Shown: piece by piece, positions 1 through 64,000 of the stretch | Numbering within the stretch: position 1 is the first letter of the stretch | Layout of the letters: every line of letters begins with the position of its first letter | Source: Halomicrobium urmianum | GTDB lineage: Archaea; Halobacteriota; Halobacteria; Halobacteriales; Haloarculaceae | Direction of reading: 5' to 3' | Assembly (NCBI RefSeq): GCF_020217425.1 | Contig: NZ_CP084090.1 | Location: 186,001 to 250,000, forward strand | DNA length: 64,000 bases | Notes under the pieces: generated by a model | The model's database searches: none | What the model was told of the DNA's origin: nothing | Seen by the model: the letters and a program-made list of their open reading frames with translations, nothing else | Program-made: the position numbers and the translations under genes

Positions 1-191
1 ACTCGACCGACGACTACGGCGAGATCGAGAAGACACCGCTCTGGACCGGTGGTGGCGCTGTCGAACCGGGCGACGAGGCGACGATCGACCTGAGCGACAG
101 CCCGGACGCAGCGGGCGTGCAACTGGAGTACGGCACCGAGGGTATCGGCTCGCTCACCCTGTTCCACTATCCGCTGGAGGGGAGCAGATGA
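1..191 (+). CDS. C-terminal end of a type IV pilin/archaellin-like protein (partial)
   Basis: The frame is open from the left edge to a TGA at 189-191, so only the last 62 or so residues are visible. They read as a beta-rich, acidic tail with the pattern GG-AVEPGDEATIDL followed by a short run ending in SLTLFHYPLEG. This resembles the C-terminal end of secreted haloarchaeal type IV pilin or archaellin-like proteins; that is a pattern judgement, and the diagnostic N-terminal signal lies outside the window. The stop overlaps an ATG at 188 that opens the next reading frame. Confidence 0.45.
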   Translation, partial: STDDYGEIEKTPLWTGGGAVEPGDEATIDLSDSPDAAGVQLEYGTEGIGSLTLFHYPLEGSR

Positions 192-271
192 GCGCGATCG
201 CGCGCCCGAACGGGGTCTGTCCGGACGCCTCGCGACTTCGGCCGGCCGAGAGCAAGTTATTTCCCCCACGT

Positions 272-631
272 ATGACAGAGGACGCTGTGAGCGAGGACGC
301 CGACCTTGCCGACGTCGTCGCGCTGCTGGACGACGAGCACGTCCGGTCGATCCTCGTCGCGACGAGCGCGGAACCGCTGTCGGCGAAGGAACTGGCCGAT
401 CGCTGCGACCTCTCGGTGTCCTCGATCTACCGGCGGGTCGACGACCTGCGCGACCTGAATCTCCTCGAGGAGCGCACCCGGCCCCGCAGCGACGGCCACC
501 ACGAGACCGTGTACGTCTCCGCGCTCGACCGGTTCGAGCTGACGATCAGCGACGGGGTGCTGGACTGGACGGTCGACCGGGCCGGCGACGACGTCGCCGA
601 CGAGCTCTCCAGAATGTGGGGGAACTTCTGA
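272..631 (+). CDS. Winged-helix (ArsR/MarR-like) transcriptional regulator
   Basis: This is a 119-residue, soluble, acidic DNA-binding protein. A winged-helix domain covers about residues 12-85, with a clear recognition-helix stretch (SVSSIYRRVDDLRDLNLLEE) and a wing containing RTRPRSDGHHETVYV. The frame is open back to an ATG at 188, but the intervening sequence is untypical protein and holds an A/T-rich box at 253-262, so a start at 272 is preferred. That box lies 25-30 bases before a GTG at 287, so a leaderless GTG start there is a real alternative. The next gene starts 2 bases after the stop, and this pairing with a small membrane protein is common in haloarchaea. The ligand is unknown. 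Confidence 0.8.
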   Translation: MTEDAVSEDADLADVVALLDDEHVRSILVATSAEPLSAKELADRCDLSVSSIYRRVDDLRDLNLLEERTRPRSDGHHETVYVSALDRFELTISDGVLDWTVDRAGDDVADELSRMWGNF

Positions 632-632
632 G

Positions 633-950
633 ATGATCGGGTTCACCTCGGCCGTCGGCCTCGCGGCCGGCGCCGCGGCGACCGGGTCGGCCCTCGTCGG
701 CCTCTACATCGGCGGCCACGCCTACCGCGGCCTGCGTCGCAACGACGACCCCTCGATGCGGTACCTCTCGATCGGGATGATCCTCCTGTTCGGAGTCACC
801 TACATCACGGCGCTCGTCGGCCAGGGGCTCATCACCTTCCGGGTCGTCCCGGTCCGCTACCAGAACGTGTTCCGCCTCCTGGTCCGGGTCCTCCAGCTGA
901 CCGGGCTCGTCACGATCGCGTACTCGCTGCGCGTCGCGACCCGGGAGTGA
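633..950 (+). CDS. Small multi-span membrane protein (DUF7521-like)
   Basis: This 105-residue protein has three hydrophobic segments: about residues 3-27 (Ala/Gly-rich), 45-68, and 83-99 at the C-terminus. Short Arg-rich loops separate them. It begins 2 bases after the stop of the winged-helix regulator and is almost certainly co-transcribed with it. Small proteins of this type next to HTH regulators are grouped as DUF7521 in haloarchaea; the family assignment is from memory of the pattern. A membrane sensor or partner for the regulator is an inference only. Confidence 0.7.
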   Translation: MIGFTSAVGLAAGAAATGSALVGLYIGGHAYRGLRRNDDPSMRYLSIGMILLFGVTYITALVGQGLITFRVVPVRYQNVFRLLVRVLQLTGLVTIAYSLRVATRE

Positions 951-996
951 TCCGACCCCGGCCGCTCCGCTGACGTTCCCGTCGCTCGGTCCCCGT

Positions 997-1086
997 TGAC
1001 GTTCCCCTCCACTCCCCTCGCCCGCTGACGCCCTCCACGCCCATCGCCCCGCTGACGTTCCCCTCCACTCCCCTCGCCCGCTGACG
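997..1086. repeat. 34-bp direct repeat, two copies
   Basis: A 34-base sequence beginning TGACGTTCCCCTCCACTCCC occurs identically at 997-1030 and 1053-1086. Shorter GCTGACG fragments flank it at 969-975 and 1024-1030. It lies between the end of the membrane-protein gene and the end of the convergent acyl-CoA synthetase gene. No hairpin or gene is apparent, and the role is unknown. Confidence 0.85.
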
Positions 1087-1167
1087 CTTCCATCCACCCT
1101 CCGCGGCGTCGCCGGCACCGTCGGGCGTCGCCGCCCCCTCCGTGGCTTCCATCCGCCGCGTCGCCGC

Positions 1168-3168
1168 TCACTCCCCGTAGATCCGATCCAGCGCGTCGGC
1201 GTGCTCCCCCCGAATCGCCCCGCGGCGCTTCTTCAGCGACGGCGTGAGCAGGCCGTTCTCCGGAGTCCACGGGCCGGCGACGAGGGCGAACTCGCGGACC
1301 TTCGCCGGCCGGTCGAGGTCGGCGTTGACGTCGGCGACTGCCTCGCCGACCCACTCGCGGACGCGCTCGTCGCGACACAGCGCCGCGCGGTCGTCGGGCA
1401 GGGCCAGCCCCTCGCGCTCGCCCCACCGCCGGGCCGCCGCGGCGTTGGGGACGATCAGCGCGCCGACGCTGCTGCGGCCGTCGCCGACGAGCATGGTCTG
1501 GTCGATCCGGTCGCTCGTCGCGAGCGCGTCCTCGACCGGCCGGGGTGCGACGTTCTTCCCCGTCGAGAGCACGAGCAGGTCGGTCAGTCGGTCGTGGAAG
1601 ACCAGGTAGTCGTCCGCGGTCCGCTCGATGAGGTCGCCCGTGTGGAGCCAGGCGCCGCCATCGTTCCCCTCTGAATCACGGCTGGCCGGCCCGCCGTCGG
1701 ACTCGACGGTCGCCGCGACGGCTGGAGCCTCGTCGGTGAACGCCTCGGCTGTGGCCTCCGGGCGGTTCCAGTAGCCGTCGGTGACGTTCGGGCCGCGGAC
1801 GAGCAGCTCGCCCACCTCGCCGTCGGCGTCGAAGTCGTCGGCGTCGACGACCGACGCGTCGATCCGGACGTCGACACCGGGGACCGGCGGCCCCAGCGTC
1901 CCCGGGCGGACGTCGTCGGGCGGGTTGACCGAGACGACCGGGGACGCCTCGGTGAGGCCGTACCCCTCCAGAATCGGCACGCCCATCCCGACGTAGGTCT
2001 CGCAGAGGGCTTTCGGGAGGCTCCCGCCGCCGCTGATCATGAACTCGAGGTCGCCGCCCAGCGCCTCGCGCACGTCGCCGTAGACCAGGCGGTCGGCGAC
2101 GGCGCGGCGGGCCCGCAGCCACGGCCCGGGGTCGTCGGCTCGCGCCCACTCGCGGGCGACGTCGACCGCCCACGAGAAGACCCGCTCGCCCAGCGGCGAC
2201 TCGCCGGCCCGCTCGCGCATCCCGTCCAAGAGGCGCTCGTAGAGGCGGGGGACGCTCGCGCCGGCGTTCGGTCGGATCGCGGCGAGGTCGTCGGCGAACG
2301 TCGCCGGCGACTCCGCGTAGCCCACCGTCGCGCCGGCACCGAACATCAGGAAGTGACCCACGAGGCGCTCGAAGACGTGCGCCAGCGGCAGAACGGAGAT
2401 CGTCGTCGTGTCGGCCGAGAGCGCAGGGGTGTCAGGACCGCGGTCGGCGTCGGGCCCGAGTCGGCGGTACATCTGGTCGACGTTGGCCCGGAAGTTGCGG
2501 TGCGTGAGCCGCACGCCCTTGGGCTCGCCCGTCGTCCCCGACGTGTACACGAGGCTGGCCAGGTCCGAGGGGTCCCGCTCCGCGAGCCAGGACTGGTAGG
2601 TCGCCTCGTCGTAGGCCGCCTCGCCGCGCTCGTAGACGTCCGCCAGCGTCCTCTCGTCTCCGTCGACGTCGTCCATCGCCACGGCGAGCTCGACCGGCAG
2701 GTCGTCCTCGACCGCGCGGACCCGCTCCAGCTGCTCGGCGCCGCCGACCACGACGCCGCTCGCGCCGGGATCGGCCAGCAGGTGTCGCACCTGCTCCGTC
2801 GAGGCGCCCGTGTAGACGGTCGTCACGACCGCGCCGGCGGCCAGCAGGGCGAAGTCGGTCAGCGCCCACTCCATGCGTGTGTCCGCGTAGATAGCCATCC
2901 GGTCACCGGGCTCGACGCCCAGGTCGCGGAAGCCGGCCGCCAGCCGGCGGACGACCGACCGCGCATCCTCGTAGGTGAGCGCCCCGTACTCGCCCCGGAG
3001 CGGCCGCTCGATCGCGGTCCCGGTCAGCGAGCGACCGCCGACGCCCTTGTACAGCTGCGCGGCGCGGCCGGCCGCCCGGTCAGCGCTCGCCTCGAACAGC
3101 TCCGGAATCGTCCCGTCGGGGGCCGCGGGCGCGCCCTCGCCCTGGTCGCTGGGCTCGGCATCTGACAT
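1168..3168 (-). CDS. Long-chain fatty acid--CoA ligase (AMP-dependent synthetase)
   Basis: This 666-residue enzyme is predicted to activate fatty acids with ATP and CoA through an acyl-adenylate. The P-loop signature YTSGTTGEPKGVRLTHRN is near residue 208, and the downstream adenylation motifs GYGLTEASP and WLHTGDL are intact, followed by the usual C-terminal lid domain. Length fits the FACS subgroup of adenylate-forming enzymes. The ATG at 3168 lies 26 bases from a TATA-like box on the same strand, consistent with a leaderless mRNA. Substrate chain length cannot be read from sequence. Haloarchaea lack fatty-acid membrane lipids, so a role in uptake and beta-oxidation is likelier than membrane synthesis. 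Confidence 0.93.
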   Translation of the reverse strand: MSDAEPSDQGEGAPAAPDGTIPELFEASADRAAGRAAQLYKGVGGRSLTGTAIERPLRGEYGALTYEDARSVVRRLAAGFRDLGVEPGDRMAIYADTRMEWALTDFALLAAGAVVTTVYTGASTEQVRHLLADPGASGVVVGGAEQLERVRAVEDDLPVELAVAMDDVDGDERTLADVYERGEAAYDEATYQSWLAERDPSDLASLVYTSGTTGEPKGVRLTHRNFRANVDQMYRRLGPDADRGPDTPALSADTTTISVLPLAHVFERLVGHFLMFGAGATVGYAESPATFADDLAAIRPNAGASVPRLYERLLDGMRERAGESPLGERVFSWAVDVAREWARADDPGPWLRARRAVADRLVYGDVREALGGDLEFMISGGGSLPKALCETYVGMGVPILEGYGLTEASPVVSVNPPDDVRPGTLGPPVPGVDVRIDASVVDADDFDADGEVGELLVRGPNVTDGYWNRPEATAEAFTDEAPAVAATVESDGGPASRDSEGNDGGAWLHTGDLIERTADDYLVFHDRLTDLLVLSTGKNVAPRPVEDALATSDRIDQTMLVGDGRSSVGALIVPNAAAARRWGEREGLALPDDRAALCRDERVREWVGEAVADVNADLDRPAKVREFALVAGPWTPENGLLTPSLKKRRGAIRGEHADALDRIYGE

Positions 3169-3189
3169 GTTGGGTAGCTAGGCGGACGG

Positions 3190-3199
3190 CCGTGAAATA
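3190..3199 (-). promoter_or_regulatory. TATA-like box of the acyl-CoA synthetase gene
   Basis: On the minus strand the sequence reads CGTATTTCAC, centred 27 bases before the ATG at 3168, the spacing of leaderless haloarchaeal promoters. Confidence 0.5.
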
Positions 3200-3271
3200 C
3201 GTGGGGGAACGGCGGTCGCCGCCCGGACGGGCGCCGCCGGCGGGACGACACGTCGTCGCCTCGGCCCGCGC

Positions 3272-3432
3272 CGACAGACTCGCTGTGCTCGTCTGTCGAG
3301 CCTGGCCTCACACAGTTCGGCCGGACGCCGGGAGACTCCCGCTGGTCGTCTCCCGAGCCCTGACTCGCTACGCTCGTCAGGACGCCGCTGGAGCACAGCT
3401 CCAGCGAGCCCACGCTCGCTACGCTCGCGTGG
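3272..3432. repeat. Tandem cluster of five hairpins, four with 11-nt loops
   Basis: Five perfect inverted repeats lie head to tail in the 317-bp gap between two divergent genes: 3272-3298 (8-bp stem), 3329-3355 (8 bp), 3359-3381 (6 bp), 3386-3406 (9 bp, 3-nt loop) and 3410-3432 (6 bp). Loops one, three and five are TCGCTGTGCTC, TCGCTACGCTC and TCGCTACGCTC; loop two is a diverged 11-mer. The stems are unrelated to each other. I see no coding capacity in the gap. The cluster ends 53 bases before the EamA start, so it may lie in that gene's leader. Confidence 0.9.
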
Positions 3433-3485
3433 ACGCCAGCAGATTCAACAGTCGGTGCTCCCTCCAACGAACGGGAGCGATCAGT

Positions 3486-4376
3486 ATGTCGGCGACGTCG
3501 ATCGGAATCGGGCTCGCGACGGTCGCGACGGTCGCGGTGGCGATCCAGAGCCTCGCGGTCCGGCTCGGGACGCGGACGCGGACGGTCACCGACGTCGTCG
3601 CCGTCATCTTCGCGATTAACCTGGCGGTGCTGGTCCCGGCGACGACGATTCTCTACGGCGACGACCTCGGGCTCACGCCGATGTCGACCGCCGCCTTCGC
3701 CGCCGGAGGCATCCTGGGGTCGCTGCTGGCCCGGTTCGCGCTCTTCGTCGGAATCGAGCGGCTGGGCGCCAGCAGGGCGGAGCCGCTGAAGTCGACGTTC
3801 CCGCTGGTGGCCGTCGTCGGCGCCGTCGTCTGGCTCCGGGAGTCGCTGACGCCGTCGCTGATCGCCGGCGTCGCCCTCCTCGTCGGCGGCGCCGTGGCGG
3901 TGTCCTGGGACGCCCGCGCGAGCCCCGCGACCGCGGCCGGACGACGGGCGCTGGCCGACCTCCGCTTCCCGCTGGCCGCGGCCCTGGTGCTGGGGATCGA
4001 CCCCATCTTCACCGCGGTCGGGCTCGGTGCGGGGACGCCGTCGCTCGTCGGCGTGACCGTCCGCGTCCTCGCGGCGGCCGCCGCGTTCGGGCTCTACCTC
4101 GGCTGGCGCCGGCTCCGCAGCGGGCGACGCCTCCGGGTCGGCCGCAATCGGTGGCTCGCCCTCGCCGGGCTGGCCAACACGGTGTACCTCGGGGCGTACC
4201 TCGCCGCGCTCGACCGGGCGCCCGTCTCCGTGGTCGCGCCGATTCTCGGGGCGAGTCCGCTGGTCGTCCTCGTCGGATCGGCCCTCTTCGTCCAGAGCGA
4301 GGAGCGGGTGACCGTCCGGCTGGGCGCGGCGGTCGCCGTGCTCGTCGTGGGCGTCGTCCTCGTCCTGCGCGGATAG
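3486..4376 (+). CDS. EamA/DMT-superfamily transporter
   Basis: This 296-residue integral membrane protein carries about ten hydrophobic segments in two similar five-helix halves, the layout of the drug/metabolite transporter superfamily. The first half includes a long run around residues 55-75 and the motif FALFVGIERLGASRAEPLKS. The second half ends in PVSVVAPILGASPLVVLVGS. Both match EamA domains. The frame is open upstream to 3192, but that part is the hairpin cluster, and the hydrophobic protein starts cleanly at the ATG at 3486. The transported compound is unknown; relatives export amino acids or metabolites. Confidence 0.88.
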   Translation: MSATSIGIGLATVATVAVAIQSLAVRLGTRTRTVTDVVAVIFAINLAVLVPATTILYGDDLGLTPMSTAAFAAGGILGSLLARFALFVGIERLGASRAEPLKSTFPLVAVVGAVVWLRESLTPSLIAGVALLVGGAVAVSWDARASPATAAGRRALADLRFPLAAALVLGIDPIFTAVGLGAGTPSLVGVTVRVLAAAAAFGLYLGWRRLRSGRRLRVGRNRWLALAGLANTVYLGAYLAALDRAPVSVVAPILGASPLVVLVGSALFVQSEERVTVRLGAAVAVLVVGVVLVLRG

Positions 4377-4555
4377 GGGAGTCCGCCCCGTTCGCGAGGG
4401 GACCGGCGACGGCCCACGGGGCGTGGACCCACGTCGCGTAAACTGCGCTATGGTCGGAGCCGTCCGGCTTCCCGTCGCGCACGCGGACGAACGCCAGCGG
4501 TGATGCAGCAGAACGGCGCCGGGGGCGACGGAGACGAGGGAGGACGGCGACGCAC

Positions 4556-4861
4556 TCAGAACTCGGGCAACTCGCCGAAGTTGTCGGCGGCCGTTTCGGT
4601 GCCGTCGGTCCTGAGGTAGGGGTCGTCGCCGGCGTTCACGAGGGTCACGTCGCCGCCGCGATGGAACCGGTCCTCGCGTTCGATTGCCGTACAGTAGTCG
4701 TACCCGAGGCGGATCAACTCGATCGCGGCGGATCGGTCGACAGTCGCCGGTGGCGAGAGCCGCTCGCCGTCGTCGGTGTGGCGCCGCAGCGCGGCGACGT
4801 GGTCGCCGTCATCGGCGTAGCGGACGCCGGTGATCACGAAGTCGGCCCAGGTCCCGGTCAT
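4556..4861 (-). CDS. DUF3892-like small protein, last gene of the four-gene operon
   Basis: This 101-residue acidic protein has the DUF3892 layout: an N-terminal ADFVITGVRYADDGDHVAAL strand pair, a central helix with AAIELIRLGYDYCTAI, and a C-terminal YLRTDGTETAADNFGELPEF. Its ATG overlaps the stop of the preceding 916-codon gene in an ATGA junction, so translation is probably coupled. DUF3892 proteins have no established biochemical role. The gene closes an operon that starts at 12906. Confidence 0.75.
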   Translation of the reverse strand: MTGTWADFVITGVRYADDGDHVAALRRHTDDGERLSPPATVDRSAAIELIRLGYDYCTAIEREDRFHRGGDVTLVNAGDDPYLRTDGTETAADNFGELPEF

Positions 4862-7608
4862 CGGTCCAGCAGTCCCTCCAGTCGCTCCAGCAACTGCGCT
4901 CGCTCTTTGGGGCCGACGGTCGTCTCACCGTCAGACGTCGCCGCCGCGCGCTCGGCCTCGACGCCCACTGTGTCCGTGAAGCCGAACAGACCCTTCGTCG
5001 AGTGGCCCCCGACGGCACCGACGAGGCGCTCGCTGCTGTCCATCCCCATCGCGGCGGCGGCGGACCCGTCGCCGATCTGGAAGATCGTGGTCGTCTCTCG
5101 GCCGGCCCCGCCGTCGCTGACCGCCTGCCCGCCGCTCCGCCCGGGTGCGATTCCGGATCGGGTCTCGCTGAACCCGCGGACGTCGACGCCCGTTCCGGGC
5201 CCGCCCGTGGGGTGGCCGTAGTCCGGCGCGGTCAGCGCGTCGATCATGTCCACGACGACCTGCTCGGCGCCGACGGGCGGCGCCTGGCCGCGCGCCTCGC
5301 GCGGGACCTGTCGGGCGACGGCGGCGACGCTCTCCGGGCCCATCGGACAGACGGTCCCGAGGAAGGCGCCGAACGTGCCGCCGGAGTCGGCGGCGAGGCT
5401 GGCCGACTCCCTGTGAGGGCTGGGGTCGGTGTACCCGCCGCCGCGACAGCCGCCACTCATGCCGTCGATGCGGCCGAACGGGAGGCGACCGCCCCGCTCG
5501 CGGCCCTCGCCCTCCCCACCTTCGCCCCTGCCCTCGCCGCGGTCGCCCTCTCCGCCTCGCCCCTCGCCGTCGCCGCCCTCCCGCGGCAGTCCGCCGCCGG
5601 ACGGACCCATCGTGCCGCCCCCGCCGCCGTCGGCCGGCGTGGTCCCCGCTTCGCCCGCCCCGCCGGGCTCGCTGTCCCCGCCGTCGCTCCCCTCGCCGTC
5701 GGTGCCACCGTCCGATCCGCCGCTCGGTTCCTCCCCGCCGGAGCCGGGCTGTCCGTCGCCGCCCGACTCGCCGTCTCCAGTGGATTCCCCGTCGCCGGTC
5801 GACTCGCCGTCCCCCGTCGATTCCCCGTCGCCGGTCGACTCTCCGTCGCCGGACGTTGGGTCGCTCGCCGGGTCCTCTTCGTACTGCTCTTCCTGTGACT
5901 CACCGGCCGACTCGCCCCTGTCCTCGTAGACGAAGACGATCTTGCCGGGCGTGTTCTCGTCCTCCGTGTTGTTGACGTGGACGCGCCGGTCGGCGTCGCC
6001 CGACGGGTTCTCGTCGACCCGCTCCACGTGACCGCTCGGCGTCGAGTCGCCGGGCTGGGCCTCGCCCCAGTCGGTCGTGCCGCCGCCCTCGCTCTGGCGC
6101 GCGCCGTCGTTCATCATCCGCCCGCGTCCGGTCCCGCGGTCGAACCCCAGCGTGAAGCCGCCGCCGTCGGAGAGCATCCCCGAGACGGGGACGCGGCCAC
6201 CGCCGGACTCGAACTGCCGGCCGCGCTCGCCGCCGAAGCCGAAGCCGCCGGGGCCGAGTCCCCGTCCGCGGTCGGGTCCGATTCCGCGCCTGCCGTCAGC
6301 GCCGACCCCGCGCCTGCCGTCGCCGGCGCGACCGGGGCGATCCCGACCGAACCCGAGCATGTCGACGTACTGGCGGTACACGCCGAGGCCCGCGTCGGCG
6401 AAGCGGGTGCTGAGCGTGAAGTTCTGGACGTTGTACCCGAACATGACGCCGGCGCGCTCGCGGCGGGGATCGACGCCCCAGGCGTTCGCGTGATCGCCGA
6501 AGTGGTCGAACAGCGGCGCCACGGTCCGACCGACCCAGCGCTCGAAGACGCCGCCGTCCGCCCAGTCGGGCGGGCCCACGAAGTCGCCGCGGCCGACGTC
6601 CAGGCGCTCCTCGTCGAAGGCCTCGACGACGTCCAGTAGTTCGCGATACACGTCCCCGGGCCTGGCCTCCTCGAGCGACGCGGCGTCGGCGTCGTTGGCC
6701 AGCGCCTCCTTCAGGGCCTCCGCCGACTCAGTAACGGCCTTCTGCTCGCCCAGGTAGTACAGTTCGCCGTCGTATCGGGCGTAGACCCCCTCCTCGATCG
6801 CCCCGTAGTCGAGCGTCGGGGCCTCGAGGATCGACTCCTCCCAGGTTTCGTTCTGCCGGTGGGCGAAGTCGTACGAGGACGGTTCGCCGTCCTCGAACTC
6901 CTCGACGACGGCCTCCCGCCGGTCCGAGAGGTCGACGCGCTCGCTCCCGACGTGGACCGGGAGGACGTACACCTTCCCCCGGAACTTCAGGACGATCAGG
7001 AAGAGCACGTCCTCGTCGGGGTCGAGCAGCGTGTCGCCGCCGACGCCGACGTCGACGACCCGGCGGATCCGCCGGCCGTCGTACTCGAGGACGACCTCGT
7101 GGCGGCCGTACTCGTCGGCCTCGTACTCGAAGACGTCGCCCTCGGCGGCGGCCTCGCCGTCGACCCGCCAGGTCGCCGCGGCGTCGGCCCGCTCGTCGAA
7201 GAACTGCGGCCGTCGGAAGGTCGCCGACTCGCCGCCGCGCAGCCAGAACCGGTACTGGTCGGGCCGGTTCCGGAACCCGCCAGTCCAGCCTTCCCGGGTG
7301 TCGGCGTCCCGCTTCCCCTCGTCGGTCGCTCCGCTCTTCCCCGCCGACTCGTCGGATTTCTCCCGGCCGCCGTCCGCGACGACCCGGACGGCCCGGGCCG
7401 TAACGCCGGAGTGCGACAGCGCTTCCGCGAGCGTCTGTGCCTGCGCTTCGTCGAGACCCGCGGCCAGCACCTGCGCTCCGTCGTCCGCCGCGAGTCCAGT
7501 TCCCTCGCCGTCCGATGCGTCCCGTGCCACGTCCCGTCGCCCCGCACCACCCGTCGATCGGTCCGCGCCGCCTGTCGCGTCTGACACGACGTGATAGGTG
7601 TGCGCCAT
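4858..7608 (-). CDS. Large low-complexity protein with a PKD/Ig-like domain, function unknown
   Basis: I do not recognise this 916-residue protein. Residues 1-80 form a small alpha/beta region (AQVLAAGLDEAQAQTLAEAL). About residues 115-190 look like an Ig or PKD fold, with WRVDG and DEYGRHEVVLEYDGRRI strands. Residues 190-450 are a unique globular part. Residues 450-715 are a disordered Gly/Asp/Glu/Ser linker that includes five DGES units. A C-terminal globular region of 200 residues starts at MSGGCRGGG and holds two Cys. No signal peptide or membrane helix is visible. It overlaps the DUF3892 gene by 4 bases and lies 133 bases after the VWA/NHL gene, so the products probably act together. Confidence 0.75.
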   Translation of the reverse strand: MAHTYHVVSDATGGADRSTGGAGRRDVARDASDGEGTGLAADDGAQVLAAGLDEAQAQTLAEALSHSGVTARAVRVVADGGREKSDESAGKSGATDEGKRDADTREGWTGGFRNRPDQYRFWLRGGESATFRRPQFFDERADAAATWRVDGEAAAEGDVFEYEADEYGRHEVVLEYDGRRIRRVVDVGVGGDTLLDPDEDVLFLIVLKFRGKVYVLPVHVGSERVDLSDRREAVVEEFEDGEPSSYDFAHRQNETWEESILEAPTLDYGAIEEGVYARYDGELYYLGEQKAVTESAEALKEALANDADAASLEEARPGDVYRELLDVVEAFDEERLDVGRGDFVGPPDWADGGVFERWVGRTVAPLFDHFGDHANAWGVDPRRERAGVMFGYNVQNFTLSTRFADAGLGVYRQYVDMLGFGRDRPGRAGDGRRGVGADGRRGIGPDRGRGLGPGGFGFGGERGRQFESGGGRVPVSGMLSDGGGFTLGFDRGTGRGRMMNDGARQSEGGGTTDWGEAQPGDSTPSGHVERVDENPSGDADRRVHVNNTEDENTPGKIVFVYEDRGESAGESQEEQYEEDPASDPTSGDGESTGDGESTGDGESTGDGESTGDGESGGDGQPGSGGEEPSGGSDGGTDGEGSDGGDSEPGGAGEAGTTPADGGGGGTMGPSGGGLPREGGDGEGRGGEGDRGEGRGEGGEGEGRERGGRLPFGRIDGMSGGCRGGGYTDPSPHRESASLAADSGGTFGAFLGTVCPMGPESVAAVARQVPREARGQAPPVGAEQVVVDMIDALTAPDYGHPTGGPGTGVDVRGFSETRSGIAPGRSGGQAVSDGGAGRETTTIFQIGDGSAAAAMGMDSSERLVGAVGGHSTKGLFGFTDTVGVEAERAAATSDGETTVGPKERAQLLERLEGLLDR
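5764..5854 (-). repeat. 18-bp in-frame tandem repeat encoding GDGEST units
   Basis: About five 18-base units run in tandem, encoding repeated Gly-Asp-Gly-Glu-Ser-Thr within the disordered linker of the 916-residue protein. Units differ by silent changes and end in a GDGESGG variant. The array keeps frame, so copy number could vary without breaking the gene. Confidence 0.85.
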
Positions 7609-7741
7609 CGTGTGACGAGCACCGCCGTCGGCGCTCGTTTGGACCTCCCGATGGCCGGGCGATAGTTCTATCTGCCCGGTAGTTCCGGATTGGCGGCCAC
7701 TGCGATTCCTCTCGAAGCACCGACGGCACCGTCACGGACGC

Positions 7742-10700
7742 TCAGCGCTCTCGCGCGCCGTTCGGCGTGCGCTGCGGACCGGTCGGCTCCCGCCGCCCGA
7801 CGCCCGCTCGGAGTTCCGGGAGCGTCCACGAGAGCGTCGCCTCGCGCAGCGACACCGAGACAGTGGGGGAACCGGCTCCCCCGGCGGCGGACTGCCGGAG
7901 TCGCTCGGCGAGGCCCGTTCCGACGCCCGCGACCGACTCGAGACGGTCCGAATCGGCGGCGAGGACGTCCGCGAGCGTCTCGAAGCCTGCCGATCGGAGC
8001 GCCTCCGCCCGCTCCCGCCCGACGTCGTCGACGCGCTCGAAGGCGGCGCCGGCCCGGGCCGCCTCGGCGGGCACGTCCACGCGGAACCGATAGCTCCCGT
8101 CACCGCGGTCGACCACTTCGCCCGCGCTTCCGGCATCGACGGCGACGGAGACCTCGTCCGCGAGGGCCGGACCGAGCAGGTTGTCGACCTGGTCCCGCGG
8201 CGTCACGCGGACCCGCAGCGACTCGGCGTCGCCCACCGATCGCTCGTCGACCACCTCGGCCGTCGTCCGGGCGGGCGAGGGGCGCGAGACCGCCGCGAGC
8301 GTTGCCCGGCACTCGCGAGTGAGCGTCCGGCCCTGGCGCTCGTACTCGACGACCGCGTGAACGTCGTAGGCACCCTCCGCTCGCAACGGGTCGAGATGGG
8401 CGCTCACGGGCGTCTCAGCGCCCTCGCCCGCTTCGACGTCCGGCCGCGTCGTGGTCCGCTCGCGAAACCGGGGGTCTCGCCGCACCGCCTCGGCCAGTTC
8501 GCCGCGGATCCCGTCCGCCGCGTAGTCCTCCGACGGATCCCGGTCCGGGTCGAGTCGGTCGAACGCCGCGTCGTACAGGCGCACCGCCGCGTCAGCGCTG
8601 GCGTCGTCTGCCGCGTCGAGGGCCTCCAGGGACTCGGAGAACGCCGTGCGGTCGACGCGTTCGTCGCCGACGACGGACCCGTCGGGATTCGATCCGTCGC
8701 CAACGCCGTCGTCGGGTCCGTCGCCGTCGTCGACGCCCTCGCCAGCGAGCAGGTCCGCGTACAGCTCCCCGCGGCTGTGGACCGGTCGCTCGACGGCGAC
8801 GTCGACGGCGTCGGGCGCGACCGCGGCCCCCTCCTCCGTCAGTTCGAGGTCGAGGCGCGCCGGGTTCCCCGTCGCGTCCGCGTCGCGGTGGACCGAGCAA
8901 TCGACGCCGAGATCGGAGTCCACGATGACGGACACCCCGGCCGTGATCTGCCGTCCGGGGCTCGATCGATTGCGGACTACGAGCGCCCAGTCGCCCGCGT
9001 GCGCGCCGCCCGCGGCCGCCAGCGGCAGGTCGACGCGGTAGAACTGCGATGTCGCCGTTCCGCCCTGCCGGACGCCCGCGGCGCTCCCGGCGAACGTCGG
9101 ATCCACGAGCGTCCCGTCCGGCGCCCGGAGGCCGACGTCGACACTCGCCTGCGGGTCGTCCCAGTAGGCCGCGAACGTCGCGGCGTGGTCGACCTCGCCC
9201 AGCGTGGCCGCGACGTCCACGCCGTCCCCGGCGTCCACGTCGTACGTCGGGTCGACGGCGACGTACTCCCCGATCGCGTCGGCAAGGATCTCGAGGAAGA
9301 ACTTCTGGAGGCGGAGCCACCGCTCCTCGGTGAGGTGGAACGAGCCGTCCTCTGGCGCCTCCTCGTCGGCGGACTGGCCGGCGAGCTTCGAGAGGACGGG
9401 GAGGTCGACCTCCGATCCGAGGCCCAGGCCGACCGTGTGGACGGCGAATCCCGACAGCGTCGACAGGTCCACGCCGCGCTGCTCGTCGGCGGGCAGGACG
9501 TACGGCGGCTCGTTCTCCATGCCGTCGCTGACGACGACCAGGACTCGCCTGACGTCGTCCCCGTCGCTCCCGAACTCCGAGCGCGCGGTGACGACGCCGT
9601 CGCCGATGGAGGTGGTCCCGCCCGGCGACAGCGAGCGGATCGCGCGCTTCGCCGCACGCCGGGTGTTCCGCGGGGACTCGGTGACCGCCTCGAGCGGGTG
9701 GACGACGGCGGCGCTGTCGTCGAACCCGACGACGGTCAGCTCGTCGCCGACGCCCGCACGCAGCAGGTCCACGAACGTGTCGGCGGCGCGCTGGAGGGCC
9801 GCCATCTTCGACTGGCCGCCCGCCGGCTGGCGCATGCTCCCGGAGCGGTCGAGCACCAGTCCCGCCTCGACCGGCGTCGGTTCGACGCCGCGGCCGAGCA
9901 GGACGACGGACGCCGCGCTTCCGGGGCCGTCGTGATCGATGCGCAGTTCGCCGGACGAGACCGCGACGTCAGTCGGGCCGAAGGCCACCTCGACCCGTTC
10001 GCTGTCGCCGGGCGGCACCGTCGCCGACGCGGTCCGGGCGTCGAAACCGTCACCGGTCGCGGTGACGTTCGTCACCGAGAGCGGCGCGCCGCCGTCGTTG
10101 TGGACGGTCACGGCGGCCCGGAGCGTGTAGCCGACCTCGACGGCGCCGAAATCGAGCGTCGACTCCTCGACGCGCGCACTCGGACCGCCGGCGGCGGCGT
10201 ACTCGTGGACCGCGCCCCGGCTGACGTCGGCGACGTACGCCGATCCGCCGCCGACGGCGATCCCGTGTCCGGCTCCGAACTGGCCGGAGCGGCCGAACGA
10301 CTCGGCGTGGGCGCCGCTCGCGTCGAACTCCTGGACGCGGCGGTTGCCGTCGTCGACGACGTACAGGTGGTCCGACGCGTCGACGGCGAGACCGACCGGA
10401 TCACGGAACTCGCCGTCGCGACTCCCGGTGCCGCCCAGCGGTCCGCTGGACCCGCCGTGGACCGTGACGACGTCCCCGGATCGGTCCGAGACGTACACGG
10501 TGCCCGCACCGTCGACGGCGATGCCGCTCGCGTCGCCCCAGCTCCCGCCGGTGACCGCCTCCGACGCCGATCCCGACGCGCCGTCGACTCGCACGACCCT
10601 GTCGTTCCCGGCGTCGAGGACGTACCAGTCGCCGCCCCGCCACGTCAGCGCGGTCGGGTCGGCGAGCTCGGTCCCCGCAAACGTCCCGCGGGTCCCGCCG

Positions 10701-11032
10701 AGGAACCCACCGTCGTAGCCGTACGCGTCGGCCGCGGCGTCGTAGGAATACCGGTCGAGTTCGACGTTACCGGCGTCGAGGACGACGAGGTTCCCGTCGC
10801 CGTCGACGGCGACGTCCATCGGGACCGACAGTCCCTCGGTCGAGGAGTCCGTCCCGTAGCTACCGATCGTCTCCGTCGTCGGCGACGACGCCGTCGCGTC
10901 GAAGTGGGCGACGTGGTGGCCCGCGCCGTCGGCGATCAGGAGCCTGTCCCGCGGGTCGTCGAAGGCGAGGCCGAACGGGCGCTGCAGGTCGCCCGTCGCG
11001 ACCGTCCGCACGAACGCGTGGGTGGAACTCAT
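7742..11032 (-). CDS. NHL-propeller / VWA / helix-hairpin-helix protein of unknown function
   Basis: This 1096-residue multidomain protein is laid out as follows. Residues 1-285 are NHL-type propeller repeats (recurring DPxGLAVDxxGxLYVVD patterns). About 288-382 is an ASH/choice-of-anchor-D Ig-like domain starting ESTLDFGAVEVGYTL. About 388-570 is a von Willebrand A domain with an intact MIDAS (DRSGSM near 395-400, TTSIGDG near 472). A mixed region with another Ig-like stretch follows, and residues 1000-1050 form a helix-hairpin-helix pair (GFETLADVLAADSDRLESVAG). The ATG at 11032 overlaps the previous stop in ATGA. The frame extends upstream to 11287, but that part is shadow of the neighbouring gene. 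No signal peptide or membrane helix is seen. Confidence 0.85.
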   Translation of the reverse strand: MSSTHAFVRTVATGDLQRPFGLAFDDPRDRLLIADGAGHHVAHFDATASSPTTETIGSYGTDSSTEGLSVPMDVAVDGDGNLVVLDAGNVELDRYSYDAAADAYGYDGGFLGGTRGTFAGTELADPTALTWRGGDWYVLDAGNDRVVRVDGASGSASEAVTGGSWGDASGIAVDGAGTVYVSDRSGDVVTVHGGSSGPLGGTGSRDGEFRDPVGLAVDASDHLYVVDDGNRRVQEFDASGAHAESFGRSGQFGAGHGIAVGGGSAYVADVSRGAVHEYAAAGGPSARVEESTLDFGAVEVGYTLRAAVTVHNDGGAPLSVTNVTATGDGFDARTASATVPPGDSERVEVAFGPTDVAVSSGELRIDHDGPGSAASVVLLGRGVEPTPVEAGLVLDRSGSMRQPAGGQSKMAALQRAADTFVDLLRAGVGDELTVVGFDDSAAVVHPLEAVTESPRNTRRAAKRAIRSLSPGGTTSIGDGVVTARSEFGSDGDDVRRVLVVVSDGMENEPPYVLPADEQRGVDLSTLSGFAVHTVGLGLGSEVDLPVLSKLAGQSADEEAPEDGSFHLTEERWLRLQKFFLEILADAIGEYVAVDPTYDVDAGDGVDVAATLGEVDHAATFAAYWDDPQASVDVGLRAPDGTLVDPTFAGSAAGVRQGGTATSQFYRVDLPLAAAGGAHAGDWALVVRNRSSPGRQITAGVSVIVDSDLGVDCSVHRDADATGNPARLDLELTEEGAAVAPDAVDVAVERPVHSRGELYADLLAGEGVDDGDGPDDGVGDGSNPDGSVVGDERVDRTAFSESLEALDAADDASADAAVRLYDAAFDRLDPDRDPSEDYAADGIRGELAEAVRRDPRFRERTTTRPDVEAGEGAETPVSAHLDPLRAEGAYDVHAVVEYERQGRTLTRECRATLAAVSRPSPARTTAEVVDERSVGDAESLRVRVTPRDQVDNLLGPALADEVSVAVDAGSAGEVVDRGDGSYRFRVDVPAEAARAGAAFERVDDVGRERAEALRSAGFETLADVLAADSDRLESVAGVGTGLAERLRQSAAGGAGSPTVSVSLREATLSWTLPELRAGVGRREPTGPQRTPNGARER

Positions 11033-12906
11033 TGGTAGAGCCAGGATCTGGTCGGGTTGTGACAGCACTGTGCGACGTCGGCCCAGGCCGGACGGAGGGT
11101 GATCGGCGTCTCGACGGTCGCGCTGCCGCCGTTGCTGTTGACGAACTTCGCGACGCCGGCCTGGAGCCCACGCCACAGGACGTCGCCGACCCCGTAGCCT
11201 ATCGACGGGTGGTCGGTGTAGAGAGTCCTGTCCGCGGCGCGCGTGTAGAACGTGTAGGTGCCCCGGTCGTTCTTGAAGATGCCCCACTCCCGGTTGCCGC
11301 TGACGGGGTGGGCCAACACCGGGTAGCCGTCGACCGCGGAGGTGGTGTAGGTCGTCGAGAACCGCCAGTGGGTGGCGTCGTAGGCGGTACAGACCACCGT
11401 GGCGTTATCCGGGCCCGTCAGGTCCAGGAAGATGAAGGCACCGACCGGCGACGAGGAGTGCCAGGTCCAGCGGTGACGCGCGTTCCAGGGGGTGAACGTC
11501 GTCGGGGCGAACGAGATCGCGGAGATCTCCTGCAGGTAATTGATGTTCAGGCGGACGTACTCGACGAGGTCGGACGGCGTGAACGTCTGTCCCTGCACCG
11601 TCGGGAACGCGTCGATCCGGACGGGGTAGTAGTCGAGGTTGACCGGGCCGATGGCGTCCTCGATCGGCTGGAACCGCCCCGACGAGACGTCCGGGTCGTT
11701 GTGCAGGCCTCGCTGGACGGACGCGGGGGGCCGGAAGCTCACGAGGTCCGCCCAGAACTGGAAGGGGTCCAGGTACAGGGCCTTCTCCTCCGTGGTGGAC
11801 GTCGAGTACCCGTCGACCGTCAACAGGCCGAAGTCGCGCGCTCCGACGACGCTGAGGGAGACGTCGTACGGCCCGGGCTCGGTTCGCAGTCCGTCGACGT
11901 CGTAGAGGTGCCAGGTGAACTGGCCTCGTCGCGGCGGCTTCCCGCGCGTGACGTCTTCGTACACCGGCGCGCGACCGGGCCGCTCCAAGTGACGGACCAG
12001 CAGTTCCAGCATGAAGAAGCCGTACTGCTGCTCTAACTCCCGGTAGAGGTCCGGACCGATCTCGTACTCTATTCGGACCCGGTCGTCAGTCGGCCGCTCG
12101 ACGTGGGCCTGGCGGTCGCTCGTCGGAGAGAGCACGCTGACTCCGCCGGCCCCGGCCGACTCGCCGATCGCGATCGTCGCGTCGTCCTCGTCTCGCCCAC
12201 GGTTCCCGTAGTAGGTCGACACGTCGTCGTCGGTGACCTCGAGTTTGAACCGGTAGGTGCCGCGCGCCCCCGGCGGGACCGTCGCGCCCTTCGGGACCGC
12301 CGTCACCCGCGCACCGCTCCCCGTCGAGACCCGCTTCGCCATCGACTGCACGAACCCGCGGTTCGCGCTCCGCGTCAGATCGACGGTGGGGCCGTCGATC
12401 AGGAACCAGCGATAGTTGAGCGACGCCCCGGGGTCCGGGTCCGTCGTCCCGCTGCCGTCGAGTTCAGCCGCCTGCTGCAGCGACCCGTCCGACACCGACA
12501 CCTCGGCGTCCGCCCCGGCGTCCGCCTCGGGGTCGTGGTTGAGCAGGTAAGTGAACACGCGCGACCAGTCCCAGGTCGAGTGGGAGTCGTCCAGCTCGTC
12601 GCCGGCGCCGAACCGGACGTGGAGGCGCCGCTGGTTCGGGTCGCGCGTGAAGCGCTCCCAGACGCGGGGCGGCAACCGGACCCGCGCCACCTCGTAGCGG
12701 GAGTACCCGCTCGCGTCCGCGAGGTCGAGCGGGTAGAAGTTCGCCGCCGAGCGGCCGAACGGCTGGGAGAACAGCGACCTGTCGAGGGCCCACTGAACGG
12801 CGTAGAACAGCGGCGACGGTAGCCGCTCGAACCGCTCACCGCCCTGCACGAGGGAGATGTCCAGTTCCGGCGGTGGCTCGTCGACGTGCCTAATCCAGTC
12901 GGCCAT
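11029..12906 (-). CDS. PKD-domain protein with FlgD-like Ig region, first gene of the four-gene operon
   Basis: This protein has 625 residues from the ATG at 12906; a GTG at 12915 would add three. Residues 1-135 are a unique region (LPSPLFYAVQWALDRSLFSQ). About 140-235 is a PKD domain (ELDGSGTTDPDPGASLNYRW through YRFKLEVTDDD). A stretch near 310-350 (GQFTWHLYDVDGLRTEPGPY) resembles the FlgD Ig-like fold. The C-terminal 200 residues are rich in aromatic residues and end with a CC pair. No signal peptide is present although PKD domains are usually extracellular. The stop overlaps the next start. A possible promoter for the operon lies near 13068-13084. Function is unknown. Confidence 0.82.
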   Translation of the reverse strand: MADWIRHVDEPPPELDISLVQGGERFERLPSPLFYAVQWALDRSLFSQPFGRSAANFYPLDLADASGYSRYEVARVRLPPRVWERFTRDPNQRRLHVRFGAGDELDDSHSTWDWSRVFTYLLNHDPEADAGADAEVSVSDGSLQQAAELDGSGTTDPDPGASLNYRWFLIDGPTVDLTRSANRGFVQSMAKRVSTGSGARVTAVPKGATVPPGARGTYRFKLEVTDDDVSTYYGNRGRDEDDATIAIGESAGAGGVSVLSPTSDRQAHVERPTDDRVRIEYEIGPDLYRELEQQYGFFMLELLVRHLERPGRAPVYEDVTRGKPPRRGQFTWHLYDVDGLRTEPGPYDVSLSVVGARDFGLLTVDGYSTSTTEEKALYLDPFQFWADLVSFRPPASVQRGLHNDPDVSSGRFQPIEDAIGPVNLDYYPVRIDAFPTVQGQTFTPSDLVEYVRLNINYLQEISAISFAPTTFTPWNARHRWTWHSSSPVGAFIFLDLTGPDNATVVCTAYDATHWRFSTTYTTSAVDGYPVLAHPVSGNREWGIFKNDRGTYTFYTRAADRTLYTDHPSIGYGVGDVLWRGLQAGVAKFVNSNGGSATVETPITLRPAWADVAQCCHNPTRSWLYQ

Positions 12907-13135
12907 CGGTCTCACCCGGCCGGTTCTCGTGCTTCCGCGCGGCTACCGCGCCGCGCGTACTCGCTTTCGGTCGCGTCCGCCTCGCCATGGCGTCTTTCGA
13001 ATCGTCGCTCGGGGAGGATAGCGGTTTCAACGACCTGGTGGCGACAGCGCGCCCACATGCGGTGCGTTATCATCTATCTTACTCCCAGCATCGCTGCCAC
13101 TCGGGGAACGCTGGGCGGGCCGCTCCGACCAAGCC

Positions 13136-13145
13136 GCAGCTTTTT
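13136..13145 (+). promoter_or_regulatory. TATA-like box of nop5
   Basis: An A/T-rich AGCTTTTTCG stretch is centred about 30 bases before the ATG at 13171. The 264-bp divergent gap from 12907 to 13170 holds nothing else that I can identify. Confidence 0.45.
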
Positions 13146-13170
13146 CGCCGCGGCCCGGATACGGCCAGGT

Positions 13171-14016
13171 ATGACCGACGAGGCGGGATGGTTTGCCGGG
13201 CTCGACCCCGGAGACGAGACGGCGGCGGCGAGCGCGATACGGGACGGAGCGGCTGACGAACCGGCCGACTGGGCGTCGCTGGCCGTCGAGAGCGGCTTCG
13301 CCGACGACGAGGCCGACTACTACGACCGCCTCAAGGCGGCAACGACGGCCGCGACCCGCGAGGCCGTCCGGGAGCAGGCCGGGGCCGGGGATCAACAGTT
13401 GATCCACGCCGTCCGGGCCGTCGACGACTGCGAGCGGACGGCCAACGAGCTGGCCGAGCGCGTCGCGGAGTGGGCCGAGAGCCTGTACGACGACGCCGGC
13501 GCCGGCGTCGAGTACGCCCGCGAACTCGCCGAGCGAGAGCCGGAGGGCCCCGGCGAGGAGCGCCTCGTCGCGCTGGCGGGGCGGGTCGCGGACCTGGCCG
13601 ACGAGGCCGAGGCGCTACGAGAACGGATCGAGCGGTCCGCGCCGGAGGTGGCCCCGAACCTCTCTGCGCTGGCGGGGCCGGTGCTGGCCGCACGGCTCAT
13701 CTCGCTGGCGGGCGGGCTGGAGTCGCTGGCCAAGAAGCCCAGCGGTACCGTCCAGGTGCTCGGCGCGGAGGAGGCCCTGTTCGCGCACCTCCGGGGGAAC
13801 GCGCCCTCGCCCAAGCACGGGATCATCTACACCCACGAGGCGGTCCGCGGGACCGACCCCGAGCACCGCGGGTCGGCGGCGCGGGCGCTGGCGGGCAAGC
13901 TCTCCATCGCGGCGCGGATTGACCACTACAGCGGCGACCTCCGGCCGGAGCTACAGGACGACCTGGCCGAACGGATCGAGCGCATCCAGTCCCGCTCCGG
14001 GGGTGACGACGCGTGA
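13171..14016 (+). CDS. nop5: Nop5 (NOP56/58-like) box C/D RNP core protein
   Basis: This 281-residue protein scaffolds box C/D small RNPs, linking L7Ae-bound guide RNA to fibrillarin for 2'-O-methylation of rRNA and tRNA. The C-terminal Nop domain is clear: APNLSALAGPVLAARLISLA, then KKPSGTVQVLGAEEALFAHL and the RNA-facing PKHGIIY. A coiled-coil segment of Glu/Arg-rich heptads fills about residues 70-155. The protein is shorter than eukaryotic relatives, as usual for haloarchaea. The ATG at 13171 follows a TATA-like box. The stop overlaps the fibrillarin start (GTGA), giving the conserved nop5-flpA operon whose products form a complex. Confidence 0.95.
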   Translation: MTDEAGWFAGLDPGDETAAASAIRDGAADEPADWASLAVESGFADDEADYYDRLKAATTAATREAVREQAGAGDQQLIHAVRAVDDCERTANELAERVAEWAESLYDDAGAGVEYARELAEREPEGPGEERLVALAGRVADLADEAEALRERIERSAPEVAPNLSALAGPVLAARLISLAGGLESLAKKPSGTVQVLGAEEALFAHLRGNAPSPKHGIIYTHEAVRGTDPEHRGSAARALAGKLSIAARIDHYSGDLRPELQDDLAERIERIQSRSGGDDA

Positions 14017-14645
14017 GCCTGCCCGACGGCGTCGACCGCCGCGAGTTCGGCGGCGAGGCGTCGCTGGCGACCCGCGGCGACCCCGTCTACGGCGAGGCGA
14101 CCGACGGCGAGTGGCGCCGGTGGAACCCCCACCGGTCGAAGCTCGGCGCGATGCTGGAACTGGGAATGGACACCGGGCTGGCCGGCGGCGAGACGGTGCT
14201 CTACCTCGGCGCGGCGGCGGGGACGACCGTCAGCCACGTCGCCGACTTCGCGGGCCCGACCTACGCCGTCGAGTTCGCTCCCCGTCCGGCATCGGACCTG
14301 CTGGACGCCGCCGAGCCCCGCGAGAACCTGTTCCCGCTGCTCAAGGACGCCCGCGAGCCCGAGACGTACGCCCACATCGTCGAACCGGTCGACGTCGTCG
14401 TGCAGGACGTCGCAACGCGCGGGCAGGCGCTGGTCGCGCGGCGCAACGGGCTGTTCCTCGAGGGGGACGGCCGGCTCCTGCTGGCGATCAAGGCCCGCAG
14501 CGAGGACGTGACCCGCGAGCCCGGCGACGTGTTCGACGACGTCCTCGACGAACTGCGAGAGGACTACGAGGTGCTGGAGACCGAGCGGCTATCGCCCTTC
14601 CACGAGGACCACCTCGGCGTGGTCGCGCGTCCGAAGCCAGAGTGA
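14013..14645 (+). CDS. flpA: Fibrillarin-like rRNA/tRNA 2'-O-methyltransferase
   Basis: This 210-residue class I SAM methyltransferase is the catalytic subunit of box C/D RNPs. The SAM-binding motif [18 protein letters not shown] is near residue 67. Fibrillarin signatures are present: [12 protein letters not shown] upstream, YAVEFAPR for the acidic ribose-binding loop, and [11 protein letters not shown] for motif IV. The GTG start at 14013 overlaps the nop5 TGA, so expression is likely coupled. Length is typical of archaeal FlpA. Confidence 0.96.
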
Positions 14646-14694
14646 ACGAGGGGAAGACAGTCCGGACGGATCGACGTGCGAGCGGGTGACGGAA

Positions 14695-14703
14695 CGCTTT
14701 AAC
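14695..14703 (+). promoter_or_regulatory. TATA-like box of gshA
   Basis: A CGCTTTAAC box is centred about 28 bases before the ATG at 14728. This supports that start over the GTG at 14686 and the ATG at 14716. Confidence 0.5.
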
Positions 14704-14727
14704 CCGACGCGGGCGATGCTCCGTGCG

Positions 14728-15807
14728 ATGGAGGAGACGGGCTCAGCCGAGGTATTCGACAGGACGGGCACCCTCGGAATCGAGGAGGAGTTCTACGTCG
14801 TCGACGAGCACGGTCGGCCGACCTCCGGGACGGACGAACTGGTCTACGAGTCCGACCCGCCGGCGATTCTCGATGGCCGTCTCGACCACGAGCTGTTCAA
14901 GTGCGTCATCGAGACGCAGACGCCGCTGATCGAGTCGCTCGACGAGGCCCGGGCGGCGTTAGACGACGTCCGGGACGCGCTCGTCGAACACGCCCGCTCG
15001 GAGGGGTTCGGCATCGCGGCCGCGGGCCTGCACCCGCTGGCGAAGTGGCGCGAACTCGAACACGCCGAGAAGCCCCGCTACCGGGAGCAACTCGACCGCA
15101 TCCAGTACCCACAGCACCGCAACGTCACGGCCGGCCTGCACGTCCACGTCGGCGTCGACGACCCGGACAAGGCCGTCTGGATCGCCAACGAGGTCCGCTG
15201 GTACCTACCGCTGATGCTGGCGCTGTCGGCCAACTCGCCGTTCTGGAACGGCTTCGACACCGGGCTGGCCTCCGCCCGCGCGAAGATCTTCGAGGGGCTG
15301 CCCAACACCGGAATGCCCACCGCCTTCGACTCCTTCGAGGAGTTCCGGACCTTCGAGGAGCGCATGATCGAGACGGGCAGCATCGACGACCGCGGGGAAC
15401 TGTGGTTCGACGTCCGCCCCCACTCCGGCCACGGCACCGTCGAGGTCCGCACGCCGGACGGTCACCGCGACCGCGACGTCGTGATGGCCTTCGTCGAGTA
15501 CGTCGCGGCGCTAGTCGAGGACCTCGGCGCCCGCTACGAGGACGGCGAGTCCGCCAGCGGCTACCGACGCGAGATCCTCGACGAGAACAAGTGGCGCGCG
15601 CTCCGGTACGGTCACGACGCCGAACTGATCGCGCAGTCGGAGTCGGCGTCGGTCCCGCTGGGCGAACTCGTCGACCGCGAGTGCTCGCGCCTCGGCGTCG
15701 ACGGCATCGGCACGGTCTACGAGCGCGAGAGCGGCGCCGCTGCCCAGCGGAGGATACGCCGCGAGGAGGGCGTCGACGCCCTCGCCGCGGAACTGGAACT
15801 GCCCTGA
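14728..15807 (+). CDS. gshA: Glutamate--cysteine ligase (haloarchaeal GshA)
   Basis: This is a 359-residue enzyme of the GCS2/carboxylate-amine ligase family. It is predicted to make gamma-glutamylcysteine, the main low-molecular-weight thiol of haloarchaea. The N-terminal [18 protein letters not shown] carries the metal/glutamate-binding acidic residues. [14 protein letters not shown] and the later [19 protein letters not shown] match the conserved active-site strands. The start at 14728 is chosen from the TATA spacing and from alignment of the MEETGS N-terminus with the family pattern; the frame is open further upstream. No glutathione synthetase gene is adjacent, as expected for a gamma-Glu-Cys user. 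Confidence 0.9.
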
Positions 15808-16156
15808 GTGAACTGCGGTCGTTCGGTACCGGGTCGACCGCCCGTAGTCGGACGGCCGACCCGATCACAGTCCTGATGAGTCGCTCCGGGTGCCACCCAC
15901 CCAACCCAACAGTGGCCCCGGTGCCGATCCCCCCACTACCCGTGAGGGTCCGTCAGCGGTGTCGGTCCCATGCCACACCGCTACGTGATACATGCGAGGA
16001 TGCCAGTATATAGTTTCCGAGCCATTTTACAGCCGATAACAGGATGGCCGTTTCGCCCCTCTTTAAATACCATCCCGCTACCGCATCGTGTCCTCTGCGA
16101 AGGGACCCGTGGATTTTAGTCCGTGACGGCCCTCTCGTCCCCCTAGAGACGTTACT
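15808..16156 (+). other. Intergenic region with candidate promoters of the HTH gene
   Basis: No gene is supported in this 349-bp gap. Two TATA-like boxes precede the next gene: CTTTAAATAC at 16061-16070, which would leave a leader of about 65 bases, and GGATTTTAGT at 16111-16120. A third A/T-rich patch lies at 16009-16018. A short frame on the minus strand from 15993 has poor promoter spacing and no recognisable product. Confidence 0.5.
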
Positions 16157-16789
16157 ATGGCTCCGGACGATGCACGCGACGACGGCGAGGCGGGCGGCGA
16201 CGTCCGCGACAAGATCGAGGAGGGGGCCGACCGGGCGATGGAGCAGTTCGACGAGGGCGTCGTCGACCTGCTCTCGTGGGTCTTGGACACGGAGACGCGA
16301 GCGCGCATCTACGTCTTCCTCCGCGAGCACCCCGACAGCACCAGCGAGGAGGTCGCCGAGGGGACCGGGCTCTACCCCAGCACGGTCCGCGAGGCGCTGG
16401 CCGAACTCCACGACGAGGAGAAGGTCACCCGCCGGAAGCGCGAGTCCGGCGGAGCCGGCAACAACCCCTACGAGTACGCCGCCATCGCGCCCAGCGACCT
16501 CGTCGCCGACGTCGTCGACGACGTCCAGTCAGAGCTCAACGCCGTGTTCAACCTCGACGAGTACCTCGGCCCGGGTGACGAGTCGAACGGGAACGAGCCG
16601 GTGACGATCAGCGTGGAGAGCGGGGACGACAGCGACGGGCCCGACGGCCCGACCGGGAACGGAGTCGACGCCGCGAGCGGCGATTCCGACGCGCGCCACG
16701 AGATCGACGTCGACTCGGCCGACGAGGACCTCGGCGAGAGCGACGGTTCCGACGGGTCCGGCCCGTCGAGCGACGCCGCGGGCGAGTGA
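16157..16789 (+). CDS. Winged-helix transcriptional regulator with long acidic tail
   Basis: This 210-residue protein has a winged-helix domain at about residues 40-105: TRARIYVFLREHPDSTSEEV, then YPSTVREALAELHDEEKVTRR. The wing contains NNPYEYAAIAPSDLV. The last 75 residues are an unstructured Asp/Ser/Gly-rich tail. Regulators of this form are common in haloarchaea, but the target is unknown. The stop lies 54 bases before coaD on the same strand, so the two may share a transcript. Confidence 0.8.
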   Translation: MAPDDARDDGEAGGDVRDKIEEGADRAMEQFDEGVVDLLSWVLDTETRARIYVFLREHPDSTSEEVAEGTGLYPSTVREALAELHDEEKVTRRKRESGGAGNNPYEYAAIAPSDLVADVVDDVQSELNAVFNLDEYLGPGDESNGNEPVTISVESGDDSDGPDGPTGNGVDAASGDSDARHEIDVDSADEDLGESDGSDGSGPSSDAAGE

Positions 16790-16842
16790 CGGCGCCCGGG
16801 CGAGTCGAAGCCAATAAACCGCGAGCCGCCGTGACCGGAGAT

Positions 16843-17319
16843 ATGAAGGTCGCGCTGGGCGGGACGTTCGATCCGATCCACGACGGACACCGCGCCCTCT
16901 TCGAGCGCGCGTTTGAGCTGGGCGACGTCACGGTCGGCCTGACCAGCGACGACCTCGCGCCCAAGACACGCAACGACGAACGACCGATCCGCTCCTTCGA
17001 GGAGCGCAGGCGCGACCTCGAGGCCGAGCTGTCCGACTTCGTCGACGAGCGCGACCACGAGTTCGAGGTCCGCCCGCTGGACAGCCCCACCGGCATCGCG
17101 ACGGAACCGCAGTTCGACGCGCTCGTCGTCTCGCCCGAGACCGAGACCGGCGGCAAGCGCATCAACGAGATCCGCCGGGAGAACGGCCACGAGCCCCTCG
17201 AAATCGAAGTCGTTCCCCACGTCAAGGCCGAGGACGGCGACATCATCTCCTCGACGCGCATCGTGAACGGGGAGATCGACGAGCACGGCGCCCTCACGCC
17301 CGACCGCGACGGCCGCTGA
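16843..17319 (+). CDS. coaD: Phosphopantetheine adenylyltransferase (archaeal type)
   Basis: This 158-residue nucleotidyltransferase transfers AMP from ATP to 4'-phosphopantetheine, giving dephospho-CoA. The nucleotide-binding signature GGTFDPIHDGHRALFERAF is at residues 6-24 and the second motif ISSTRI near 140. Both define the archaeal/eukaryotic PPAT branch. The frame is open upstream to 16786, but the ATG at 16843 gives the compact N-terminus MKVALGGTFDP usual for the family. Confidence 0.93.
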   Translation: MKVALGGTFDPIHDGHRALFERAFELGDVTVGLTSDDLAPKTRNDERPIRSFEERRRDLEAELSDFVDERDHEFEVRPLDSPTGIATEPQFDALVVSPETETGGKRINEIRRENGHEPLEIEVVPHVKAEDGDIISSTRIVNGEIDEHGALTPDRDGR

Positions 17320-17340
17320 TTCGCTGCCGTCAGCGCCCGT

Positions 17341-17649
17341 TTACCAGTCGGGCGCCTCCAGCCCCGCCTCCTCCAGCAGATCCTTCCAGCGCTGCTGGAT
17401 CGTCAGCCGGGAGACGTCGGCGGCGTCGGCCACCGCGGTCTGGGACCGCTCCTGGCCGCTGACCAGCGCGCCGACGTAGAGGCTCGCCGCCAGCGCCGAC
17501 CGCTTCGACCGGTCGTCGTCCGGGACGGTCGTCAGGAACAGGTCCACCGCCCGCGAGCGCGCCGTCCCGTCCAGCTCCAGGGCGTCGGCCGCTCGCTCTA
17601 TCTCCTCCAGCCACTCCTCGTGTTCCCGGTGGTCGCTGGCGCGGTACAC
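17341..17649 (-). CDS. Short TFIIB cyclin-like protein
   Basis: This 102-residue protein resembles a single cyclin repeat of transcription factor B. Helical segments include EHEEWLEEIERAADAL and SKRSALAASLYVGALVSGQE, and it ends in a helix-turn-helix-like TAVADAADVSRLTIQQRWKD. It lacks the zinc ribbon and second cyclin repeat of a full TFB, so it cannot be a complete initiation factor. A GTG at 17649 lies 27 bases from a good TATA box, making a leaderless start there more likely than the longer open frame. Short TFB-like proteins are common in haloarchaea; the role is not established. Confidence 0.75.
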   Translation of the reverse strand: MYRASDHREHEEWLEEIERAADALELDGTARSRAVDLFLTTVPDDDRSKRSALAASLYVGALVSGQERSQTAVADAADVSRLTIQQRWKDLLEEAGLEAPDW

Positions 17650-17670
17650 GATTCGCCGTACGGACGCCCG

Positions 17671-17682
17671 TACTGTAAACTT
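17671..17682 (-). promoter_or_regulatory. TATA-like box of the TFIIB-like gene
   Basis: The minus strand reads AAGTTTACAGTA, centred about 27 bases before the GTG at 17649, which decides the start chosen for that gene. Confidence 0.6.
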
Positions 17683-17721
17683 CTTCGGGAGCCCTTTGAC
17701 GGTGGGTGCCCAACGATAGCT

Positions 17722-18234
17722 ATGCACACAGTCCAGCAGATCTGGACCGCGCCCGCCGCCGGCGAGCCCATGGAAGCCCGCGGGTCCGTCGAGGCCGTCC
17801 GCGACGGCGGCCTCCGCGGCGACCGGTACTTCCGCGGCACCGGCTACTATTCGCCCTTCGACGTCTGTCAGGTCACTCTGGTCGACAGCGGGGCCATCGA
17901 GTACGTCCGCGAGGAGTTCGACGTCGACCTCACCGACGGCCGCCACCGCCGGAACCTCGTTGTGGACGCCGACGTCGTGGACCTGCTCGACACGAAGTTC
18001 CGGGTCGGCGAGGCCGTCTTCGAGGGGACGCGCCGCCGACCGCCCTGCGCCCACGTCGAGGAGGTCGCCGGCGAGGAGGGCGTCGCGCGGGCCCTGAAGG
18101 AGGAGCGGGGCGGCATCTGCGCCGACGTGGTCGAATCGGGCGAGGTCCGAGTGGGAGACGAACTGGACGTGCTGGAACAGCTGGACGACCCCGACGCGCT
18201 GGCCGATGCGATCCGGGAGCGACGAGAACGTTAG
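17722..18234 (+). CDS. MOSC domain-containing protein
   Basis: This 170-residue protein is a single MOSC domain, the fold shared with the C-terminus of molybdenum cofactor sulfurase. Seen features are EARGSVEAVRDGGLRGDRYF near residues 18-37, the GRHRRNLVVDADVVDLLDTKF central region, and a conserved Cys in RRPPCAHVEEVAG near residue 110. MOSC proteins bind sulfur or molybdenum cofactor and help reduce or sulfurate substrates. The substrate here is unknown. It is divergent from the TFIIB-like gene, with a weak TATA box near 17693-17701. Confidence 0.85.
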   Translation: MHTVQQIWTAPAAGEPMEARGSVEAVRDGGLRGDRYFRGTGYYSPFDVCQVTLVDSGAIEYVREEFDVDLTDGRHRRNLVVDADVVDLLDTKFRVGEAVFEGTRRRPPCAHVEEVAGEEGVARALKEERGGICADVVESGEVRVGDELDVLEQLDDPDALADAIRERRER

Positions 18235-18267
18235 GTTCATGTCCGCCCTGCGGGTATGGTGGGGTGC

Positions 18268-18351
18268 GCGCGGGTAGCCAAGCCAGGAAACGGCGCAGCG
18301 CTTAGGACGCTGTCCCGTAGGGGTCCGCCGGTTCAAATCCGGTCCCGCGCA
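18268..18351 (+). tRNA. tRNA-Leu (anticodon UAG)
   Basis: This 84-base type II tRNA has a 7-bp acceptor stem (GCGCGGG with CCCGCGC), the anticodon loop CTTAGGA giving TAG (reads CUA and related Leu codons), a long variable arm, and a T arm containing GGTTCAAATCC. The discriminator base is A, as expected for leucine. CCA is not encoded. No intron is seen. The 3' end is repeated downstream. Confidence 0.95.
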
Positions 18352-18605
18352 CTGACTGAGTTTTTCGAGCGAAGCGAGAAAACGAAGGAAGGAGCAGGAC
18401 CGATTTGAACCCTGGAAGTCACAGCCTGCGCAGCGAAGCGAGCAGGAATGTCTTCCTCTGGTTCAAATCCGGTCCCGCGCATTTTGCGACGAACGATCCG
18501 TGAGCCGCAAATCCGGTCCCGCGCACTGACCGAGCTTTCGAGCGGAGCGAGAAAACGAAGGGAGGAACAGGATCGATTTGAGCCCTGCAAGTCACAGCCC
18601 GCGCA
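18330..18605 (+). repeat. Repeated tRNA-Leu 3' ends (attachment-site-like) with duplicated flanks
   Basis: The last 22 bases of the tRNA (18330-18351) recur exactly at 18460-18481, and 18 of them again at 18508-18525. The sequence after the tRNA and after the third copy is also duplicated (about 18351-18430 and 18525-18605, roughly 85 percent alike by eye). Each flank carries a hairpin with an 11-nt loop of the GAGCGAAGCGA type (18362-18382 and 18536-18554); another with a 12-nt loop is at 18425-18446. This is the pattern left by site-specific integration and excision at a tRNA gene. No integrase gene is nearby. The rest of the 18235-18674 gap shows no gene. Confidence 0.85.
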
Positions 18606-18674
18606 GGAGAGGGGCCGACGGTCCGGTGAGTCGGACGACGCGGCGGCGCGACTGGTCCGGATCGTCCCGATCGC

Positions 18675-19820
18675 TCACGGGTCGCCTCGATCGGTCACGC
18701 GATAGACGCCGATGGACCACTCGTCGTCGGCGTCCTTGCCGTCGACGGGGACGACGTTCGCGTCGCCGCGGTAGGGGAGCGCGGCGTCGACGTGGTGCAT
18801 GCCCTGGTCGCGCCAGCCGTCGTCGAACGTGGCCTCCAGCAGCGGCGAGGCGTCGATCTCGCGGTGGCCGTACTCGCGCTCGCTCAGCGCCGTGACCTCG
18901 AAGCAGCGGACCTTGTCGCCGTAGGTGCGCTCGACGTCCTGGAAGAACAGGTACAGGTCGTCGCCGTCGATCAGGGGGCGCCCGGCGGGCCGGAACTGCC
19001 GGGGCTGGGTCGTCACTGGACTGTCGGGGTGTTCGGTCCAGTCGGCGCCGAGCAGTGAGGGGGCGTAGTGGAGGCGAGTCCCGTGGACCGAGTCCTGCTC
19101 GACCGAGAGGAGGTACCAGGTGCCGTCGCGGCGGAACAGCGTCGGGTCGCCGACGTGCTCACCGTCGATGGGGCGCTCGACGAGCGTCCAGTCCGTCGGG
19201 AAGGAGTCGGCCCGGTAGAGGCGGAACTCCGGGACGCCGCCGTAGTCGTAGGTGGACTTGTCCGGCGTCATGTACCAGGTTCCGTCGACGCGGAAGACCG
19301 CAGGGTAGGCCAGGTGCTCCGGTTCGTCGAGGACGATCCCCTCGTACGTCCAGCCGAGGCCGTCGTCGCTGCTGGCCAGAGCGATGTCTGGACTGGCGTC
19401 CTCGGCGTCGTAGGCCGCCTCGAAAAAGAGGTGGTAGGCCCCGTCGGCGACGGCGACGAAGGGGTCGGCGACGTAGTGGACGTCCTCGCGGTCCGTGACG
19501 TCGTCGTCGGTCAGCACGGGGTTGTCGGCCCCGGGGTGCGGTTCGAGGGTGGGCGGTGCGTCGACGGTCATCGGCCGCGGGAAGGACGGCGGGGTTCCCG
19601 ACCCCTCCGAGGGTTCAGCCCCGTCGGGCGATTCGGTTTCGTCGGGCGACGCCGTCCCTCCAGATGCCTCGGTTCCGGCGGGCGACCCGGTCTCGTCGGA
19701 CCGGCTCGCCTGGCCGACGCATCCGGCGACGGAGGCCAGAGCCACGGCGGTGCCCGCGTTCCGCAGGAACGACCGGCGATTCCGTCTGTCGCGGCCGCCT
19801 GGTGACTGCTCTCCAGTCAC
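18675..19820 (-). CDS. Tat-exported lipoprotein with GH43-like five-bladed propeller
   Basis: This 381-residue protein begins with a twin-arginine signal RRSFLRNAGTAVALAS followed by a lipobox ending in Cys (VAGC), so it is predicted to be exported by Tat and lipid-anchored outside the cell. A disordered Ser/Glu/Asp/Pro linker follows. From about residue 90 a beta-propeller with HYVADPFVAVADGAYHLFFE, WYMTPDKSTYDYGG and HVGDPTLFRRDGTWYLLSVE resembles the GH43-like propeller found in glucosamine-transferase-like proteins. A glycan-binding or glycoside-cleaving role is likely but unproven. The GTG at 19820 lies just past the stop of the preceding CARDB gene (19822), so the two form an operon. 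Confidence 0.82.
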   Translation of the reverse strand: MTGEQSPGGRDRRNRRSFLRNAGTAVALASVAGCVGQASRSDETGSPAGTEASGGTASPDETESPDGAEPSEGSGTPPSFPRPMTVDAPPTLEPHPGADNPVLTDDDVTDREDVHYVADPFVAVADGAYHLFFEAAYDAEDASPDIALASSDDGLGWTYEGIVLDEPEHLAYPAVFRVDGTWYMTPDKSTYDYGGVPEFRLYRADSFPTDWTLVERPIDGEHVGDPTLFRRDGTWYLLSVEQDSVHGTRLHYAPSLLGADWTEHPDSPVTTQPRQFRPAGRPLIDGDDLYLFFQDVERTYGDKVRCFEVTALSEREYGHREIDASPLLEATFDDGWRDQGMHHVDAALPYRGDANVVPVDGKDADDEWSIGVYRVTDRGDP

Positions 19821-19821
19821 G

Positions 19822-21447
19822 TCAGGCGACCTCGACGGCGTCCTCGACGACGCGCTCGGCGAGGTTCGTCTCCAGTTCGTCGGGGTCGCTCTCGGCCCAG
19901 ACGGCGACGTGGACGTCGTAGCTGCCCGCGGGCGCGCCCGACTCGACGGTCCACTCGACGGTGACCGTGCTCGTCTCGCCGGCGGAGAGGGTCGCGGGTC
20001 CGCCGGTCGTCCCGCCGTTCGTGTGGGCGAGGCCCTCGGGGTCGATGGCGCTGTAGCCGACGAAGAAGGTGTGGTCGTCGGACCCCGTGTTCGTGACCGT
20101 GACGTCCGTCTCGACGACGTCGCCGTCGCCGTAGGTGCCGCCGGACACGGCGACGTCCTCGATGCGGGCGTCGATCTTCGGTGCCTCGCCCACGGCGAAG
20201 GCGTCCCGCAGAATCCTCTCGTCGAGCTTCGTCTCCAGGGCGTCGCGGTCGCTCTCCGCCCACACAGCGATCTGCGCGTCGTAGCTCCCGTCGGGCGCGT
20301 CGGACTCGACCGCCCACGAGACGGTGACGTCACGCCGCTCGCCGGGGCCGAAGGTCACGGCCCGGCCGGTGGTCCGGTCGTTGGTGTGGGCGAGGCCGTC
20401 GGGGTCGATGGCGCTGTAGCCGACGAAGTACGTCCGCTCCGCGGCGGCCTCGTTCTCGACGGTCGCGGTCGCGGTGACGGCCTCGCCGGACCCGTAGGTC
20501 CCGCCGGGGACGCTGGCGTCGACGAGAGTCGCGCCCACGTCGCCGTCCTCGCGGACCTCGAAGGCCGCTTCGGCGTAGAGCTCGTCGCATTTGGTCTCCA
20601 GCGCGTCGCGGTCGGCCTCCTCCCACACGGCGAGGTGAGCGTCGTAGTCGCCCGTCGGCGCGTCCGACTCGACGTCCCAGGAGACCGTCACGGTCTGGGA
20701 TCCGTCACCGTCGAGCGCCACTGACTGGCCGGTCGTCCGGTCGTTCGTGCGGACGCCCCCCTCGGGGTCGATGGCGCTGAAGCCGACGAACACCTCCCGG
20801 TCGTCGTCCCGGAGGTTCGCCACCGTGACGTCGGCGGACGCGGTGTCGTCGCGTCCGAACGGCCCGTCCGGGAGGGTCGTGTCGGCCATCGCGGCGACCA
20901 CTTCGTGGTCGTTCCTCGCCGTGAGGTCGGCGTGGTCCCCGAAGAAGTCGGGGTCCCCGCTGGTGTAGACGTCGATCGTCGCGAGGTAGTTGTACGCGAC
21001 GGTGTTCAGCGCGACGACGAGGTCGCCCTCGTCGGGGTCGTAGCGGATCACCCGGAGGCCGCCGTCGAGCACCTCGTTCGACCACGAGGGGTCGAGGTCC
21101 TCCAGAAGGAGGTGGTCGTCGACGACGTCGACGTGGCTCCACACGTAGCAGTGCAGGCCCTCGATCGACGCGACGTCGCCGGTGATCTCGGCGGTGACGG
21201 CGTCCCGGAACGCGACGTCTACGTCGGACGACTGCGCCGCGGCCGTCCCGCCGAGAGCCGCGGGCAGGCCGAGCGCGAGCGCGCCTCGAAGGAATCGCCG
21301 ACGGCCGCGCGACCGGAGTGTACGCGTGCCCGGAGTGCGACCGTCGGGAATCTCCCGGCGGCCGTCGGGAGGGGCGTCGACCGCCACTCCGCCGTGACCA
21401 CCGCCGTCCGTTTCCGTGGGTTCGTTCGCTTCGTCAGTACCGCCCAT
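19822..21447 (-). CDS. Tat-exported protein with three CARDB-like repeats
   Basis: This 541-residue protein has a Tat motif RRRFLRGALALGLP near residue 49, followed by an Ala-rich signal ending AAAQ. Residues 70-190 are a unique domain (GLHCYVWSHVDVVDDHLLLE). Three Ig-like repeats of about 110 residues follow, each carrying the line FVGYSAIDPDG-HTNDRTTG and ending SYDAQIAVWAESDRDALETK. They match CARDB-type adhesion domains. The repeats are alike in DNA as well, suggesting internal duplication. The first gene of a two-gene operon, it probably works at the cell surface with the GH43-like lipoprotein. The ATG at 21447 is preferred over the longer frame from 21474. Confidence 0.82.
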   Translation of the reverse strand: MGGTDEANEPTETDGGGHGGVAVDAPPDGRREIPDGRTPGTRTLRSRGRRRFLRGALALGLPAALGGTAAAQSSDVDVAFRDAVTAEITGDVASIEGLHCYVWSHVDVVDDHLLLEDLDPSWSNEVLDGGLRVIRYDPDEGDLVVALNTVAYNYLATIDVYTSGDPDFFGDHADLTARNDHEVVAAMADTTLPDGPFGRDDTASADVTVANLRDDDREVFVGFSAIDPEGGVRTNDRTTGQSVALDGDGSQTVTVSWDVESDAPTGDYDAHLAVWEEADRDALETKCDELYAEAAFEVREDGDVGATLVDASVPGGTYGSGEAVTATATVENEAAAERTYFVGYSAIDPDGLAHTNDRTTGRAVTFGPGERRDVTVSWAVESDAPDGSYDAQIAVWAESDRDALETKLDERILRDAFAVGEAPKIDARIEDVAVSGGTYGDGDVVETDVTVTNTGSDDHTFFVGYSAIDPEGLAHTNGGTTGGPATLSAGETSTVTVEWTVESGAPAGSYDVHVAVWAESDPDELETNLAERVVEDAVEVA

Positions 21448-21610
21448 AGGGTGACGTACACACCGGAGTTGCACGTCAGTTGTTACCGCATAGCTGTGCG
21501 GAACGTTATCGTAGTCGCCGATTGGCCGCTCTAGCGGCGCGGTGCCGTCGCCGTCCGTCAGTTCCCGCGGCCGACGATTGATAGTGCCCGACGCCGAAGG
21601 GGAGGTACCG

Positions 21611-21799
21611 ATGTCCTATCGAATCGAGCGGCCGCCGGGCGAGGAGCGCGGTATCGTCATCGCCTGTGAGGACCACGACCACCGGCGGGAGTTCCGTCCG
21701 GCGGAGAAGCGGGTCGCCTTCTTCTGTCCCGACTGCGGCGTCGAGGTGGAGGTGGCCCTCCGCGAGGACGATTGGCGACCCCTGTCCGAGCGCTGCTAG
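21611..21799 (+). CDS. Small CPxCG zinc-finger protein
   Basis: This 62-residue protein has a first Cys/His cluster (IACEDHDHRREF) and a C-terminal CPDCG knuckle, suggesting one zinc site. A good ribosome-binding site, GGAGGT, sits at 21601-21606 and selects the ATG at 21611 over upstream in-frame codons. Such one-domain zinc-finger proteins are numerous in haloarchaea and mostly uncharacterised. Its TAG stop overlaps the TAG stop of the convergent gene in a shared CTAG. Confidence 0.8.
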   Translation: MSYRIERPPGEERGIVIACEDHDHRREFRPAEKRVAFFCPDCGVEVEVALREDDWRPLSERC

Positions 21800-22023
21800 G
21801 GCTTGTGGGTGAACAGCACCACGTTGCCGTCGTGGGTGGTCGTACACAGGTCCAGTTCCACGTCCAGGTTCAGCGACGTGAACTCCTGTTTGCAGACCAC
21901 CATGTCGTCGAACGGCTCCTCGCAGGCCGGGCAGGCGACCGCGGTGGTGTTCTGGTACGACCGGATTGCCTCGTTGTCCTCGCGCGGGGTGAGCGACGAG
22001 ACGAGTTCCTCGAAGTCCTCCAT
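21796..22023 (-). CDS. Small zinc-finger-like protein (DUF7385-like)
   Basis: This 75-residue protein contains CPACEEPFDDMVVCKQEFTS, with three cysteines in a rubredoxin-like spacing, and a fourth in DLCTTTHDGN. It ends with NVVLFTHKP. The fold suggests a metal-binding knuckle. The start at 22023 lies 28 bases from a TATA box reading GATTTAAG on the same strand. The family name is from memory. The function is unknown. It converges on the CPxCG gene. Confidence 0.72.
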   Translation of the reverse strand: MEDFEELVSSLTPREDNEAIRSYQNTTAVACPACEEPFDDMVVCKQEFTSLNLDVELDLCTTTHDGNVVLFTHKP

Positions 22024-22045
22024 GCTTTCACGCGGGCACGCAGTC

Positions 22046-22055
22046 GACTTAAATC
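22046..22055 (-). promoter_or_regulatory. TATA-like box of the small zinc-finger gene
   Basis: The minus strand reads CGATTTAAGT, centred about 28 bases before the ATG at 22023. Confidence 0.5.
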
Positions 22056-22115
22056 GTGGTCCTCGTTGGCACGGGCTGAGAGAGCCGCACCGCGCTCGCC
22101 GCCCCGCCGACCGAC

Positions 22116-22125
22116 GCGTTAAAAT
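22116..22125 (+). promoter_or_regulatory. TATA-like box of cobT
   Basis: GCGTTAAAAT is centred about 29 bases before the ATG at 22150, so the cobT-cbiA mRNA is probably leaderless. No B12-riboswitch-like fold fits in the 126-bp gap. Confidence 0.5.
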
Positions 22126-22149
22126 GCGCTTGAACGTCTGCAATCAGGC

Positions 22150-23193
22150 ATGACTGCCACCAGGCTCGTCCTCGCGGCGGGGACCACGCGGACGGCCGCG
22201 ATCGACGGGCTCAGCGCCGCTGGGGCGGATTCGGATCTGCTCGCTCACACGCCGGCGGCCGACGCCGAGATCGTCGAGTACGGCTCCCCGGTTCGGGCGC
22301 CGGCCGTCCCGCAGAGCCCGACGGGGTGTCTCACGCCGGCGGTCGTCACGCGGGCGATCAGGGGTCTCGTGGACCTGCCGGTGACCGTCGTCGACGGGGG
22401 GCTGGCTGAACCGGCGGGCGCGCCGACCGTGACCGTGGGCGCGCGTCCGGGCGACGATATCAGGGAATCCGACCCGGTCCCGACGGCGCCCGGTGCGATG
22501 ACCGCCGCCCGCCAGTTCGGCGAGGCGCTGCCGGACGACGAGATACTGCTGGCCGAGACGGTCCCGGGCGGCACGACGACGGCGCTGGGCGTCCTCCGGG
22601 CGCTCGGAGAGGCGGGCAGCGTCTCCTCCTCGCTGCCGGAGAACCCCATCGAGCGCAAGCGCGAGGTGGTCGCGGAGGGGCTGGCAGCGAGTTCGCTCGA
22701 ACCCGGCGACGCCACCGACCAGCCCCGGCGAGCGGTGCGGCGGATGGGCGACCCCGTCCTCGCCGTCGCGACGGGCGTCGCACTGGGCGCGCTCCGGTCG
22801 GACACCGCGGTCACGCTGGCCGGCGGGACGCAGATGGCCGCCGTGGCCGCGCTGCTGCGTCACGCCGGCGTCGAGCAGCGGCTTCCGCTGGCGACCACGA
22901 GCTACGTCGCCGACGACGAGTCCGCGGACCTCGCCGGCACGGCCGAGCGGTTCGACCTCGACCTGACGGTGACCGACCCCGGCTTCGGCGACGCCGACCA
23001 CCCCGCAATGGCCCGCTACGCCGCCGGGGAGGCCAAGGAGGGCGTGGGCATGGGCGGCGCGCTCGCCTTCGCCGACCGGGCGGGCGTGTCGATGGCCGAG
23101 GTCCGCGAGCGCGTCGCGGCGCTGGCCGACGACCTGACGGGCGAGGACGGCGCGGACGAGACGGGAAGCGCAGCGGCGGGGAACGTCCCGTGA
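22150..23193 (+). CDS. cobT: Archaeal CobT-like nicotinate mononucleotide phosphoribosyltransferase (UPF0284)
   Basis: This 347-residue protein is the archaeal CobT type, predicted to activate the lower-ligand base of cobalamin with nicotinate mononucleotide. Conserved stretches are VGARPGDDI, ETVPGGTTTALGVLRALG, the SSLPENPIERKREVV loop, and VTLAGGTQMAAVAALLRHAG. The length and these motifs match the TIGR00303 family. Its stop overlaps the GTG start of cbiA, so both corrin genes are co-expressed. Confidence 0.9.
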   Translation: MTATRLVLAAGTTRTAAIDGLSAAGADSDLLAHTPAADAEIVEYGSPVRAPAVPQSPTGCLTPAVVTRAIRGLVDLPVTVVDGGLAEPAGAPTVTVGARPGDDIRESDPVPTAPGAMTAARQFGEALPDDEILLAETVPGGTTTALGVLRALGEAGSVSSSLPENPIERKREVVAEGLAASSLEPGDATDQPRRAVRRMGDPVLAVATGVALGALRSDTAVTLAGGTQMAAVAALLRHAGVEQRLPLATTSYVADDESADLAGTAERFDLDLTVTDPGFGDADHPAMARYAAGEAKEGVGMGGALAFADRAGVSMAEVRERVAALADDLTGEDGADETGSAAAGNVP

Positions 23194-24503
23194 AGGGGTT
23201 CGTCCTCGGCGGAACGTCCTCCGGGGTCGGGAAGACCGTCGCGACGCTGGCCGTCATCGAGGCGCTGCAGCGGGCGGGCGAGGCGGTCCAGCCCGCCAAG
23301 GCCGGCCCGGACTTCATCGACCCCAGCCACCACGAGGCCGTCGCGGGCCGCCCCTCGCGGACGCTGGACCTGTGGCTCCAGGGCCGGGACGGCGCCCGGC
23401 GGAACTACCGGCGCGGCGAGGGCGACGTCTGCGTCGTCGAGGGCGTGATGGGCCTGTACGACGGCGACGCCTCCAGCACGGCCGCCGTCGCCGAGGCGCT
23501 CGACCTCCCCGTCGTCCTCGTGGTCGACGCGGAGGCGGGCATGGAGAGCGTCGCGGCGACGGCGCTGGGCTTCCGCGAGTACGCCGACGCGGCGGGCCGG
23601 GACGTCGAGGTCGTGGGCGTCCTCGCCCAGCGCGCCCACGGCGGCCGCCACGCGGAGGGGATCCGCGACGCCCTGCCCGACGGCATCGACTACCTCGGTC
23701 GGATCCCGCCCAGCGACGACCTGGAGATCCCCGACCGGCACCTCGGCCTGGAGATGGGGCGGGAGTCGCCGCTGGATCCGGACGCGCTGGCCGCGGCCGC
23801 CGAGGGCGTCAGGACCGACCGACTGCTCGACCTTGCCAGGGAGCCGCCGCGGCCGGGGTCCGGCGATCCCCGTGACGGGAACGCCGCCGACGGCGACCGG
23901 CCGACCGTCGCCGTCGCGTCGGACGCGGCCTTCGCGTTCAGCTACGCGGCGACGACCGAGCGGCTCCGGGCGGTCGCTGACGTGCACACGTTCTCCCCGC
24001 TGGCCGGCGACCCGCTGCCGCCGGCCGACGGCGTCTACCTCCCCGGAGGGTATCCGGAACTGCACGCCGCCGAACTCGCGAGCGCCCGGGCGCTTTCCGA
24101 CCTGGCCGACCGCGCCAGCGAGGGGCTGCCCGTCTACGGCGAGTGCGGCGGGATGATAGCCCTGAGCGAGTCGCTGATCACGACCGACGGGGACGCACAC
24201 GAGATGGCCGGCGTCCTCCCGGCCGAAGTGGAGATGCGCGACCGCTACCAGGCGCTGGACCACGTCGAGCTGCGGGCGACGCGGGACGTGCCCACCGCCG
24301 CCGCGGGCGAGCGCCTGCGCGGCCACGAGTTCCACTACTCGCGGGCGGACCTGGGCAGCGACGCCCGCCTCGCCTTCGACGTGGTACGGGGCGACGGCGT
24401 CGACGGCGACCGGGACGGCCTCGTCGAGTACCGGACGCTGGGGACCTACTGTCACTGCCACCCGGAGAGCGGCGCGTTCGACGCTTTCGTCGGGCGGCTG
24501 TGA
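23190..24503 (+). CDS. cbiA: Cobyrinate a,c-diamide synthase
   Basis: This 437-residue enzyme uses ATP and glutamine to amidate cobyrinate. The N-terminal P-loop reads GGTSSGVGKTVATLAVIEAL. The central VVEGVMGLYDG is the CobB/CbiA signature. The C-terminal class I glutamine amidotransferase domain has the nucleophile Cys in YGECGGMIALSESL near residue 320 and a catalytic His in HEFHYSRAD. It starts at GTG 23190, overlapping the cobT TGA. The name cobB is also used for this function. Confidence 0.93.
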   Translation: MKGFVLGGTSSGVGKTVATLAVIEALQRAGEAVQPAKAGPDFIDPSHHEAVAGRPSRTLDLWLQGRDGARRNYRRGEGDVCVVEGVMGLYDGDASSTAAVAEALDLPVVLVVDAEAGMESVAATALGFREYADAAGRDVEVVGVLAQRAHGGRHAEGIRDALPDGIDYLGRIPPSDDLEIPDRHLGLEMGRESPLDPDALAAAAEGVRTDRLLDLAREPPRPGSGDPRDGNAADGDRPTVAVASDAAFAFSYAATTERLRAVADVHTFSPLAGDPLPPADGVYLPGGYPELHAAELASARALSDLADRASEGLPVYGECGGMIALSESLITTDGDAHEMAGVLPAEVEMRDRYQALDHVELRATRDVPTAAAGERLRGHEFHYSRADLGSDARLAFDVVRGDGVDGDRDGLVEYRTLGTYCHCHPESGAFDAFVGRL

Positions 24504-24580
24504 CCCCGGACCATCCCGCGGTCTACCCGGACGCCCGAGACGGCCGTGGCGGGCGTCTGCTGTCCGTCAGAAGCCCACAA

Positions 24581-24590
24581 GGTTTTTTCG
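24581..24590 (+). promoter_or_regulatory. TATA-like box of dacZ
   Basis: AGGTTTTTTC is centred about 27 bases before the ATG at 24613, indicating a leaderless dacZ-mscS transcript. Confidence 0.5.
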
Positions 24591-24612
24591 AGAGGCGAGG
24601 CTATCGTGACCG

Positions 24613-25422
24613 ATGACCGAGCTGCAGGCGCTGGTCGAGGAGTTCGTCGCCGACGCGGATGCCGTGTTCCTGTTCTCACCGAGCGCGTCGCTGTACGAGC
24701 GATTCGAGGACTGCGAGCAGGAGGTGGTCGTCGTCGCCGCGGAGAACGCGGTCGAGGCGCCCTCGTTCGTCGAGCTACCCCTCGAGTTCACCGACCTCGA
24801 GGGCCGAGTCCGCTTCGGCATCGAGGGAGCGCTGGATCGGGGATTCGTCGACGAGGACGACGACGTGCTCTGCATCGCCGACGCATTCGGCAAGGCGGCG
24901 GACACGTTCGTCCGCGTCGGCACCGACGAGTTCTCACCCTCCGGCGTCTACGACCTGTTCACCAACAGCCGGGCGGAGCCGTCCGTCATCCGCGACGTCA
25001 TCGACGTCGTCGTCGAACTCGGGAAGAAGGGCCAGAAGGGCAAGCCCGTCGGCGCGCTGTTCGTCGTCGGCGACGCCGGCAAGGTGATGAACAAGTCCCG
25101 GCCCCTCTCCTACAACCCCTTCGAGAAGTCCCACGTCCACGTCGGCGACCCCATCGTGAACGTGATGCTCAAGGAGTTCTCCCGGCTGGACGGCGCCTTC
25201 GTCATCTCCGACGCGGGCAAGATCGTCTCCGCGTACCGCTACCTCGAACCCTCGGCCGAGGGGGTGGACATCCCGAAGGGCCTGGGCACCCGGCACATGG
25301 CCGCCGGCGCCATCTCGCGCGACACCAACGCCGTGGCCATCGTCCTCTCCGAGAGCGACGGGCTGGTGCGGGCGTTCAAGGGCGGCGAGTTGATCCTCGA
25401 ACTCGATCCGGAGGAGTACTGA
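24613..25422 (+). CDS. dacZ: Diadenylate cyclase DacZ (c-di-AMP synthase)
   Basis: This 269-residue protein has a DisA-N-type diadenylate cyclase domain in its C-terminal half. The catalytic DGA is in RLDGAFVISDAGKIV near residue 193 and the RHxAA motif in GTRHMAAGAISRDTNAVAIV near 227. The N-terminal half is the regulatory domain typical of the archaeal DacZ class, with FSPSASLYERFEDCEQEVVV. DacZ condenses two ATP to c-di-AMP; in Haloferax volcanii it is essential and tied to osmotic balance. The next gene, a MscS-like channel, starts inside its stop codon (TGATG), an arrangement that fits ion-homeostasis control. Confidence 0.94.
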   Translation: MTELQALVEEFVADADAVFLFSPSASLYERFEDCEQEVVVVAAENAVEAPSFVELPLEFTDLEGRVRFGIEGALDRGFVDEDDDVLCIADAFGKAADTFVRVGTDEFSPSGVYDLFTNSRAEPSVIRDVIDVVVELGKKGQKGKPVGALFVVGDAGKVMNKSRPLSYNPFEKSHVHVGDPIVNVMLKEFSRLDGAFVISDAGKIVSAYRYLEPSAEGVDIPKGLGTRHMAAGAISRDTNAVAIVLSESDGLVRAFKGGELILELDPEEY

Positions 25423-26210
25423 TGCAGTTCGACTGGGCGGATCTCATCCGACGGATATTCTCCCGTGAGACGGCCTTCACCGTCTCCGTCGCCATCCTCG
25501 TCCTGGGCGCGGTACTCGGTTACTTCGTCTGGCGGTGGACCCGCGACCTGATGCGGGACGCCGGCGTCCCCGAGGCCGTAGAGGGGACGCCCTTCGAGCG
25601 GACTGCCCGCCGGTTCGGGACGTCGACGGTCGGTCTCGTCTCGAACCTCGCGGCGCTGTTCGTCTACGTGGGCGCGGTCATCCTCGCGCTCAACGTCTCG
25701 CAGCTTTCGGACACGGCACTGTTCTGGTCGCAATTCACCGGCTTCCTCCCGGACCTGTTCGTCGCCGCCTTCGCGCTGATCCTCGGACTGATCGCGGGCG
25801 ACAAGGCCAAGCTCGTCGTCTCGGAGCGCCTGCGCAGCGTCAAGCTCCCCGAGGCCGGCCTCCTGCCGGAGCTGGTCAAGTACAGCATCTTCTTCCTCGC
25901 GCTACTGATCGCGCTCGACCAGCTCGGCGTCGCGACGGGCGCGCTGCTGATCCTGCTGGCCGCCTACGCCTTCGGCCTCGTGTTCCTCTCCGGGCTGGCG
26001 TTCAAGGACCTGCTGGCCGCCGGCGCGGCCGGCGTCTACCTCGTGCTGACCCAGCCCTACGGCATCGGCGACGAGATCCGGGTCGACGGCCACCGCGGCA
26101 TCGTCCAGGAGGTCGGCATGTTCGTCACTCACATCGAGAGCGACGAGGAGGAGTACATCGTCCCCAACAACCGGGTGTTCGCGTCCGGCGTCGTCCGCGT
26201 CCGGAGCTGA
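25422..26210 (+). CDS. MscS-like mechanosensitive channel, co-transcribed with dacZ
   Basis: This 262-residue membrane protein has hydrophobic segments near residues 15-35, 70-92, 105-125, 145-162 and a Gly/Ala-rich pore-helix region 165-200 (AAYAFGLVFLSGLAFKDLLA). A short beta domain follows, YGIGDEIRVDGHRGIVQEVG through EEYIVPNNRVFASGVVRV, which is the MscS signature. The cytoplasmic cage of bacterial MscS is missing: the protein stops right after the beta domain. It overlaps the dacZ stop, implying translational coupling and a link between c-di-AMP and ion or water flux. Confidence 0.87.
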   Translation: MQFDWADLIRRIFSRETAFTVSVAILVLGAVLGYFVWRWTRDLMRDAGVPEAVEGTPFERTARRFGTSTVGLVSNLAALFVYVGAVILALNVSQLSDTALFWSQFTGFLPDLFVAAFALILGLIAGDKAKLVVSERLRSVKLPEAGLLPELVKYSIFFLALLIALDQLGVATGALLILLAAYAFGLVFLSGLAFKDLLAAGAAGVYLVLTQPYGIGDEIRVDGHRGIVQEVGMFVTHIESDEEEYIVPNNRVFASGVVRVRS

Positions 26211-26228
26211 CGGTTCGGCCGCCGCCGC

Positions 26229-26729
26229 TCAGTCCTCGTCGATCGGCTCCGCCGGGATGCCGGCCACGGTCGCACCGGGCGGCACGTCCTTCGTGACCAC
26301 GGCGTTGGCACCCACCTGTGCCCCCGCGCCTACCTCAACGCCCGGGAGCAGGACGGCCCCGGCACCGATCATCGCTCCTTCGCCGATCACCACTTCGCCC
26401 GTGCGGTACTCGTCCTGGAGGAACTCGTGGCAGAGGACGGTCGCGTCGTAGCCCACGATGGCGTGGTCCTCGATCGTGATCAGCTCCGGCCAGAACACGT
26501 CCGGCGTGGCCGTCAGCCCCAGCGAGACGCCCTCTCCGACCGTCGCGCCCAGCCGACGCAGCAGCCAGCTCTTCGCCCGCAGGCTCGGCGAGTAGCGGAT
26601 CAGCCAGACGACGAGGAAGTTGACCACGATGCGGAGCGGCCGCTTCGCCTCGGGCCAGTGGCGCATCGAGTTGCGCGGGCCCGGCGTGGCGGTCCGCTCG
26701 ATCCGGTCGTGTCGCCGCGGTCCGGTCAC
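26229..26729 (-). CDS. Hexapeptide-repeat acyltransferase
   Basis: This 166-residue left-handed beta-helix protein has an N-terminal membrane-associating helix (IVVNFLVVWLIRYSPSLR) and then imperfect hexapeptide turns: VVIGEGAMIGAGAVLLPGVE and VGAGAQVGANAVVTKDVPPG. The catalytic-type His lies in CHEFLQDEYRTGEV. It probably transfers an acetyl or acyl group to a sugar or polyol. It starts at a GTG at 26729; an internal ATG at 26666 would drop an N-terminus that I recall in relatives. It converges on the MscS-like gene with an 18-bp gap. Confidence 0.85.
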   Translation of the reverse strand: MTGPRRHDRIERTATPGPRNSMRHWPEAKRPLRIVVNFLVVWLIRYSPSLRAKSWLLRRLGATVGEGVSLGLTATPDVFWPELITIEDHAIVGYDATVLCHEFLQDEYRTGEVVIGEGAMIGAGAVLLPGVEVGAGAQVGANAVVTKDVPPGATVAGIPAEPIDED

Positions 26730-26799
26730 GCCCGTCCGTAGACGGCCGCGGACCTTGAAACCGTCCGTGTGGGCGCGACCGCCACGGCCGTGCCCTGAC

Positions 26800-28284
26800 T
26801 CACCGCCAGAAGTTCGGCGTGAGCAACACGAGCACGGGGATGATCTCGATGCGCCCGACCCACATCAGCAGCGTCATCAGCACCTTGCTCGACCGCGCGA
26901 ACCCCTCGTACGTGCCGTAGGGTCCGGCTCGCCCGAACGCCGGACCGATGTTGAAGAAGGTCGACGCGGCCGCCGTCAGCGCCTCGAACTCCGTGACCGA
27001 CTGGTTCGCCCGTGCACCGTCGGCCACGATCAGGACCGTCGCGAGCAGGAAGAAGACCAGCGCGACGAGCGTATAGGCGTACACGTCGCGGATCGTCTCC
27101 TCGTCAACGGCGTCGCCGCTCAGTCTGACGACCCGTACGGCGCCGCGGTGGGAGGCTACCGACAGGTCGCGACCGAACGCCTTCAGGACGACCAGCCACC
27201 GCAGCGCCTTGATCGAGCAGGTCGTCGACCCCACCATCCCGCCGACGAACATGCACATGAACAGCACCTGCTTGGCCGCCGGCGACCACGTGTTGAAGTC
27301 GACCGTCGCGAAGCCCGTCGTCGTCACGATGGAAGTGACCTGGAAGACGCTCTGGCGGACCGCCGTCCACGGCCCGGCCGCGTAGTCGGGGTCGGTGAGG
27401 AGCAGGCCGACCATCAGCAGGCTCGTGACCCCGAGGATCCCGACGTAGAAGCGGAACTCCTCGCTCTCGCGCAGTCGGGCGAGGTCCCCGCGGACCAGCG
27501 CGTACAGGAGAGCGAAACTCGTCGCCCCCAGCGCCATGAACGCGACGACGACCCAGTGGACGACCGGCGCGAAGGCGCCGACGCTCTCCGCACGGGGCGA
27601 GAAGCCGGCGGTCGCCACCGACGTCAGCGCGTGCGCGACGGCGTCGTAGGCGGTCATCTCCGGCGCGAGACCGGCGACCCCGAGCGCGAACAGCACGAGC
27701 GCGGCCAGCGCGGTCAGCCCGACGTAGATGCCGACGATGATCCGTGCGGTGTCCTCTATCTTCGGGGTCAGCCGCGTCGACTCGGTGCGGGCCTCCGACT
27801 CCATCAACTGCGCGCCGGCGACGGACAGCCGCGAGAGCACGGCCGTCGCCAGCAGCAGGATGCCGAGGCCGCCGAGCCACTGGAGGACCTGCCGCCACAT
27901 CAGCAGCGCCCGGGAGTGGACGTCGAAGTCCCGGATCACCGTCGCGCCCGTGGTCGTGATCCCGCTCATGCCCTCGAAGGCGGCGTTGACCGGCGAATCG
28001 AACACACCGGTCCCCTCGACGACCAGTGGGACCGCACCGATCAGTCCGACGCTCAGCCACGACAGCGAGACGACGAGGAACGCCTCCCGCTCCTGCAGGC
28101 GCTCCCGCTCGAGCCGCTCCAGGCCGACGCCGAGAGCGAGCGTCCCGAGCATCGGGATCGCGTACGGAACCGGCGACTCGCCGTACAGCAGCGCCACGAG
28201 GACGGGCGCCAGGAAGGGGACTGCGTACCAGCGCAGAATCGCCCCGAGGATGCTCGCCGTCGTCCGGAAGTCGATCGAGGTCAC
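26800..28284 (-). CDS. trkH: TrkH-family potassium transporter subunit
   Basis: This 494-residue integral membrane protein has four pore-loop repeats, each with a selectivity-filter glycine: FEGMSGITTTGATV, ALTSVATAGFSPR, TSIVTTTGFATVD and STFFNIGPAFG. They occur in order along about ten membrane helices. It would import K+ when bound to a cytosolic TrkA-type regulator, which is not encoded here. The start is a GTG at 28284. In a high-K+ haloarchaeon this is a main osmolyte route. It lies one gene from dacZ and the MscS-like channel. Confidence 0.93.
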   Translation of the reverse strand: MTSIDFRTTASILGAILRWYAVPFLAPVLVALLYGESPVPYAIPMLGTLALGVGLERLERERLQEREAFLVVSLSWLSVGLIGAVPLVVEGTGVFDSPVNAAFEGMSGITTTGATVIRDFDVHSRALLMWRQVLQWLGGLGILLLATAVLSRLSVAGAQLMESEARTESTRLTPKIEDTARIIVGIYVGLTALAALVLFALGVAGLAPEMTAYDAVAHALTSVATAGFSPRAESVGAFAPVVHWVVVAFMALGATSFALLYALVRGDLARLRESEEFRFYVGILGVTSLLMVGLLLTDPDYAAGPWTAVRQSVFQVTSIVTTTGFATVDFNTWSPAAKQVLFMCMFVGGMVGSTTCSIKALRWLVVLKAFGRDLSVASHRGAVRVVRLSGDAVDEETIRDVYAYTLVALVFFLLATVLIVADGARANQSVTEFEALTAAASTFFNIGPAFGRAGPYGTYEGFARSSKVLMTLLMWVGRIEIIPVLVLLTPNFWR

Positions 28285-28627
28285 GCGTTCACCGTCGCTG
28301 GCCCGGCGGAGTCCGCGTCAGCCGAGCCGCGGGCGTCCAGTGGTCCCGGCAGCGGTCGCTCCTCGTTCCGTCGTCGGTCACGGTTTGCCGTACCGGGGCG
28401 AGTCCCTTGAAGTTCGCGGGCTGATATGACGGGCGTCGGACGCGAGAGGCGGTCGAGCGGTCGCGGTCGAACCCCTTCCGAGGTGATAGCTAGATGATCC
28501 CCGGAGCGTGGCGACTCGGTCTCCAGCTCCGTACCCGTCTGTCACCGTATTGGTATCCTATCGCGGGAAACGGGCGTCTGTAAAAGGGGTAAGCGGGGGA
28601 ACGGATGGACAATCGAGGTTCCACATC
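28285..28627. other. Intergenic region between trkH and the GNAT gene
   Basis: I see no gene or repeat in this 343-bp divergent gap. An A/T-rich TGTAAAAGGG near 28575-28584 could be the promoter of the GNAT gene, leaving a leader of about 20 bases. Short frames here lack plausible promoters. Confidence 0.4.
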
Positions 28628-29737
28628 GTGGCCAAGTCCCAGCACGACACGACGACGACAGCGACCACCGTCACGGTCAGACCGTTCGACGGGGACCACG
28701 CCGGGTTCCTGGAACTGTACGAGGACGTGTGGGGGCGGTCCCGCGGCCGGGACTGGTTCGACTGGCGGTTCCGATCGAACCCCGCGGCCGACGCCGTCGG
28801 GATGGTCGTCGCCGAGGCCGACGGCAGACTGGTCGGTACCGAGCCCTGCCTGCCCTTCGCCCTCCGGGCCGGAGCGGAGCGGCTGCGCGGCCTCCAGCCC
28901 GCCGACTGGATCGTCCACCCCGACTACCGCCGCCAGGGCGTGTTCAGCCGGATGACCCGTCGGTGGATCGACGACGTCGCCGACGCCGACCTGTTCTTCA
29001 ACTTCCCGTCGGCGGCGCTGCTGCCGGGTCTGGACTCGTACGGGTGGCGCACCGCCGGGCCGCTCCGGACGTACTACCGGCTCCAGCGGCCCGGCACCAT
29101 CGCCGACGCGCTCGACGTGAACGCGGCCTGCACCGCGGTGCTCCGCCGCCTCGCCCCCGTCGCCGGCCGGTGTCTCGACCTCGTCGCGTCCGCCGACGAG
29201 CGCGAATACCAGCGAGTGGTCAGCCACGACGGCGTGCCCGTCGGCGTCCTCACCGACCTCTACGAGCGCTCGGTCCCGGACGCCCTCCACGTCGAGCGCT
29301 CGGCGGCGTACCTGTCCTGGCGCTACGACAACCCCTGCTGGGACGTAACGACCTACGTCTCGCGGCTGGATGGAGATCCGACGGCGGCGCTGATCGCCTG
29401 CCGGCGCTCGATACCGGCCGTGGAGAAGACGACCGTCGCGGACGCCCTTCCACTGGCGGTCCCCGACGAGTGGACCCGCGCTGGGTTCGAGGCGTGCCTG
29501 GCGGCGCTGTGCCGGGACCACGCCGACGCGGCCGTCCTCGACGCCGCGGCCGACTCCCTCCCGACCGAAGTGCTCGCCGCTGCCGGTTTCGTCCCCGGCG
29601 ACCGGTTCCCGCTGTCGACGTGTACCGACGCGACGACGTTCGTCACCCGACCGATCGACGCGACGGTGCTGCCCGGCCGCGCGCTCGACGAGACGGAGAA
29701 CTGGCACCTCTCGCTGGGCGAGCGGGACATCGCCTGA
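28628..29737 (+). CDS. GNAT-family N-acetyltransferase
   Basis: This 369-residue protein has an N-terminal GNAT fold. Strand and acetyl-CoA-binding turns include DAVGMVVAEADGRLVGTEPC and the characteristic VHPDYRRQGVFSRMTRRWID near residue 97, matching the Q/RxxGxG/A acetyl-CoA loop. The C-terminal half is a second, diverged domain (YLSWRYDNPCWDVTTYVSRL), as in Eis-like two-domain acetyltransferases. The GTG at 28628 is the most economical start, but the frame is open to 28508. The substrate is unknown. It converges on purD. Confidence 0.83.
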   Translation: MAKSQHDTTTTATTVTVRPFDGDHAGFLELYEDVWGRSRGRDWFDWRFRSNPAADAVGMVVAEADGRLVGTEPCLPFALRAGAERLRGLQPADWIVHPDYRRQGVFSRMTRRWIDDVADADLFFNFPSAALLPGLDSYGWRTAGPLRTYYRLQRPGTIADALDVNAACTAVLRRLAPVAGRCLDLVASADEREYQRVVSHDGVPVGVLTDLYERSVPDALHVERSAAYLSWRYDNPCWDVTTYVSRLDGDPTAALIACRRSIPAVEKTTVADALPLAVPDEWTRAGFEACLAALCRDHADAAVLDAAADSLPTEVLAAAGFVPGDRFPLSTCTDATTFVTRPIDATVLPGRALDETENWHLSLGERDIA

Positions 29738-29763
29738 TCGCGGGCCGAGCCACCCCCTGCGGT

Positions 29764-31083
29764 CTACTCGCCCCGCAGTCGGGCCACGTGGTCGATGCGC
29801 TGCTGGACCAGGTCGGCCGTGCCGATGTCGTGGCGCACCCGCAGGCCCTGCTCGCCGGCGCCGACCAGCGCCTCGTCGGCAATGGTCTCCGCGTCGGCGA
29901 TGGTGTCCGCGACGCCCACGACGGCAAAGGAGCGGGAGGTCGTCGTGTAGATGCCGTCCGACCGCTCGTCGACGCTGGCGTAGTAGAGGATGCCCTCTCC
30001 GCCCTCGACGCCCGCCGCGGCCTCGTCGACGCTCTCGTCGTCCACGGTGACCTCCGCGCCCGCCTCGGGGTCGGTGGGGTAGCCGTCGGGGACGGCGTAC
30101 TTGCAGACGGTCGCCTTCGGGGCGAACGAGAGCTTCGGCAGCGAATCGCCCTCGCGGGCCGCCACCAGCACGTCGAGGAAGTCCGTGTTGAGCACCGGCA
30201 GGGTGTTCATCGCCTCGGGGTCGCCGAAGCGGGCGTTGAACTCGACGACCTTCACGCCCTCCGCGGTGAGCATGAACTGCCCGTAGAGGACGCCCTTGTA
30301 GCCCTCGAGGGCGTCGACCGTCGCCCGGAGGACGTCGACGGCCTCCATGTAGTCGTCCTCGGTCATGAACGGTAACTCGAGGCCGGCGTCGGAGTAGCTG
30401 CCCATGCCGCCCGTGTTGGGGCCCTCGTCGCCCTCGTAGGCGCGCTTGTGGTCCTGGACGGCCGGCGTGGCCCGCAGTTCGCCGTCGGCGACGAACGCCT
30501 GGACGGTGAACTCCTCGCCGATCAGGCGCTCCTCGAGGACGACCCGTTCGTAGTCCGACTCGCGGAGGTACTCCTTGGCCTCCGCCTTGCTGATCTGGTC
30601 GCCCGTGACGCGGACGCCCTTGCCGCCGGTCAGCCCGGCCGGCTTGATCGCGAGGTCGCCGTCGTAGTCGTCGACGTACTCGCAGGCCGCCTCCATGTCC
30701 TCGAAGGTCTCGAAGTCCGGGCAGCCCGGGACGTCGTGCTCCTCCATGAACCGGCGCTGAAAGCCCTTGTCCGTCTCGATGCGGGCCTGCTCCTCCTGCG
30801 GGCCGAACGTGTAGACGCCGGCGTCGTCCAGGGCGTCGGCCACGCCGGCCTCCAGGGCCGCTTCCGGGCCGATGACGGCCAGCGTCGCGTCGACCTCCTG
30901 AGCGTAGGTCCTGACCGCCGTGGGGTTGGTCGAGTCGAGCGTCTCGAAGCCCTCGGCGACGGCCGCGATGCCGGGGTTGCGGTTGCCGGCGCACGCGTAC
31001 AGGTCCGCGGCCGAGTCGGCGAGCGCGCGGGCGATGGCGTGTTCCCGACCGCCCCCACCGACCAGCAGCACTGTCTCTACCAT
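29764..31083 (-). CDS. purD: Phosphoribosylamine--glycine ligase
   Basis: This 439-residue ATP-grasp enzyme catalyses the second step of purine synthesis. The N-terminal VLLVGGGGREHAIARALADS, the ATP-grasp loop LAIKPAGLTGGKGVRVT, the Mg-binding VVEFNARFGDPEAMNTLPVL and the C-terminal domain are all intact. It starts at ATG 31083, about 29 bases from a TATA-like CCTTTAGG. The gene stands alone, diverging from the DUF255 gene. Confidence 0.96.
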   Translation of the reverse strand: MVETVLLVGGGGREHAIARALADSAADLYACAGNRNPGIAAVAEGFETLDSTNPTAVRTYAQEVDATLAVIGPEAALEAGVADALDDAGVYTFGPQEEQARIETDKGFQRRFMEEHDVPGCPDFETFEDMEAACEYVDDYDGDLAIKPAGLTGGKGVRVTGDQISKAEAKEYLRESDYERVVLEERLIGEEFTVQAFVADGELRATPAVQDHKRAYEGDEGPNTGGMGSYSDAGLELPFMTEDDYMEAVDVLRATVDALEGYKGVLYGQFMLTAEGVKVVEFNARFGDPEAMNTLPVLNTDFLDVLVAAREGDSLPKLSFAPKATVCKYAVPDGYPTDPEAGAEVTVDDESVDEAAAGVEGGEGILYYASVDERSDGIYTTTSRSFAVVGVADTIADAETIADEALVGAGEQGLRVRHDIGTADLVQQRIDHVARLRGE

Positions 31084-31107
31084 GTGCGGAGTCCCTCGCG
31101 GTGGCCG

Positions 31108-31117
31108 CCTAAAGGTT
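31108..31117 (-). promoter_or_regulatory. TATA-like box of purD
   Basis: The minus strand reads AACCTTTAGG, centred about 29 bases before the ATG at 31083. A matching box for the divergent gene is at 31175-31184. Confidence 0.5.
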
Positions 31118-31174
31118 ATCGTTCGTCCATCTCCGGCTGAAGTCTCCACGTCTCCGTCGCTGTCCGTTCGGACC

Positions 31175-31184
31175 CACTTTAGGG
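31175..31184 (+). promoter_or_regulatory. TATA-like box of the DUF255 gene
   Basis: CACTTTAGGG is centred about 26 bases before the ATG at 31206. Confidence 0.5.
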
Positions 31185-31205
31185 CTCGACGGCCAACCAC
31201 CAGGT

Positions 31206-33359
31206 ATGAGCGACGATCCGGACCCCACCGAGCGCAACCGGCTCGACGAGGAGGAGAGCCCCTACCTGCGCCAGCACGCGGACAACCCGGTCAACTGGCA
31301 GCCCTGGGACGAGCGGGCCCTGGCGGCGGCACGGGAAGAGAACAGGCCCATCTTCCTCTCGATCGGCTACGCCGCCTGCCACTGGTGTCACGTCATGGAG
31401 GAGGAGAGCTTCCAGGACGAGGCCGTCGCGGAGGTCCTCAACGAGCACTTCGTCCCGATCAAGGTCGACCGCGAGGAGCGGCCGGACCTGGACTCGGTGT
31501 ACATGAGCATCTGCCAGCAGGTGACCGGCCGCGGCGGGTGGCCCCTCTCGGCGTGGCTCACGCCGGAGGGCAAGCCCTTCTACGTCGGGACCTACTTCCC
31601 GCCGGAGGAGAAGCGCGGCATGCCCGCGTTCGGGGACCTGCTGCAGGACATCGCCGGCTCCTGGTCCGACCCGGAGGACCGCGAGGAGATGCACAACCGA
31701 GCCGAGCAGTGGACCAGCGCCATCGAGAGCGACCTGAGCCAGCCCTCGCCGTCGGCCGACGGGGAGACGCCCGGCCCGGACGTCCTCGAGACCGCGACCA
31801 ACGCCGCCGTCCGCGGCGCCGACCGCGAGCACGGCGGCTGGGGCGGCGGTGGCGGCCCGAAGTTCCCCCAGCCCGGCCGCCTCCAGTCCCTCGCCCGCGC
31901 CGCCGAGCGCGACGGCCGCGAGGACGCCCGCGAGGTCCTCACCGAGACGCTTTCCGCGATGGTCTCCGGCGGCCTGTTCGACCACGTCGGCGGCGGCTTC
32001 CACCGCTACTGCACCGACCGGGAGTGGGTCGTCCCCCACTTCGAGAAAATGCTGTACGACAACGCCGAGATTCCCCGCGCCCTCCTGACGGGCTACCAGC
32101 TGACGGGCGAGGAAGCCTACGCCGAGGCCGCCGCCCGGACCTTCGCGTTCGTCGAGCGCGAACTGACCCACGACGGGGGCGGCTTCTACAGCACGCTCGG
32201 CGCGCAGAGTCCCGCCTTCGACGAGGACGGCGAGGCTGGCGAGGACGAGGAGGGCGCGTTCTACGTCTGGACGCCCGAGCAGGTCGAGGCGGCAGTCGAG
32301 GACGAGACCGACGCCGACCTCTTTCGCGACCGCTTCGGCGTGACCGAGCGGGGCAACTTCGAGGGAGCGACGGTGCTGACGATCAGCGAGAGCGTCGCGG
32401 ACCTGGCGGCGTCGTACGACCTCGACGAGAGCGAGGTCGAACAGCGCCTCGAACGCGCCCGCGAGCAGGTCTTCGAGGCCCGCGCCGAGCGCCCGCGGCC
32501 GGACCGCGACGAGAAGGTGCTGGCTGGCTGGAACGGCCTCATGGTCTCCGCGCTCGCCGAGGGCGCCCTCATCCTCGACGACGCGTACGCCGAGCGGGCC
32601 GCCGACGCGCTCTCCTTCGTCCGCGAGCACCTCTGGGACGATGCGGAGGGGGAGCTGAAGCGCAGATTCAAGGGCCAAGACGTCCGCATCGACGGCTACC
32701 TCGAAGACTACGCCTTCCTCGCGCGGGGAGCCCTCGACCTCTTCCAGGCGACCGGCGAGGTCGAGCACCTCGCGTTCGCGCTGGACCTGGGCCGCGCGAT
32801 CGAGCGGGAGTTCTGGGACGAGGAGGACGAGACGCTGTACTTCACCCCCGAGAGCGGCGAGTCGCTAGTGGCCCGGCCGCAGGAGCTGACCGACCAGTCG
32901 ACGCCCTCCAGCGCCGGCGTCGCCGTCCAGACCCTCTTCGCGCTGGACCACTTCACCGACCACGACCGCTTCGCCGGAATCGCCGAGGGCGTCCTGGCGA
33001 CCCACGCCAACGACGTCGAGGCCAGCCCGATGCAACACGCTTCGCTCGTCGTCGCCGCCGACCAGTACCACGAGGGCGAACTCGAACTGACGCTGGTCGC
33101 CGAGGACGTCCCGGCCGAGTGGCGCGAGACGCTCGCCGAGACGTACGTCCCCGGACGCCTGCTGGCCTGGCGGCCGGCCGACGACGGCGAACTGGAGCGG
33201 TGGCTCGACGCGCTGGACCTGACCGAGGCGCCACCGATCTGGGCCGACCGCGGGCAGCGCGACGGCGAGCCGACGGTCTACGCCTGCCGGAACTTCGCCT
33301 GCTCGCCGCCGGACCGCGAGATAGCGAGCGCGCTGGAGTGGGCTGCGGAAGAAGTCTAG
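31206..33359 (+). CDS. DUF255 (YyaL/SPATA20-like) thioredoxin-domain protein
   Basis: In this 717-residue protein, the N-terminal 165 residues form a thioredoxin-like domain with the family signature SPYLRQHADNPVNWQPW and the catalytic-type CHWC in SIGYAACHWCHVMEEESF. The rest is a large alpha/alpha toroid resembling six-hairpin glycosidases (EKVLAGWNGLMVSALAEGAL). Length fits the family, conserved from bacteria to mammalian SPATA20. The function is unsettled; a redox or N-acylglucosamine-epimerase-like role has been suggested. It is convergent with a thioredoxin-like gene only 15 bp away. Confidence 0.92.
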   Translation: MSDDPDPTERNRLDEEESPYLRQHADNPVNWQPWDERALAAAREENRPIFLSIGYAACHWCHVMEEESFQDEAVAEVLNEHFVPIKVDREERPDLDSVYMSICQQVTGRGGWPLSAWLTPEGKPFYVGTYFPPEEKRGMPAFGDLLQDIAGSWSDPEDREEMHNRAEQWTSAIESDLSQPSPSADGETPGPDVLETATNAAVRGADREHGGWGGGGGPKFPQPGRLQSLARAAERDGREDAREVLTETLSAMVSGGLFDHVGGGFHRYCTDREWVVPHFEKMLYDNAEIPRALLTGYQLTGEEAYAEAAARTFAFVERELTHDGGGFYSTLGAQSPAFDEDGEAGEDEEGAFYVWTPEQVEAAVEDETDADLFRDRFGVTERGNFEGATVLTISESVADLAASYDLDESEVEQRLERAREQVFEARAERPRPDRDEKVLAGWNGLMVSALAEGALILDDAYAERAADALSFVREHLWDDAEGELKRRFKGQDVRIDGYLEDYAFLARGALDLFQATGEVEHLAFALDLGRAIEREFWDEEDETLYFTPESGESLVARPQELTDQSTPSSAGVAVQTLFALDHFTDHDRFAGIAEGVLATHANDVEASPMQHASLVVAADQYHEGELELTLVAEDVPAEWRETLAETYVPGRLLAWRPADDGELERWLDALDLTEAPPIWADRGQRDGEPTVYACRNFACSPPDREIASALEWAAEEV

Positions 33360-33374
33360 ACGAACTGCGACCGC

Positions 33375-33758
33375 TCAGGCCAGCGCCGCTTCGATCTCGT
33401 CGGCCAGGTAGACCGAGATGGGGACGGGCTCCTCCTCGACGAAGCGGGCGATCTCCTCGCCCTCTTTCTCGACGACGACGGTCGGGATCAGCTCGATGTC
33501 GTACTCCTCGACCTTCGGGCCGACCTTGCTGCCGTCGTCTTCCTTCTCGACCGGGTAGTGCTCCACGTTCTCGTCGGGCACCTCGGCCGCCTCCAGGGCC
33601 GCGCCGAAGTCCGGGAGCTGCGAGCGGCAGTCCTTGCACCAGTCGCCGCCCCATACCCTGAACGTCAGTTCGTCGCCGTGTTCCTCGAGCGTCTCGACGG
33701 TGTCCGAGTAGGCGTCCTCGACCCACACCGGGTTCGGCTCCATGGTCTCAAGTGGCAT
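33375..33758 (-). CDS. Thioredoxin-family protein
   Basis: This 127-residue thioredoxin fold has the redox motif WCKDC in FRVWGGDWCKDCRSQLPDF near residue 40 and the cis-proline region IELIPTVVVEKEG. The charged residues between the cysteines are unlike canonical WCGPC, so reduction potential and partners may differ. The ATG at 33758 lies 27 bases from a TATA box. It ends 15 bases from the stop of the DUF255 gene on the other strand. Confidence 0.88.
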   Translation of the reverse strand: MPLETMEPNPVWVEDAYSDTVETLEEHGDELTFRVWGGDWCKDCRSQLPDFGAALEAAEVPDENVEHYPVEKEDDGSKVGPKVEEYDIELIPTVVVEKEGEEIARFVEEEPVPISVYLADEIEAALA

Positions 33759-33779
33759 GCTGGGTGCGTACGCAACGGA

Positions 33780-33789
33780 ACGTTTTAAC
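33780..33789 (-). promoter_or_regulatory. TATA-like box of the thioredoxin gene
   Basis: CGTTTTAACG reads CGTTAAAACG on the minus strand, about 27 bases before the ATG at 33758. Confidence 0.5.
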
Positions 33790-33896
33790 GTCCCCGCCTC
33801 GGAGGCCGGCGGAGCTAACTCGGTGGCCCTGGATCCATCGTTCCAATCACAACTGCTAGCGTCCGGGCTCTCGGCACGGCCTGCCGGTGGCGGCGG

Positions 33897-33906
33897 GGGT
33901 TTACGG
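33897..33906 (+). promoter_or_regulatory. TATA-like box of cysK
   Basis: GGGTTTACGG is centred about 27 bases before the ATG at 33929. Confidence 0.45.
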
Positions 33907-33928
33907 CCCGGCCGGCAAGGCTCCCAGT

Positions 33929-34855
33929 ATGAAGGAGTCTATCCTGGAGACGCTGGGGTCGCCGCTCGTGGCGGTGGAGTCGCCCGAGGACGCGACCGTC
34001 GCGGCGAAGGTAGAGTCGTTCAACCCCGGCGGATCGGCCAAGGACCGCCCGGCGACGGCGATGATCGAAGCAGCGGAGGACGCTGGCGAGGTCACGCCGG
34101 GCGACACGCTCGTCGAGCCGACCAGCGGCAACACGGGCATCGGGCTGGCGATGGCCGGCGCGGTGAAGGGCTACGACGTGCGCCTGATCATGCCCGGCTC
34201 GAAGTCGCCCGAGCGCCGACAGATCATGGAGGCCTACGGTGCCGACATCGAACTGGTCGATGGCGACATCTCGGACGCGCGCGAGCGGGCCGACGAGCTC
34301 GACGAGCAGGACGGGTTCCTCCAGCTCCGGCAGTTCGAGAACGAGGCGAACCCGCAGGCGCACTACGAGACGACCGGTCCGGAGATTCTCGACCAGGTCG
34401 GCGACCGGACCGTCGACGCGCTCGTGGCCGGCGTCGGCACCGGGGGAACCATCAGCGGGATCGGACGCCGGCTCCGGGAGGAGTTCCCCGAGATGCGGAT
34501 CGTCGCCGTCGAACCCGAGGACAACGCCGTGCTCTCCGGCATGGAACCCGGCACCGGCGAGGACAGCTTCCAGGGCATGGGCCCGGGCTTCGTCAGCGAC
34601 AACCTCGACGTCGACCTGCTCGACGACGTGACGACGGTGGGCCTCGACGCGGCCGAAGCGGAGTCCCGCCGGCTGGCGCGCGAAGAGGGGATCCTCGTGG
34701 GCCAGTCCTCTGCCGCGTCGAACCTGGCCGCCCGCGAGGAGGCCGAGCGGCTGGTCGACGAGGGCGCCGAGGACCCGCTCGTCGTGACGGTCTTCTGGGA
34801 CAGCGGCGAGCGCTACATGTCGACGGGCATGTTCGAGGACTATAATAGAGATTGA
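33929..34855 (+). CDS. cysK: Cysteine synthase (PLP-dependent)
   Basis: This 308-residue fold-type II PLP enzyme makes cysteine from O-acetylserine and sulfide. The PLP lysine is in NPGGSAKDRPATAM near residue 40, the substrate loop is EPTSGNTGIGLAMA, and the phosphate-binding glycines are GVGTGGTISGIGRRL. The last residues (DYNRD) and the stop codon are encoded by the left arm of an 88-bp palindromic element at 34839-34926, so the original C-terminus was probably replaced. The enzyme core is intact, so activity is likely kept. Confidence 0.94.
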   Translation: MKESILETLGSPLVAVESPEDATVAAKVESFNPGGSAKDRPATAMIEAAEDAGEVTPGDTLVEPTSGNTGIGLAMAGAVKGYDVRLIMPGSKSPERRQIMEAYGADIELVDGDISDARERADELDEQDGFLQLRQFENEANPQAHYETTGPEILDQVGDRTVDALVAGVGTGGTISGIGRRLREEFPEMRIVAVEPEDNAVLSGMEPGTGEDSFQGMGPGFVSDNLDVDLLDDVTTVGLDAAEAESRRLAREEGILVGQSSAASNLAAREEAERLVDEGAEDPLVVTVFWDSGERYMSTGMFEDYNRD

Positions 34856-34926
34856 AACTGTTTACACATCGAGGGACACCCGGGGTGTCCCTCGAGTGTG
34901 TCATTGCGTTCAATTTCTACTATAGT
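34839..34926. mobile_element. 88-bp palindromic MITE-like element at the end of cysK
   Basis: The outer arms ACTATAATAGAGATTGAA (34839-34856) and 34909-34926 are inverted repeats matching at 16 of 18 bases. A perfect 12-bp inverted pair with a 1-base centre lies inside at 34870-34894, extended by six more pairs with a one-base bulge. The whole element can fold into a single long hairpin around one internal loop. It encodes no protein and is A/T-rich at its ends, unlike the flanks. The cysK stop codon (34853-34855) lies inside it. This fits a non-autonomous transposon relic; no target duplication is obvious. Confidence 0.75.
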
Positions 34927-34961
34927 TCGGTTCTGCCGACGCGCGCTACCGCCTGCCGGGG

Positions 34962-35429
34962 TCACGCGCCGAACTCGTCGGCCGTCACGCGGACGACGAG
35001 CGTGTCCGAGACGTCTCGCAGGTCGTACGCCGGGATGGAGTCGCCCGTCCGGGTCACCAGCATCGGTTCGACGAGCTTCGGCGGCCCGTCCTCGCGCTCG
35101 ACGACGCCGTACACCGAGAGGAACCGCCCGCTCTCCCCGTCGTCGACCGCGTCGTCCCGGACGGCCGTCGCGAGGTCCCGCGAGAGCCACTCCGTCTCGC
35201 TGATCGACGGCTCGCGGACCAGCGCCGCGTCGGCGAACCGCACGAGGTACCAGTCGAGGTCGTTCAGAAGCGAGACGGCAGCCCCCAGGCTGACCGTCTC
35301 GACCGCCAGCGAGTTGGCGAACGGCTCCCGCAGGTCGTAGGTCGCCAGGGCGTCGCGGGCCGTCTCCCGCGAGAGGAGTTCGTACCTGAGGTTGACCTCC
35401 CCGTCGCCCACCAGACAGACCTGCGTCAT
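34962..35429 (-). CDS. DUF5804 family protein
   Basis: This is a 155-residue acidic, soluble protein without recognisable catalytic motifs. Landmarks are TQVCLVGDGEVNLRYELLSR at the N-terminus, LNDLDWYLVRFADAALVREP, and VTRTGDSIPAYDLRDVSDTL near the end. It matches haloarchaeal DUF5804 as I recall it. A TATA-like box is about 27 bases before the ATG at 35429. The function is unknown. Confidence 0.75.
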   Translation of the reverse strand: MTQVCLVGDGEVNLRYELLSRETARDALATYDLREPFANSLAVETVSLGAAVSLLNDLDWYLVRFADAALVREPSISETEWLSRDLATAVRDDAVDDGESGRFLSVYGVVEREDGPPKLVEPMLVTRTGDSIPAYDLRDVSDTLVVRVTADEFGA

Positions 35430-35611
35430 CGTCAGGAGGGAGTTTTCGCCGCGGGTTAGTGGTTACGGGTCGCGGGCGCACTGTACGTCGTCACTACCGA
35501 TAGTTCCGGCGACGGCCCCGGAAGCCCCCTCCCGGTGGGGACTGTGCCGGTCGCCTCCGAGTGAGCAAAATTCGATTCGCAACCGGAAGTGGCGGCTGAC
35601 GCGAAAGGCGC

Positions 35612-36799
35612 TCAGGGATCGATCGGCACGATTTCGGCGTCGCGAGCGGCCTCGCGGGCCCGCTCGAGGAGGTCGTCGGGCTCGAGTTCCCTGACGGTCG
35701 CCGGGTCGGCGTTGGTCTCGGGGAAGGAAGGGGCGACGCGGTTACAGCCCGTCGGGATGGTCGACTTCTCGAACGTGCCGATCTCGCGGGCCTGCTGGGT
35801 GATGTCGGACTTGTTCGCGGTGAGGTTCGGGCGGTGGACGGGGCAGTCGACCGCGGTGTCCGTCGCCGCGAGGTTGGCGCTGGTCTGGCTGGACTTCTGG
35901 CCGACGGCCTCGCCGGTGGCGATACCGACGGCGTCGGTCGCCTCGACGACGGCCTCGGCGGCCGCGAACATGTAGCGGCGCAGCGAGAGCATCCGCGTCC
36001 GGTCGAGTTCGTCGGCGAGGTCGGCGACGTCGTCGCCGCCGGGGACCACTCGCACGTCCACGTCCGTGTTGGGCGCGTGGGCCGCGAGGTCCTCGACGGT
36101 CGCGACGGCGCGCGCGCGGTGGTCCGGGCCGCCGTAGTCGCCGAGGTGGACGTAGACGGGCCGGACCGGGCAGCCGCGGCGCATGAGCCGCCAGGCGGCG
36201 ACGGGCGAGTCGATGCCGCCGCTGATCAGGACCGCGACGGGGTACTGGGTCCCGACGGGCAGGCCGCCCGGCCCCTCGCGCTTCTCCGTGAAGAGGTAGG
36301 CCCGGTCCTCGCGGCACTCGACGTGGACCGTGAACGCGGGGTCGTCGAGGTCGACCTCGGGCTCGCCGCCCGACGACTCGATGGCCTCCCAGACCGCGGA
36401 GCCACCCTCCTGTTCGAGGTCGCGGCTGGAGAAGTCGTGCACGTCCTCGTGGCCGGCTCGGCGGGCGCGGACGGCGAAGGGGCCGCCCTCCCAGCAGGCC
36501 TCGGCGGTGCGGGCCAGCGCGTCTTCGATGGCCGACAGCGTTGGCTCGACTGTCAGCGCCGGGCTCGCCGAGACGACGCCGAACGCGTCGGCGGCGACGT
36601 CGGCCGCGCGGTCGGGTTCGTCGGTGTGGACGAACAGCCGCGTCCGCTCGCGCTCGATCTCGCCGTCGACGCCGCGGTGGGCGAGCAGCGCGGCGAGGTT
36701 GTCCGCCAGGCGCCCCTCCATCTTCCGTCGGACCTGGTCGCTCTTGATCCCCAGCTCGCCGTGGCGGACCAGCACGACGTCGGCTCCCGGCGGTTGCAT
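35612..36799 (-). CDS. thiI: tRNA 4-thiouridine(8) synthase ThiI
   Basis: This 395-residue protein has an N-terminal NFLD/THUMP RNA-binding region, residues 1-165 (VLVRHGELGIKSDQVRRKME, then PFAVRARRAGHEDV). A PP-loop ATPase domain follows, with VAVLISGGIDSPVAAWRLMR near residue 185. It would adenylate U8 of tRNA and install sulfur. The C-terminal rhodanese domain of bacterial ThiI is absent. I see no CxxC pair as described in methanogen ThiI; single cysteines occur in RRGCPVRP, VDCPVHRP and PTGCNRVAP. The thiazole branch is probably not its job. A TATA box reading CGTTTATTCT lies about 26 bases upstream. Confidence 0.92.
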   Translation of the reverse strand: MQPPGADVVLVRHGELGIKSDQVRRKMEGRLADNLAALLAHRGVDGEIERERTRLFVHTDEPDRAADVAADAFGVVSASPALTVEPTLSAIEDALARTAEACWEGGPFAVRARRAGHEDVHDFSSRDLEQEGGSAVWEAIESSGGEPEVDLDDPAFTVHVECREDRAYLFTEKREGPGGLPVGTQYPVAVLISGGIDSPVAAWRLMRRGCPVRPVYVHLGDYGGPDHRARAVATVEDLAAHAPNTDVDVRVVPGGDDVADLADELDRTRMLSLRRYMFAAAEAVVEATDAVGIATGEAVGQKSSQTSANLAATDTAVDCPVHRPNLTANKSDITQQAREIGTFEKSTIPTGCNRVAPSFPETNADPATVRELEPDDLLERAREAARDAEIVPIDP

Positions 36800-36855
36800 G
36801 GCCGTCGCTTGCGGGAGGGAGAATAAACGCGTGTCGCTCGGGAGCGACGGCGCGT

Positions 36856-38058
36856 TCAGAACGTCGACAGCTCGCCGTCGATGACCCGCTGGGTCAGGTC
36901 GGTCACGCCGGCGAGTTCGTCGTCGATGGCCGCGCGGACCTCGTCCTCGATGTCCGCGACGGTGACGCCCTCCTCGGTGACGACCGAGGCGTCGGCCACG
37001 TGGGGGTCGTCGATGGGCGATCCGATCTGGGAGAGCAGGCGGATCTGGAGCTGGCGGATGCCGTCGACCTCGTCTGCGACGGACTCGGCGATCTCCGTCG
37101 ACAGGAGGTTGTAGATCTTGCCGATGTGGTTGACCGGGTTCTTGCCGGAGGTGGCCTCCATGCTCATCGGCCGATTGGGCGTGATCAGGCCGTTGGCGCG
37201 GTTGCCCCGACCGACGGAGCCGTCGTCGCCCTGCTCGGCGGAGGTGCCGGTCGTCGTCAGGTAGATCGATCCCTCCTCGTAGTCGTCGGCCGTGTTGACG
37301 TGGACCGCGACGTCGCGGTCGGTGATGTCCTCGGCGAGGCCCTTGACGTACGCCTCGACGCCGGCGACGGCCTCTCTGTACTCCTCCAGGTCGGCCACGT
37401 GGCGGTCGACCATGGCGGCGGCCACCGTCACGTCGACGTGGTCGCCCTCGCGCTTGCCCATCACCTTGACGTCCTGGCCGACGACGGGGTTGTCGTCGCT
37501 GTACTCGCCGTTGAGCCGGCGCTCGGTCTCGCGGACGATCCGCTCGGTCTCGGTCAGCGGCGCGTGACCGACGCCGTAGCTGGTGTCGTTGGCCATCGGG
37601 ACGGCGCCGTCCTCGCCGAAGACGCCCTTGAGGTCGCCGCTGCCCTCGCCCAGGCGGACGTCGACGACGACGTCCGATCCCACCTCGAGGAACGGGAAGT
37701 TCTCTTCGAGGTACTCGCGGGCCGCGTCGAGGGCGATAGTCTCCGCGGGGAAGCGCTCGCCCTCGTACTCCTTGGTCGCGCGGCCGACGATCAGCAGGTA
37801 GATGGGCTCCAGCACCTCGCCGCCGCCGAAGGCCGGCGCGGCCGTGCCCGCGACCAGCTGGGTCTCGTCCGTGTTGTAGTGGAGGACGGTCCCGAACCGG
37901 TCGAGGTACGCCTGCGCGAGCGCGCGAGAGACGCTCTCCGCCACGCCGTCACAGATCGAGTCCGGGTGGCCGATGCCCTTCCGCTCGACGATCTCTACCG
38001 CCTGGTCCTCCACGGCGTGCCCGCTGGCGGGCTCGACGTGGATGTTCCGGTCGGTCAT
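36856..38058 (-). CDS. mat: S-adenosylmethionine synthetase, archaeal type
   Basis: This 400-residue enzyme makes AdoMet from methionine and ATP. It belongs to the archaeal MAT branch, little related to bacterial MetK: the N-terminal [20 protein letters not shown], the central [20 protein letters not shown], and SLADI-free C-terminal half with [18 protein letters not shown] are characteristic. The length is standard. A TATA box on the same strand at 38083-38092 lies about 30 bases before the ATG. The gene precedes thiI on the same strand, separated by 56 bp and a separate promoter. Confidence 0.95.
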
Positions 38059-38082
38059 TGGCTCGTAGTTGGGGGTGAGACC

Positions 38083-38092
38083 CTCTATAACT
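38083..38092 (-). promoter_or_regulatory. TATA-like box of mat
   Basis: The minus strand reads AGTTATAGAG, centred about 30 bases before the ATG at 38058. Confidence 0.5.
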
Positions 38093-38118
38093 TGCGGAAT
38101 TGAGAACGGTCGCCGTAA

Positions 38119-38658
38119 TTACTCGTCTGCATCAGCGAGCAGCAGGCCGAGGTAGGAAGTCCTGACCTGCTCGTCCGGATCGAGGTTCAAGTCGCGCATG
38201 ACCGCCTCCGCGCCCTCGCGGGCCGCGTCGACGTCCTCGGCCTCCGTCTCGACCTCGACGAAGTCGCCGACGCCCGCGACGCTGTCCAGCGTCACCGCGT
38301 ATCCCTCGTAGGCGAAGTGCTCGCGCTCCTTCTCGACGGTCGCGACCGGCTCGAACCCCAGCGCCCGGAAGATGTCGTCGGCGTCCCCGCCGGCGCCGAC
38401 GCTGGTCTCGACCTCCTCGCGGGTCTTGGAGTCGGGATCGACCTTCGGTCCCTTGTAGGTGATCCGGTCGACGTCGCCCCCCTCCGACCGCTCGCGCCGG
38501 ACGCGCAGCGCCTCGTCGGTCTCCGCGAAGTCCCGCTCCGGATGATCGTAGTAGGTGTCGGCCTGCTCGACCGTCTCCAGGGCGTCGGCGCCGACCGCCT
38601 CGAGCCGCTGGCGGACCTCGCCGTGGTCGGCCGCGACCTTCATCTCGACCTCGTACAT
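38119..38658 (-). CDS. cyaB: CYTH-domain protein (class IV adenylate cyclase / thiamine triphosphatase-like)
   Basis: This 179-residue protein carries the CYTH signature ExExK at its start (YEVEMKVAA) and alternating charged strands for the triphosphate tunnel: DEALRVRRERSEGG, RITYKGPK, KTREEVETSV, and GDFVEVETEAE. The family includes class IV adenylate cyclases and inorganic or thiamine triphosphatases. A triphosphatase role is at least as likely as cAMP synthesis in an archaeon. The ATG at 38658 is preferred over the upstream in-frame codon at 38685 because the ExExK motif then starts at residue 3 as usual. Confidence 0.88.
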   Translation of the reverse strand: MYEVEMKVAADHGEVRQRLEAVGADALETVEQADTYYDHPERDFAETDEALRVRRERSEGGDVDRITYKGPKVDPDSKTREEVETSVGAGGDADDIFRALGFEPVATVEKEREHFAYEGYAVTLDSVAGVGDFVEVETEAEDVDAAREGAEAVMRDLNLDPDEQVRTSYLGLLLADADE

Positions 38659-38776
38659 GCGCGAGAGGAGGGCCAGCCCCGACAAAAGCGGCCCGCATCG
38701 GGACGATCACCGCCCCGAGAGCCGCGGGATTGCGCGTCGGTAGCGCTCGCTGACTGTCCGCATAGCGAAACGTTGT

Positions 38777-38786
38777 CCTTAAGAGT
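38777..38786 (+). promoter_or_regulatory. TATA-like box of the FKBP gene
   Basis: TCCTTAAGAG is centred about 27 bases before the ATG at 38808. Confidence 0.5.
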
Positions 38787-38807
38787 GCAACGACTGTCCC
38801 GTACGGT

Positions 38808-39788
38808 ATGAGCAACGACTCCGAGGCCGAGGAGGCCGACGCCGAAGCACAGCAAGAGGAGACACAGGCCGATGAGGAGGTCGCCGAGGAGGAGACCGAG
38901 GACGGACTCCAGCAGGGCGACTTCGTCGAGATCGACTACACCGCACGCACGGTCGACGAGAGCGACCTCGTCGACACGACCGACGCCGACGTCGCCGAGG
39001 AGGAGGGCGTCGGCGAAGACCAGGAGTTCGGTCCCCGCACCATCGTCCTCGGCCAGGGCCACCTCTTCGAGGCCGTCGAGGAGGACATCTACGGCGGCGA
39101 GCCCGGCGACACCGGTGAAGTCGTCGTCCCCGCCGCCGAGGCCTTCGGCGAGTACGACGAGAGCGAGGTCCGCACGGTCTCCAAGGACAAGATCCCCGAG
39201 GACGACCGCTATCCCGGCGCGCACGTCGACGTCGACGGCGAGCACGGTCACCTCGAGACGATCATCGGCGGCCGCGCGCGCGTCGACTTCAACCACCCGC
39301 TGGCCGGCGAGGACATCGAGTACGAGTACGAGATCCTCGACGAGGTCGACGACCGCGAGGAGCAGGCCCAGGGCATCCTCTCGATGATGCTCGACATGGA
39401 ACTCGACGTCTGGTTCGAGACCGAGACCGTCGAGGAAGAGCAGATGGTCGAGCCCGACGAGGACGACGCCGACGAGGACGAGGAGCCCGAGCCCGAGTTC
39501 GAGACCGTCGAGACCGAGAAGGAGACCCTCTACATCGAGGCCACGCCCCAGCTCACCATGAACCAGCAGTGGATGATGGGCAAGCAGCAGATCGCCCAGC
39601 AGCTCACCCAGCTGCTCGACGTCGACCGCATCATCGTCCAGGAGGAGCTGGGCGGCGGCATGGGCATGCCCGGCATGATGGGCGGCATGGGCGGCGGCGC
39701 CGGCGGCGCCGACATCGAGGAGGCCCTCGAGGACGCCGACGTCGACGCCGAGGAGATCGTCGAAGAGATCGAAGGCGCCGAGGAGTAG
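38808..39788 (+). CDS. FKBP-type peptidyl-prolyl isomerase (long archaeal type)
   Basis: This 326-residue chaperone-like prolyl isomerase has residues 1-33 as an acidic disordered head. The FKBP core with an inserted IF domain follows: GDFVEIDYTARTVDE, RTIVLGQGHLFEAVEEDIYG, then the insert and DFNHPLAGEDIEYEYEILDE. A C-terminal extension of over 100 residues includes an acidic linker, a Gln/Met-rich segment (MNQQWMMGKQQIAQQL), a Gly/Met-rich patch (MPGMMGGMGGGAGG) and an acidic end. The long form is typical of haloarchaea. A partial duplicate of its last 45 bases lies 72 bases downstream. Confidence 0.93.
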   Translation: MSNDSEAEEADAEAQQEETQADEEVAEEETEDGLQQGDFVEIDYTARTVDESDLVDTTDADVAEEEGVGEDQEFGPRTIVLGQGHLFEAVEEDIYGGEPGDTGEVVVPAAEAFGEYDESEVRTVSKDKIPEDDRYPGAHVDVDGEHGHLETIIGGRARVDFNHPLAGEDIEYEYEILDEVDDREEQAQGILSMMLDMELDVWFETETVEEEQMVEPDEDDADEDEEPEPEFETVETEKETLYIEATPQLTMNQQWMMGKQQIAQQLTQLLDVDRIIVQEELGGGMGMPGMMGGMGGGAGGADIEEALEDADVDAEEIVEEIEGAEE

Positions 39789-39859
39789 AAGAGCATACCG
39801 CACCGTAGGCGCGGTTTCTCCGGACGCGAGCGAACCCGACGAAGTAAAAAGGTACGAGC

Positions 39860-39904
39860 GACGCCGAGGAGACCGTCGAGGAGATCGAAGGCACCGAGGA
39901 GTAG
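39860..39904 (+). pseudogene. Duplicated 3' end of the FKBP gene
   Basis: These 45 bases repeat the end of the FKBP gene (39744-39788) with three differences, including the TAG stop, and would encode 14 residues (DAEETVEEIEGTEE). No start codon or gene body precedes them, so this is a fragment left by tandem duplication or by recombination between tandem copies. Confidence 0.85.
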
Positions 39905-39950
39905 GTGGACGCGACCGTCGGGAGCGGCCACCTTGAATCCGAGGGGGGTT

Positions 39951-40019
39951 CTGGCGAGCGCAGCGAGCCAGGGCTCGGAAGTCGAGCGAAGCGAGTCTTT
40001 CGGGGAACGCAGTGACCCG
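39951..40019 (+). repeat. Three adjacent hairpins with 11-nt loops
   Basis: Hairpins occur at 39951-39971 (5-bp stem, loop GAGCGCAGCGA), about 39979-39999 (one mismatch, loop GAGCGAAGCGA) and 40001-40019 (4-bp stem, loop GAACGCAGTGA). They lie in the 342-bp gap after the FKBP gene. T-runs at 40043-40056 follow them and may serve as a terminator. Apart from the duplicated FKBP tail the gap shows no gene. Confidence 0.8.
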
Positions 40020-40042
40020 CGCAGAGTAACGTCGCTGCGGAC

Positions 40043-40056
40043 TTTTCCCCGTTTTT
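40043..40056 (+). terminator. T-rich tract after the FKBP gene
   Basis: Two T-runs (TTTT then TTTTT, separated by CCCCG) lie downstream of the FKBP gene and the hairpin cluster. T-rich tracts are the usual archaeal termination signal. The assignment is by pattern only. Confidence 0.3.
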
Positions 40057-40130
40057 CACCGCCGATCAGCGACCGCTCTCAGCTGCCGACGCTGAAAGCG
40101 GTCGGCGTGTAGCGGCCGGTTGCGGACCCG

Positions 40131-41225
40131 CTACCGCTGTTGCGAGCCGCGCTGGTCCCCCCGCTGGCCGCCGACCCGCGGGAAGGCGTCCTCGTCGTAC
40201 TCCTGATCGACGGGCGCGGCCTGGGGCGTCGGCTCCCAGAAGCCCTGATCGGCAGATCCTGGCTCGCCGAAGGTCTGCTCGGTCCCGACGTAGTCCGGCG
40301 ACTGGTCGTGGCGACCCTGACCACCGAACTGGAGCCCCATGTCGGGCTCGCCCGTCTGGCTACCGGGCTGCTGACCGCCGTGCTGCTGGGCGCTCTGTTG
40401 CTGGCCGCCGTGCTGCTGAACACCGGCGCGCTGCGGTCCCGGCTGCTGCCCGCCGAACTGCTGACCGCTCGACTGTCGGCCGCCCTGCTGTGTCCGCTGC
40501 CGGCCGCCCTGTCGCTCCATCTGATACCGCCGCTGCCGTCCGCTGGCCGGCTGTCGCTGGGTCCCCTGCCGCTGGTGGGACTGCTGGGTCCCCTGCTGCT
40601 GCCCGCCTTGCATCGACTGGCGTCCCCGCGTCGACCGACCGCCTTGCGAGGAGGCCCGTCCCTGTTCGCGCTGGGTCGGCCCCTGTTCGGTCGGCGGCCG
40701 CGCGCCGGGTTGCTGACCCGACGGCTGCTGGCGCGTCGGCGCGTGCCGCCCCATCGACTCGCGGGACGGCTGCTGGTTCGACTGCGGCTGGCGTCGACCG
40801 CTCCGTCCGCCCTGCTGGCCCCGACTGGACTGCTGACCCTGCCGGGATTGCTGACCGCTCCGGTGCTGCTGGGAGCCCCGGCCCGTCTGCCCGTGCTGTC
40901 CGGCCTGGCGCTGCTGCGTCCGCTGTCCGCCCCGTCCCCCGCCACCTCGCTGCTGCGACTGCGGGCCCTGGCCTGCCTGCCGTCGCTGGCCGGTCTGTCC
41001 CCGCTGCGACGGCTGACCGTGCTGGGACTGGCCGCCGTGGCCCTGGGGCTGTTGCTGGCCCCGGTGTGTGTCCCGGGCTCGCTGGTCAGTCTGTCGACCC
41101 GTCTGTCCCCGGTGGCCGGCGTGGCCCTGCGCTCCTCGCTGATTGCCCGGCGCCTGATCGGACTGCTGGTCGATGTCCTGATTCCGCTGGCCGCGCCGAC
41201 TGTCGTCGTGGTTGTGGTGAGTCAT
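40131..41225 (-). CDS. Gln/Arg/Gly-rich intrinsically disordered protein
   Basis: This 364-residue protein is dominated by Q, R, G, S and P, with QGG, RGG, SRGQQ and HGG motifs, and has almost no hydrophobic core. Only the last 70 residues look ordered and acidic (EPDMGLQFGGQGRHDQSPDY, then DQGFWEPTPQAAPVDQEYDE). It is basic over most of its length, opposite to the acidic haloarchaeal norm. Codon third positions are G/C-rich and the start THHNHDD is plausible. The exact antisense frame (Leu-rich, 40140-41237) is also open, so strand choice is a judgement based on codon logic and the ATG context. Possible roles include RNA binding or condensate formation, as inference only. Confidence 0.6.
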   Translation of the reverse strand: MTHHNHDDSRRGQRNQDIDQQSDQAPGNQRGAQGHAGHRGQTGRQTDQRARDTHRGQQQPQGHGGQSQHGQPSQRGQTGQRRQAGQGPQSQQRGGGGRGGQRTQQRQAGQHGQTGRGSQQHRSGQQSRQGQQSSRGQQGGRSGRRQPQSNQQPSRESMGRHAPTRQQPSGQQPGARPPTEQGPTQREQGRASSQGGRSTRGRQSMQGGQQQGTQQSHQRQGTQRQPASGRQRRYQMERQGGRQRTQQGGRQSSGQQFGGQQPGPQRAGVQQHGGQQQSAQQHGGQQPGSQTGEPDMGLQFGGQGRHDQSPDYVGTEQTFGEPGSADQGFWEPTPQAAPVDQEYDEDAFPRVGGQRGDQRGSQQR

Positions 41226-41403
41226 GGATTCAATTGAGCGGTCGATCGATCGCCCGGTGGGGCGTCCCGAACCAGGGCGCGAACACCATAGAAGGTTGGC
41301 CCGGCAGGCGCGCTACCGTCCGTTCGTGGCAGTTAGGTCGCCTGTATCGGGGAGCCACGTGACCCCACCTGGTACGTGGCGACGCCGGGGACGGCGGTGG
41401 CCG

Positions 41404-42654
41404 CTACAGCAGCACGGCCCGCGCCAGGCCCAGGAAGACGAAGAAGCCCAGGACGTCCGTCGCGGTGGTGATGAAGATGGTCGCCGACGTCGCGGGGTCG
41501 TAGTCCATCCGATCCAGGACCAGTGGGATGAGCGCGCCGAAGAAGCCCGCGATGACGAGGTTCAGCACCATGGAGACGCCGACGACCAGGCCCAGCACCG
41601 CGCCCTGATTGAAGACGGTGGCGATGACCGCGACGAGGACGCCGGTGATCGCCCCGTTCGCGGCACCGGCGATGGCCTCGTTGCCGATGACGCGCGCGCC
41701 CGTCGAGAGCGACACCTGCTCCAGCGAGATTCCCCGGACGGTGACCGCCATCGACTGCGTCCCGGCGTTGCCGCCCATGCCGGCGACGACGGGCATGTAC
41801 GCCGCCAGCAGCGGGAGCGCCTGGATCGTGCTCTCGAAAGCCCCGACGACGCCGGCCGCGAGGAAGGCGGTCCCGAGGTTGATGATCAGCCACTTGTAGC
41901 GGCTCCGGATCTTCACCCCCGGGCCGTCGAGGACGCTCTCCTCCTCGCTGACGGCGGTGAACTCGTAGAGGGTCTCCCCGGCCTCCGACTCGATCAGGCG
42001 CAGGATGTCGTCGGCGTAGATGACCCCCAGAATCGACCCGTCGTCGTCGAGGACCGCCACCTCGCTCTCGGGATTGTCCCGGAACACGTCGACGACCTCG
42101 GTGTCCGGCCGGTCGTACCGAACCGACGGGACCTCGTAGAGGTGGTCGCGCTCGACCCGGTCGCCGCGCTCCCGCACAGCGAGCGCCTCCGCCGGGAGCT
42201 CGCCGAGGAGGTCCCCCGCCTCGGTCACGAACACCGTCGGGAACCGGCCGGTGCGCTCCTCGTGGCGGCGGACGCGGTCCGCCACCGCCCCGAAATCGAC
42301 TCCGAGGTCGACGGTGACGTAGTCCAGGTCCATCAGGCCCGCCGCGCTCTCCGGGCTGAAGCCCAGCAGGAACTCGATCCGCTCGCGGCGCTGCTCGTTC
42401 AGCCTGTCGAGGACGCGCTCCTTTCGCTCCTCGTCGGCGTACCCCAAGACGTCCGTCGCCTCGTCCGGGTCGAGGCGGCGCACGAAGCCCGTGAGGTCGT
42501 CCTCGCTCAGCCCCTCGACGACGTTCCGACGGACCGTCTCGGGGAGCTGGAAGAACACGACCCGCCGGCGGTCCGGCGGGAGGTCCCTGAAGGCCGCTCC
42601 CGGCGACGGCGCCGCCGCTATCGACTGCTGCACGTCCGGCGTGGCCGATGCCAT
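41404..42654 (-). CDS. mgtE: MgtE-family magnesium transporter
   Basis: This 416-residue protein has an N-terminal cytosolic MgtE-N superhelix (residues 1-115: DLPPDRRRVVFFQLPETVRR, EEDLTG-like helices, LGFSPESAAGLMDLDYVTVD), two CBS domains (about 120-235) that sense Mg2+, and five membrane helices. The pore signature is AGMGGNAGTQSMAVTVRGIS. All parts match MgtE. A TATA box reading GAATTTTACG lies 29 bases before the ATG at 42654. The disordered-protein gene follows on the same strand after 178 bp. Confidence 0.95.
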   Translation of the reverse strand: MASATPDVQQSIAAAPSPGAAFRDLPPDRRRVVFFQLPETVRRNVVEGLSEDDLTGFVRRLDPDEATDVLGYADEERKERVLDRLNEQRRERIEFLLGFSPESAAGLMDLDYVTVDLGVDFGAVADRVRRHEERTGRFPTVFVTEAGDLLGELPAEALAVRERGDRVERDHLYEVPSVRYDRPDTEVVDVFRDNPESEVAVLDDDGSILGVIYADDILRLIESEAGETLYEFTAVSEEESVLDGPGVKIRSRYKWLIINLGTAFLAAGVVGAFESTIQALPLLAAYMPVVAGMGGNAGTQSMAVTVRGISLEQVSLSTGARVIGNEAIAGAANGAITGVLVAVIATVFNQGAVLGLVVGVSMVLNLVIAGFFGALIPLVLDRMDYDPATSATIFITTATDVLGFFVFLGLARAVLL

Positions 42655-42677
42655 ATCCCACGTGAGTAGCGCCGCGA

Positions 42678-42687
42678 CGTAAAATTC
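42678..42687 (-). promoter_or_regulatory. TATA-like box of mgtE
   Basis: The minus strand reads GAATTTTACG, centred about 29 bases before the ATG at 42654. Confidence 0.5.
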
Positions 42688-42696
42688 ACCGGGCGG

Positions 42697-43326
42697 TCAG
42701 GCGATGTCCCGGGACGTGTCGATGCTGACCTCCTCGACGAGGTCGAGCTTGATCACGTCCGCCGGTGCGCGCCCGCTGCGGAACTTCGGGATGGCCAGCT
42801 TGTTCTCGATTTCGTCGCCGGAGACGCGCGTCTCGAGGCGGAAGACCACGTCCGCGAAGTGCTCGGTGGTGTCCCGCAGCGGCGGCACCTCGTGGCCGTC
42901 CAGGCAGTGCAGGATGGCCAGGCTCCCCGTGTTGACGATGTGGTTCTGCATGTCGTTCATGAACGCCCGGAAGCGGGAGTGGGGCTCCTGTGCTTCCAGC
43001 ACGTCCAGCGGATCGACGATGAGGTTGGAAGTCTCCGGTAGCGCGGAGACGAGCTTGCCGGCGTTGTCCAGCGGCGCCTCGCCGGAGATGTGCCGGACGG
43101 TCGGATCGCCTGTGGTCGCGGGGGTCTGCTCGATGCTGGCCAGGACGGCCTCCGCCGTCCGGTCCAGCGACAGCCAGAGGGTCCCGCGGGTAGCCGTCAG
43201 CTCGTAGAGGAACAGCTCCGCCTGGCTGGCCGGCTCCGCGGTCAGCGCGACGATGCTCCCCTCCGGAATCCCCCCGTCGAGTTTGCGGTCGAGGACGTCG
43301 ATCCCCGTCCGCAGGCGATTCACCAT
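42697..43326 (-). CDS. KaiC/RecA-like ATPase homologue with degenerate Walker A
   Basis: This 209-residue protein has the outline of a RecA/KaiC domain: GIDVLDRKLDGGIPEGSIVA at the start, a core of alternating strands and helices, and a Walker-B-like SNLIVDPLDVLE near residue 105. The place of the P-loop reads LTAEPASQAELFLYEL, without GxxGxGKT, so ATP binding is probably lost or altered. Length matches single-domain haloarchaeal KaiC-like proteins. A TATA-like AATATTTAATCC lies about 31 bases upstream. The MinD-like gene is just before it on the same strand, 29 bases apart. Confidence 0.82.
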   Translation of the reverse strand: MVNRLRTGIDVLDRKLDGGIPEGSIVALTAEPASQAELFLYELTATRGTLWLSLDRTAEAVLASIEQTPATTGDPTVRHISGEAPLDNAGKLVSALPETSNLIVDPLDVLEAQEPHSRFRAFMNDMQNHIVNTGSLAILHCLDGHEVPPLRDTTEHFADVVFRLETRVSGDEIENKLAIPKFRSGRAPADVIKLDLVEEVSIDTSRDIA

Positions 43327-43355
43327 TCCAATGCGTTAACACTGTCTCCAGCGGA

Positions 43356-43976
43356 TTAAATATTCCGCCTGAAACTGGTAGCAACTCGGTCGTAGGCCCG
43401 CGCGACCCTCGCGGACGAGAGGGGATCCGAGACGGCCGGCACGTGCCCCAGCGTCGGACAGTCGAGCAGCGGCGCCGGGTCGACGTCCCCGTCGCTCCGG
43501 ACGACGACGGACCCCACCGCCGGCGCGTCCAGCGTCTCGGCCATCGCCGCGCTCTTCGCGGCGTCCTCCAGGCTCTCCCGCGACGGCGTCGTCACCACGA
43601 GCGATCGGTCTGCCACCCGCAGGGGGACCGCCGCGTCAGGCGACGCGCCAGCCGGCGCGTCCAGCAGGACCGGCCCCGTCCGTGACCGGAGCCGCGACGC
43701 CGCCTCGAGCAGGTCCGCGTCCGTGCCGTCCCCGGCGGGAACCACGTGGACGCCCGGCAACTCCGCTGCCCGATGCGTCGCCTCCCCCAGTCCCCCGTCC
43801 GCCAGCCGTCCCAGCCCCGGCTCGGCCGGCGTCCCGGCGACCAGGTGGAGATCCGGCATGTCCCGGTCCGCGTCGACGGCGACCGGCGCGTCCCCCTCGG
43901 CCGCCAGCGCCCGGGCCAGACAGGCCGTCGTCGTGGTCTTGCCACAGCCGCCCTTTCCGCCCACTACGGCGAGCAT
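43356..43976 (-). CDS. MinD/ParA-like ATPase
   Basis: This 206-residue ATPase has the deviant Walker [21 protein letters not shown] at residues 8-27, a switch I-like [11 protein letters not shown] near 40, and a Walker-B-like [20 protein letters not shown] near 105. It is shorter than typical MinD and ends RRNI without a clear amphipathic membrane-targeting helix. The start ATG at 43976 lies about 26 bases from a TATA-like CAAATATC; the frame runs on to 44186 through an interspersed repeat and is probably not coding there. Haloarchaea have several MinD paralogues; the cargo of this one is unknown. Confidence 0.85.
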
Positions 43977-44048
43977 GGCGGGGCTGGCTCGTCGTGATAT
44001 TTGAAGGGTTGCCTCGTCTGGAGCCCCGCCCTTCGGGCGCGTTACCTC

Positions 44049-44141
44049 ACGGCTCACTTCGTTCGCCGTTCGGTCTGTCCGAGGCCTCATTTCGGTCGGC
44101 CTCGTGGCTCGCGTGTCGCTCCTGTCAGTCGCTCCCGCTCG
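44049..44141 (-). repeat. Interspersed repeat with two 11-nt-loop hairpins
   Basis: Hairpins lie at 44049-44069 (5-bp stem, loop TCACTTCGTTC) and 44080-44104 (7-bp stem, loop TCATTTCGGTC). Read on the minus strand, 44071-44141 closely matches the repeat in the thiC tail near 48930-49010 and a weaker copy near 45888-45944. The copy lies between the MinD-like gene and pyrB. Confidence 0.85.
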
Positions 44142-44212
44142 CATTGACGAGGCGCCCGGTGGCGCCTCGCATGTCGAGACATTCAAGAGCGTTCGAAGCG
44201 CGGTACTACCCG

Positions 44213-45127
44213 ATGCGCCAGGACCACATCATCAGCGCGAAACAGCTCTCCCGCGGGGACATCGAGGAGGTGCTGGACCGCGCTGCCGACATCGCCGAGG
44301 ACCCGGGCGCGTACGCGGACCGGTACGAGGGGACGCTCCTGGGCCTGCTCTTCTTCGAGCCGAGCACGCGGACGAAGATGAGCTTCTCGGCGGCGATGAA
44401 GCGGCTGGGCGGCGACGTCGTCGACATGGGCACGGTCGAGTCCTCCAGCGTCAAGAAGGGCGAGTCGCTGGCCGACACCGTCCGCGTCGTCGAGGGCTAC
44501 GCCGACGCGCTCGTGCTGCGCCACCCCAGCGAGGGGTCGGCCAAGATGGCCGGCGAGTTCGTCGACGTCCCGCTGATCAACGCCGGGGACGGGGCCGGGC
44601 AGCACCCCACGCAGACGCTGCTCGACCTCTACACCATCCGCGAGAACGCGGGCTTCGAGGACCTCTCGATCGGGATCATGGGCGACCTGAAGTACGGCCG
44701 GACCGTCCACTCGCTGGCCCACGCGCTGACCAACTTCGACGCGCGCCAGCACTTCGTCAGCCCCGAGAGCCTCCGGCTCCCCCGCAGCGTCCGCTACGAC
44801 CTCCACGAGGCCGGCGCGGAGGTCCGCGAGCACACCGACCTCGACGAGGTGCTCCCGGAGCTGGACGTCCTCTACGTCACCCGGATCCAGCAGGAGCGGT
44901 TCCCCGACGAGGACGAGTACCGCGAGGTGGCCGGGGAGTACCAGATCGGCGAGGACACGCTCGCGGCCGCGCGCGACGACCTCACCATCATGCACCCGCT
45001 GCCTCGCGTCGACGAGATCGCCCACGGCGTCGACGACACCGACCACGCGACCTACTTCCAGCAGGCCCACAACGGCGTGCCGGTCAGGATGGCCATTCTC
45101 GACCTGCTGCTCGGAGGTGACCGATGA
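44213..45127 (+). CDS. pyrB: Aspartate carbamoyltransferase catalytic subunit
   Basis: This 304-residue enzyme condenses carbamoyl phosphate with aspartate in pyrimidine synthesis. The carbamoyl-phosphate loop [20 protein letters not shown] is near residue 48 and [20 protein letters not shown] supplies the 80s-loop Ser/Lys. The aspartate-binding part has [12 protein letters not shown] and [10 protein letters not shown]. The ATG at 44213 is about 29 bases from a TATA-like ATTCAAG. The stop overlaps the pyrI start (ATGA), matching the dodecameric PyrBI complex. Confidence 0.97.
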
Positions 45128-45582
45128 GCGACCACGAACTCCGCGTCAGCAAGATCCGCAACGGCACCGTCATCGACCACATCGCCGGCGGGCAGGCGCT
45201 GAACGTCCTCGCCATCGTCGGCATCGACGGCAGCGGCGGCGACGCCGTCTCCGTCGGCATGAACGTCCCCTCGGACCGCCTCGGCCAGAAGGACATCGTG
45301 AAAGTCGAGGGGCGGGAGCTGTCCCAGGACGAGGTCGACGTCCTCTCGCTGATCGCGCCGGCAGCGACGATCAACATCGTCCGCGACTTCGACGTCGTCG
45401 AGAAGCACCGCGTCGAGCGGCCCGATCAGGTGGTAGGTGTCCTCGAGTGTCCCAACCGCCACTGCATCACCACCGAGGACGAACCGGTTCAGTCGCGCTT
45501 CGAGGTCCTGGAAGACGGCGTCCGCTGCGAGTTCTGCGACACCATCGTCCGTGAGGACCTGGCCGAGCTCATCGTGGACTGA
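45124..45582 (+). CDS. pyrI: Aspartate carbamoyltransferase regulatory subunit
   Basis: This 152-residue protein has an N-terminal nucleotide-binding domain ([20 protein letters not shown]) and a C-terminal zinc domain with four cysteines in CPNRHC and CEFC. It binds CTP and ATP to control PyrB allosterically and is coupled to pyrB by a 4-base overlap. Confidence 0.97.
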
Positions 45583-45679
45583 ACAACTGGCGACTCCGTT
45601 TCCCCCGTCCGCACTCCTTTCTCTCCAATATACTTTCATCCTAGCAAACACTTTGGGGCGCGAGGCCGTCGGTATCACC

Positions 45680-46624
45680 GTGACCGAGGACACCGAGGAG
45701 GTTTCGGTGGACGACGGCGCTCCCGGTTCGAGCGGCGACCGGCACCGAGACGGGCGAGTACGCGACGACGCGCGCGAGGAGCGGGCGGTCCCGGACGGGG
45801 CGAGCGAGGACGACGGACCTGCGAGCCGCGAGGGCACGAACGAAGCGAGCGGCCTCGATCCGAGCGAGCGGGAGCCGAGTGAAACGAGACGACACGCGAG
45901 CCGCGAGGCCGACCAGCGGGAGCCCTCGGAACGAGCGAGCGGGGACGAAGGACCCGCGAGCCGCGAGGGCGCGGCGGAGTCCTTCCTGGCGGTCGAGCGC
46001 GAGCTCTCGTTCGGCGTCGACGGCGGACGGACGTGGGGGCGGGCCGTCGACGTCGACCGCGTCGCGACGGAGGACGTACCCGAGGACCACCCCCAGCCAG
46101 TCGCCACGGACACAGCGCTCGCGCTGACGGTCGCCGTCGAGGGCGACGAGTCCCGGACCGCGGTCCTCTACTTCGAGTGGCCGGGCGACGGCGGCGCCGA
46201 GCGGCTCCGGCGGCTGCTCGCGCTGCTGGGGATCGGGCCGGACCAGTTCGCCGACCTGCACGGGCGGCGAGTGCCGCTCCGCCGGGAGTCGGGCCACGTC
46301 GTCGCGAACGTCCCCGACGAGGATCCGCGCGGCACGCGGCTGGGCGTGGTCGGCGTCGTGGCCGGCGTCGCCGGCACGATCGCCCTGTTCGCGGGACAGA
46401 CAGTCACGCCCGGATGGGCCCAGCTACTGCTGCTCGCGCTCGTCTTCCTCGTCCTCCCGGTGTCGACGTACCTCGACGCGTGGTACCTCCGGACCCACAC
46501 CGACTGGGACCAGGGGATCATGTTCTGGGTCCCGCTGGCGATTGCGCCCGGTATCAACCTCGTCTCCTCGCTGGCCTACCTCGCGATGCGGTGGCGGGCG
46601 ACACCGCTCGTGCCGGAGGACTGA
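45680..46624 (+). CDS. Membrane protein with repeat-derived disordered N-terminus
   Basis: This is a 314-residue protein whose function I cannot assign. Residues 1-95 are disordered and highly charged (Arg/Glu/Ser), and partly encoded by a copy of the interspersed repeat (GPASREG occurs twice, with HASREADQREPSERASGDEG). Residues 95-205 form a soluble alpha/beta region (ESFLAVERELSFGVDGGRTW). Two or three membrane helices follow: LGVVGVVAGVAGTIALFAGQ, LLLLALVFLVLPVSTYLDAW and a weaker C-terminal pair. A GTG at 45680 is chosen, after a TATA-like AATATACTTT at 45628-45637. Confidence 0.72.
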   Translation: MTEDTEEVSVDDGAPGSSGDRHRDGRVRDDAREERAVPDGASEDDGPASREGTNEASGLDPSEREPSETRRHASREADQREPSERASGDEGPASREGAAESFLAVERELSFGVDGGRTWGRAVDVDRVATEDVPEDHPQPVATDTALALTVAVEGDESRTAVLYFEWPGDGGAERLRRLLALLGIGPDQFADLHGRRVPLRRESGHVVANVPDEDPRGTRLGVVGVVAGVAGTIALFAGQTVTPGWAQLLLLALVFLVLPVSTYLDAWYLRTHTDWDQGIMFWVPLAIAPGINLVSSLAYLAMRWRATPLVPED

Positions 46625-46662
46625 CCGCAGGGGTTATCGCCGCGTCGGGCGTGGCGTCGGTG

Positions 46663-47451
46663 ATGACCGTCGTGTTCGCAGGCGTGGGGGCCGACGACAG
46701 CAACGTCAACGCACACGCGCCGCTGTACGCGGACGGCCGCTTCGAGTACGTCCCCATCCCGGAGAAGACCGTCGAGACGGACGAGTCCCGCACCTTCGGC
46801 GACTGGGACCTCCGCTACGACGACCGGACGGCCGCGGACCTGACGAACCGGCTGGACACATACCCGGAGGACGGCGAGGCCCGCGTCGTCAGGGACGAGG
46901 CCGTCGCGGAGTGGCCGTTCCACCGCGACCCGAACTTCGAGGCGCTGACCTACGGCGAACACCGCGCCGGCTTCGGGCAGTACGTCCCGCGGCTCCGCCG
47001 GCTGGATCCCGGGGACGTCGTCGCGTTCTACACATCACTCCGGCGCGAGGCCGACCCGCGCAAGCACCGCTACCTGATCGGGTACTTCGCCGTCGACGAG
47101 GTGACCGTGATCGAGCCGGACGACTCGCCCGCGGCGAAGCGCGAGAAGCTGGCGCGCCACCCCGAGAACGCCCACGCGAAGCGCGCCAGGGAGGCGCCCT
47201 TCTACGACGACAAGCCGCTGGTGGTCGTCGACGGCCGCGAGCCCGGCGGCCTGTTCGAGCGCGATCCGATCCGGCTCAGCGAGTACCGCGAGCGGCCGGA
47301 CGGCCGCGGTGGGTACTACCTCCGGCCCGAGGCGCGCGAGCGATTCGGCGTGGTCGAAGGCTCGGAGTACATGACGCGGAAGCCGGCGCTCGTGAGCGAC
47401 CTCGACGCAGACGCATTCGTCGCCGACGTCGGGCGACCCGGCGAGCGATGA
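46663..47451 (+). CDS. Nmad3-like (nucleotide modification-associated domain) protein
   Basis: This is a 262-residue soluble protein. Its opening, a hydrophobic strand then GADDSNVNAHAPLYADGRFE and YVPIPEK, fits the pattern of Nmad3 domains (a short strand, an Asp/Ser/Gly turn, then PSPI-like and SLPIPE-like segments), which occur with DNA-base hypermodification genes. A middle DPGDVVAFYTSLRREADPRK and later MTRKPALVSDLD support a compact fold. No modification or restriction genes are adjacent, so the assignment is tentative. The ATG at 46663 starts 39 bases after the previous stop. Confidence 0.62.
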   Translation: MTVVFAGVGADDSNVNAHAPLYADGRFEYVPIPEKTVETDESRTFGDWDLRYDDRTAADLTNRLDTYPEDGEARVVRDEAVAEWPFHRDPNFEALTYGEHRAGFGQYVPRLRRLDPGDVVAFYTSLRREADPRKHRYLIGYFAVDEVTVIEPDDSPAAKREKLARHPENAHAKRAREAPFYDDKPLVVVDGREPGGLFERDPIRLSEYRERPDGRGGYYLRPEARERFGVVEGSEYMTRKPALVSDLDADAFVADVGRPGER

Positions 47452-47472
47452 CCGCCGAGCGCGACGCTCGGC

Positions 47473-47484
47473 AAAGTTTATAAC
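47473..47484 (+). promoter_or_regulatory. TATA-like box of thiC
   Basis: AAAGTTTATAAC is centred about 31 bases before the ATG at 47511. The 59-bp gap is too short for a TPP riboswitch, so control is probably by a DNA-binding regulator. Confidence 0.6.
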
Positions 47485-47510
47485 CGAGTTGTATCACTAG
47501 GTTATCGCCA

Positions 47511-48995
47511 ATGGCAACCCAGCTCCAACGCGCACGCGACGGCGAGGTGACGCCAGCGATGGAACGCGTCGCCGAGCGAGAGAACGTCGACCCGGAGTTC
47601 GTCCGCGAACAGGTCGCCGAGGGGCAGGCCGTGATTCCAAACAACCACGGCCACGACGCCCTCGATCCGATGATCATCGGTCGGGAGTTCGCGACGAAGG
47701 TCAACGCCAACATCGGCAACAGCGAGGAGACCAGCGACCCCGACGGGGAACTGGAGAAGCTCCACACCGCGGTCCACTACGGCGCGGACACGGTGATGGA
47801 CCTCTCGACGGGGAGTGATCTGGACGAGATTCGCGCGGCGAACGTCCGCCATTCGCCGGTCCCGATCGGTACCGTGCCCATCTACGAGGCAGTCAAGCGC
47901 GCCGGGAGTCCAGCGGAGATGACCCACGAACTACTGCTGGACGTGATCGAGAAGCAGGCGGAGCAGGGCGTCGACTACATGACCGTCCACGCGGGCGTCC
48001 TGATGGAACACCTGCCGCTGACCGACGGCCGCAAGACCGGCATCGTCTCCCGCGGCGGCTCGATCCTCGCGAAGTGGATCGAAGAGAACGGCATGCAGAA
48101 CCTCCTCTACGCCAAGTTCGAGGAGATCTGCGAGGTCTTCGCCGAGCACGACGTCACCTTCTCGCTGGGCGACGGCCTCCGCCCCGGCTCGATCGCCGAC
48201 GCCGGGGACGAAGCCCAGTACGCCGAGCTGGGGACGCTGGGCGAACTGACGCAGACCGCCCGGGACCGCGGCGTCCAGGTGATGGTCGAGGGGCCGGGCC
48301 ACGTCCCGATGGACGAGGTGGCGGAGAACGTCGAGAAGCAACAGGAGGTCTGCGACGGCGCGCCCTTCTACGTGCTCGGGCCGCTCGTGACCGACGTGGC
48401 GCCAGGCTACGACCACATCACCAGCGCCATCGGCGCGACTGAGGCCGCGCGGGCGGGCGCCGCGATGCTGTGTTACGTCACCCCGAAGGAGCACCTCGGC
48501 CTCCCCGAAGAGGAGGACGTCCGCGACGGCCTGGTCGCCTACCGCATCGCCGCCCACGCCGCCGACGTGGCCAACGGCCGCGAAGGTGCCCGCGACTGGG
48601 ACGACGCGCTCTCGGAGGCCCGCTACGAGTTCGACTGGCGTCGGCAGTTCGAACTGGCCCTCGACCCCGAGCGAGCCCGCGAGTACCACGATCAGACGCT
48701 GCCCGGAGACAACTACAAAGAGGCGCGGTTCTGTTCGATGTGCGGCGTCGACTTCTGCTCGATGCGGATCGACCAGGACGCACGCGAGGCCGACGGCGAG
48801 ATGGAATCCATCGACGACGCGACCGACATCGCGGAGAGCGCTGCCGCTCAGGTCAATCGCCCACCGGTCGGGGTCCACGAGGCCGAACGAAGTGAGGCCT
48901 CGAAACGGGCGAGCGGGAGTGAGTGCAGCGAACGACACGCGAGCCACGAGGCCGACCGAAGGGAGGCCTCGGACAGAGCGAGCGGGAGCGACTGA
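47511..48995 (+). CDS. thiC: Phosphomethylpyrimidine synthase with repeat-derived C-terminal tail
   Basis: This 494-residue radical-SAM enzyme converts AIR to HMP phosphate for thiamine. Conserved parts include [47 protein letters not shown] and the catalytic Cys cluster CSMCGVDFC near residue 407. The normal family end is around QVNRPPVG. The last 38 residues ([20 protein letters not shown] and on) are encoded by two tandem units of the interspersed hairpin repeat. The core is intact, so activity should be kept. Confidence 0.95.
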
Positions 48996-49012
48996 CAGGA
49001 GCGACACGCGAG
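48878..49012 (+). repeat. Tandem interspersed-repeat units inside the thiC 3' end
   Basis: Hairpins lie at 48878-48902 (7-bp stem CGAGGCC/GGCCTCG, loop GAACGAAGTGA) and 48947-48971 (same stem, loop GACCGAAGGGA). The sequence around GCGACACGCGAGCCACGAGG is shared with the reverse strand of 44071-44141 and, more weakly, with 45888-45944. The units run through the thiC stop codon. Confidence 0.9.
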
Positions 49013-49105
49013 GCCGCCGAGCCGGACCCGGATCGGGGCGTGGGTCCCGCCGTGATTACCAGAAAGGTATCGAAAGATAGTTTCCGTAATAGTATTAATA
49101 CAGAA

Positions 49106-49115
49106 AGAATATAAC
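49106..49115 (+). promoter_or_regulatory. TATA-like box of the 22-residue microprotein
   Basis: AGAATATAAC is centred about 28 bases before the ATG at 49139, the spacing for a leaderless mRNA. Confidence 0.6.
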
Positions 49116-49138
49116 CGATAGGGACGTACTTGGTAGTG

Positions 49139-49207
49139 ATGTCCAAGAAGGCCGTTCTCCTGGTCGCCCTGGTCGCGCTCGCACTGGCGTACGTCGTCCG
49201 CGAGTGA
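49139..49207 (+). CDS. 22-residue single-span membrane microprotein
   Basis: This is a tiny ORF with a Lys pair after the start (MSKK), a 16-residue hydrophobic stretch of Ala, Val and Leu, and a charged end (RE). It fits a single membrane helix with a positive N-terminus. It is preceded by one of the better TATA-like boxes in the window at leaderless spacing, and all codons use G or C in the third position except GTT and GCA. It is too short for routine gene callers. The function is unknown; it may be a membrane regulator or a partner of a larger transporter. Confidence 0.55.
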   Translation: MSKKAVLLVALVALALAYVVRE

Positions 49208-49278
49208 GCGCGCCCGCTTGCATCGCTCGTCAACCACCTTTTCCGAACCCTTACTCCGCTGGAGGCGTACGTCGGGAT

Positions 49279-50103
49279 ATGTACGGCGTCGTCACGCGCA
49301 ACGAGGAGGAGCTGTCGTGGTCGGAGTTCGACAGGGGCTTCTACGAGGTCAAAGACGTCACCGGCCGGGCCGCCGAGCCCGTCGCTGACGCCGTCAACAT
49401 GGTGTCCTGCTTCGCCGACAACGCGGTCGAGGGCGAGGACGACATGGTCCCGGTCGACGACGAGGGACTGCAGGCGACCCGCGACCGCGAGTACTTCGAC
49501 TGGACGTACGTCTGCCCGACCCACGACCGCTACCGCGAGGGGTTGCTCGAGGCGATCGAGGACGCCGCCGGAGCCAGCGGCGACGTGCGCCTCGACGACG
49601 TCGGCTTCCCCCGCGACGAGTACTGCCACTGTGACCGCTGCGAGCGCCGCTTCGCCGAGAGCGACTACGAGGACCGGAGCGAGTGGCGCGACGCCGTCAT
49701 GACCGAGTTCGTCGCGGACGCCCGCGAGCGCGTCCCGGGCGACCTCTACCTGACCCTCTACCCGGACCCGTACCCCGGCCACCTCTCCCGGCGCTCCGGA
49801 CTGGACGTCGCAGCCATCGAGGAGTACGTCGACGAGTTCGTCGTCCCGCTGTACGACATGGCCTACACCACCACCTACTGGCTGGAGGTGCTGGCCAGCG
49901 GCTTCGCGGACCTGCTGTCGACGCCGTTCAGCGTCGAACTGTACGCGGTGGACGTCGACGTCGACGACCTGATCGACGCCGCCGAGGTCGCCGACGAGTA
50001 CGGCGAGTCCGTCCTCTTCGGCTACGACGCCAGCAACGCCCGCGCCGCGCTGCGCCGGATGACCGCCGACGCGCGTGACGGGAAGCAGTTCGGGCCGGAG
50101 TGA
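49279..50103 (+). CDS. Conserved haloarchaeal TIM-barrel (glycosidase-like) protein
   Basis: This 274-residue soluble protein carries a mid-chain block VRLDDVGFPRDEYCHCDRCE followed by RRFAE. The same C-x-C-x-x-C knuckle after an LD/FDE strand occurs in TIM-barrel glycoside-hydrolase-like proteins. A preceding HDRYREGLLEAIEDAA helix and following TLYPDPYPGHLSRRSGLD fit such a barrel. The C-terminal half gives further strand-helix pairs (VLFGYDASNARAALRRMTAD). No carbohydrate genes are adjacent and the substrate is unknown. The ATG at 49279 follows a short gap after the microprotein. Confidence 0.65.
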   Translation: MYGVVTRNEEELSWSEFDRGFYEVKDVTGRAAEPVADAVNMVSCFADNAVEGEDDMVPVDDEGLQATRDREYFDWTYVCPTHDRYREGLLEAIEDAAGASGDVRLDDVGFPRDEYCHCDRCERRFAESDYEDRSEWRDAVMTEFVADARERVPGDLYLTLYPDPYPGHLSRRSGLDVAAIEEYVDEFVVPLYDMAYTTTYWLEVLASGFADLLSTPFSVELYAVDVDVDDLIDAAEVADEYGESVLFGYDASNARAALRRMTADARDGKQFGPE

Positions 50104-50126
50104 CGTCGAACTGATTGCAGACCGGA

Positions 50127-50687
50127 CTAGTCCAGCCGCCGCCGTCGCCACTCCAGCAGTTGCTCGCGGTCCCGCGTCTCGTCGGGCAGTTCTTCGAACC
50201 ACTCGGCGTCCGTGATCTCGCCGTCCGGGTCGGCCACGTCGAGGGCCGTCGACCGGGCCCGCGCCTCGTAGATGGGGAGGACGCCCCACGTCTCGCGGCT
50301 ATCGCAGTGGAAGACGGCCCGGCCGAGGATGCCCAGGCCCTCGTAGTCGGCGCCGATGCCGGCCTCCTCGCGGAGTTCGCGCCGGGCCGCCGACCGAAAG
50401 GAGTCGTCGCCGTCGACCTCGCCGCCGGGGAGCACCCACATGCCGACGTCCTCGTGGTAGACGAGCAGCAGCTCCCCGGAGGGGCGGTAGACGACGGTGT
50501 GAGCGCCGTAGGGGAGGCCGTTGTCGCGGATGCGCTCGCCGACCGTCCGAAAGCGGGTCCGTGGGACCGTACGGTGGCGCGTGAACTCCACGTAGTCCTC
50601 GTGGCCGTCGGCCAGTTCGTGGTAGGTCCGCTCGGCCTCCTGCGTGGCCACGTCCCCGAGGTACCAGAGGTCGTCGACGGCCGTCAT
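50127..50687 (-). CDS. NUDIX hydrolase
   Basis: This 186-residue protein has an intact Nudix box: GGEVDGDDSFRSAARRELRE followed by EAGI, near residue 88, matching GX5EX7REUXEEXGU. The N-terminal 60 residues precede the Nudix fold (YHELADGHEDYVEFTRHRTV). A nucleoside diphosphate linked to another moiety is the expected substrate class. The ATG at 50687 is preferred; the open frame to 50960 crosses hairpin repeats. It converges on the TIM-barrel gene. Confidence 0.92.
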   Translation of the reverse strand: MTAVDDLWYLGDVATQEAERTYHELADGHEDYVEFTRHRTVPRTRFRTVGERIRDNGLPYGAHTVVYRPSGELLLVYHEDVGMWVLPGGEVDGDDSFRSAARRELREEAGIGADYEGLGILGRAVFHCDSRETWGVLPIYEARARSTALDVADPDGEITDAEWFEELPDETRDREQLLEWRRRRLD

Positions 50688-50784
50688 GGTCCCGGTATGG
50701 AGGGCCGCGTCGGTTCGATCCGCTGTCCGCCGGTCATGCGCTCGGATACGGACGGTACCGCAATAAGTGTTCGAGACGGCGTCT

Positions 50785-50835
50785 CCGCGAACGCAGTGAG
50801 CGGGGGCTCGAACGGCGAGTGGAGCGAGCCGTTCG
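50785..50835 (+). repeat. Two adjacent hairpins with 11-nt loops
   Basis: Hairpin one (50785-50803) has a 4-bp stem, extendable by a wobble and one pair, and loop GAACGCAGTGA. Hairpin two (50809-50835) has a perfect 8-bp stem CGAACGGC/GCCGTTCG and loop GAGTGGAGCGA. They lie about 50 bases before the DUF1918-like gene. Confidence 0.88.
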
Positions 50836-50883
50836 GCGGCCAGAATCAGTCCCTTTTTGCGGTCCCCACCTGTACCGCCGGGT

Positions 50884-51066
50884 ATGGCATTCGAAGAGGA
50901 CGACAGCGTCATCCTGCACGACGAACACAGCGAGCACGACGGCGAGGAAGGCACGATCACCCAGATCGTCGAGACGATGTTCGGCGACGAGAACTACACC
51001 GTCTCCTTCGAGGACGGCCAGGTCGCGGGCGTCCCCGAGGACAACCTCGAGTCCGCGGAGGAGTAA
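50884..51066 (+). CDS. Small DUF1918-like protein
   Basis: This 60-residue acidic protein with beta strands (DDSVILHDEHSEHDGEEGTI, then ENYTVSFEDGQVAGVPEDN) is likely an SH3-like barrel. It resembles haloarchaeal proteins annotated DUF1918. It opens a same-strand run of RNA-processing genes, with the next gene 7 bases away, so a role near translation or RNA processing is conceivable. No function is known. Confidence 0.75.
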   Translation: MAFEEDDSVILHDEHSEHDGEEGTITQIVETMFGDENYTVSFEDGQVAGVPEDNLESAEE

Positions 51067-51073
51067 CCCGCCG

Positions 51074-51499
51074 ATGCCGTCGGTCCCGTTCCACTACGTC
51101 GAACTCCGCGCGTTCGCGTACGCCACCGAGGACGAGAAGCGCGTCGTGGAGGCGCTGGAGACGTTCCTCCCGGAAGAGACGGAGCTGGAGCGGGCCGAAT
51201 CGGAGGGCCACTACGGGGACCGCATCGTCGTCCTGTCGACCCGCGTCGAGAACGCGGACGAGGTTCGCCACGTCCTCTCGCAGGTCGCGCAGATGGACGA
51301 GATAGACGACCTCTACGACGAACTCGACGACCGGGTCGACGACAACTGTTCGTTCTTCCTGACGTTCGACAAGCAGGCGGCCTTCGAGGGCGAGGTGCAG
51401 CGCGGCGACGGAATCACGCTGCGGGCCAAGGTCGAGGCGTATCCGGCCAAGCGCGAGAACGCCGTGGCGAACGCCCGCGAAGCGCTGGACGCACTGTGA
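51074..51499 (+). CDS. RNA-binding protein of COG1325 (predicted exosome-associated)
   Basis: This 141-residue protein is rich in alternating strands and helices: PFHYVELRAFAYATEDEKRV, GHYGDRIVVLSTRVENADEV, then NCSFFLTFDKQAAFEGEVQR and ITLRAKVEAYPAKRENAVAN. The pattern matches the archaeal RNA-binding family COG1325, usually found beside RNase P subunit genes. Its stop overlaps the rnp3 ATG. A part in RNA decay or tRNA processing is inferred from context. Confidence 0.85.
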   Translation: MPSVPFHYVELRAFAYATEDEKRVVEALETFLPEETELERAESEGHYGDRIVVLSTRVENADEVRHVLSQVAQMDEIDDLYDELDDRVDDNCSFFLTFDKQAAFEGEVQRGDGITLRAKVEAYPAKRENAVANAREALDAL

Positions 51500-52194
51500 T
51501 GTACGAGGCCGTCCACGTCGCGCCGGAGGGCTCGGCGACGGCGGCCCGCGCCGCCCTGACTGCTGCCGAGTACGGCTACGACGGCATCGTGGTCCGCAAC
51601 CACGGTGACAGCCCGCCCGACTACGACCCAGAGGCCGTCGCCGACGAGTACGGGATCGACGTCGTCCCCGGCGTCGAGGTGCGGGCCGACGACCCCTCCC
51701 GCGCCAGCGGGTTCGTCGGCTCCCACCGGGCCGAGGCGGTCGTCGTCGCGGTCCACGGCGGCTCGACCGCGATGAACCGCTTCGCCGTCGAGCAGCCCGC
51801 GGTGGACGTCCTCGCCCACCCGATGGCCGGCGACGGCGACTTCGACGCGGGGATGGCGAAGGCCGCCGTCGACAACGGCGTCCGCGTGGAGCTGTCCCTG
51901 CGAGCGGCGCTGCGCTGCTCCGGCGGCCGGCGCGTCCGCCGCCTGCAGGACCTCCGGAAGCTCCGGGAGCTGGTCGACCACTACGACGTGCCCTGCGTCG
52001 TCAGCGCCGATCCGCGGAGCCACCTCGAGCTCCGGGGTCCGCGAGAACTCCGGGCAGTCGGCGACGTCGTCGGCCTCGACGGGGACCGGGTCGAACGTGG
52101 TCTCGAAGAGTGGGAAACCCTCGCCGAGCGCAACCGCCGCCGCCAGTCGGACGACTTCGTGGAGCCCGGCGTCTGGATCGACGACGAGGCGTAG
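51499..52194 (+). CDS. rnp3: RNase P protein component 3 (Rpp30)
   Basis: This 231-residue TIM-barrel-like protein helps RNase P RNA remove 5' leaders of pre-tRNA. Conserved parts are YEAVHVAPEGSATAARAALT, GIDVVPGVEVRADDPSRASG, the VDVLAHPMAGDGDFDAGMAK strand, and VVSADPRSHLELRGPRELRA. It starts inside the stop of the RNA-binding protein gene. It pairs functionally with Rnp2 (Pop5) encoded three genes on. Confidence 0.93.
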   Translation: MYEAVHVAPEGSATAARAALTAAEYGYDGIVVRNHGDSPPDYDPEAVADEYGIDVVPGVEVRADDPSRASGFVGSHRAEAVVVAVHGGSTAMNRFAVEQPAVDVLAHPMAGDGDFDAGMAKAAVDNGVRVELSLRAALRCSGGRRVRRLQDLRKLRELVDHYDVPCVVSADPRSHLELRGPRELRAVGDVVGLDGDRVERGLEEWETLAERNRRRQSDDFVEPGVWIDDEA

Positions 52195-52369
52195 CAGCCG
52201 ACGCCGCCGCGCCGGTGGACGCCGCGAAGTCGGTCGAGTGTAGCAGGCGTTCGGTCGGACGTGTCGGACCTGCCGGTCGCTCTATCGTTACCAGACTTCC
52301 CGACGTCGCCCGGATTCGCCGCCCGTGCCCCGCCCGCCCTTTTTTACCGCGTTTAACGACGGTAAACTC

Positions 52370-52816
52370 ATGGTGAGGAAACACGTTGTCCCGCTCATGG
52401 GGTTGGACGATTCTGGTTTCGACGCGGTGGTGATGTCCGCCCTGGCTGGGGTCCTGGGCGGCGTCTACCTCGTCGGCTCGAGCGTGGCGATAATGGCGAA
52501 CAGCGCGGAAGGTGCCCTCCTGCTGGGGGGTTCAGTCGGGGTCACGACGGTCGTCGGCGTCCTGTTGCTGACGACCGCCGGCGCGCTCCTGGCCGGGCAG
52601 CGCTGGGCACGGTACCTGGGCGTCCTCGCCTTCGTCTCGGTCGTGGCGTTCGGCCACCCGACGCCGGAAGCGATCGAGGCCGTCCCCGTCTTCCAGACGG
52701 TGGTCGCGGTCCTGTCGGTGCTGTACCTGACGTTCCGGGACCCGGTCGGCAAGGGCGACCGGTCGAACGTCGACGACTCGACCAGCGCCGCGAAGGTCGG
52801 GTCGACGATCCGGTGA
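52370..52816 (+). CDS. Small membrane protein of unknown function
   Basis: This 148-residue protein has four hydrophobic segments: near residues 20-43 (VVMSALAGVLGGVYLVGSSV), 50-75, 80-97 and 105-122. A charged, Ser/Asp-rich C-terminal tail follows. A TATA-like TTTTTACC at 52341-52348 lies about 25 bases before the ATG at 52370. I recognise no family. It interrupts the RNase P gene cluster, with its own promoter. Confidence 0.72.
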   Translation: MVRKHVVPLMGLDDSGFDAVVMSALAGVLGGVYLVGSSVAIMANSAEGALLLGGSVGVTTVVGVLLLTTAGALLAGQRWARYLGVLAFVSVVAFGHPTPEAIEAVPVFQTVVAVLSVLYLTFRDPVGKGDRSNVDDSTSAAKVGSTIR

Positions 52817-52856
52817 CACCGGGACGTACTTGACGGGCCCGTCCCAACCGGGCCAC

Positions 52857-53507
52857 ATGAAGAAGTCCCTCGAGGAGCACGCCGAGCGCTTCTCCGACCA
52901 CGCCGCCGACTACGACGAGAGCCAGGACGCGCCGGAGTACCGAGCCGCCGCCGACCTCGTGGCCACCTACGCCGACGCCGGCCCCGACGAGACGGCTCTG
53001 GACCTCGGGACGGGCACCGGCGCCATCGCCTTCCCTCTCGCCGAGTCGGCCGGGCGGGTGATCGGCCGGGACATCAGCGAGGGGATGCTCGATCGCGCCC
53101 GCGAGAAGGCCGCCGAGCGCGGCGTCGAGAACGTCTCCGTCGGCGAGGGCCGGTTCCGCGACCCGAACGTCCCCGAAGGCGCCGACGTCGACGTGGTCAC
53201 CTCGAACTTCGCGATGCACCACCTCGGTGACGACGAGAAGCGCGAGGCCATCGACGAGATCGCCGCGCTGGAACCGCGCCGGTTCGTCCTCGGCGACGTG
53301 ATGTTCTTCGGCGAACCGAACCCCGACGACCCCTTCTACGGCCCCGAGGTCGACGACCCGGCGACCGTCGGCGTGCTGGCGGACGCCTTCACCGACGCCG
53401 GGTTCGCCGTGACGGCGGTGGAGATGGTCTCCGATCAGGTCGGCGTCCTCGTCGGCGACCGGACAGAGGCCCGATCCGAAATCGAGGTCTCGGAGACCGA
53501 ACCGTGA
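52857..53507 (+). CDS. Class I SAM-dependent methyltransferase
   Basis: This 216-residue Rossmann-fold methyltransferase has motif I ALDLGTGTGAIAFPLAESAG near residue 42, an acidic motif II in RVIGRDISEGMLDRARE, and motif IV-like VVTSNFAMHHLGDDEKREAI. The last 20 residues are an acidic tail. The stop overlaps rnp2, a position I recall as conserved in haloarchaea, which suggests an RNA or protein substrate in the RNase P/proteasome neighbourhood. The substrate is unknown. Confidence 0.87.
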   Translation: MKKSLEEHAERFSDHAADYDESQDAPEYRAAADLVATYADAGPDETALDLGTGTGAIAFPLAESAGRVIGRDISEGMLDRAREKAAERGVENVSVGEGRFRDPNVPEGADVDVVTSNFAMHHLGDDEKREAIDEIAALEPRRFVLGDVMFFGEPNPDDPFYGPEVDDPATVGVLADAFTDAGFAVTAVEMVSDQVGVLVGDRTEARSEIEVSETEP

Positions 53508-53977
53508 CGTCACTCCCCAAGCACCTCCGGCCGCGCTGGCGGTACCTGGGCGTCGCCATCGAGTCCGGTCCGCAGGCCGGCCTGACGCGCCGGGACTTCC
53601 AGCGGTCGGTGTGGTACGCCGGCCAGAACCTGCTCGGCGACGCGGCCGCCGCCGACGTGGACCTGACCGTGCTCGGCTTCGCGTTCGCGGACGGCGCCGG
53701 CCACGCGGTGGTCCGGACCCGACGGGACGAGGTCGACCGCGCCAGGGCGGCGCTGGCCTGCGTCTCCGAGGTCGACGGCAGCGACGTCGGCCTGTTCGTG
53801 CGCGGGACGAGCGGCACCGTGCGGGCGTGTGAAGAAAAGTATATACCCGACGCACCGGAACGGACGGACCAGAGACAGGTCGCGCTCGCGGGCGCCGAAC
53901 ACCGCGTCGCCGTGCGAGGCGAGCGCGTCGATCCACTCGACGACGGCCCGGGCGCGACGGAACTCGATCTCAACTAA
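53504..53977 (+). CDS. rnp2: RNase P protein component 2 (Pop5)
   Basis: This is a 157-residue Pop5 homologue: LPKHLRPRWRYLGVAIESGP at the N-terminus, VWYAGQNLLGDAAAADVDLT, and HAVVRTRRDEVDRARAALAC. With Rpp30 it forms the catalytic-domain-binding heterodimer of RNase P. The start is a GTG at 53504 overlapping the methyltransferase TGA. The last 45 residues are a low-complexity tail. It ends 2 bases before psmA. Confidence 0.9.
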   Translation: MTSLPKHLRPRWRYLGVAIESGPQAGLTRRDFQRSVWYAGQNLLGDAAAADVDLTVLGFAFADGAGHAVVRTRRDEVDRARAALACVSEVDGSDVGLFVRGTSGTVRACEEKYIPDAPERTDQRQVALAGAEHRVAVRGERVDPLDDGPGATELDLN

Positions 53978-53979
53978 CG

Positions 53980-54786
53980 ATGCAGGGACAGAACCAGCAA
54001 CAGGCGTACGACCGCGGTATCACCATCTTCTCGCCTGACGGCCGGCTCTACCAGGTCGAGTACGCGCGGGAAGCAGTCAAGCGCGGGACGGCGAGCATCG
54101 GCGTCCGCACGGCCGGCGGCGTCGTCCTCGTGGTCGACAAGCGGATCCGCTCTCCCCTGATGGAGCGCTCGTCGGTCGAGAAGATCCACAAGGCCGACGA
54201 CCACGTCGGCATCGCCAGCGCCGGGCACGTCGCCGACGCCCGTCAGCTGATCGACTTCGCACGCCGCCAGGCGCAGGTCAACCAGCTCCGGTACGGCGAG
54301 CCCATCGGCGTCGAGACGCTCACCAAGGCCGTCACCGACCACATCCAGCAGTACACCCAGGTCGGCGGCGCGCGCCCGTTCGGCGTCGCGCTGATCATCG
54401 CCGGCATCGCCGACGGGGAGCCGCGCCTCTACGAGACCGACCCCTCCGGAACGCCCTACGAGTGGAAGGCGCTGGCAGTCGGCGCCGACCGCGGCGACAT
54501 CCGGCAGTACCTCGAGGACAACTACGAGGAAGAGATGGACCTCGCGGCCGGCGTCGGGCTGGCGCTGTCTGCGCTGGCCTCGGTCAACGAGGACGGCCTC
54601 GCTCCCGAGGGCGTCGGCGTCGCGACGGTCGACGTCGAGACCGAGCAGTTCCAGGAACTCACCGACGAGGAGAAACGGGAGCACCTGGAGGAGAACGGCC
54701 TGCTGGACGAGAGCGGCGGGAACCCCGGCGAGGACGCGGAACCGGACGACGAGACCGGTAGCGAGGACGCCGGGGACGAGGAGTAG
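53980..54786 (+). CDS. psmA: Proteasome alpha subunit
   Basis: This 268-residue subunit forms the outer rings of the 20S proteasome. The alpha-type N-terminal gate YDRGITIFSPDGRLYQVEYA is followed by REAVKRGTASIGVRTAGGVV and the core GIASAGHVADARQLIDFARR. The catalytic N-terminal Thr of beta subunits is absent, as expected. The acidic C-terminal tail is typical of haloarchaea. Transcription is probably shared with rnp2. The beta subunit gene lies elsewhere. Confidence 0.97.
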   Translation: MQGQNQQQAYDRGITIFSPDGRLYQVEYAREAVKRGTASIGVRTAGGVVLVVDKRIRSPLMERSSVEKIHKADDHVGIASAGHVADARQLIDFARRQAQVNQLRYGEPIGVETLTKAVTDHIQQYTQVGGARPFGVALIIAGIADGEPRLYETDPSGTPYEWKALAVGADRGDIRQYLEDNYEEEMDLAAGVGLALSALASVNEDGLAPEGVGVATVDVETEQFQELTDEEKREHLEENGLLDESGGNPGEDAEPDDETGSEDAGDEE

Positions 54787-54810
54787 GCGCACCGCGCGGC
54801 CATCGTGGAA

Positions 54811-54820
54811 ACACCTTTTA
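54811..54820 (+). promoter_or_regulatory. TATA-like box of the SBDS gene
   Basis: ACACCTTTTA is centred about 28 bases before the ATG at 54844, so SBDS can be transcribed separately from psmA. Confidence 0.5.
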
Positions 54821-54843
54821 TCCGCGGCCAAGTAGCCACCTCC

Positions 54844-55569
54844 ATGATATCACTCGACGAGGCCGTGACGGCGCGCCTCGAATCCCACGGGGAGCGATTC
54901 GAGGTGCTGGTCGATCCGGACGCGGCGCTGGCGATGAAGCGCGGGGAGTTCGACGGGGAACTCGAGGACGTCATCGCGGCGGAGGACGTCTTCGAGAACG
55001 CCGACCGCGGCGACCGACCGCCCGAGAACGCACTGGAGGAGGTCTTCGGGACGACCGAGCCACTGGAGATCATCCCCGAGGTGGTCGAGCGCGGTGAGAT
55101 CCAGATCACGGCCGACCAGCGCCGCGAGATGCAGGAGCAGAAGCACCGCCAGCTCGTCCAGCGCATCACGCGCAACGCGGTCAACCCGCAGATGGACGAC
55201 GCGCCCCATCCCCCAGAGCGGATCGAGTCCGCCCTGGAGGAGACGGACTTCCGGGTCGATCCGATGGAGCCCGTTGAGAACCAGGTCGACGAGGCGCTGG
55301 ACGCGCTGCGACCGGTCATCCCCATCCGCTTCGACGAGGTGACCGTCGCCGTACAGGTGCCCGCCGACTACGCCGGCAGCGCCCAGGCGCAGATCCGCCA
55401 GTTCGGCGACCTGGACCGGGAGGAGTGGCAGTCGGACGGCTCGTGGATCGGCGTTCTCACGTTCCCCGCGGGGATGCAGAACGACTTCTACGACCTAGTC
55501 AACGAGCACACCAGCGGCGAGGCCGAGACGGAGATCATCAAGGACGAGGACGACATCGGCACCCGCTAG
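54844..55569 (+). CDS. Ribosome maturation protein SBDS (Sdo1)
   Basis: This 241-residue homologue of SBDS acts in release of anti-association factor aIF6 from the large ribosomal subunit. It has three domains: the N-terminal FYSH part (VTARLESHGERFEVLVDPDA and MKRGEFDGELEDVIAAEDVF), the helical middle (RREMQEQKHRQLVQRITRNA), and the C-terminal ferredoxin-like domain (FDEVTVAVQVPADYAGSAQA). The length is normal. Its place after psmA is the conserved archaeal order. Confidence 0.94.
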   Translation: MISLDEAVTARLESHGERFEVLVDPDAALAMKRGEFDGELEDVIAAEDVFENADRGDRPPENALEEVFGTTEPLEIIPEVVERGEIQITADQRREMQEQKHRQLVQRITRNAVNPQMDDAPHPPERIESALEETDFRVDPMEPVENQVDEALDALRPVIPIRFDEVTVAVQVPADYAGSAQAQIRQFGDLDREEWQSDGSWIGVLTFPAGMQNDFYDLVNEHTSGEAETEIIKDEDDIGTR

Positions 55570-55588
55570 ACCGTCCGTCGCCGAGGCG

Positions 55589-55933
55589 CTACCCCTTCCG
55601 GAAGCCGACGAGGAAGCCGCCGGTGAACCCGGCGCTGACCGGCAGCGCCGACAGAACGCTCGTGATCCAGGAGGGAGGGGTGTTCGCGGCGCCGCCGGCC
55701 GTCTGGGTCGCGTTGCCCGCGGCCCCGGTCAGCGCGTCCCAGTTCACCTGCAGGATACCGCGCGTCTCGAGGAACTTGAACAGCGCCAGCTGGAGGCCGA
55801 CGATGACGGCGATCAGCTTGGCGATCTTCTTCGCGGCGAAACCGATGATTCCGCCGATGGCTGCACCACCACCCACTTCCAGGCCCAGTTGCTGCATACC
55901 GAGCCCGTCTAGCTGTAAGGCGAACTCTACCAT
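55589..55933 (-). CDS. FUN14 family membrane protein
   Basis: This 114-residue protein has the FUN14 layout: a Gly-rich stretch GGGAAIGGIIGFAAKKIAKL near residue 20, then a hydrophobic helix VIVGLQLALFKFLETRGILQ, a VNWDAL segment, and a C-terminal helix PVSAGFTGGFLVGFRKG. It is an inner-membrane protein whose prokaryotic role is unknown. The ATG at 55933 is taken as start. It converges on the SBDS gene. Confidence 0.82.
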   Translation of the reverse strand: MVEFALQLDGLGMQQLGLEVGGGAAIGGIIGFAAKKIAKLIAVIVGLQLALFKFLETRGILQVNWDALTGAAGNATQTAGGAANTPPSWITSVLSALPVSAGFTGGFLVGFRKG

Positions 55934-56079
55934 GTCAGGAGGCTCTGCGTCCGGGGTTAAGGCTTTTGTGTCCACGCGCGCCCGAACGCCGCCGACAGAC
56001 GCCCGCCTCGAAACCGACGCCTACCGACGCGAGTCCGGGACGCGAGACGGTACCAATCCACCGTACGGAGTCGTTAACT

Positions 56080-58333
<2,254 letters not shown>

Positions 58334-58367
58334 GGTCCACGTCGAACCCGTAACGCCGGCCGTCCCG

Positions 58368-58377
58368 CCCTTTTTCT
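58368..58377 (+). terminator. T-tract terminator after katG
   Basis: CCCTTTTTCT lies about 35 bases after the katG stop in a G/C-rich context, fitting an archaeal oligo-T termination signal. Confidence 0.4.
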
Positions 58378-58445
58378 CCGAGGCGACAGGACGGATAGCT
58401 CTCGACGAGTCCCGCCTCCGGAGGTCGGTTCGCTCCCCGGACTGG

Positions 58446-58455
58446 ATTTAAATAG
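58446..58455 (+). promoter_or_regulatory. TATA-like box of hflX
   Basis: GATTTAAATA is centred about 28 bases before the GTG at 58479, the strongest box in this part of the window. Confidence 0.6.
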
Positions 58456-58478
58456 CTACCGACCGTAGTACGAGATTA

Positions 58479-59789
58479 GTGACGGCGAGACAACAGACCG
58501 AGCGCGCCGTGATCGCCAAGCGGGTGGACTCGGGGACCGCTGACACCGAAGAGATCACGCAGCTCGCACGCAGCGCCGGCTACGAACCGGTGGCGGAGAT
58601 CACCCAGACGCGGACCGAGGACCCCGCTTACCACATGGGGGAGGGAAAGGTCGAGCGCCTCGCGAACGCGGTCGCCCGCGAGGACGCGCACGTGGTGATC
58701 TTCGACAACCAGCTCGGACCCTACCAGACCTACAACATCGGGAACAAACTCCCAGAGGGCGTCCAGGTCATCGACCGGTTCCGGCTGATCCTGGAGATAT
58801 TCGGCCAGCGGGCCCAGACCCGGAAGGCCCAGCTCCAGGTCGAACTGGCCGAGCTGCGATACGAACTGCCGCGGGCCGAGGCGAAGGCCAGTCTCGCCAA
58901 GCGCGACGAACGCCCCGGCTTCATGGGTCTGGGCGAGTACGACGAGAGCCGCGAGCGGGACATCAAGAGCCGGATCTCGCGGATCCGGGACGAGCTGGCG
59001 TCCATCGAGGAGACCGAGGAGCAGCGCCGCGCCCAGCGCCGCGAGTCCGGGTTCGACCTCGTCGCGCTGGCCGGCTACACGAACGCCGGGAAGTCGACGC
59101 TGCTGCGTCGGCTGGCCGAGGACGTCGACGTCGACGAGAACGAGCAGCTCCACCCGGACCTCGACGCCACGGCCGAGAGCGAGGACCGGCTGTTCACGAC
59201 GCTCGGGACGACCACGCGCCGGGCCGACTTCGACCGACGTGACGTCCTCGTGACCGACACCGTCGGGTTCATCTCGGACCTGCCCCACTGGCTCGTCGAG
59301 TCGTTCAAGTCGACGCTGGACGCCGTCTACCGGGCCGACCTCGTCCTGCTCGTCGTGGACGTCAGCGAGCCCGTCGAGGAGATCCGCGAGAAGCTCGTCA
59401 CCAGCCACGACACCCTCTACGAGCGCAACGAGGCGCCCATCGTCACCGTCCTCAACAAGACGGACAAGGTCGACGAGGAGGAGGTCGAGCGCAAGCGGGA
59501 GGCGCTGTCCGCGCTCGCGCCGACCCCGGTCGCCGTCAGCGCGAAGGACGGCGAGAACGTCGATGCGCTGATCGAGCGCATCGACGCGGAGCTCCCGGAC
59601 TACGAGCGCGAGCGCCTCGTCCTGCCGATGACCGACGACACCATGAGCCTCGTCTCCTGGATCCACGACAACGCCCACGTCGAGGACGTCGACTACGGCG
59701 ATCAGGTGGTCATCGAGTTCGAGGCCCGCCCGACCGTAGTCGAGCAGTCCCGCGCGAAGGCCGGCGAACTCGCCGGGGCATCTGCCTGA
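58479..59789 (+). CDS. hflX: HflX-family GTPase
   Basis: This 436-residue GTPase associates with ribosomes. The N-terminal HflX domain contains AYHMGEGKVERLANAVARED and a glycine-rich DERPGFMGLGEYDESRERDI region; a coiled coil connects to the G domain. G1 is GYTNAGKSTLLRRLAED near residue 203, G3 is DTVGFISDLP, and G4 is NKTD. The last 60 residues form the C-terminal domain. A leaderless GTG start follows a good TATA box. Confidence 0.94.
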   Translation: MTARQQTERAVIAKRVDSGTADTEEITQLARSAGYEPVAEITQTRTEDPAYHMGEGKVERLANAVAREDAHVVIFDNQLGPYQTYNIGNKLPEGVQVIDRFRLILEIFGQRAQTRKAQLQVELAELRYELPRAEAKASLAKRDERPGFMGLGEYDESRERDIKSRISRIRDELASIEETEEQRRAQRRESGFDLVALAGYTNAGKSTLLRRLAEDVDVDENEQLHPDLDATAESEDRLFTTLGTTTRRADFDRRDVLVTDTVGFISDLPHWLVESFKSTLDAVYRADLVLLVVDVSEPVEEIREKLVTSHDTLYERNEAPIVTVLNKTDKVDEEEVERKREALSALAPTPVAVSAKDGENVDALIERIDAELPDYERERLVLPMTDDTMSLVSWIHDNAHVEDVDYGDQVVIEFEARPTVVEQSRAKAGELAGASA

Positions 59790-59819
59790 CGGCCGGTTTC
59801 GCGACTCAGGTTCTGGTTT

Positions 59820-61244
59820 TCACTCCCTCGCGTCCGCGAGTACCTGCGGAATCGCCTCGACGACGTCGGAGGCGAGGTAGCCGCGGTCCCGGTCGTCGTA
59901 CAGAGCGTCGCCGGCGCGGCCGGTGACGTGGGCGGCGACGCAGGCCGCGTCGAACGGGTCGAGGTCGTCAAGCAGCGTCGCGACGATACCCGAGAGCACG
60001 TCGCCGGTGCCACCGACCGCAAGCCCGGGGTTGCCGGCCCGGTTGATCCGCGTCCGGTCGCCGTCGGAGATCACGTCCACCGTCCCCTTCGCGAGGACGA
60101 CGTGGCCGAGTTCGTCGGCGACGGCTGCGACCGCCTCCGTCTCGTCGGCGAGGTCGTCCACCTCGGGGCCGCCCAGCTCCGCAAGTTCGGCGCTGTTGGG
60201 CGTGCACACCACGTCCGCGTCGGTGTCGACCTCGGGGACCACGGACAGCGCGTCGGCGTCGGCGACGACGGGCCCCTCGAAGTCGGTCAGGAACCGCCGG
60301 GCCGCTTCGAGAGTCTCCTCGTGGGTTCCCAGTCCCGGTCCGATGACGACGACGTCGTCGTGGTCGGTGGCGGTCTCGACGAGGTCGTCGACCTGATCGG
60401 GCGTCAGGTGGTCGCCGCCGTAGGGCTGGACGATCAGGTCGGGCGCGTAGCCCTGGATCTCGTCGGCGACGGTCTCGGGTGCGGCGACGAAGGACAGCTC
60501 CGCACCGGCCGCCAGCGCCGCCTGAGCGCTCAGCGCCGGCGCACCGGTGTAGGGGCCGCCACCGACGACGAACGCGCGTGCGTCCCGCTGACGGGCTCGC
60601 AGGCGCAGCAGGTCGCCTCGCTCGACGACTCGCTCGGCCGCCGCCGGGATGCCGATGTCCGCGACGGTCACCTCGGCGTCCAGGTCGGCCAGCCCCGGCT
60701 TCGCGTCGTGGAACGTGACCACGCGGTCGGCCTCCACGGCGTTCCCCGCGAGCTCACCGCTCTCGGCGTCGAGGCCGGAGGGGACGTCGACCGAGACGAC
60801 GGTCGCGTCGGAGTCGTTCGTCGCCTCCGCCGCGGTGGCGGCCGGCTCCCGCAGCGCGCCGCTGATGCCCGTCCCGAGCATCGCGTCGACGACGACGTCG
60901 GGGTCTCCGAGGTCGAACGCCGAGGCGTCGCGGACCGCCTCCGTCTCGTAGTCGGCGCGCTGGAGGGCGTCCCAGTTCTCCCGGCTGATCGCCGTGGTGA
61001 TCGTCTCCGCGCGGCCGAGCAGGCACACCCGGAGGTCGTACTCGTCGAGGAAGCGCGCCGCGACGAGGGCGTCGCCGCCGTTGTTCCCGCGACCGGCGAC
61101 GACCGTCACGCTCGCGCCGGGGTCGGCGACCCCCTTGACGGCGCGGGCGACGGCGTTGCCGGACGACTCCATCAGCTGCTTGCGCGGCACGCCAAGCGCC
61201 GCCGCGTTCTCGTCGACGACGGCCATCTCCGAACCCGTGATCAT
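59820..61244 (-). CDS. nnrDE: Bifunctional NAD(P)H-hydrate repair enzyme
   Basis: This 474-residue fusion has an N-terminal epimerase domain (YjeF-N: VTVVAGRGNNGGDALVAARF and DVVVDAMLGTGISGALREPA) and a C-terminal ADP/ATP-dependent dehydratase of the ribokinase fold (VVIGPGLGTHEETLEAARRF, GNPGLAVGGTGDVLSGIVAT with the catalytic Asp). It repairs hydrated NADH and NADPH. The fusion order is standard. It converges on hflX. Confidence 0.95.
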   Translation of the reverse strand: MITGSEMAVVDENAAALGVPRKQLMESSGNAVARAVKGVADPGASVTVVAGRGNNGGDALVAARFLDEYDLRVCLLGRAETITTAISRENWDALQRADYETEAVRDASAFDLGDPDVVVDAMLGTGISGALREPAATAAEATNDSDATVVSVDVPSGLDAESGELAGNAVEADRVVTFHDAKPGLADLDAEVTVADIGIPAAAERVVERGDLLRLRARQRDARAFVVGGGPYTGAPALSAQAALAAGAELSFVAAPETVADEIQGYAPDLIVQPYGGDHLTPDQVDDLVETATDHDDVVVIGPGLGTHEETLEAARRFLTDFEGPVVADADALSVVPEVDTDADVVCTPNSAELAELGGPEVDDLADETEAVAAVADELGHVVLAKGTVDVISDGDRTRINRAGNPGLAVGGTGDVLSGIVATLLDDLDPFDAACVAAHVTGRAGDALYDDRDRGYLASDVVEAIPQVLADARE

Positions 61245-61326
61245 GGGCGACGGTTCGCCCGCGACCCTCTAATCGTATGGGGACGCGGCGAACCGTCCGG
61301 GCTGCCGACGCGGGCGTGCGGAACCC

Positions 61327-61602
61327 TCACCAGCGGACCTCGAACCCGTCCAGTCCCTCGGGGTCGCCGTACTCGACCTCGACGTCGTCGACGCGGGCCT
61401 GCGGGCTGCCCTCGTGGCAGAACTCGACCATCTCCTCGACGTCGGCCTCGGGGCCCTCGAACACCGCCTCGACGCGGCCGTCGTCGAGGTTGCGGACCCA
61501 GCCGTCGACGCCGGTCTCGTCGGCCCGTTCCCGCGTGGTCGCCCTGAAGAAGACGCCCTGGACCTCGCCGGAGACGAACACGTGCGCTCGCGTCTCGCTC
61601 AT
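61327..61602 (-). CDS. acyP: Acylphosphatase
   Basis: This 91-residue ferredoxin-like enzyme hydrolyses acyl phosphates. The phosphate loop VSGEVQGVFFRATTRERADE includes the catalytic Arg near residue 21, and the Asn of GWVRNLDDGRVEAVFEGPE completes the site. The length is exactly typical. Confidence 0.95.
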   Translation of the reverse strand: MSETRAHVFVSGEVQGVFFRATTRERADETGVDGWVRNLDDGRVEAVFEGPEADVEEMVEFCHEGSPQARVDDVEVEYGDPEGLDGFEVRW

Positions 61603-61675
61603 GGGCGGTCGTTCCGGCGGCGGCCACTAAACTGCTGGTGGCTCTCCGTGCCGACCGCGTTCGACGACTCCGCGA

Positions 61676-62590
61676 TTACTCGGCCCCGCCGTTCCGGAGG
61701 TAGTGAAAGAGGTACGTCTGGGCGTAGCCGGCGTACTCGCCGCCGAGCGCCTCGCGGATGGCTCGCGACGTCTCCGCGTAGCTCCCGCAGTCGCAGTCGG
61801 GGTAGTACTCGGCGATGGTCCTGCGGATCCAGGTGTCCAGCGGGACGGCCTCCAGATAGTCCAGCGAGAACAGCAGTACGCAGTCGGCCACCTTGTCGCC
61901 GACGCCGACGAATCGGGTGAGCGACTCGCGGGCCGCCTCGTAGGACAGTCCCCGTGCGTCGTCGGGGTCGGCCTCGCCGCCGGCGACCATCTCGGCGGTC
62001 CGCTGGACGTACGGCGCCCGGTAGCCCAGTCCCAGATCGCGCAGTTCGTCCTCGGTCGCCGCGGCGAGGGCCGCCGGAGTCGGATAGGCGCGGTAGGTCT
62101 CGCCGTCGAACTCGACTGGCTCGCCGTATGACCGTCTGAGCGCCCGCTGCATGTCGTGGATCCGACCGACGCGCATCTGGGCCGAGCAGATGAACGAGAC
62201 CAGCGACCCGAACGGCGGGTCCCGTACGATGCGCATCCCCCAGTAGGCGTCGTAGGCGTCGCCGACCACGTCGTCGTCGGGCGACGCGGCCCTGATGGCC
62301 GGCAGGTCGTCGTCCAGCCTGAGCCGCCGCCGGAGGTGCGGTCCGGCGTCTGTCGTCGACTCCCACTCCAGGCGCCCGTCGACCTGACGCGCACGGACGA
62401 CGTGCGAGCGGTCGTCCTCTCGGACCGTCGTCCAGTACCAGGCGTCGCCGCCCGACGGTCCCTCCGTCTCGTACATCCGGCCGTCCTCGCGGTCCCAGAG
62501 GTACGACTGACCGCTCTCGATCGTCGCCTGCAGGTCCAGTCCCCCCGCGAGCGACGAGACGTCCACGTGGCCCCGCTGCATCGCTCTCAT
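61676..62590 (-). CDS. ogg: OGG1-type 8-oxoguanine DNA glycosylase/AP lyase
   Basis: This 304-residue protein has an N-terminal OGG-N beta domain (LDLQATIESGQSYLWDREDG). The HhH-GPD domain carries the catalytic Lys in RFVGVGDKVADCVLLFSLDY and the catalytic Asp in VPLDTWIRRTI. It would excise oxidised guanine. The start could be 62590 or the internal ATG at 62581. It is divergent from the UPF0212 gene. Confidence 0.88.
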   Translation of the reverse strand: MRAMQRGHVDVSSLAGGLDLQATIESGQSYLWDREDGRMYETEGPSGGDAWYWTTVREDDRSHVVRARQVDGRLEWESTTDAGPHLRRRLRLDDDLPAIRAASPDDDVVGDAYDAYWGMRIVRDPPFGSLVSFICSAQMRVGRIHDMQRALRRSYGEPVEFDGETYRAYPTPAALAAATEDELRDLGLGYRAPYVQRTAEMVAGGEADPDDARGLSYEAARESLTRFVGVGDKVADCVLLFSLDYLEAVPLDTWIRRTIAEYYPDCDCGSYAETSRAIREALGGEYAGYAQTYLFHYLRNGGAE

Positions 62591-62636
62591 CGAGGGACCG
62601 CGGCCGTTTCTGGCTTTCGAGACGGCCGGGCCAACC

Positions 62637-62646
62637 TTCTTAATAG
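62637..62646 (+). promoter_or_regulatory. TATA-like box of the UPF0212 gene
   Basis: TTCTTAATAG is centred about 26 bases before the ATG at 62667. Confidence 0.5.
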
Positions 62647-62666
62647 TGGCTGTCATACCGCTAGAC

Positions 62667-63137
62667 ATGAACTGTCGAGTTGTCGTCGAAGCGGCAGTGC
62701 CCGTCTACGACGTCGAGACCCCGGACGAGGCGGTCCGGATCGCCATCTCGAAGACCGGCGAGATGCTCAACCCGGACCTGAACTACGTGGAGATCAACAT
62801 GGGCGAGCGGTCCTGCCCGCACTGCGGCGACGAACTCGAGCCCGCGTTCATCGCGGCCGACGAGAGCCTCGTCGCCCTCGAGCTCGAGATGACGGTGTTC
62901 AACGTCGAGCGCGAGGAGCACGCAGCCAGGATCGCCCGGAAGGAGATCGGCCAGCGACTGGAGAACATCCCGCTGGACGTCCTGGAGATCGAGGAGATCG
63001 ACGACGACGAGGACGAGGAGGACGACGAGTCCACCGAGGAAGTCGAGGTGACCGTCGAGGAGGTCACCGAGGCCGACTCGAACCGGGACGACGATGACGA
63101 CGTCCTCCCCGAGTTCGAGGAGCTCATCGACGAGTAG
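62667..63137 (+). CDS. UPF0212 (DUF555) family protein
   Basis: This 156-residue protein has a core of VYDVETPDEAVRIAISKTGE, LNPDLNYVEINMGE, a zinc-knuckle CPHCG, and LVALELEMTVFNVEREEHAA, which matches archaeal UPF0212. A long acidic C-terminal tail of about 55 residues is added, as often in haloarchaea. The function is unknown. The ATG at 62667 sits at leaderless distance from its TATA box. Confidence 0.87.
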   Translation: MNCRVVVEAAVPVYDVETPDEAVRIAISKTGEMLNPDLNYVEINMGERSCPHCGDELEPAFIAADESLVALELEMTVFNVEREEHAARIARKEIGQRLENIPLDVLEIEEIDDDEDEEDDESTEEVEVTVEEVTEADSNRDDDDDVLPEFEELIDE

Positions 63138-63534
63138 CGCGCCGACCACTGGCACACCGCACGCGACATCTCGCCCCCGCTTCTACCCACTGGCGACTCG
63201 ATCAGACCAGCGGCGTCTGCGACGCTGCCGGACCCGCCGTCAACGAGGTGCCCGCGTCCGTAGCGCGGGCGCGGTCGGATCGAGCCGAACCGATAGACGG
63301 TCCCGCTCCGCGACGCGGTTTCGTCTCACGCGCGGTTATACGGTGCCTTCCACGGCACGAACGGTCTAAACGATCGCATGGACCGCCGTTAGAAACTGGA
63401 TACCGACGGGAACGTCTCTCGCTGATTCGGGCCGTCGAAACCGTACGGAGAGCGACTGCTGCGGCGAGAGCATTCGAAAAAGCAGGAGACCTGCGTCTGA
63501 CGGGTAGAGATGTCGAACGGAGAAGACGCTGGAA
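63138..63534. other. 397-bp gap without recognised genes
   Basis: I find no coding frame with haloarchaeal character, no tRNA and no strong repeat. A short inverted repeat GTGCC/GGCAC occurs near 63341-63357. The stretch is somewhat less GC-rich than its neighbours in the second half and could hold a small RNA, which I cannot show. Confidence 0.4.
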
Positions 63535-63771
63535 TCAGTCGGCAGCGGCGGAGACAGGCTCTTTCTCTTCGTCGTTCATCTCTGACGTGATCCCCTTGGC
63601 GAGAGCGAAGACTGCGGCCTTGTGATCGGTCTTGGACTTGTGAATCGATGTCGGCTGGACGCCGAGCTCCGCGTATTCGTCGTGTTCCACCGTATCGCCC
63701 GTTTCCTGCTCGTAGTGGCTCTGTACCTGTGCAAGCAGGCCGTGAAGATGGATTAGTTCCTGCTTTTTCAT
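63535..63771 (-). CDS. UPF0058 family protein
   Basis: This 78-residue protein has an amphipathic N-terminal helix with His residues (MKKQELIHLHGLLAQVQSHY), a short loop, then HKSKTDHKAAVFALAKGITS. It matches archaeal UPF0058, thought to bind metal. The function is unknown. The ATG at 63771 is chosen because a TATA-like CTATAACC on the same strand lies about 29 bases upstream; a GTG at 63783 is open but less likely. Confidence 0.85.
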   Translation of the reverse strand: MKKQELIHLHGLLAQVQSHYEQETGDTVEHDEYAELGVQPTSIHKSKTDHKAAVFALAKGITSEMNDEEKEPVSAAAD

Positions 63772-63795
63772 GGTCACCCCCACCTAATAACTCGA

Positions 63796-63805
63796 GGGTT
63801 ATAGT
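63796..63805 (-). promoter_or_regulatory. TATA-like box of the UPF0058 gene
   Basis: The minus strand reads ACTATAACCC, centred about 29 bases before the ATG at 63771. The divergent aIF2-beta box is at 63881-63890. Confidence 0.5.
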
Positions 63806-63880
63806 AGTACTCTGAGTGACGTTACCATACGTCCGTCCGGAGTATAACGGTCTATAACCGTCGATTCCGAGGACCGTGAA

Positions 63881-63890
63881 AGATTTTTGT
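63881..63890 (+). promoter_or_regulatory. TATA-like box of the aIF2-beta gene
   Basis: AGATTTTTGT is centred about 28 bases before the ATG at 63914. Confidence 0.45.
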
Positions 63891-63913
63891 CTCCGGCGGG
63901 GCACCCTTCTTAT

Positions 63914-64000
63914 ATGGACTACGACGACATGCTGGATAAGGCGCTCGAAGACACGCCGGACATCGAGGGGTCCAGCGACCGGTTCGAGGTCCCCGAACCC
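63914..64000 (+). CDS. eif2b: Translation initiation factor aIF2 beta subunit, N-terminal part
   Basis: The first 29 codons are present, up to the right edge of the window. They begin MDYDDMLDKALEDTPDIEGS and continue with SDRFEVPEP, the usual haloarchaeal aIF2-beta opening. The rest, including the zinc ribbon, lies outside the window. The full protein helps deliver initiator tRNA to the ribosome. Confidence 0.8.
   Translation, partial: MDYDDMLDKALEDTPDIEGSSDRFEVPEP

What the first reader, a model, noticed from the sequence alone, without database searches (positions are those of the whole stretch)
4556..12906. Unassigned four-gene operon of NHL, VWA, PKD-like and helix-hairpin-helix proteins
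Four minus-strand genes, two junctions of which overlap as ATGA, encode: a PKD/FlgD-like Ig protein; an 1096-residue NHL propeller, ASH, VWA (intact MIDAS) and helix-hairpin-helix protein; a 916-residue protein with an Ig-like domain and a 265-residue Gly/Asp-rich linker; and a DUF3892 protein. These modules normally belong to extracellular adhesion or assembly systems, yet I see no signal peptide, membrane helix or secretion gene. The combination could be a large intracellular scaffold, a cargo of an injection-type machine, or a non-classically exported surface complex.
Basis: partly seen in the sequence, partly recalled or inferred. Interest (0 to 1): 0.65.

Follow-up and report, generated by a model that had tools for sequence, protein, structure and literature searches.

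The report
Inserted archaeal operon of leaderless proteins
A salt-loving archaeon carries a four-gene block, absent from its relatives, whose proteins join modules otherwise found in leaderless bacterial enzymes and exported bacterial proteins; it looks like a recently acquired surface or weapon-like complex, but its function and way out of the cell are unproven.

Summary
The four genes are real, on the minus strand, with two ATGA overlaps; none has a signal peptide or membrane helix. They are not a conserved system. P0001 and P0003 relatives are absent from 340 and 193 other haloarchaeal genomes sampled. In six congeners acsA and nop5 are next to each other (two have an hsp20-like gene between); here a transporter and the operon sit there, so it is a lineage-specific insertion.

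Two connections emerged. (1) P0002's ASH-VWA-Ig core (MIDAS intact) is a distant member of a widespread module that in bacteria and Haloarcula follows swappable N-terminal domains: tyrosinase, LodA-type oxidase, M14, M64, S8, trypsin-like and matrixin peptidases. Most lack signal peptides. P0002 carries an NHL propeller in front and an HHH domain behind. (2) P0001 ends in a ~220-residue domain with no Pfam or NCBIfam name (HPxxGxRxxG...FxT), also found in Bacteroidota lipoproteins, a bacterial signal-peptide protein, and a protein just downstream of hcp in an Azospirillum type VI secretion cluster.

Best reading: a laterally acquired, exported or effector-like complex without a classical signal. 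Its mechanism is inferred. The host has no detectable phage-type sheath, so injection by its own machine is unsupported. P0003 stays unexplained.

The parts
11029..12906 (-). P0001, 625 aa: unknown N-terminal region, PKD-like domain, probable second Ig domain, C-terminal HPxxGxR domain
12142..12540 (-). PKD-like region of P0001 (about residues 123-255)
   Evidence: Pfam PF22352 3.6e-6, PF18911 8.6e-4
11032..11709 (-). P0001 residues 400-625: HPxxGxR domain without a Pfam/NCBIfam name, shared with Bacteroidota lipoproteins, a signal-peptide protein of Pseudomonadota and a T6SS-cluster protein
7742..11032 (-). P0002, 1096 aa: NHL propeller, ASH-like Ig, VWA with intact MIDAS, Ig region(s), helix-hairpin-helix
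10193..11032 (-). NHL beta-propeller of P0002 (residues 1-280)
   Evidence: PF01436 9.5e-13; PDB NHL/Pizza/TRIM71 matches down to 4.6e-25
9875..10192 (-). ASH / choice-of-anchor-D Ig domain of P0002 (residues 281-386)
   Evidence: PF22544 1.6e-9, NF012200 1.1e-13
9251..9874 (-). VWA domain of P0002, MIDAS D395-S397-S399/T474/D503
   Evidence: PF13519 1.1e-13; positions
8873..9250 (-). Ig-like region after VWA (about residues 595-720), shared with the enzyme-linked VWA proteins
7889..8050 (-). Helix-hairpin-helix of P0002 (about residues 995-1048), closest to that of haloarchaeal ribosomal protein L32e
   Evidence: PF14520 2e-9, NF009401 1.8e-8, PDB 1s72_Y
4858..7608 (-). P0003, 916 aa, no recognised domain and no relative found
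5404..6321 (-). Gly/Asp/Ser/Glu-rich low-complexity part of P0003 (about residues 430-735)
4556..4861 (-). P0004, 101 aa, DUF3892-like; closest relatives on haloarchaeal plasmids
3477..4376 (+). EamA-like transporter inside the same inserted interval, membership in the operon's function doubtful

Best explanation
A strain-specific, laterally acquired cassette that makes a set of large proteins built to act outside the cell or in another cell, without a classical signal peptide. P0002 is proposed to be the binding and display component: its VWA/ASH/Ig core, the same core that follows various leaderless oxidases and peptidases in other microbes, holds a metal-dependent (MIDAS) ligand contact, and the NHL propeller in front replaces the usual enzyme with a second binding surface. 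P0001 is proposed to carry the working domain at its C-terminus (HPxxGxR domain), held on PKD/Ig spacers. P0003 is a long flexible linker-type partner and P0004 a small mobile-element-associated accessory protein. Shown: gene structure, domains, insertion in conserved synteny, homology of the P0002 core and of the P0001 C-domain, absence of signal peptides. Inferred: that the four proteins act together, that they leave the cell, and what they bind or do.
For: Insertion: nop5 and acsA are divergent neighbours in six congeners and in G009, directly adjacent in G001-G004 and G009, with one hsp20-like gene (read by eye) between them in G005/G006; in G000 EamA plus the four genes fill the interval. 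Core homology: P0002 vs Haloarcula tyrosinase-VWA protein 29% over 547 aa, 5e-27; vs Caballeronia M14-VWA 31% over 347 aa, 4e-23; those two 34% over 619 aa, 1e-100. Same core behind LodA, tyrosinase, M14, M64, S8, trypsin-like, M10; first MIDAS motif (DxSGSM) intact in all 25 checked, and about 20 of 25 lack a hydrophobic N-terminus. P0001 C-domain matches an exported Bacteroidota lipoprotein (2e-24), a signal-peptide protein (1e-17) and the Azospirillum protein 42 bp downstream of hcp (3.9e-9). P0001 is less acidic (D+E 13%, pI 5.1) and has lower GC1 than its neighbours, as expected for a newer arrival. P0004 relatives lie on haloarchaeal plasmids.
Against: No export route was found: no signal peptide, no adjacent secretion genes, no phage-type sheath in the genome. 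P0002 lacks the enzyme domain and the C-terminal helical tail common in the core's relatives and sits on a long branch of their tree. The core's relatives share no neighbour genes except a LodB-type flavoprotein (identity from operon position), and none carries P0001 or P0003 relatives. The T6SS link is a single locus; another close relative (L155) sits among housekeeping genes. HHH domains usually bind nucleic acid, which points inward, not outward.
Confidence: 0.35

Rival explanations
1. Intracellular scaffold or signalling complex: the VWA/ASH/NHL/PKD modules serve as protein-interaction domains in the cytoplasm, and HHH tethers P0002 to DNA or ribosomal RNA.
For: No signal peptide or membrane helix in any of the four; HHH_5 is closest to that of ribosomal protein L32e; acidic, soluble proteins.
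Against: P0001's C-domain is exported in at least two other settings (lipoprotein L134, signal-peptide protein in L152/L156); the P0002 core follows enzymes such as LodA and tyrosinase, for which competition or extracellular roles are described (PMC4417212).
Confidence: 0.3
2. Cargo of a contractile injection or T6SS-like machine, with the P0001 C-domain as an effector domain.
For: The Azospirillum member follows hcp directly inside a T6SS cluster; haloarchaea are known to have functional T6SS-like systems (PMC11566945); leaderless proteins.
Against: No Phage_sheath_1 match in this genome at E<=1 while the same search rings in 7 of 14 controls; no immunity gene recognisable; the Azospirillum protein also has no immunity gene beside it; no relative in phages or viral contigs.
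Confidence: 0.12
3. An ordinary accessory gene island of large multidomain proteins with no common function, possibly decaying or of marginal use, in which adjacency reflects only transcriptional read-through after insertion.
For: Found in one genome only; no co-occurrence of the families elsewhere.
Against: All four frames are intact over 8.3 kb with typical GC3 of 0.90-0.92, and two junctions overlap by ATGA, as in translationally coupled genes.
Confidence: 0.2

Closest known systems
Haloarcula sp. JP-L23 tyrosinase-VWA protein (QIO24726.1) and relatives with LodA, M14, M64, S8, trypsin-like or matrixin N-terminal domains
   Same: ASH-like Ig, VWA with full MIDAS and following Ig in the same order; mostly no signal peptide; sporadic distribution across phyla
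   Different: They carry an enzyme in front and often a short C-terminal helical tail with CLL...GIDL...ECL; P0002 has an NHL propeller in front and HHH behind, and the core is only about 30% identical
LodA-like quinoproteins with a VWA domain (two actinobacterial cases noted in PMC4417212)
   Same: VWA in a leaderless oxidase family; the present scan finds five LodA-VWA proteins sharing the P0002 core
   Different: No oxidase domain and no LodB partner in this operon
Azospirillum argentinense WP_144243666.1, 216 aa, next to hcp in a T6SS cluster
   Same: Homology with P0001 residues 411-599 (3.9e-9) over nearly the whole Azospirillum protein
   Different: Stand-alone, no PKD/Ig spacers; host has a T6SS
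Bacteroidota lipoprotein in G289 (L134:9356-11215, 620 aa)
   Same: C-terminal HPxxGxR domain (2e-24 to P0001)
   Different: Lipoprotein signal and different N-terminal part; no VWA partner
Haloarchaeal T6SS-like contractile injection systems (Halogeometricum borinquense, PMC11566945)
   Same: Haloarchaeal context and leaderless cargo as an idea
   Different: No phage sheath detected in this genome; no DUF4157 domain in these proteins

Membership tests
ASH-VWA-Ig core family (enzyme-linked, leaderless) | ASH-like Ig, then VWA, then Ig, alignable over the core | tested here: met
   29-31% identity over 347-547 aa, E 5e-27 and 4e-23
ASH-VWA-Ig core family (enzyme-linked, leaderless) | Intact MIDAS (DxSxS, T, D) | tested here: met
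   D395, S397, S399, T474, D503
ASH-VWA-Ig core family (enzyme-linked, leaderless) | N-terminal catalytic domain | tested here: not met
   NHL propeller instead
ASH-VWA-Ig core family (enzyme-linked, leaderless) | C-terminal helical tail CLL...GID...ECL | tested here: not met
   HHH domain instead; tail seen by eye in roughly half of 25 relatives
HPxxGxR domain family (defined here) | Residues invariant in seven members (G, H, P, G, R, G, G, F, T, R, W) | tested here: met
   Alignment A4; P0001 residues 527-578
T6SS / contractile injection system | Sheath gene in the genome | tested here: not met
   PF04984: none at E<=1, controls ring in 7 of 14
T6SS / contractile injection system | Tube, baseplate and spike genes nearby or in genome | not tested
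Sec/Tat-exported haloarchaeal surface protein | Signal peptide or membrane anchor | tested here: not met
   No hydrophobic N-terminus or helix in P0001-P0004
DUF3892 (P0004) | Pfam PF13031 above cut-off | tested here: inconclusive
   18.3 bits against 22.3, but 44-45% identity to annotated members

The most novel reading that the evidence does not exclude
The ASH-VWA-Ig core is a general carrier that displays or delivers whatever domain is fused in front of it, without a signal peptide, across bacteria and archaea; this operon is an archaeal version in which an NHL propeller replaces the enzyme and a partner protein brings an unnamed effector domain that bacteria also place in a T6SS cluster.
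Probability: 0.13. Interest if true: 0.8.

Novelty: new variant of a known kind. Interest (0 to 1): 0.45.

Why it matters
It links a one-genome archaeal curiosity to two wider patterns. One core is reused behind at least seven kinds of oxidase or peptidase domain, mostly in leaderless proteins; the papers searched here noted it only for two LodA proteins. The other is a conserved domain without a Pfam or NCBIfam name that appears in exported proteins and in one T6SS cluster. Either could reveal an export or display route for proteins without signal peptides.

Tried and rejected
P0003: no relatives in plasmids, viral contigs, 193 other haloarchaeal or 247 Bacteroidota genomes (the one E 3.7e-4 match in G211 is to the low-complexity linker). 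P0001 C-domain: none in Actinomycetota, phages (48) or viral contigs (67, 103). A Kribbella match (E 0.006, L124) is a chance hit in an extracellular repeat protein and L136 is probably chance. Phage origin: PHROGs gave only generic domain matches and one P0004 family of unknown function. Anti-phage defence: no PADLOC match. Conserved partner genes of the VWA core: only a LodB-type protein recurs. Boundary repeats or a tRNA marking an integrative element: none convincing.

Full report
Observation. P0001-P0002 and P0003-P0004 overlap as ATGA; 133 bp separate P0002 and P0003. Pfam confirms PKD in P0001 and NHL, ASH-type Ig, VWA and HHH in P0002; P0003 has no match, and P0004 is a below-threshold DUF3892 protein that is nevertheless 44-45% identical to DUF3892-annotated proteins of haloarchaeal plasmids. 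None has a signal peptide or membrane helix, and no alternative start supplies one.

Not a conserved system. P0001 as a whole rings in no other of 97 related genomes, except a PKD fragment in G054, and a profile of its C-domain rings in none of 340 other haloarchaeal genomes. P0003 rings in none of 193 others except a weak match to its low-complexity part. The P0001 C-domain is also absent from the 34 genomes reached through loci that hold a VWA relative (the one weak hit there is chance).

Insertion. In six congeners and in a genome of another genus, nop5 stands divergent to and beside acsA; they are directly adjacent in G001-G004 and G009, and only an hsp20-like gene (read by eye) lies between them in G005 and G006. 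In this genome an EamA transporter gene and the operon occupy that interval. P0001 is less acidic and has lower GC1 than its neighbours, and P0004's nearest relatives are on haloarchaeal plasmids beside ArdC-like and DUF6610 genes. No boundary repeats or tRNA mark an integrative element.

P0002's relatives. tblastn against plasmids led to a Haloarcula protein that proved to be a tyrosinase followed by ASH-like Ig, VWA, Ig and a short helical tail, and to a Caballeronia protein with an M14 carboxypeptidase in front of the same core. A scan of genome contigs with the three-member alignment and Pfam scans found the core behind LodA (five, one of them by its N-terminal sequence only), tyrosinase, M14, M64 (two), S8, trypsin-like and matrixin domains, in Actinomycetota, Pseudomonadota, Bacteroidota, Planctomycetota, Myxococcota and Haloarcula. 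The DxSGSM part of the MIDAS is intact in all 25 checked and about 20 have no hydrophobic N-terminus. In a tree of the core P0002 is a long branch outside the main enzyme-linked group. Apart from a LodB-type protein no neighbour gene recurs. A 2015 survey (PMC4417212) noted VWA in two LodA proteins; I found no paper describing the shared core across the other enzymes in the library searched.

P0001's C-domain. Residues 400-625 match proteins in 3 of 247 Bacteroidota genomes strongly and 2 of 364 Pseudomonadota, plus an Azospirillum plasmid protein. Eleven residues are invariant in seven members. Neither Pfam, NCBIfam nor the PDB sequences know it. Settings: a lipoprotein (L134), a signal-peptide protein (L152/L156) near large unannotated exported proteins and apparent mobilisation genes, a stand-alone protein among housekeeping genes (L155), and a protein 42 bp downstream of hcp within a T6SS cluster. 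Exported or delivered function is therefore likely in several hosts but not in all shown.

Reading. I commit, at 0.35, to an acquired, exported or effector-like complex in which P0002 binds through MIDAS and propeller and P0001 carries the working domain. What is shown ends at sequence, homology, synteny and absence of signals; partnership, export and activity are inferred. The intracellular-scaffold rival is nearly as likely (0.30). Injection by an own machine is not supported: no phage-type sheath was found, although tube and baseplate genes were not searched.

Limits.

Noticed in passing
L148:11986-12636 (Azospirillum argentinense plasmid): Unannotated 216-aa protein directly downstream of hcp in a T6SS cluster belongs to the HPxxGxR domain family; candidate effector or accessory with no visible immunity gene.
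   Followed up: partly
L156:1830-10498: Beside the signal-peptide HPxxGxR protein lie apparently exported proteins of 287, 1355 and 1241 aa with no Pfam match, next to what look like mobilisation genes.
   Followed up: partly
L056:619-3786 and 4296-7241: Two members of the ASH-VWA-Ig core family, one with a trypsin-like domain, stand back to back in an actinobacterial contig.
   Followed up: no
L003:10798-10998 and L123:10619-10873: A small leaderless protein of 66-84 aa precedes the tyrosinase-VWA gene in Haloarcula and in Microvirga; possible tyrosinase partner.
   Followed up: no
L123:21964-25014: A HYD1-signature ADP-ribosyltransferase family protein lies about 8 kb from the Microvirga tyrosinase-VWA gene.
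   Followed up: no
window 1168-3168: acsA is only 56-59% identical to the syntenic acsA of congeners while nop5, flpA and gshA are 73-79%; it may have been replaced together with the insertion.
   Followed up: no
window 3297-3437: Short diverged direct repeats of about 33 nt (CGAGCCCTGACTCGCTACGCTCGTCAGGACGCC type) with internal palindromes upstream of the EamA gene.
   Followed up: no
L140 about 4990-5440; L141 about 12980-13440: G005 and G006 carry an hsp20-like gene between nop5 and acsA, so this junction has accepted inserts more than once.
   Followed up: partly

Follow-up and report, generated by a model that had tools for sequence, protein, structure and literature searches.

The window, that is, the whole 64,000-nucleotide stretch of Halomicrobium urmianum DNA analysed here, bears on its minus strand an open reading frame which, judging from the substitution pattern in its relatives, is a real, fast-evolving gene under purifying selection, and whose Gln/Arg/Gly-rich product is predicted to be almost wholly disordered. 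Seven homologues from three genera all had the same 25-residue C-terminal motif (family A), and sequence comparison indicated that several Gln-rich basic families with different short motifs co-occur in a minority of haloarchaea. The features described below are listed in Table 1.

Table 1. Features of the family A gene and related genes of the same genome (positions of the window unless a locus is named)
Feature	Position	Strand	Basis
Gln/Arg/Gly-rich disordered protein gene (family A), 364 aa	40131..41225	-	ORF, homologues, selection on the frame
Conserved His/Asp start MTHHNHDDSR, residues 1-10	41196..41225	-	Alignment with relatives; not kept in G131 and G156
Variable disordered body, residues 11-296, pI about 12, Lys-free	40338..41195	-	pLDDT mostly <50 (predicted); divergence
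Conserved C-terminal motif GLQFGGQGRHDQSPDYVGTEQTFGE, residues 297-321	40263..40337	-	Profile E 1.1e-17 in this genome
Acidic stretch 3' of the motif, residues 322-364, found in this species only	40134..40262	-	Alignment, pI; no confident order
Candidate upstream element GCCGGGCCAACCTTCTATGG, bases -61 to -80 before the ATG	41286..41305	-	Upstream alignment
Antisense Leu-rich ORF, 365 aa, judged not a gene	40140..41237	+	CAG/GGC codon shadow; stops and dN/dS
Three further Gln-rich basic genes of this genome, B and C repeat cassettes	L051:16246-17244; L123:4204-5433; L121:5705-6652		

The ORF starts with ATG and, its stop codon included, spans the whole interval given for the gene. The protein contains 26% Q, 20% G, 13% R, 8% S, 6% P and 4% H, has neither Lys nor Cys, and carries a net charge of +22 (K+R minus D+E) at a pI of 11.8, with a pI of 12.0 for residues 1-296 and of 4.2 for the last 68 residues (297-364). 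The haloarchaeal cytoplasm contains molar KCl, and the proteins of halophiles are expected to be acidic. In a 464 kb sample of the same genome (the window and 20 stretches of 20 kb), the 400 ORFs called by codon-position GC had a median pI of 4.6 and a median Q of 2.1%; the 53 ORFs of this sample with a pI above 10 include spurious Ser/Arg/Pro-rich frames. Ten clear genes of the window averaged 1.8% K, 6.3% R, 2.9% Q and 21% D+E, and when all frames of the 464 kb were considered, a Q content of 15% was reached by just two ORFs of 100 aa or more, the studied one and the L051 gene of Table 1. The contrast with the median pI bears out the earlier note, which had described a basic protein rich in Q, R, G, S and P in an acidic proteome. 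Such a protein is not a one-off in molar KCl, as these genomes contain several families of Gln-rich basic proteins.

The Leu-rich frame had been recognised before as equally long, and it was present on the opposite strand as described, so that the coding strand needed proof. When the genes of G005 and G006, two genomes of the same genus, were compared, 23, 32 and 45 differences fell at codon positions 1, 2 and 3, respectively (third-position excess over the first, p=0.010), and all four gaps of the DNA alignment were multiples of three (3 or 18 bases). The dN/dS of the Gln-rich frame was 0.42 for this pair and 0.44 for G128/G130, and that of the antisense frame was 1.55 and 1.48. Values of 0.01, 0.16 and 0.10 were obtained for flanking genes in these genome pairs, and by this comparison the gene is real but fast-evolving. 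The substitution pattern, together with the antisense stops described next, settles the coding strand as minus.

We consider the probability close to nil that the Leu-rich ORF is the gene and the Gln-rich frame its shadow: the ORF matches the Gln-rich frame in length here and is fully open also in G156, but 1-5 stops interrupt it in the other six of the seven homologues, and an antisense dN/dS of about 1.5 means that the changes fall where the Leu-rich protein would be altered, so that the relatives do not preserve this frame. The Leu-rich frame is the reverse complement of CAG/GGC-rich codons. It is hardly more credible that the open frame lies in low-complexity DNA which has no function and is drifting, a reading which would account for the many indels and the 40-60% divergence that the body tolerates between species within one genus; it is contradicted by the dN/dS of the Gln-rich frame, by the gaps in multiples of three and by the conservation of the motif between genera at different genomic sites.

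AlphaFold2, run on an alignment of two sequences, yielded a mean pLDDT of 44.6 and a pTM of 0.13, with no residue at a pLDDT of 70 or above and the highest values (59-63) in blocks of the tail. The C-terminal tail had been called ordered and acidic; the acidity was seen, in this species only, and no confident order was predicted. The many RGG and QGG motifs attributed to the protein amounted to what its composition yields (RGG, 2 against a shuffled mean of 1.9; QGG, 5 against 3.7), RG and RR counts were also not above composition, and a mild enrichment was limited to GGQ, GQQ, HGG and FGG/YGG. Neither a signal peptide nor a membrane segment was evident by eye in the 364-aa protein. A sequence search of the PDB with the family A protein found no solved structure, and Pfam and NCBIfam gave no match for the studied protein (E up to 1) or for four of the seven homologues (E up to 10).

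The motif had the consensus GLxYGGEARHxxxPxxVGxEQTFG, and all eight members were Gln-rich basic chains that showed the membership pattern GLx[YF]GGxxRHxxxxxxVGxxxxxG. By protein search, family A was found in three of 59 relatives, this genome counted. A profile of the conserved stretch detected it in 8 of the 146 genomes of the taxonomic family (3 of 22 genera), with best E-values of 2e-17 or lower, which are partly circular because the profile was built from the same members, and in at least 5 of 392 genomes of the order, which were drawn from a larger group and in some of which no more than 20 candidates were scored. Within the genus of the window, three of seven genomes (G000, G005 and G006) had the family. 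Weak hits in G059, G085, G121 and G146 (E 0.003-0.01) were not counted; they were not recovered with the eight-sequence profile and their loci contained no Gln-rich or motif-bearing frame. A 12-position second match in G006 (E 0.007) was also left uncounted. Among IMG/VR sequences there were 12 pattern matches, none of which was confirmed as a relative, and the PLSDB plasmids contained no relatives.

Family A members were 309-432 aa long, with a pI of 9.2-11.8, 3-8% hydrophobic residues, 4-22 aromatic residues per protein and 5 Lys in 2762 residues overall. The His-rich start read MTHHxHDDSR in the genus of the window and MHHxH in three of the four g14 members, and G131 and G156 lacked it. The 25-residue motif formed the very C-terminus in the four g14 genomes, and in G005 and G006 it was followed by a long basic extension, as opposed to the acidic stretch of this species. 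Homologues with a conserved tail and a variable middle, proposed earlier as a check, were indeed found: between g14 species, 20-22 of the 25 motif residues were identical and the remainder was 37-59% identical (the G000/G006 pair, misaligned at the motif with 8/19, was not used in these figures).

Counting the studied gene, at least four genes for basic, Lys-poor, Gln-rich disordered proteins are present in this genome, and those besides the studied one are unannotated. The family B gene on L051 (minus strand) encodes 332 aa with 37% Q and a pI of 11.9, contains the repeats GRSRGGQHSAQSQQRDQQGQFTG and ends in GLTQEARSRGGTHSAQEQERNEQGHFAGKD, and the C-terminal sequence of the family is GLTQEARRRGGKHSAQEQERDEQGQFTG; contig C2 carries a second family B gene, and at 1762 kb of C1 there is a family C gene (GRGADQGTQDRRHSQQFRQ...PRDPQTGQF). 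Family B resembles family A in composition, basic pI, near-absence of Lys and occurrence in the same genomes, and differs from it in its motif and in its reach, since the B motif was found in 12 of the 392 order genomes, 9 of 95 genera and 5 families. Homology of the two motifs was discarded, as their profile-profile comparison gave a probability of 0.1%. The seven B loci read outside g1, g14 and g10 (G022, G026, G036, G114, G178, G299 and G392) all encoded Gln-rich, basic, Lys-poor proteins, with 30-43% Q and a pI of 9.8-12. In the taxonomic family, 16 of the 146 genomes had family B, among them seven of the eight with family A (all but G005; Fisher p 3.6e-7 treating genomes as independent), a co-occurrence which is inflated by shared ancestry inside g14. 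The two families were nevertheless found together in three genera, including the isolated case of G156 in g10, where G015, G034, G155 and G165 had neither among the profile matches. In G156, some 5 kb away from its family A gene, L044:2532-4253 encodes a Gln-rich protein of 573 aa whose long C-terminal part is acidic and ends in the family B motif (GLTDEDRSRGGKNSSENLERDDQGRF).

A QQGGQQ codon pattern, which misses the studied protein itself and so undercounts, occurred in 10 of 25 chosen genomes, in none of the g2, g4 and g6 controls and in none of G001-G005; one such site in G000 (C1:1961332) lay in no Gln-rich frame. The Gln-rich genes that we call D, found in G006, G131 and G126, adjoin a DUF7344-type gene (by Pfam for G006 and G131, by eye for G126). 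Two of these loci, L129:4573-5463 and L128:3748-4878, belong to two genera and have a common neighbourhood: in both G006 and G131 the D locus had a dodecin gene, a fused complex-I 49/30-kDa-like gene, a pentapeptide-repeat gene and DUF7553, the complex-I and pentapeptide-repeat names being assigned by eye in G006. Also in G006, L129:6912-8000 encodes a CBS-domain pair after a Gln/Pro-rich N-terminal stretch.

Among known proteins, hydrophilins are defined by Gly above about 6% and a hydrophilicity index above 1. All eight members contained 14.6-19.8% Gly and had a GRAVY of -1.99 to -2.37. The part of PMC2292704 available to us gives high glycine as the distinguishing feature of hydrophilins. 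The studied protein has in common with these proteins, which overlap with LEA proteins, the high Gly, the extreme hydrophilicity and the predicted disorder, and differs from them in being Gln/Arg-rich, Lys-free and without a KGG or LEA domain. Inspection by eye suggests a similarity of the B motif to the KGG stress repeat; Pfam KGG (PF10685), which we take to be the repeat of the GsiB/con-10 type, matched none of the eight genomes at E up to 1, as against 6 of 14 control genomes, nor did a family B protein match it at E up to 10, so that membership of the KGG/GsiB type was rejected. With 26% Q and its low pLDDT, the protein is also a disordered Gln-rich chain comparable to the FUS-like and prion-like domains, with which it shares the Q/G/S-rich composition and the scattered [FY]G (17 outside the motif over the eight members against 7.3 expected, carried mainly by three); unlike them, it has few aromatics and no folded RNA-binding domain, and it presumably works in a cell with molar KCl. 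A link to the hyphal and spore-forming haloarchaea was dropped, as the accessible part of PMC10067837 contained nothing bearing on the studied gene.

Published work on condensation at high salt is relevant here. As far as the available part of PMC7889641 goes, phase separation of FUS sets in again above 1.5 M KCl, and an Arg-rich peptide, PR25, forms condensates only at high KCl and does so by itself at 2.7 M KCl. According to the same work, contacts between Arg residues become attractive at high salt, RNA is not required and poly-U RNA has no visible effect on the high-salt PR25 droplets. Because of this behaviour of FUS and of an Arg-rich peptide, the idea that a basic disordered protein is out of place in molar KCl needs turning round, and self-association by non-ionic contacts seems the most likely. 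We tentatively propose, as a quite possible role, a stress-type disordered protein of the hydrophilin or Q-rich low-complexity kind which would be adapted to molar KCl, would self-associate and would dock a partner through its motif. Salt would screen the Arg-Arg repulsion and strengthen non-ionic contacts (Gln/Gly hydrogen bonds and Arg-aromatic contacts), the body would then self-associate weakly at the KCl of the cytoplasm into a dynamic, water-retaining assembly, and the docking of the conserved motif would bring this assembly to its site; dilution would dissolve it. The benefit that we infer would be that, upon changes of water activity or salt, the contents of the cell are protected or re-organised. 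Condensate formation is plausible on this analysis. Against the proposed role count the absence of KGG and the fact that family A has no stress-pointing neighbourhood common to the genera, and the sticker-spacer logic is weak in g14 since aromatics are few and the [FY]G enrichment is concentrated as stated above. The patchy presence (8/146) argues against an essential role.

A dispersed hydrophilin or molecular shield, that is, a soluble water-holding filler guarding enzymes during drying or salt entrapment, with no condensates and with the motif serving turnover or a chaperone, seems to us rather unlikely; the composition of all eight members (20% Gly and a GRAVY of -2.0 in the studied protein) and the position of the family D genes, adjoining DUF7344 and near dodecin and DUF7553 in G006 and G131, would fit it, and the absence of Pfam KGG from the eight genomes speaks against it. 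Only slightly less probable, and unlikely in our opinion, is that the Arg/Gly body of an RGG-type nucleic-acid-binding protein binds RNA or DNA and gives rise to ribonucleoprotein or nucleoid condensates. Its Arg and Gly contents, net charge and body pI of 12 suit such a protein, and RGG-box RNA-binding proteins are likewise Arg- and Gly-rich, basic and disordered. The RNA-binding suggested earlier finds, however, no RGG signature above chance and no RNA- or DNA-binding domain or family in Pfam or NCBIfam (at the E-values given above), the G156 member has a net charge of only +3, and molar KCl weakens ionic contacts with RNA. The lack of effect of poly-U on PR25 condensates, as given in the part of PMC7889641 consulted, points in the same direction.

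An envelope-associated or secreted matrix protein leaving the cell by an unrecognised export route is very unlikely. In other organisms, Q/G-rich low-complexity proteins are often the building material of extracellular matrices; here no Sec- or Tat-like start was seen by eye in any of the eight members and the body is basic, which haloarchaeal surface proteins typically are not.

If the proposed role of a self-associating protein is extended to families A to D, some haloarchaea might have evolved their Lys-poor, Gln/Arg-rich disordered proteins as salt-gated compartments, in which the cell's own molar KCl would switch on a non-ionic, RNA-independent condensation, dilution would dissolve it and each type would be addressed by its own motif, a generalisation that we regard as doubtful.

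Low-complexity disordered proteins are a known kind; what looks new is a co-occurring Lys-poor, Gln/Arg-rich set made of motif-defined families in a molar-KCl lineage. Titles and the beginnings of abstracts in open-licence PMC yielded nothing on haloarchaeal Gln-rich disordered, low-complexity, condensate or hydrophilin-type proteins. A basic, nearly Lys-free, Gln-rich disordered set in molar KCl contradicts the rule of acidic proteins, and provides a test case from nature for the published proposal that condensation of low-complexity proteins at multi-molar salt proceeds via non-ionic contacts. If these proteins condense in vivo, they would make phase separation at a physiologically high salt concentration accessible in a tractable archaeal system.

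The surroundings of the family A gene differed between genera. In the window it is flanked by genes for an FKBP-like peptidyl-prolyl isomerase and an MgtE-like transporter, and in G005 and G006 by an IclR-like regulator and a bacterio-opsin-activator-like gene (all names by eye); the neighbourhood in g14 was different again and syntenic within g14 only. No neighbour common to different genera was found among the neighbourhoods compared. The neighbour gene of G005 and G006 had no full-length orthologue in G000, the best match being partial with 46% identity. Despite the differing surroundings, a stretch similar to GCCGGGCCAACCTTCTATGG was found upstream of the gene in G005 and G006, and the four g14 members have an AAACGGA-TC-G-CCTAT block in common before the ATG; these common stretches are weakly suggestive of promoters. 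In g14 (L040, L041, L042 and L043), two or three near-identical genes of 64 aa, cold-shock-like by eye, are arranged in tandem a few kb from the family A gene. Elsewhere in the window (31206-34855), DUF255-like, thioredoxin-like and cysteine-synthase-like genes lie together (names by eye), and in G130 a family B gene is inserted in a cluster of the same three kinds (L131). Finally, the FKBP-like gene of the window has its 3' end (39743-39788) repeated 116 bp downstream, in a 46-bp copy with 93% identity at positions 39859-39904. G006 also contains, just downstream of its FKBP-like gene, a fragment that matches the C-terminal 38 residues of the protein; these copies are possibly the scar of a recombination or integration.
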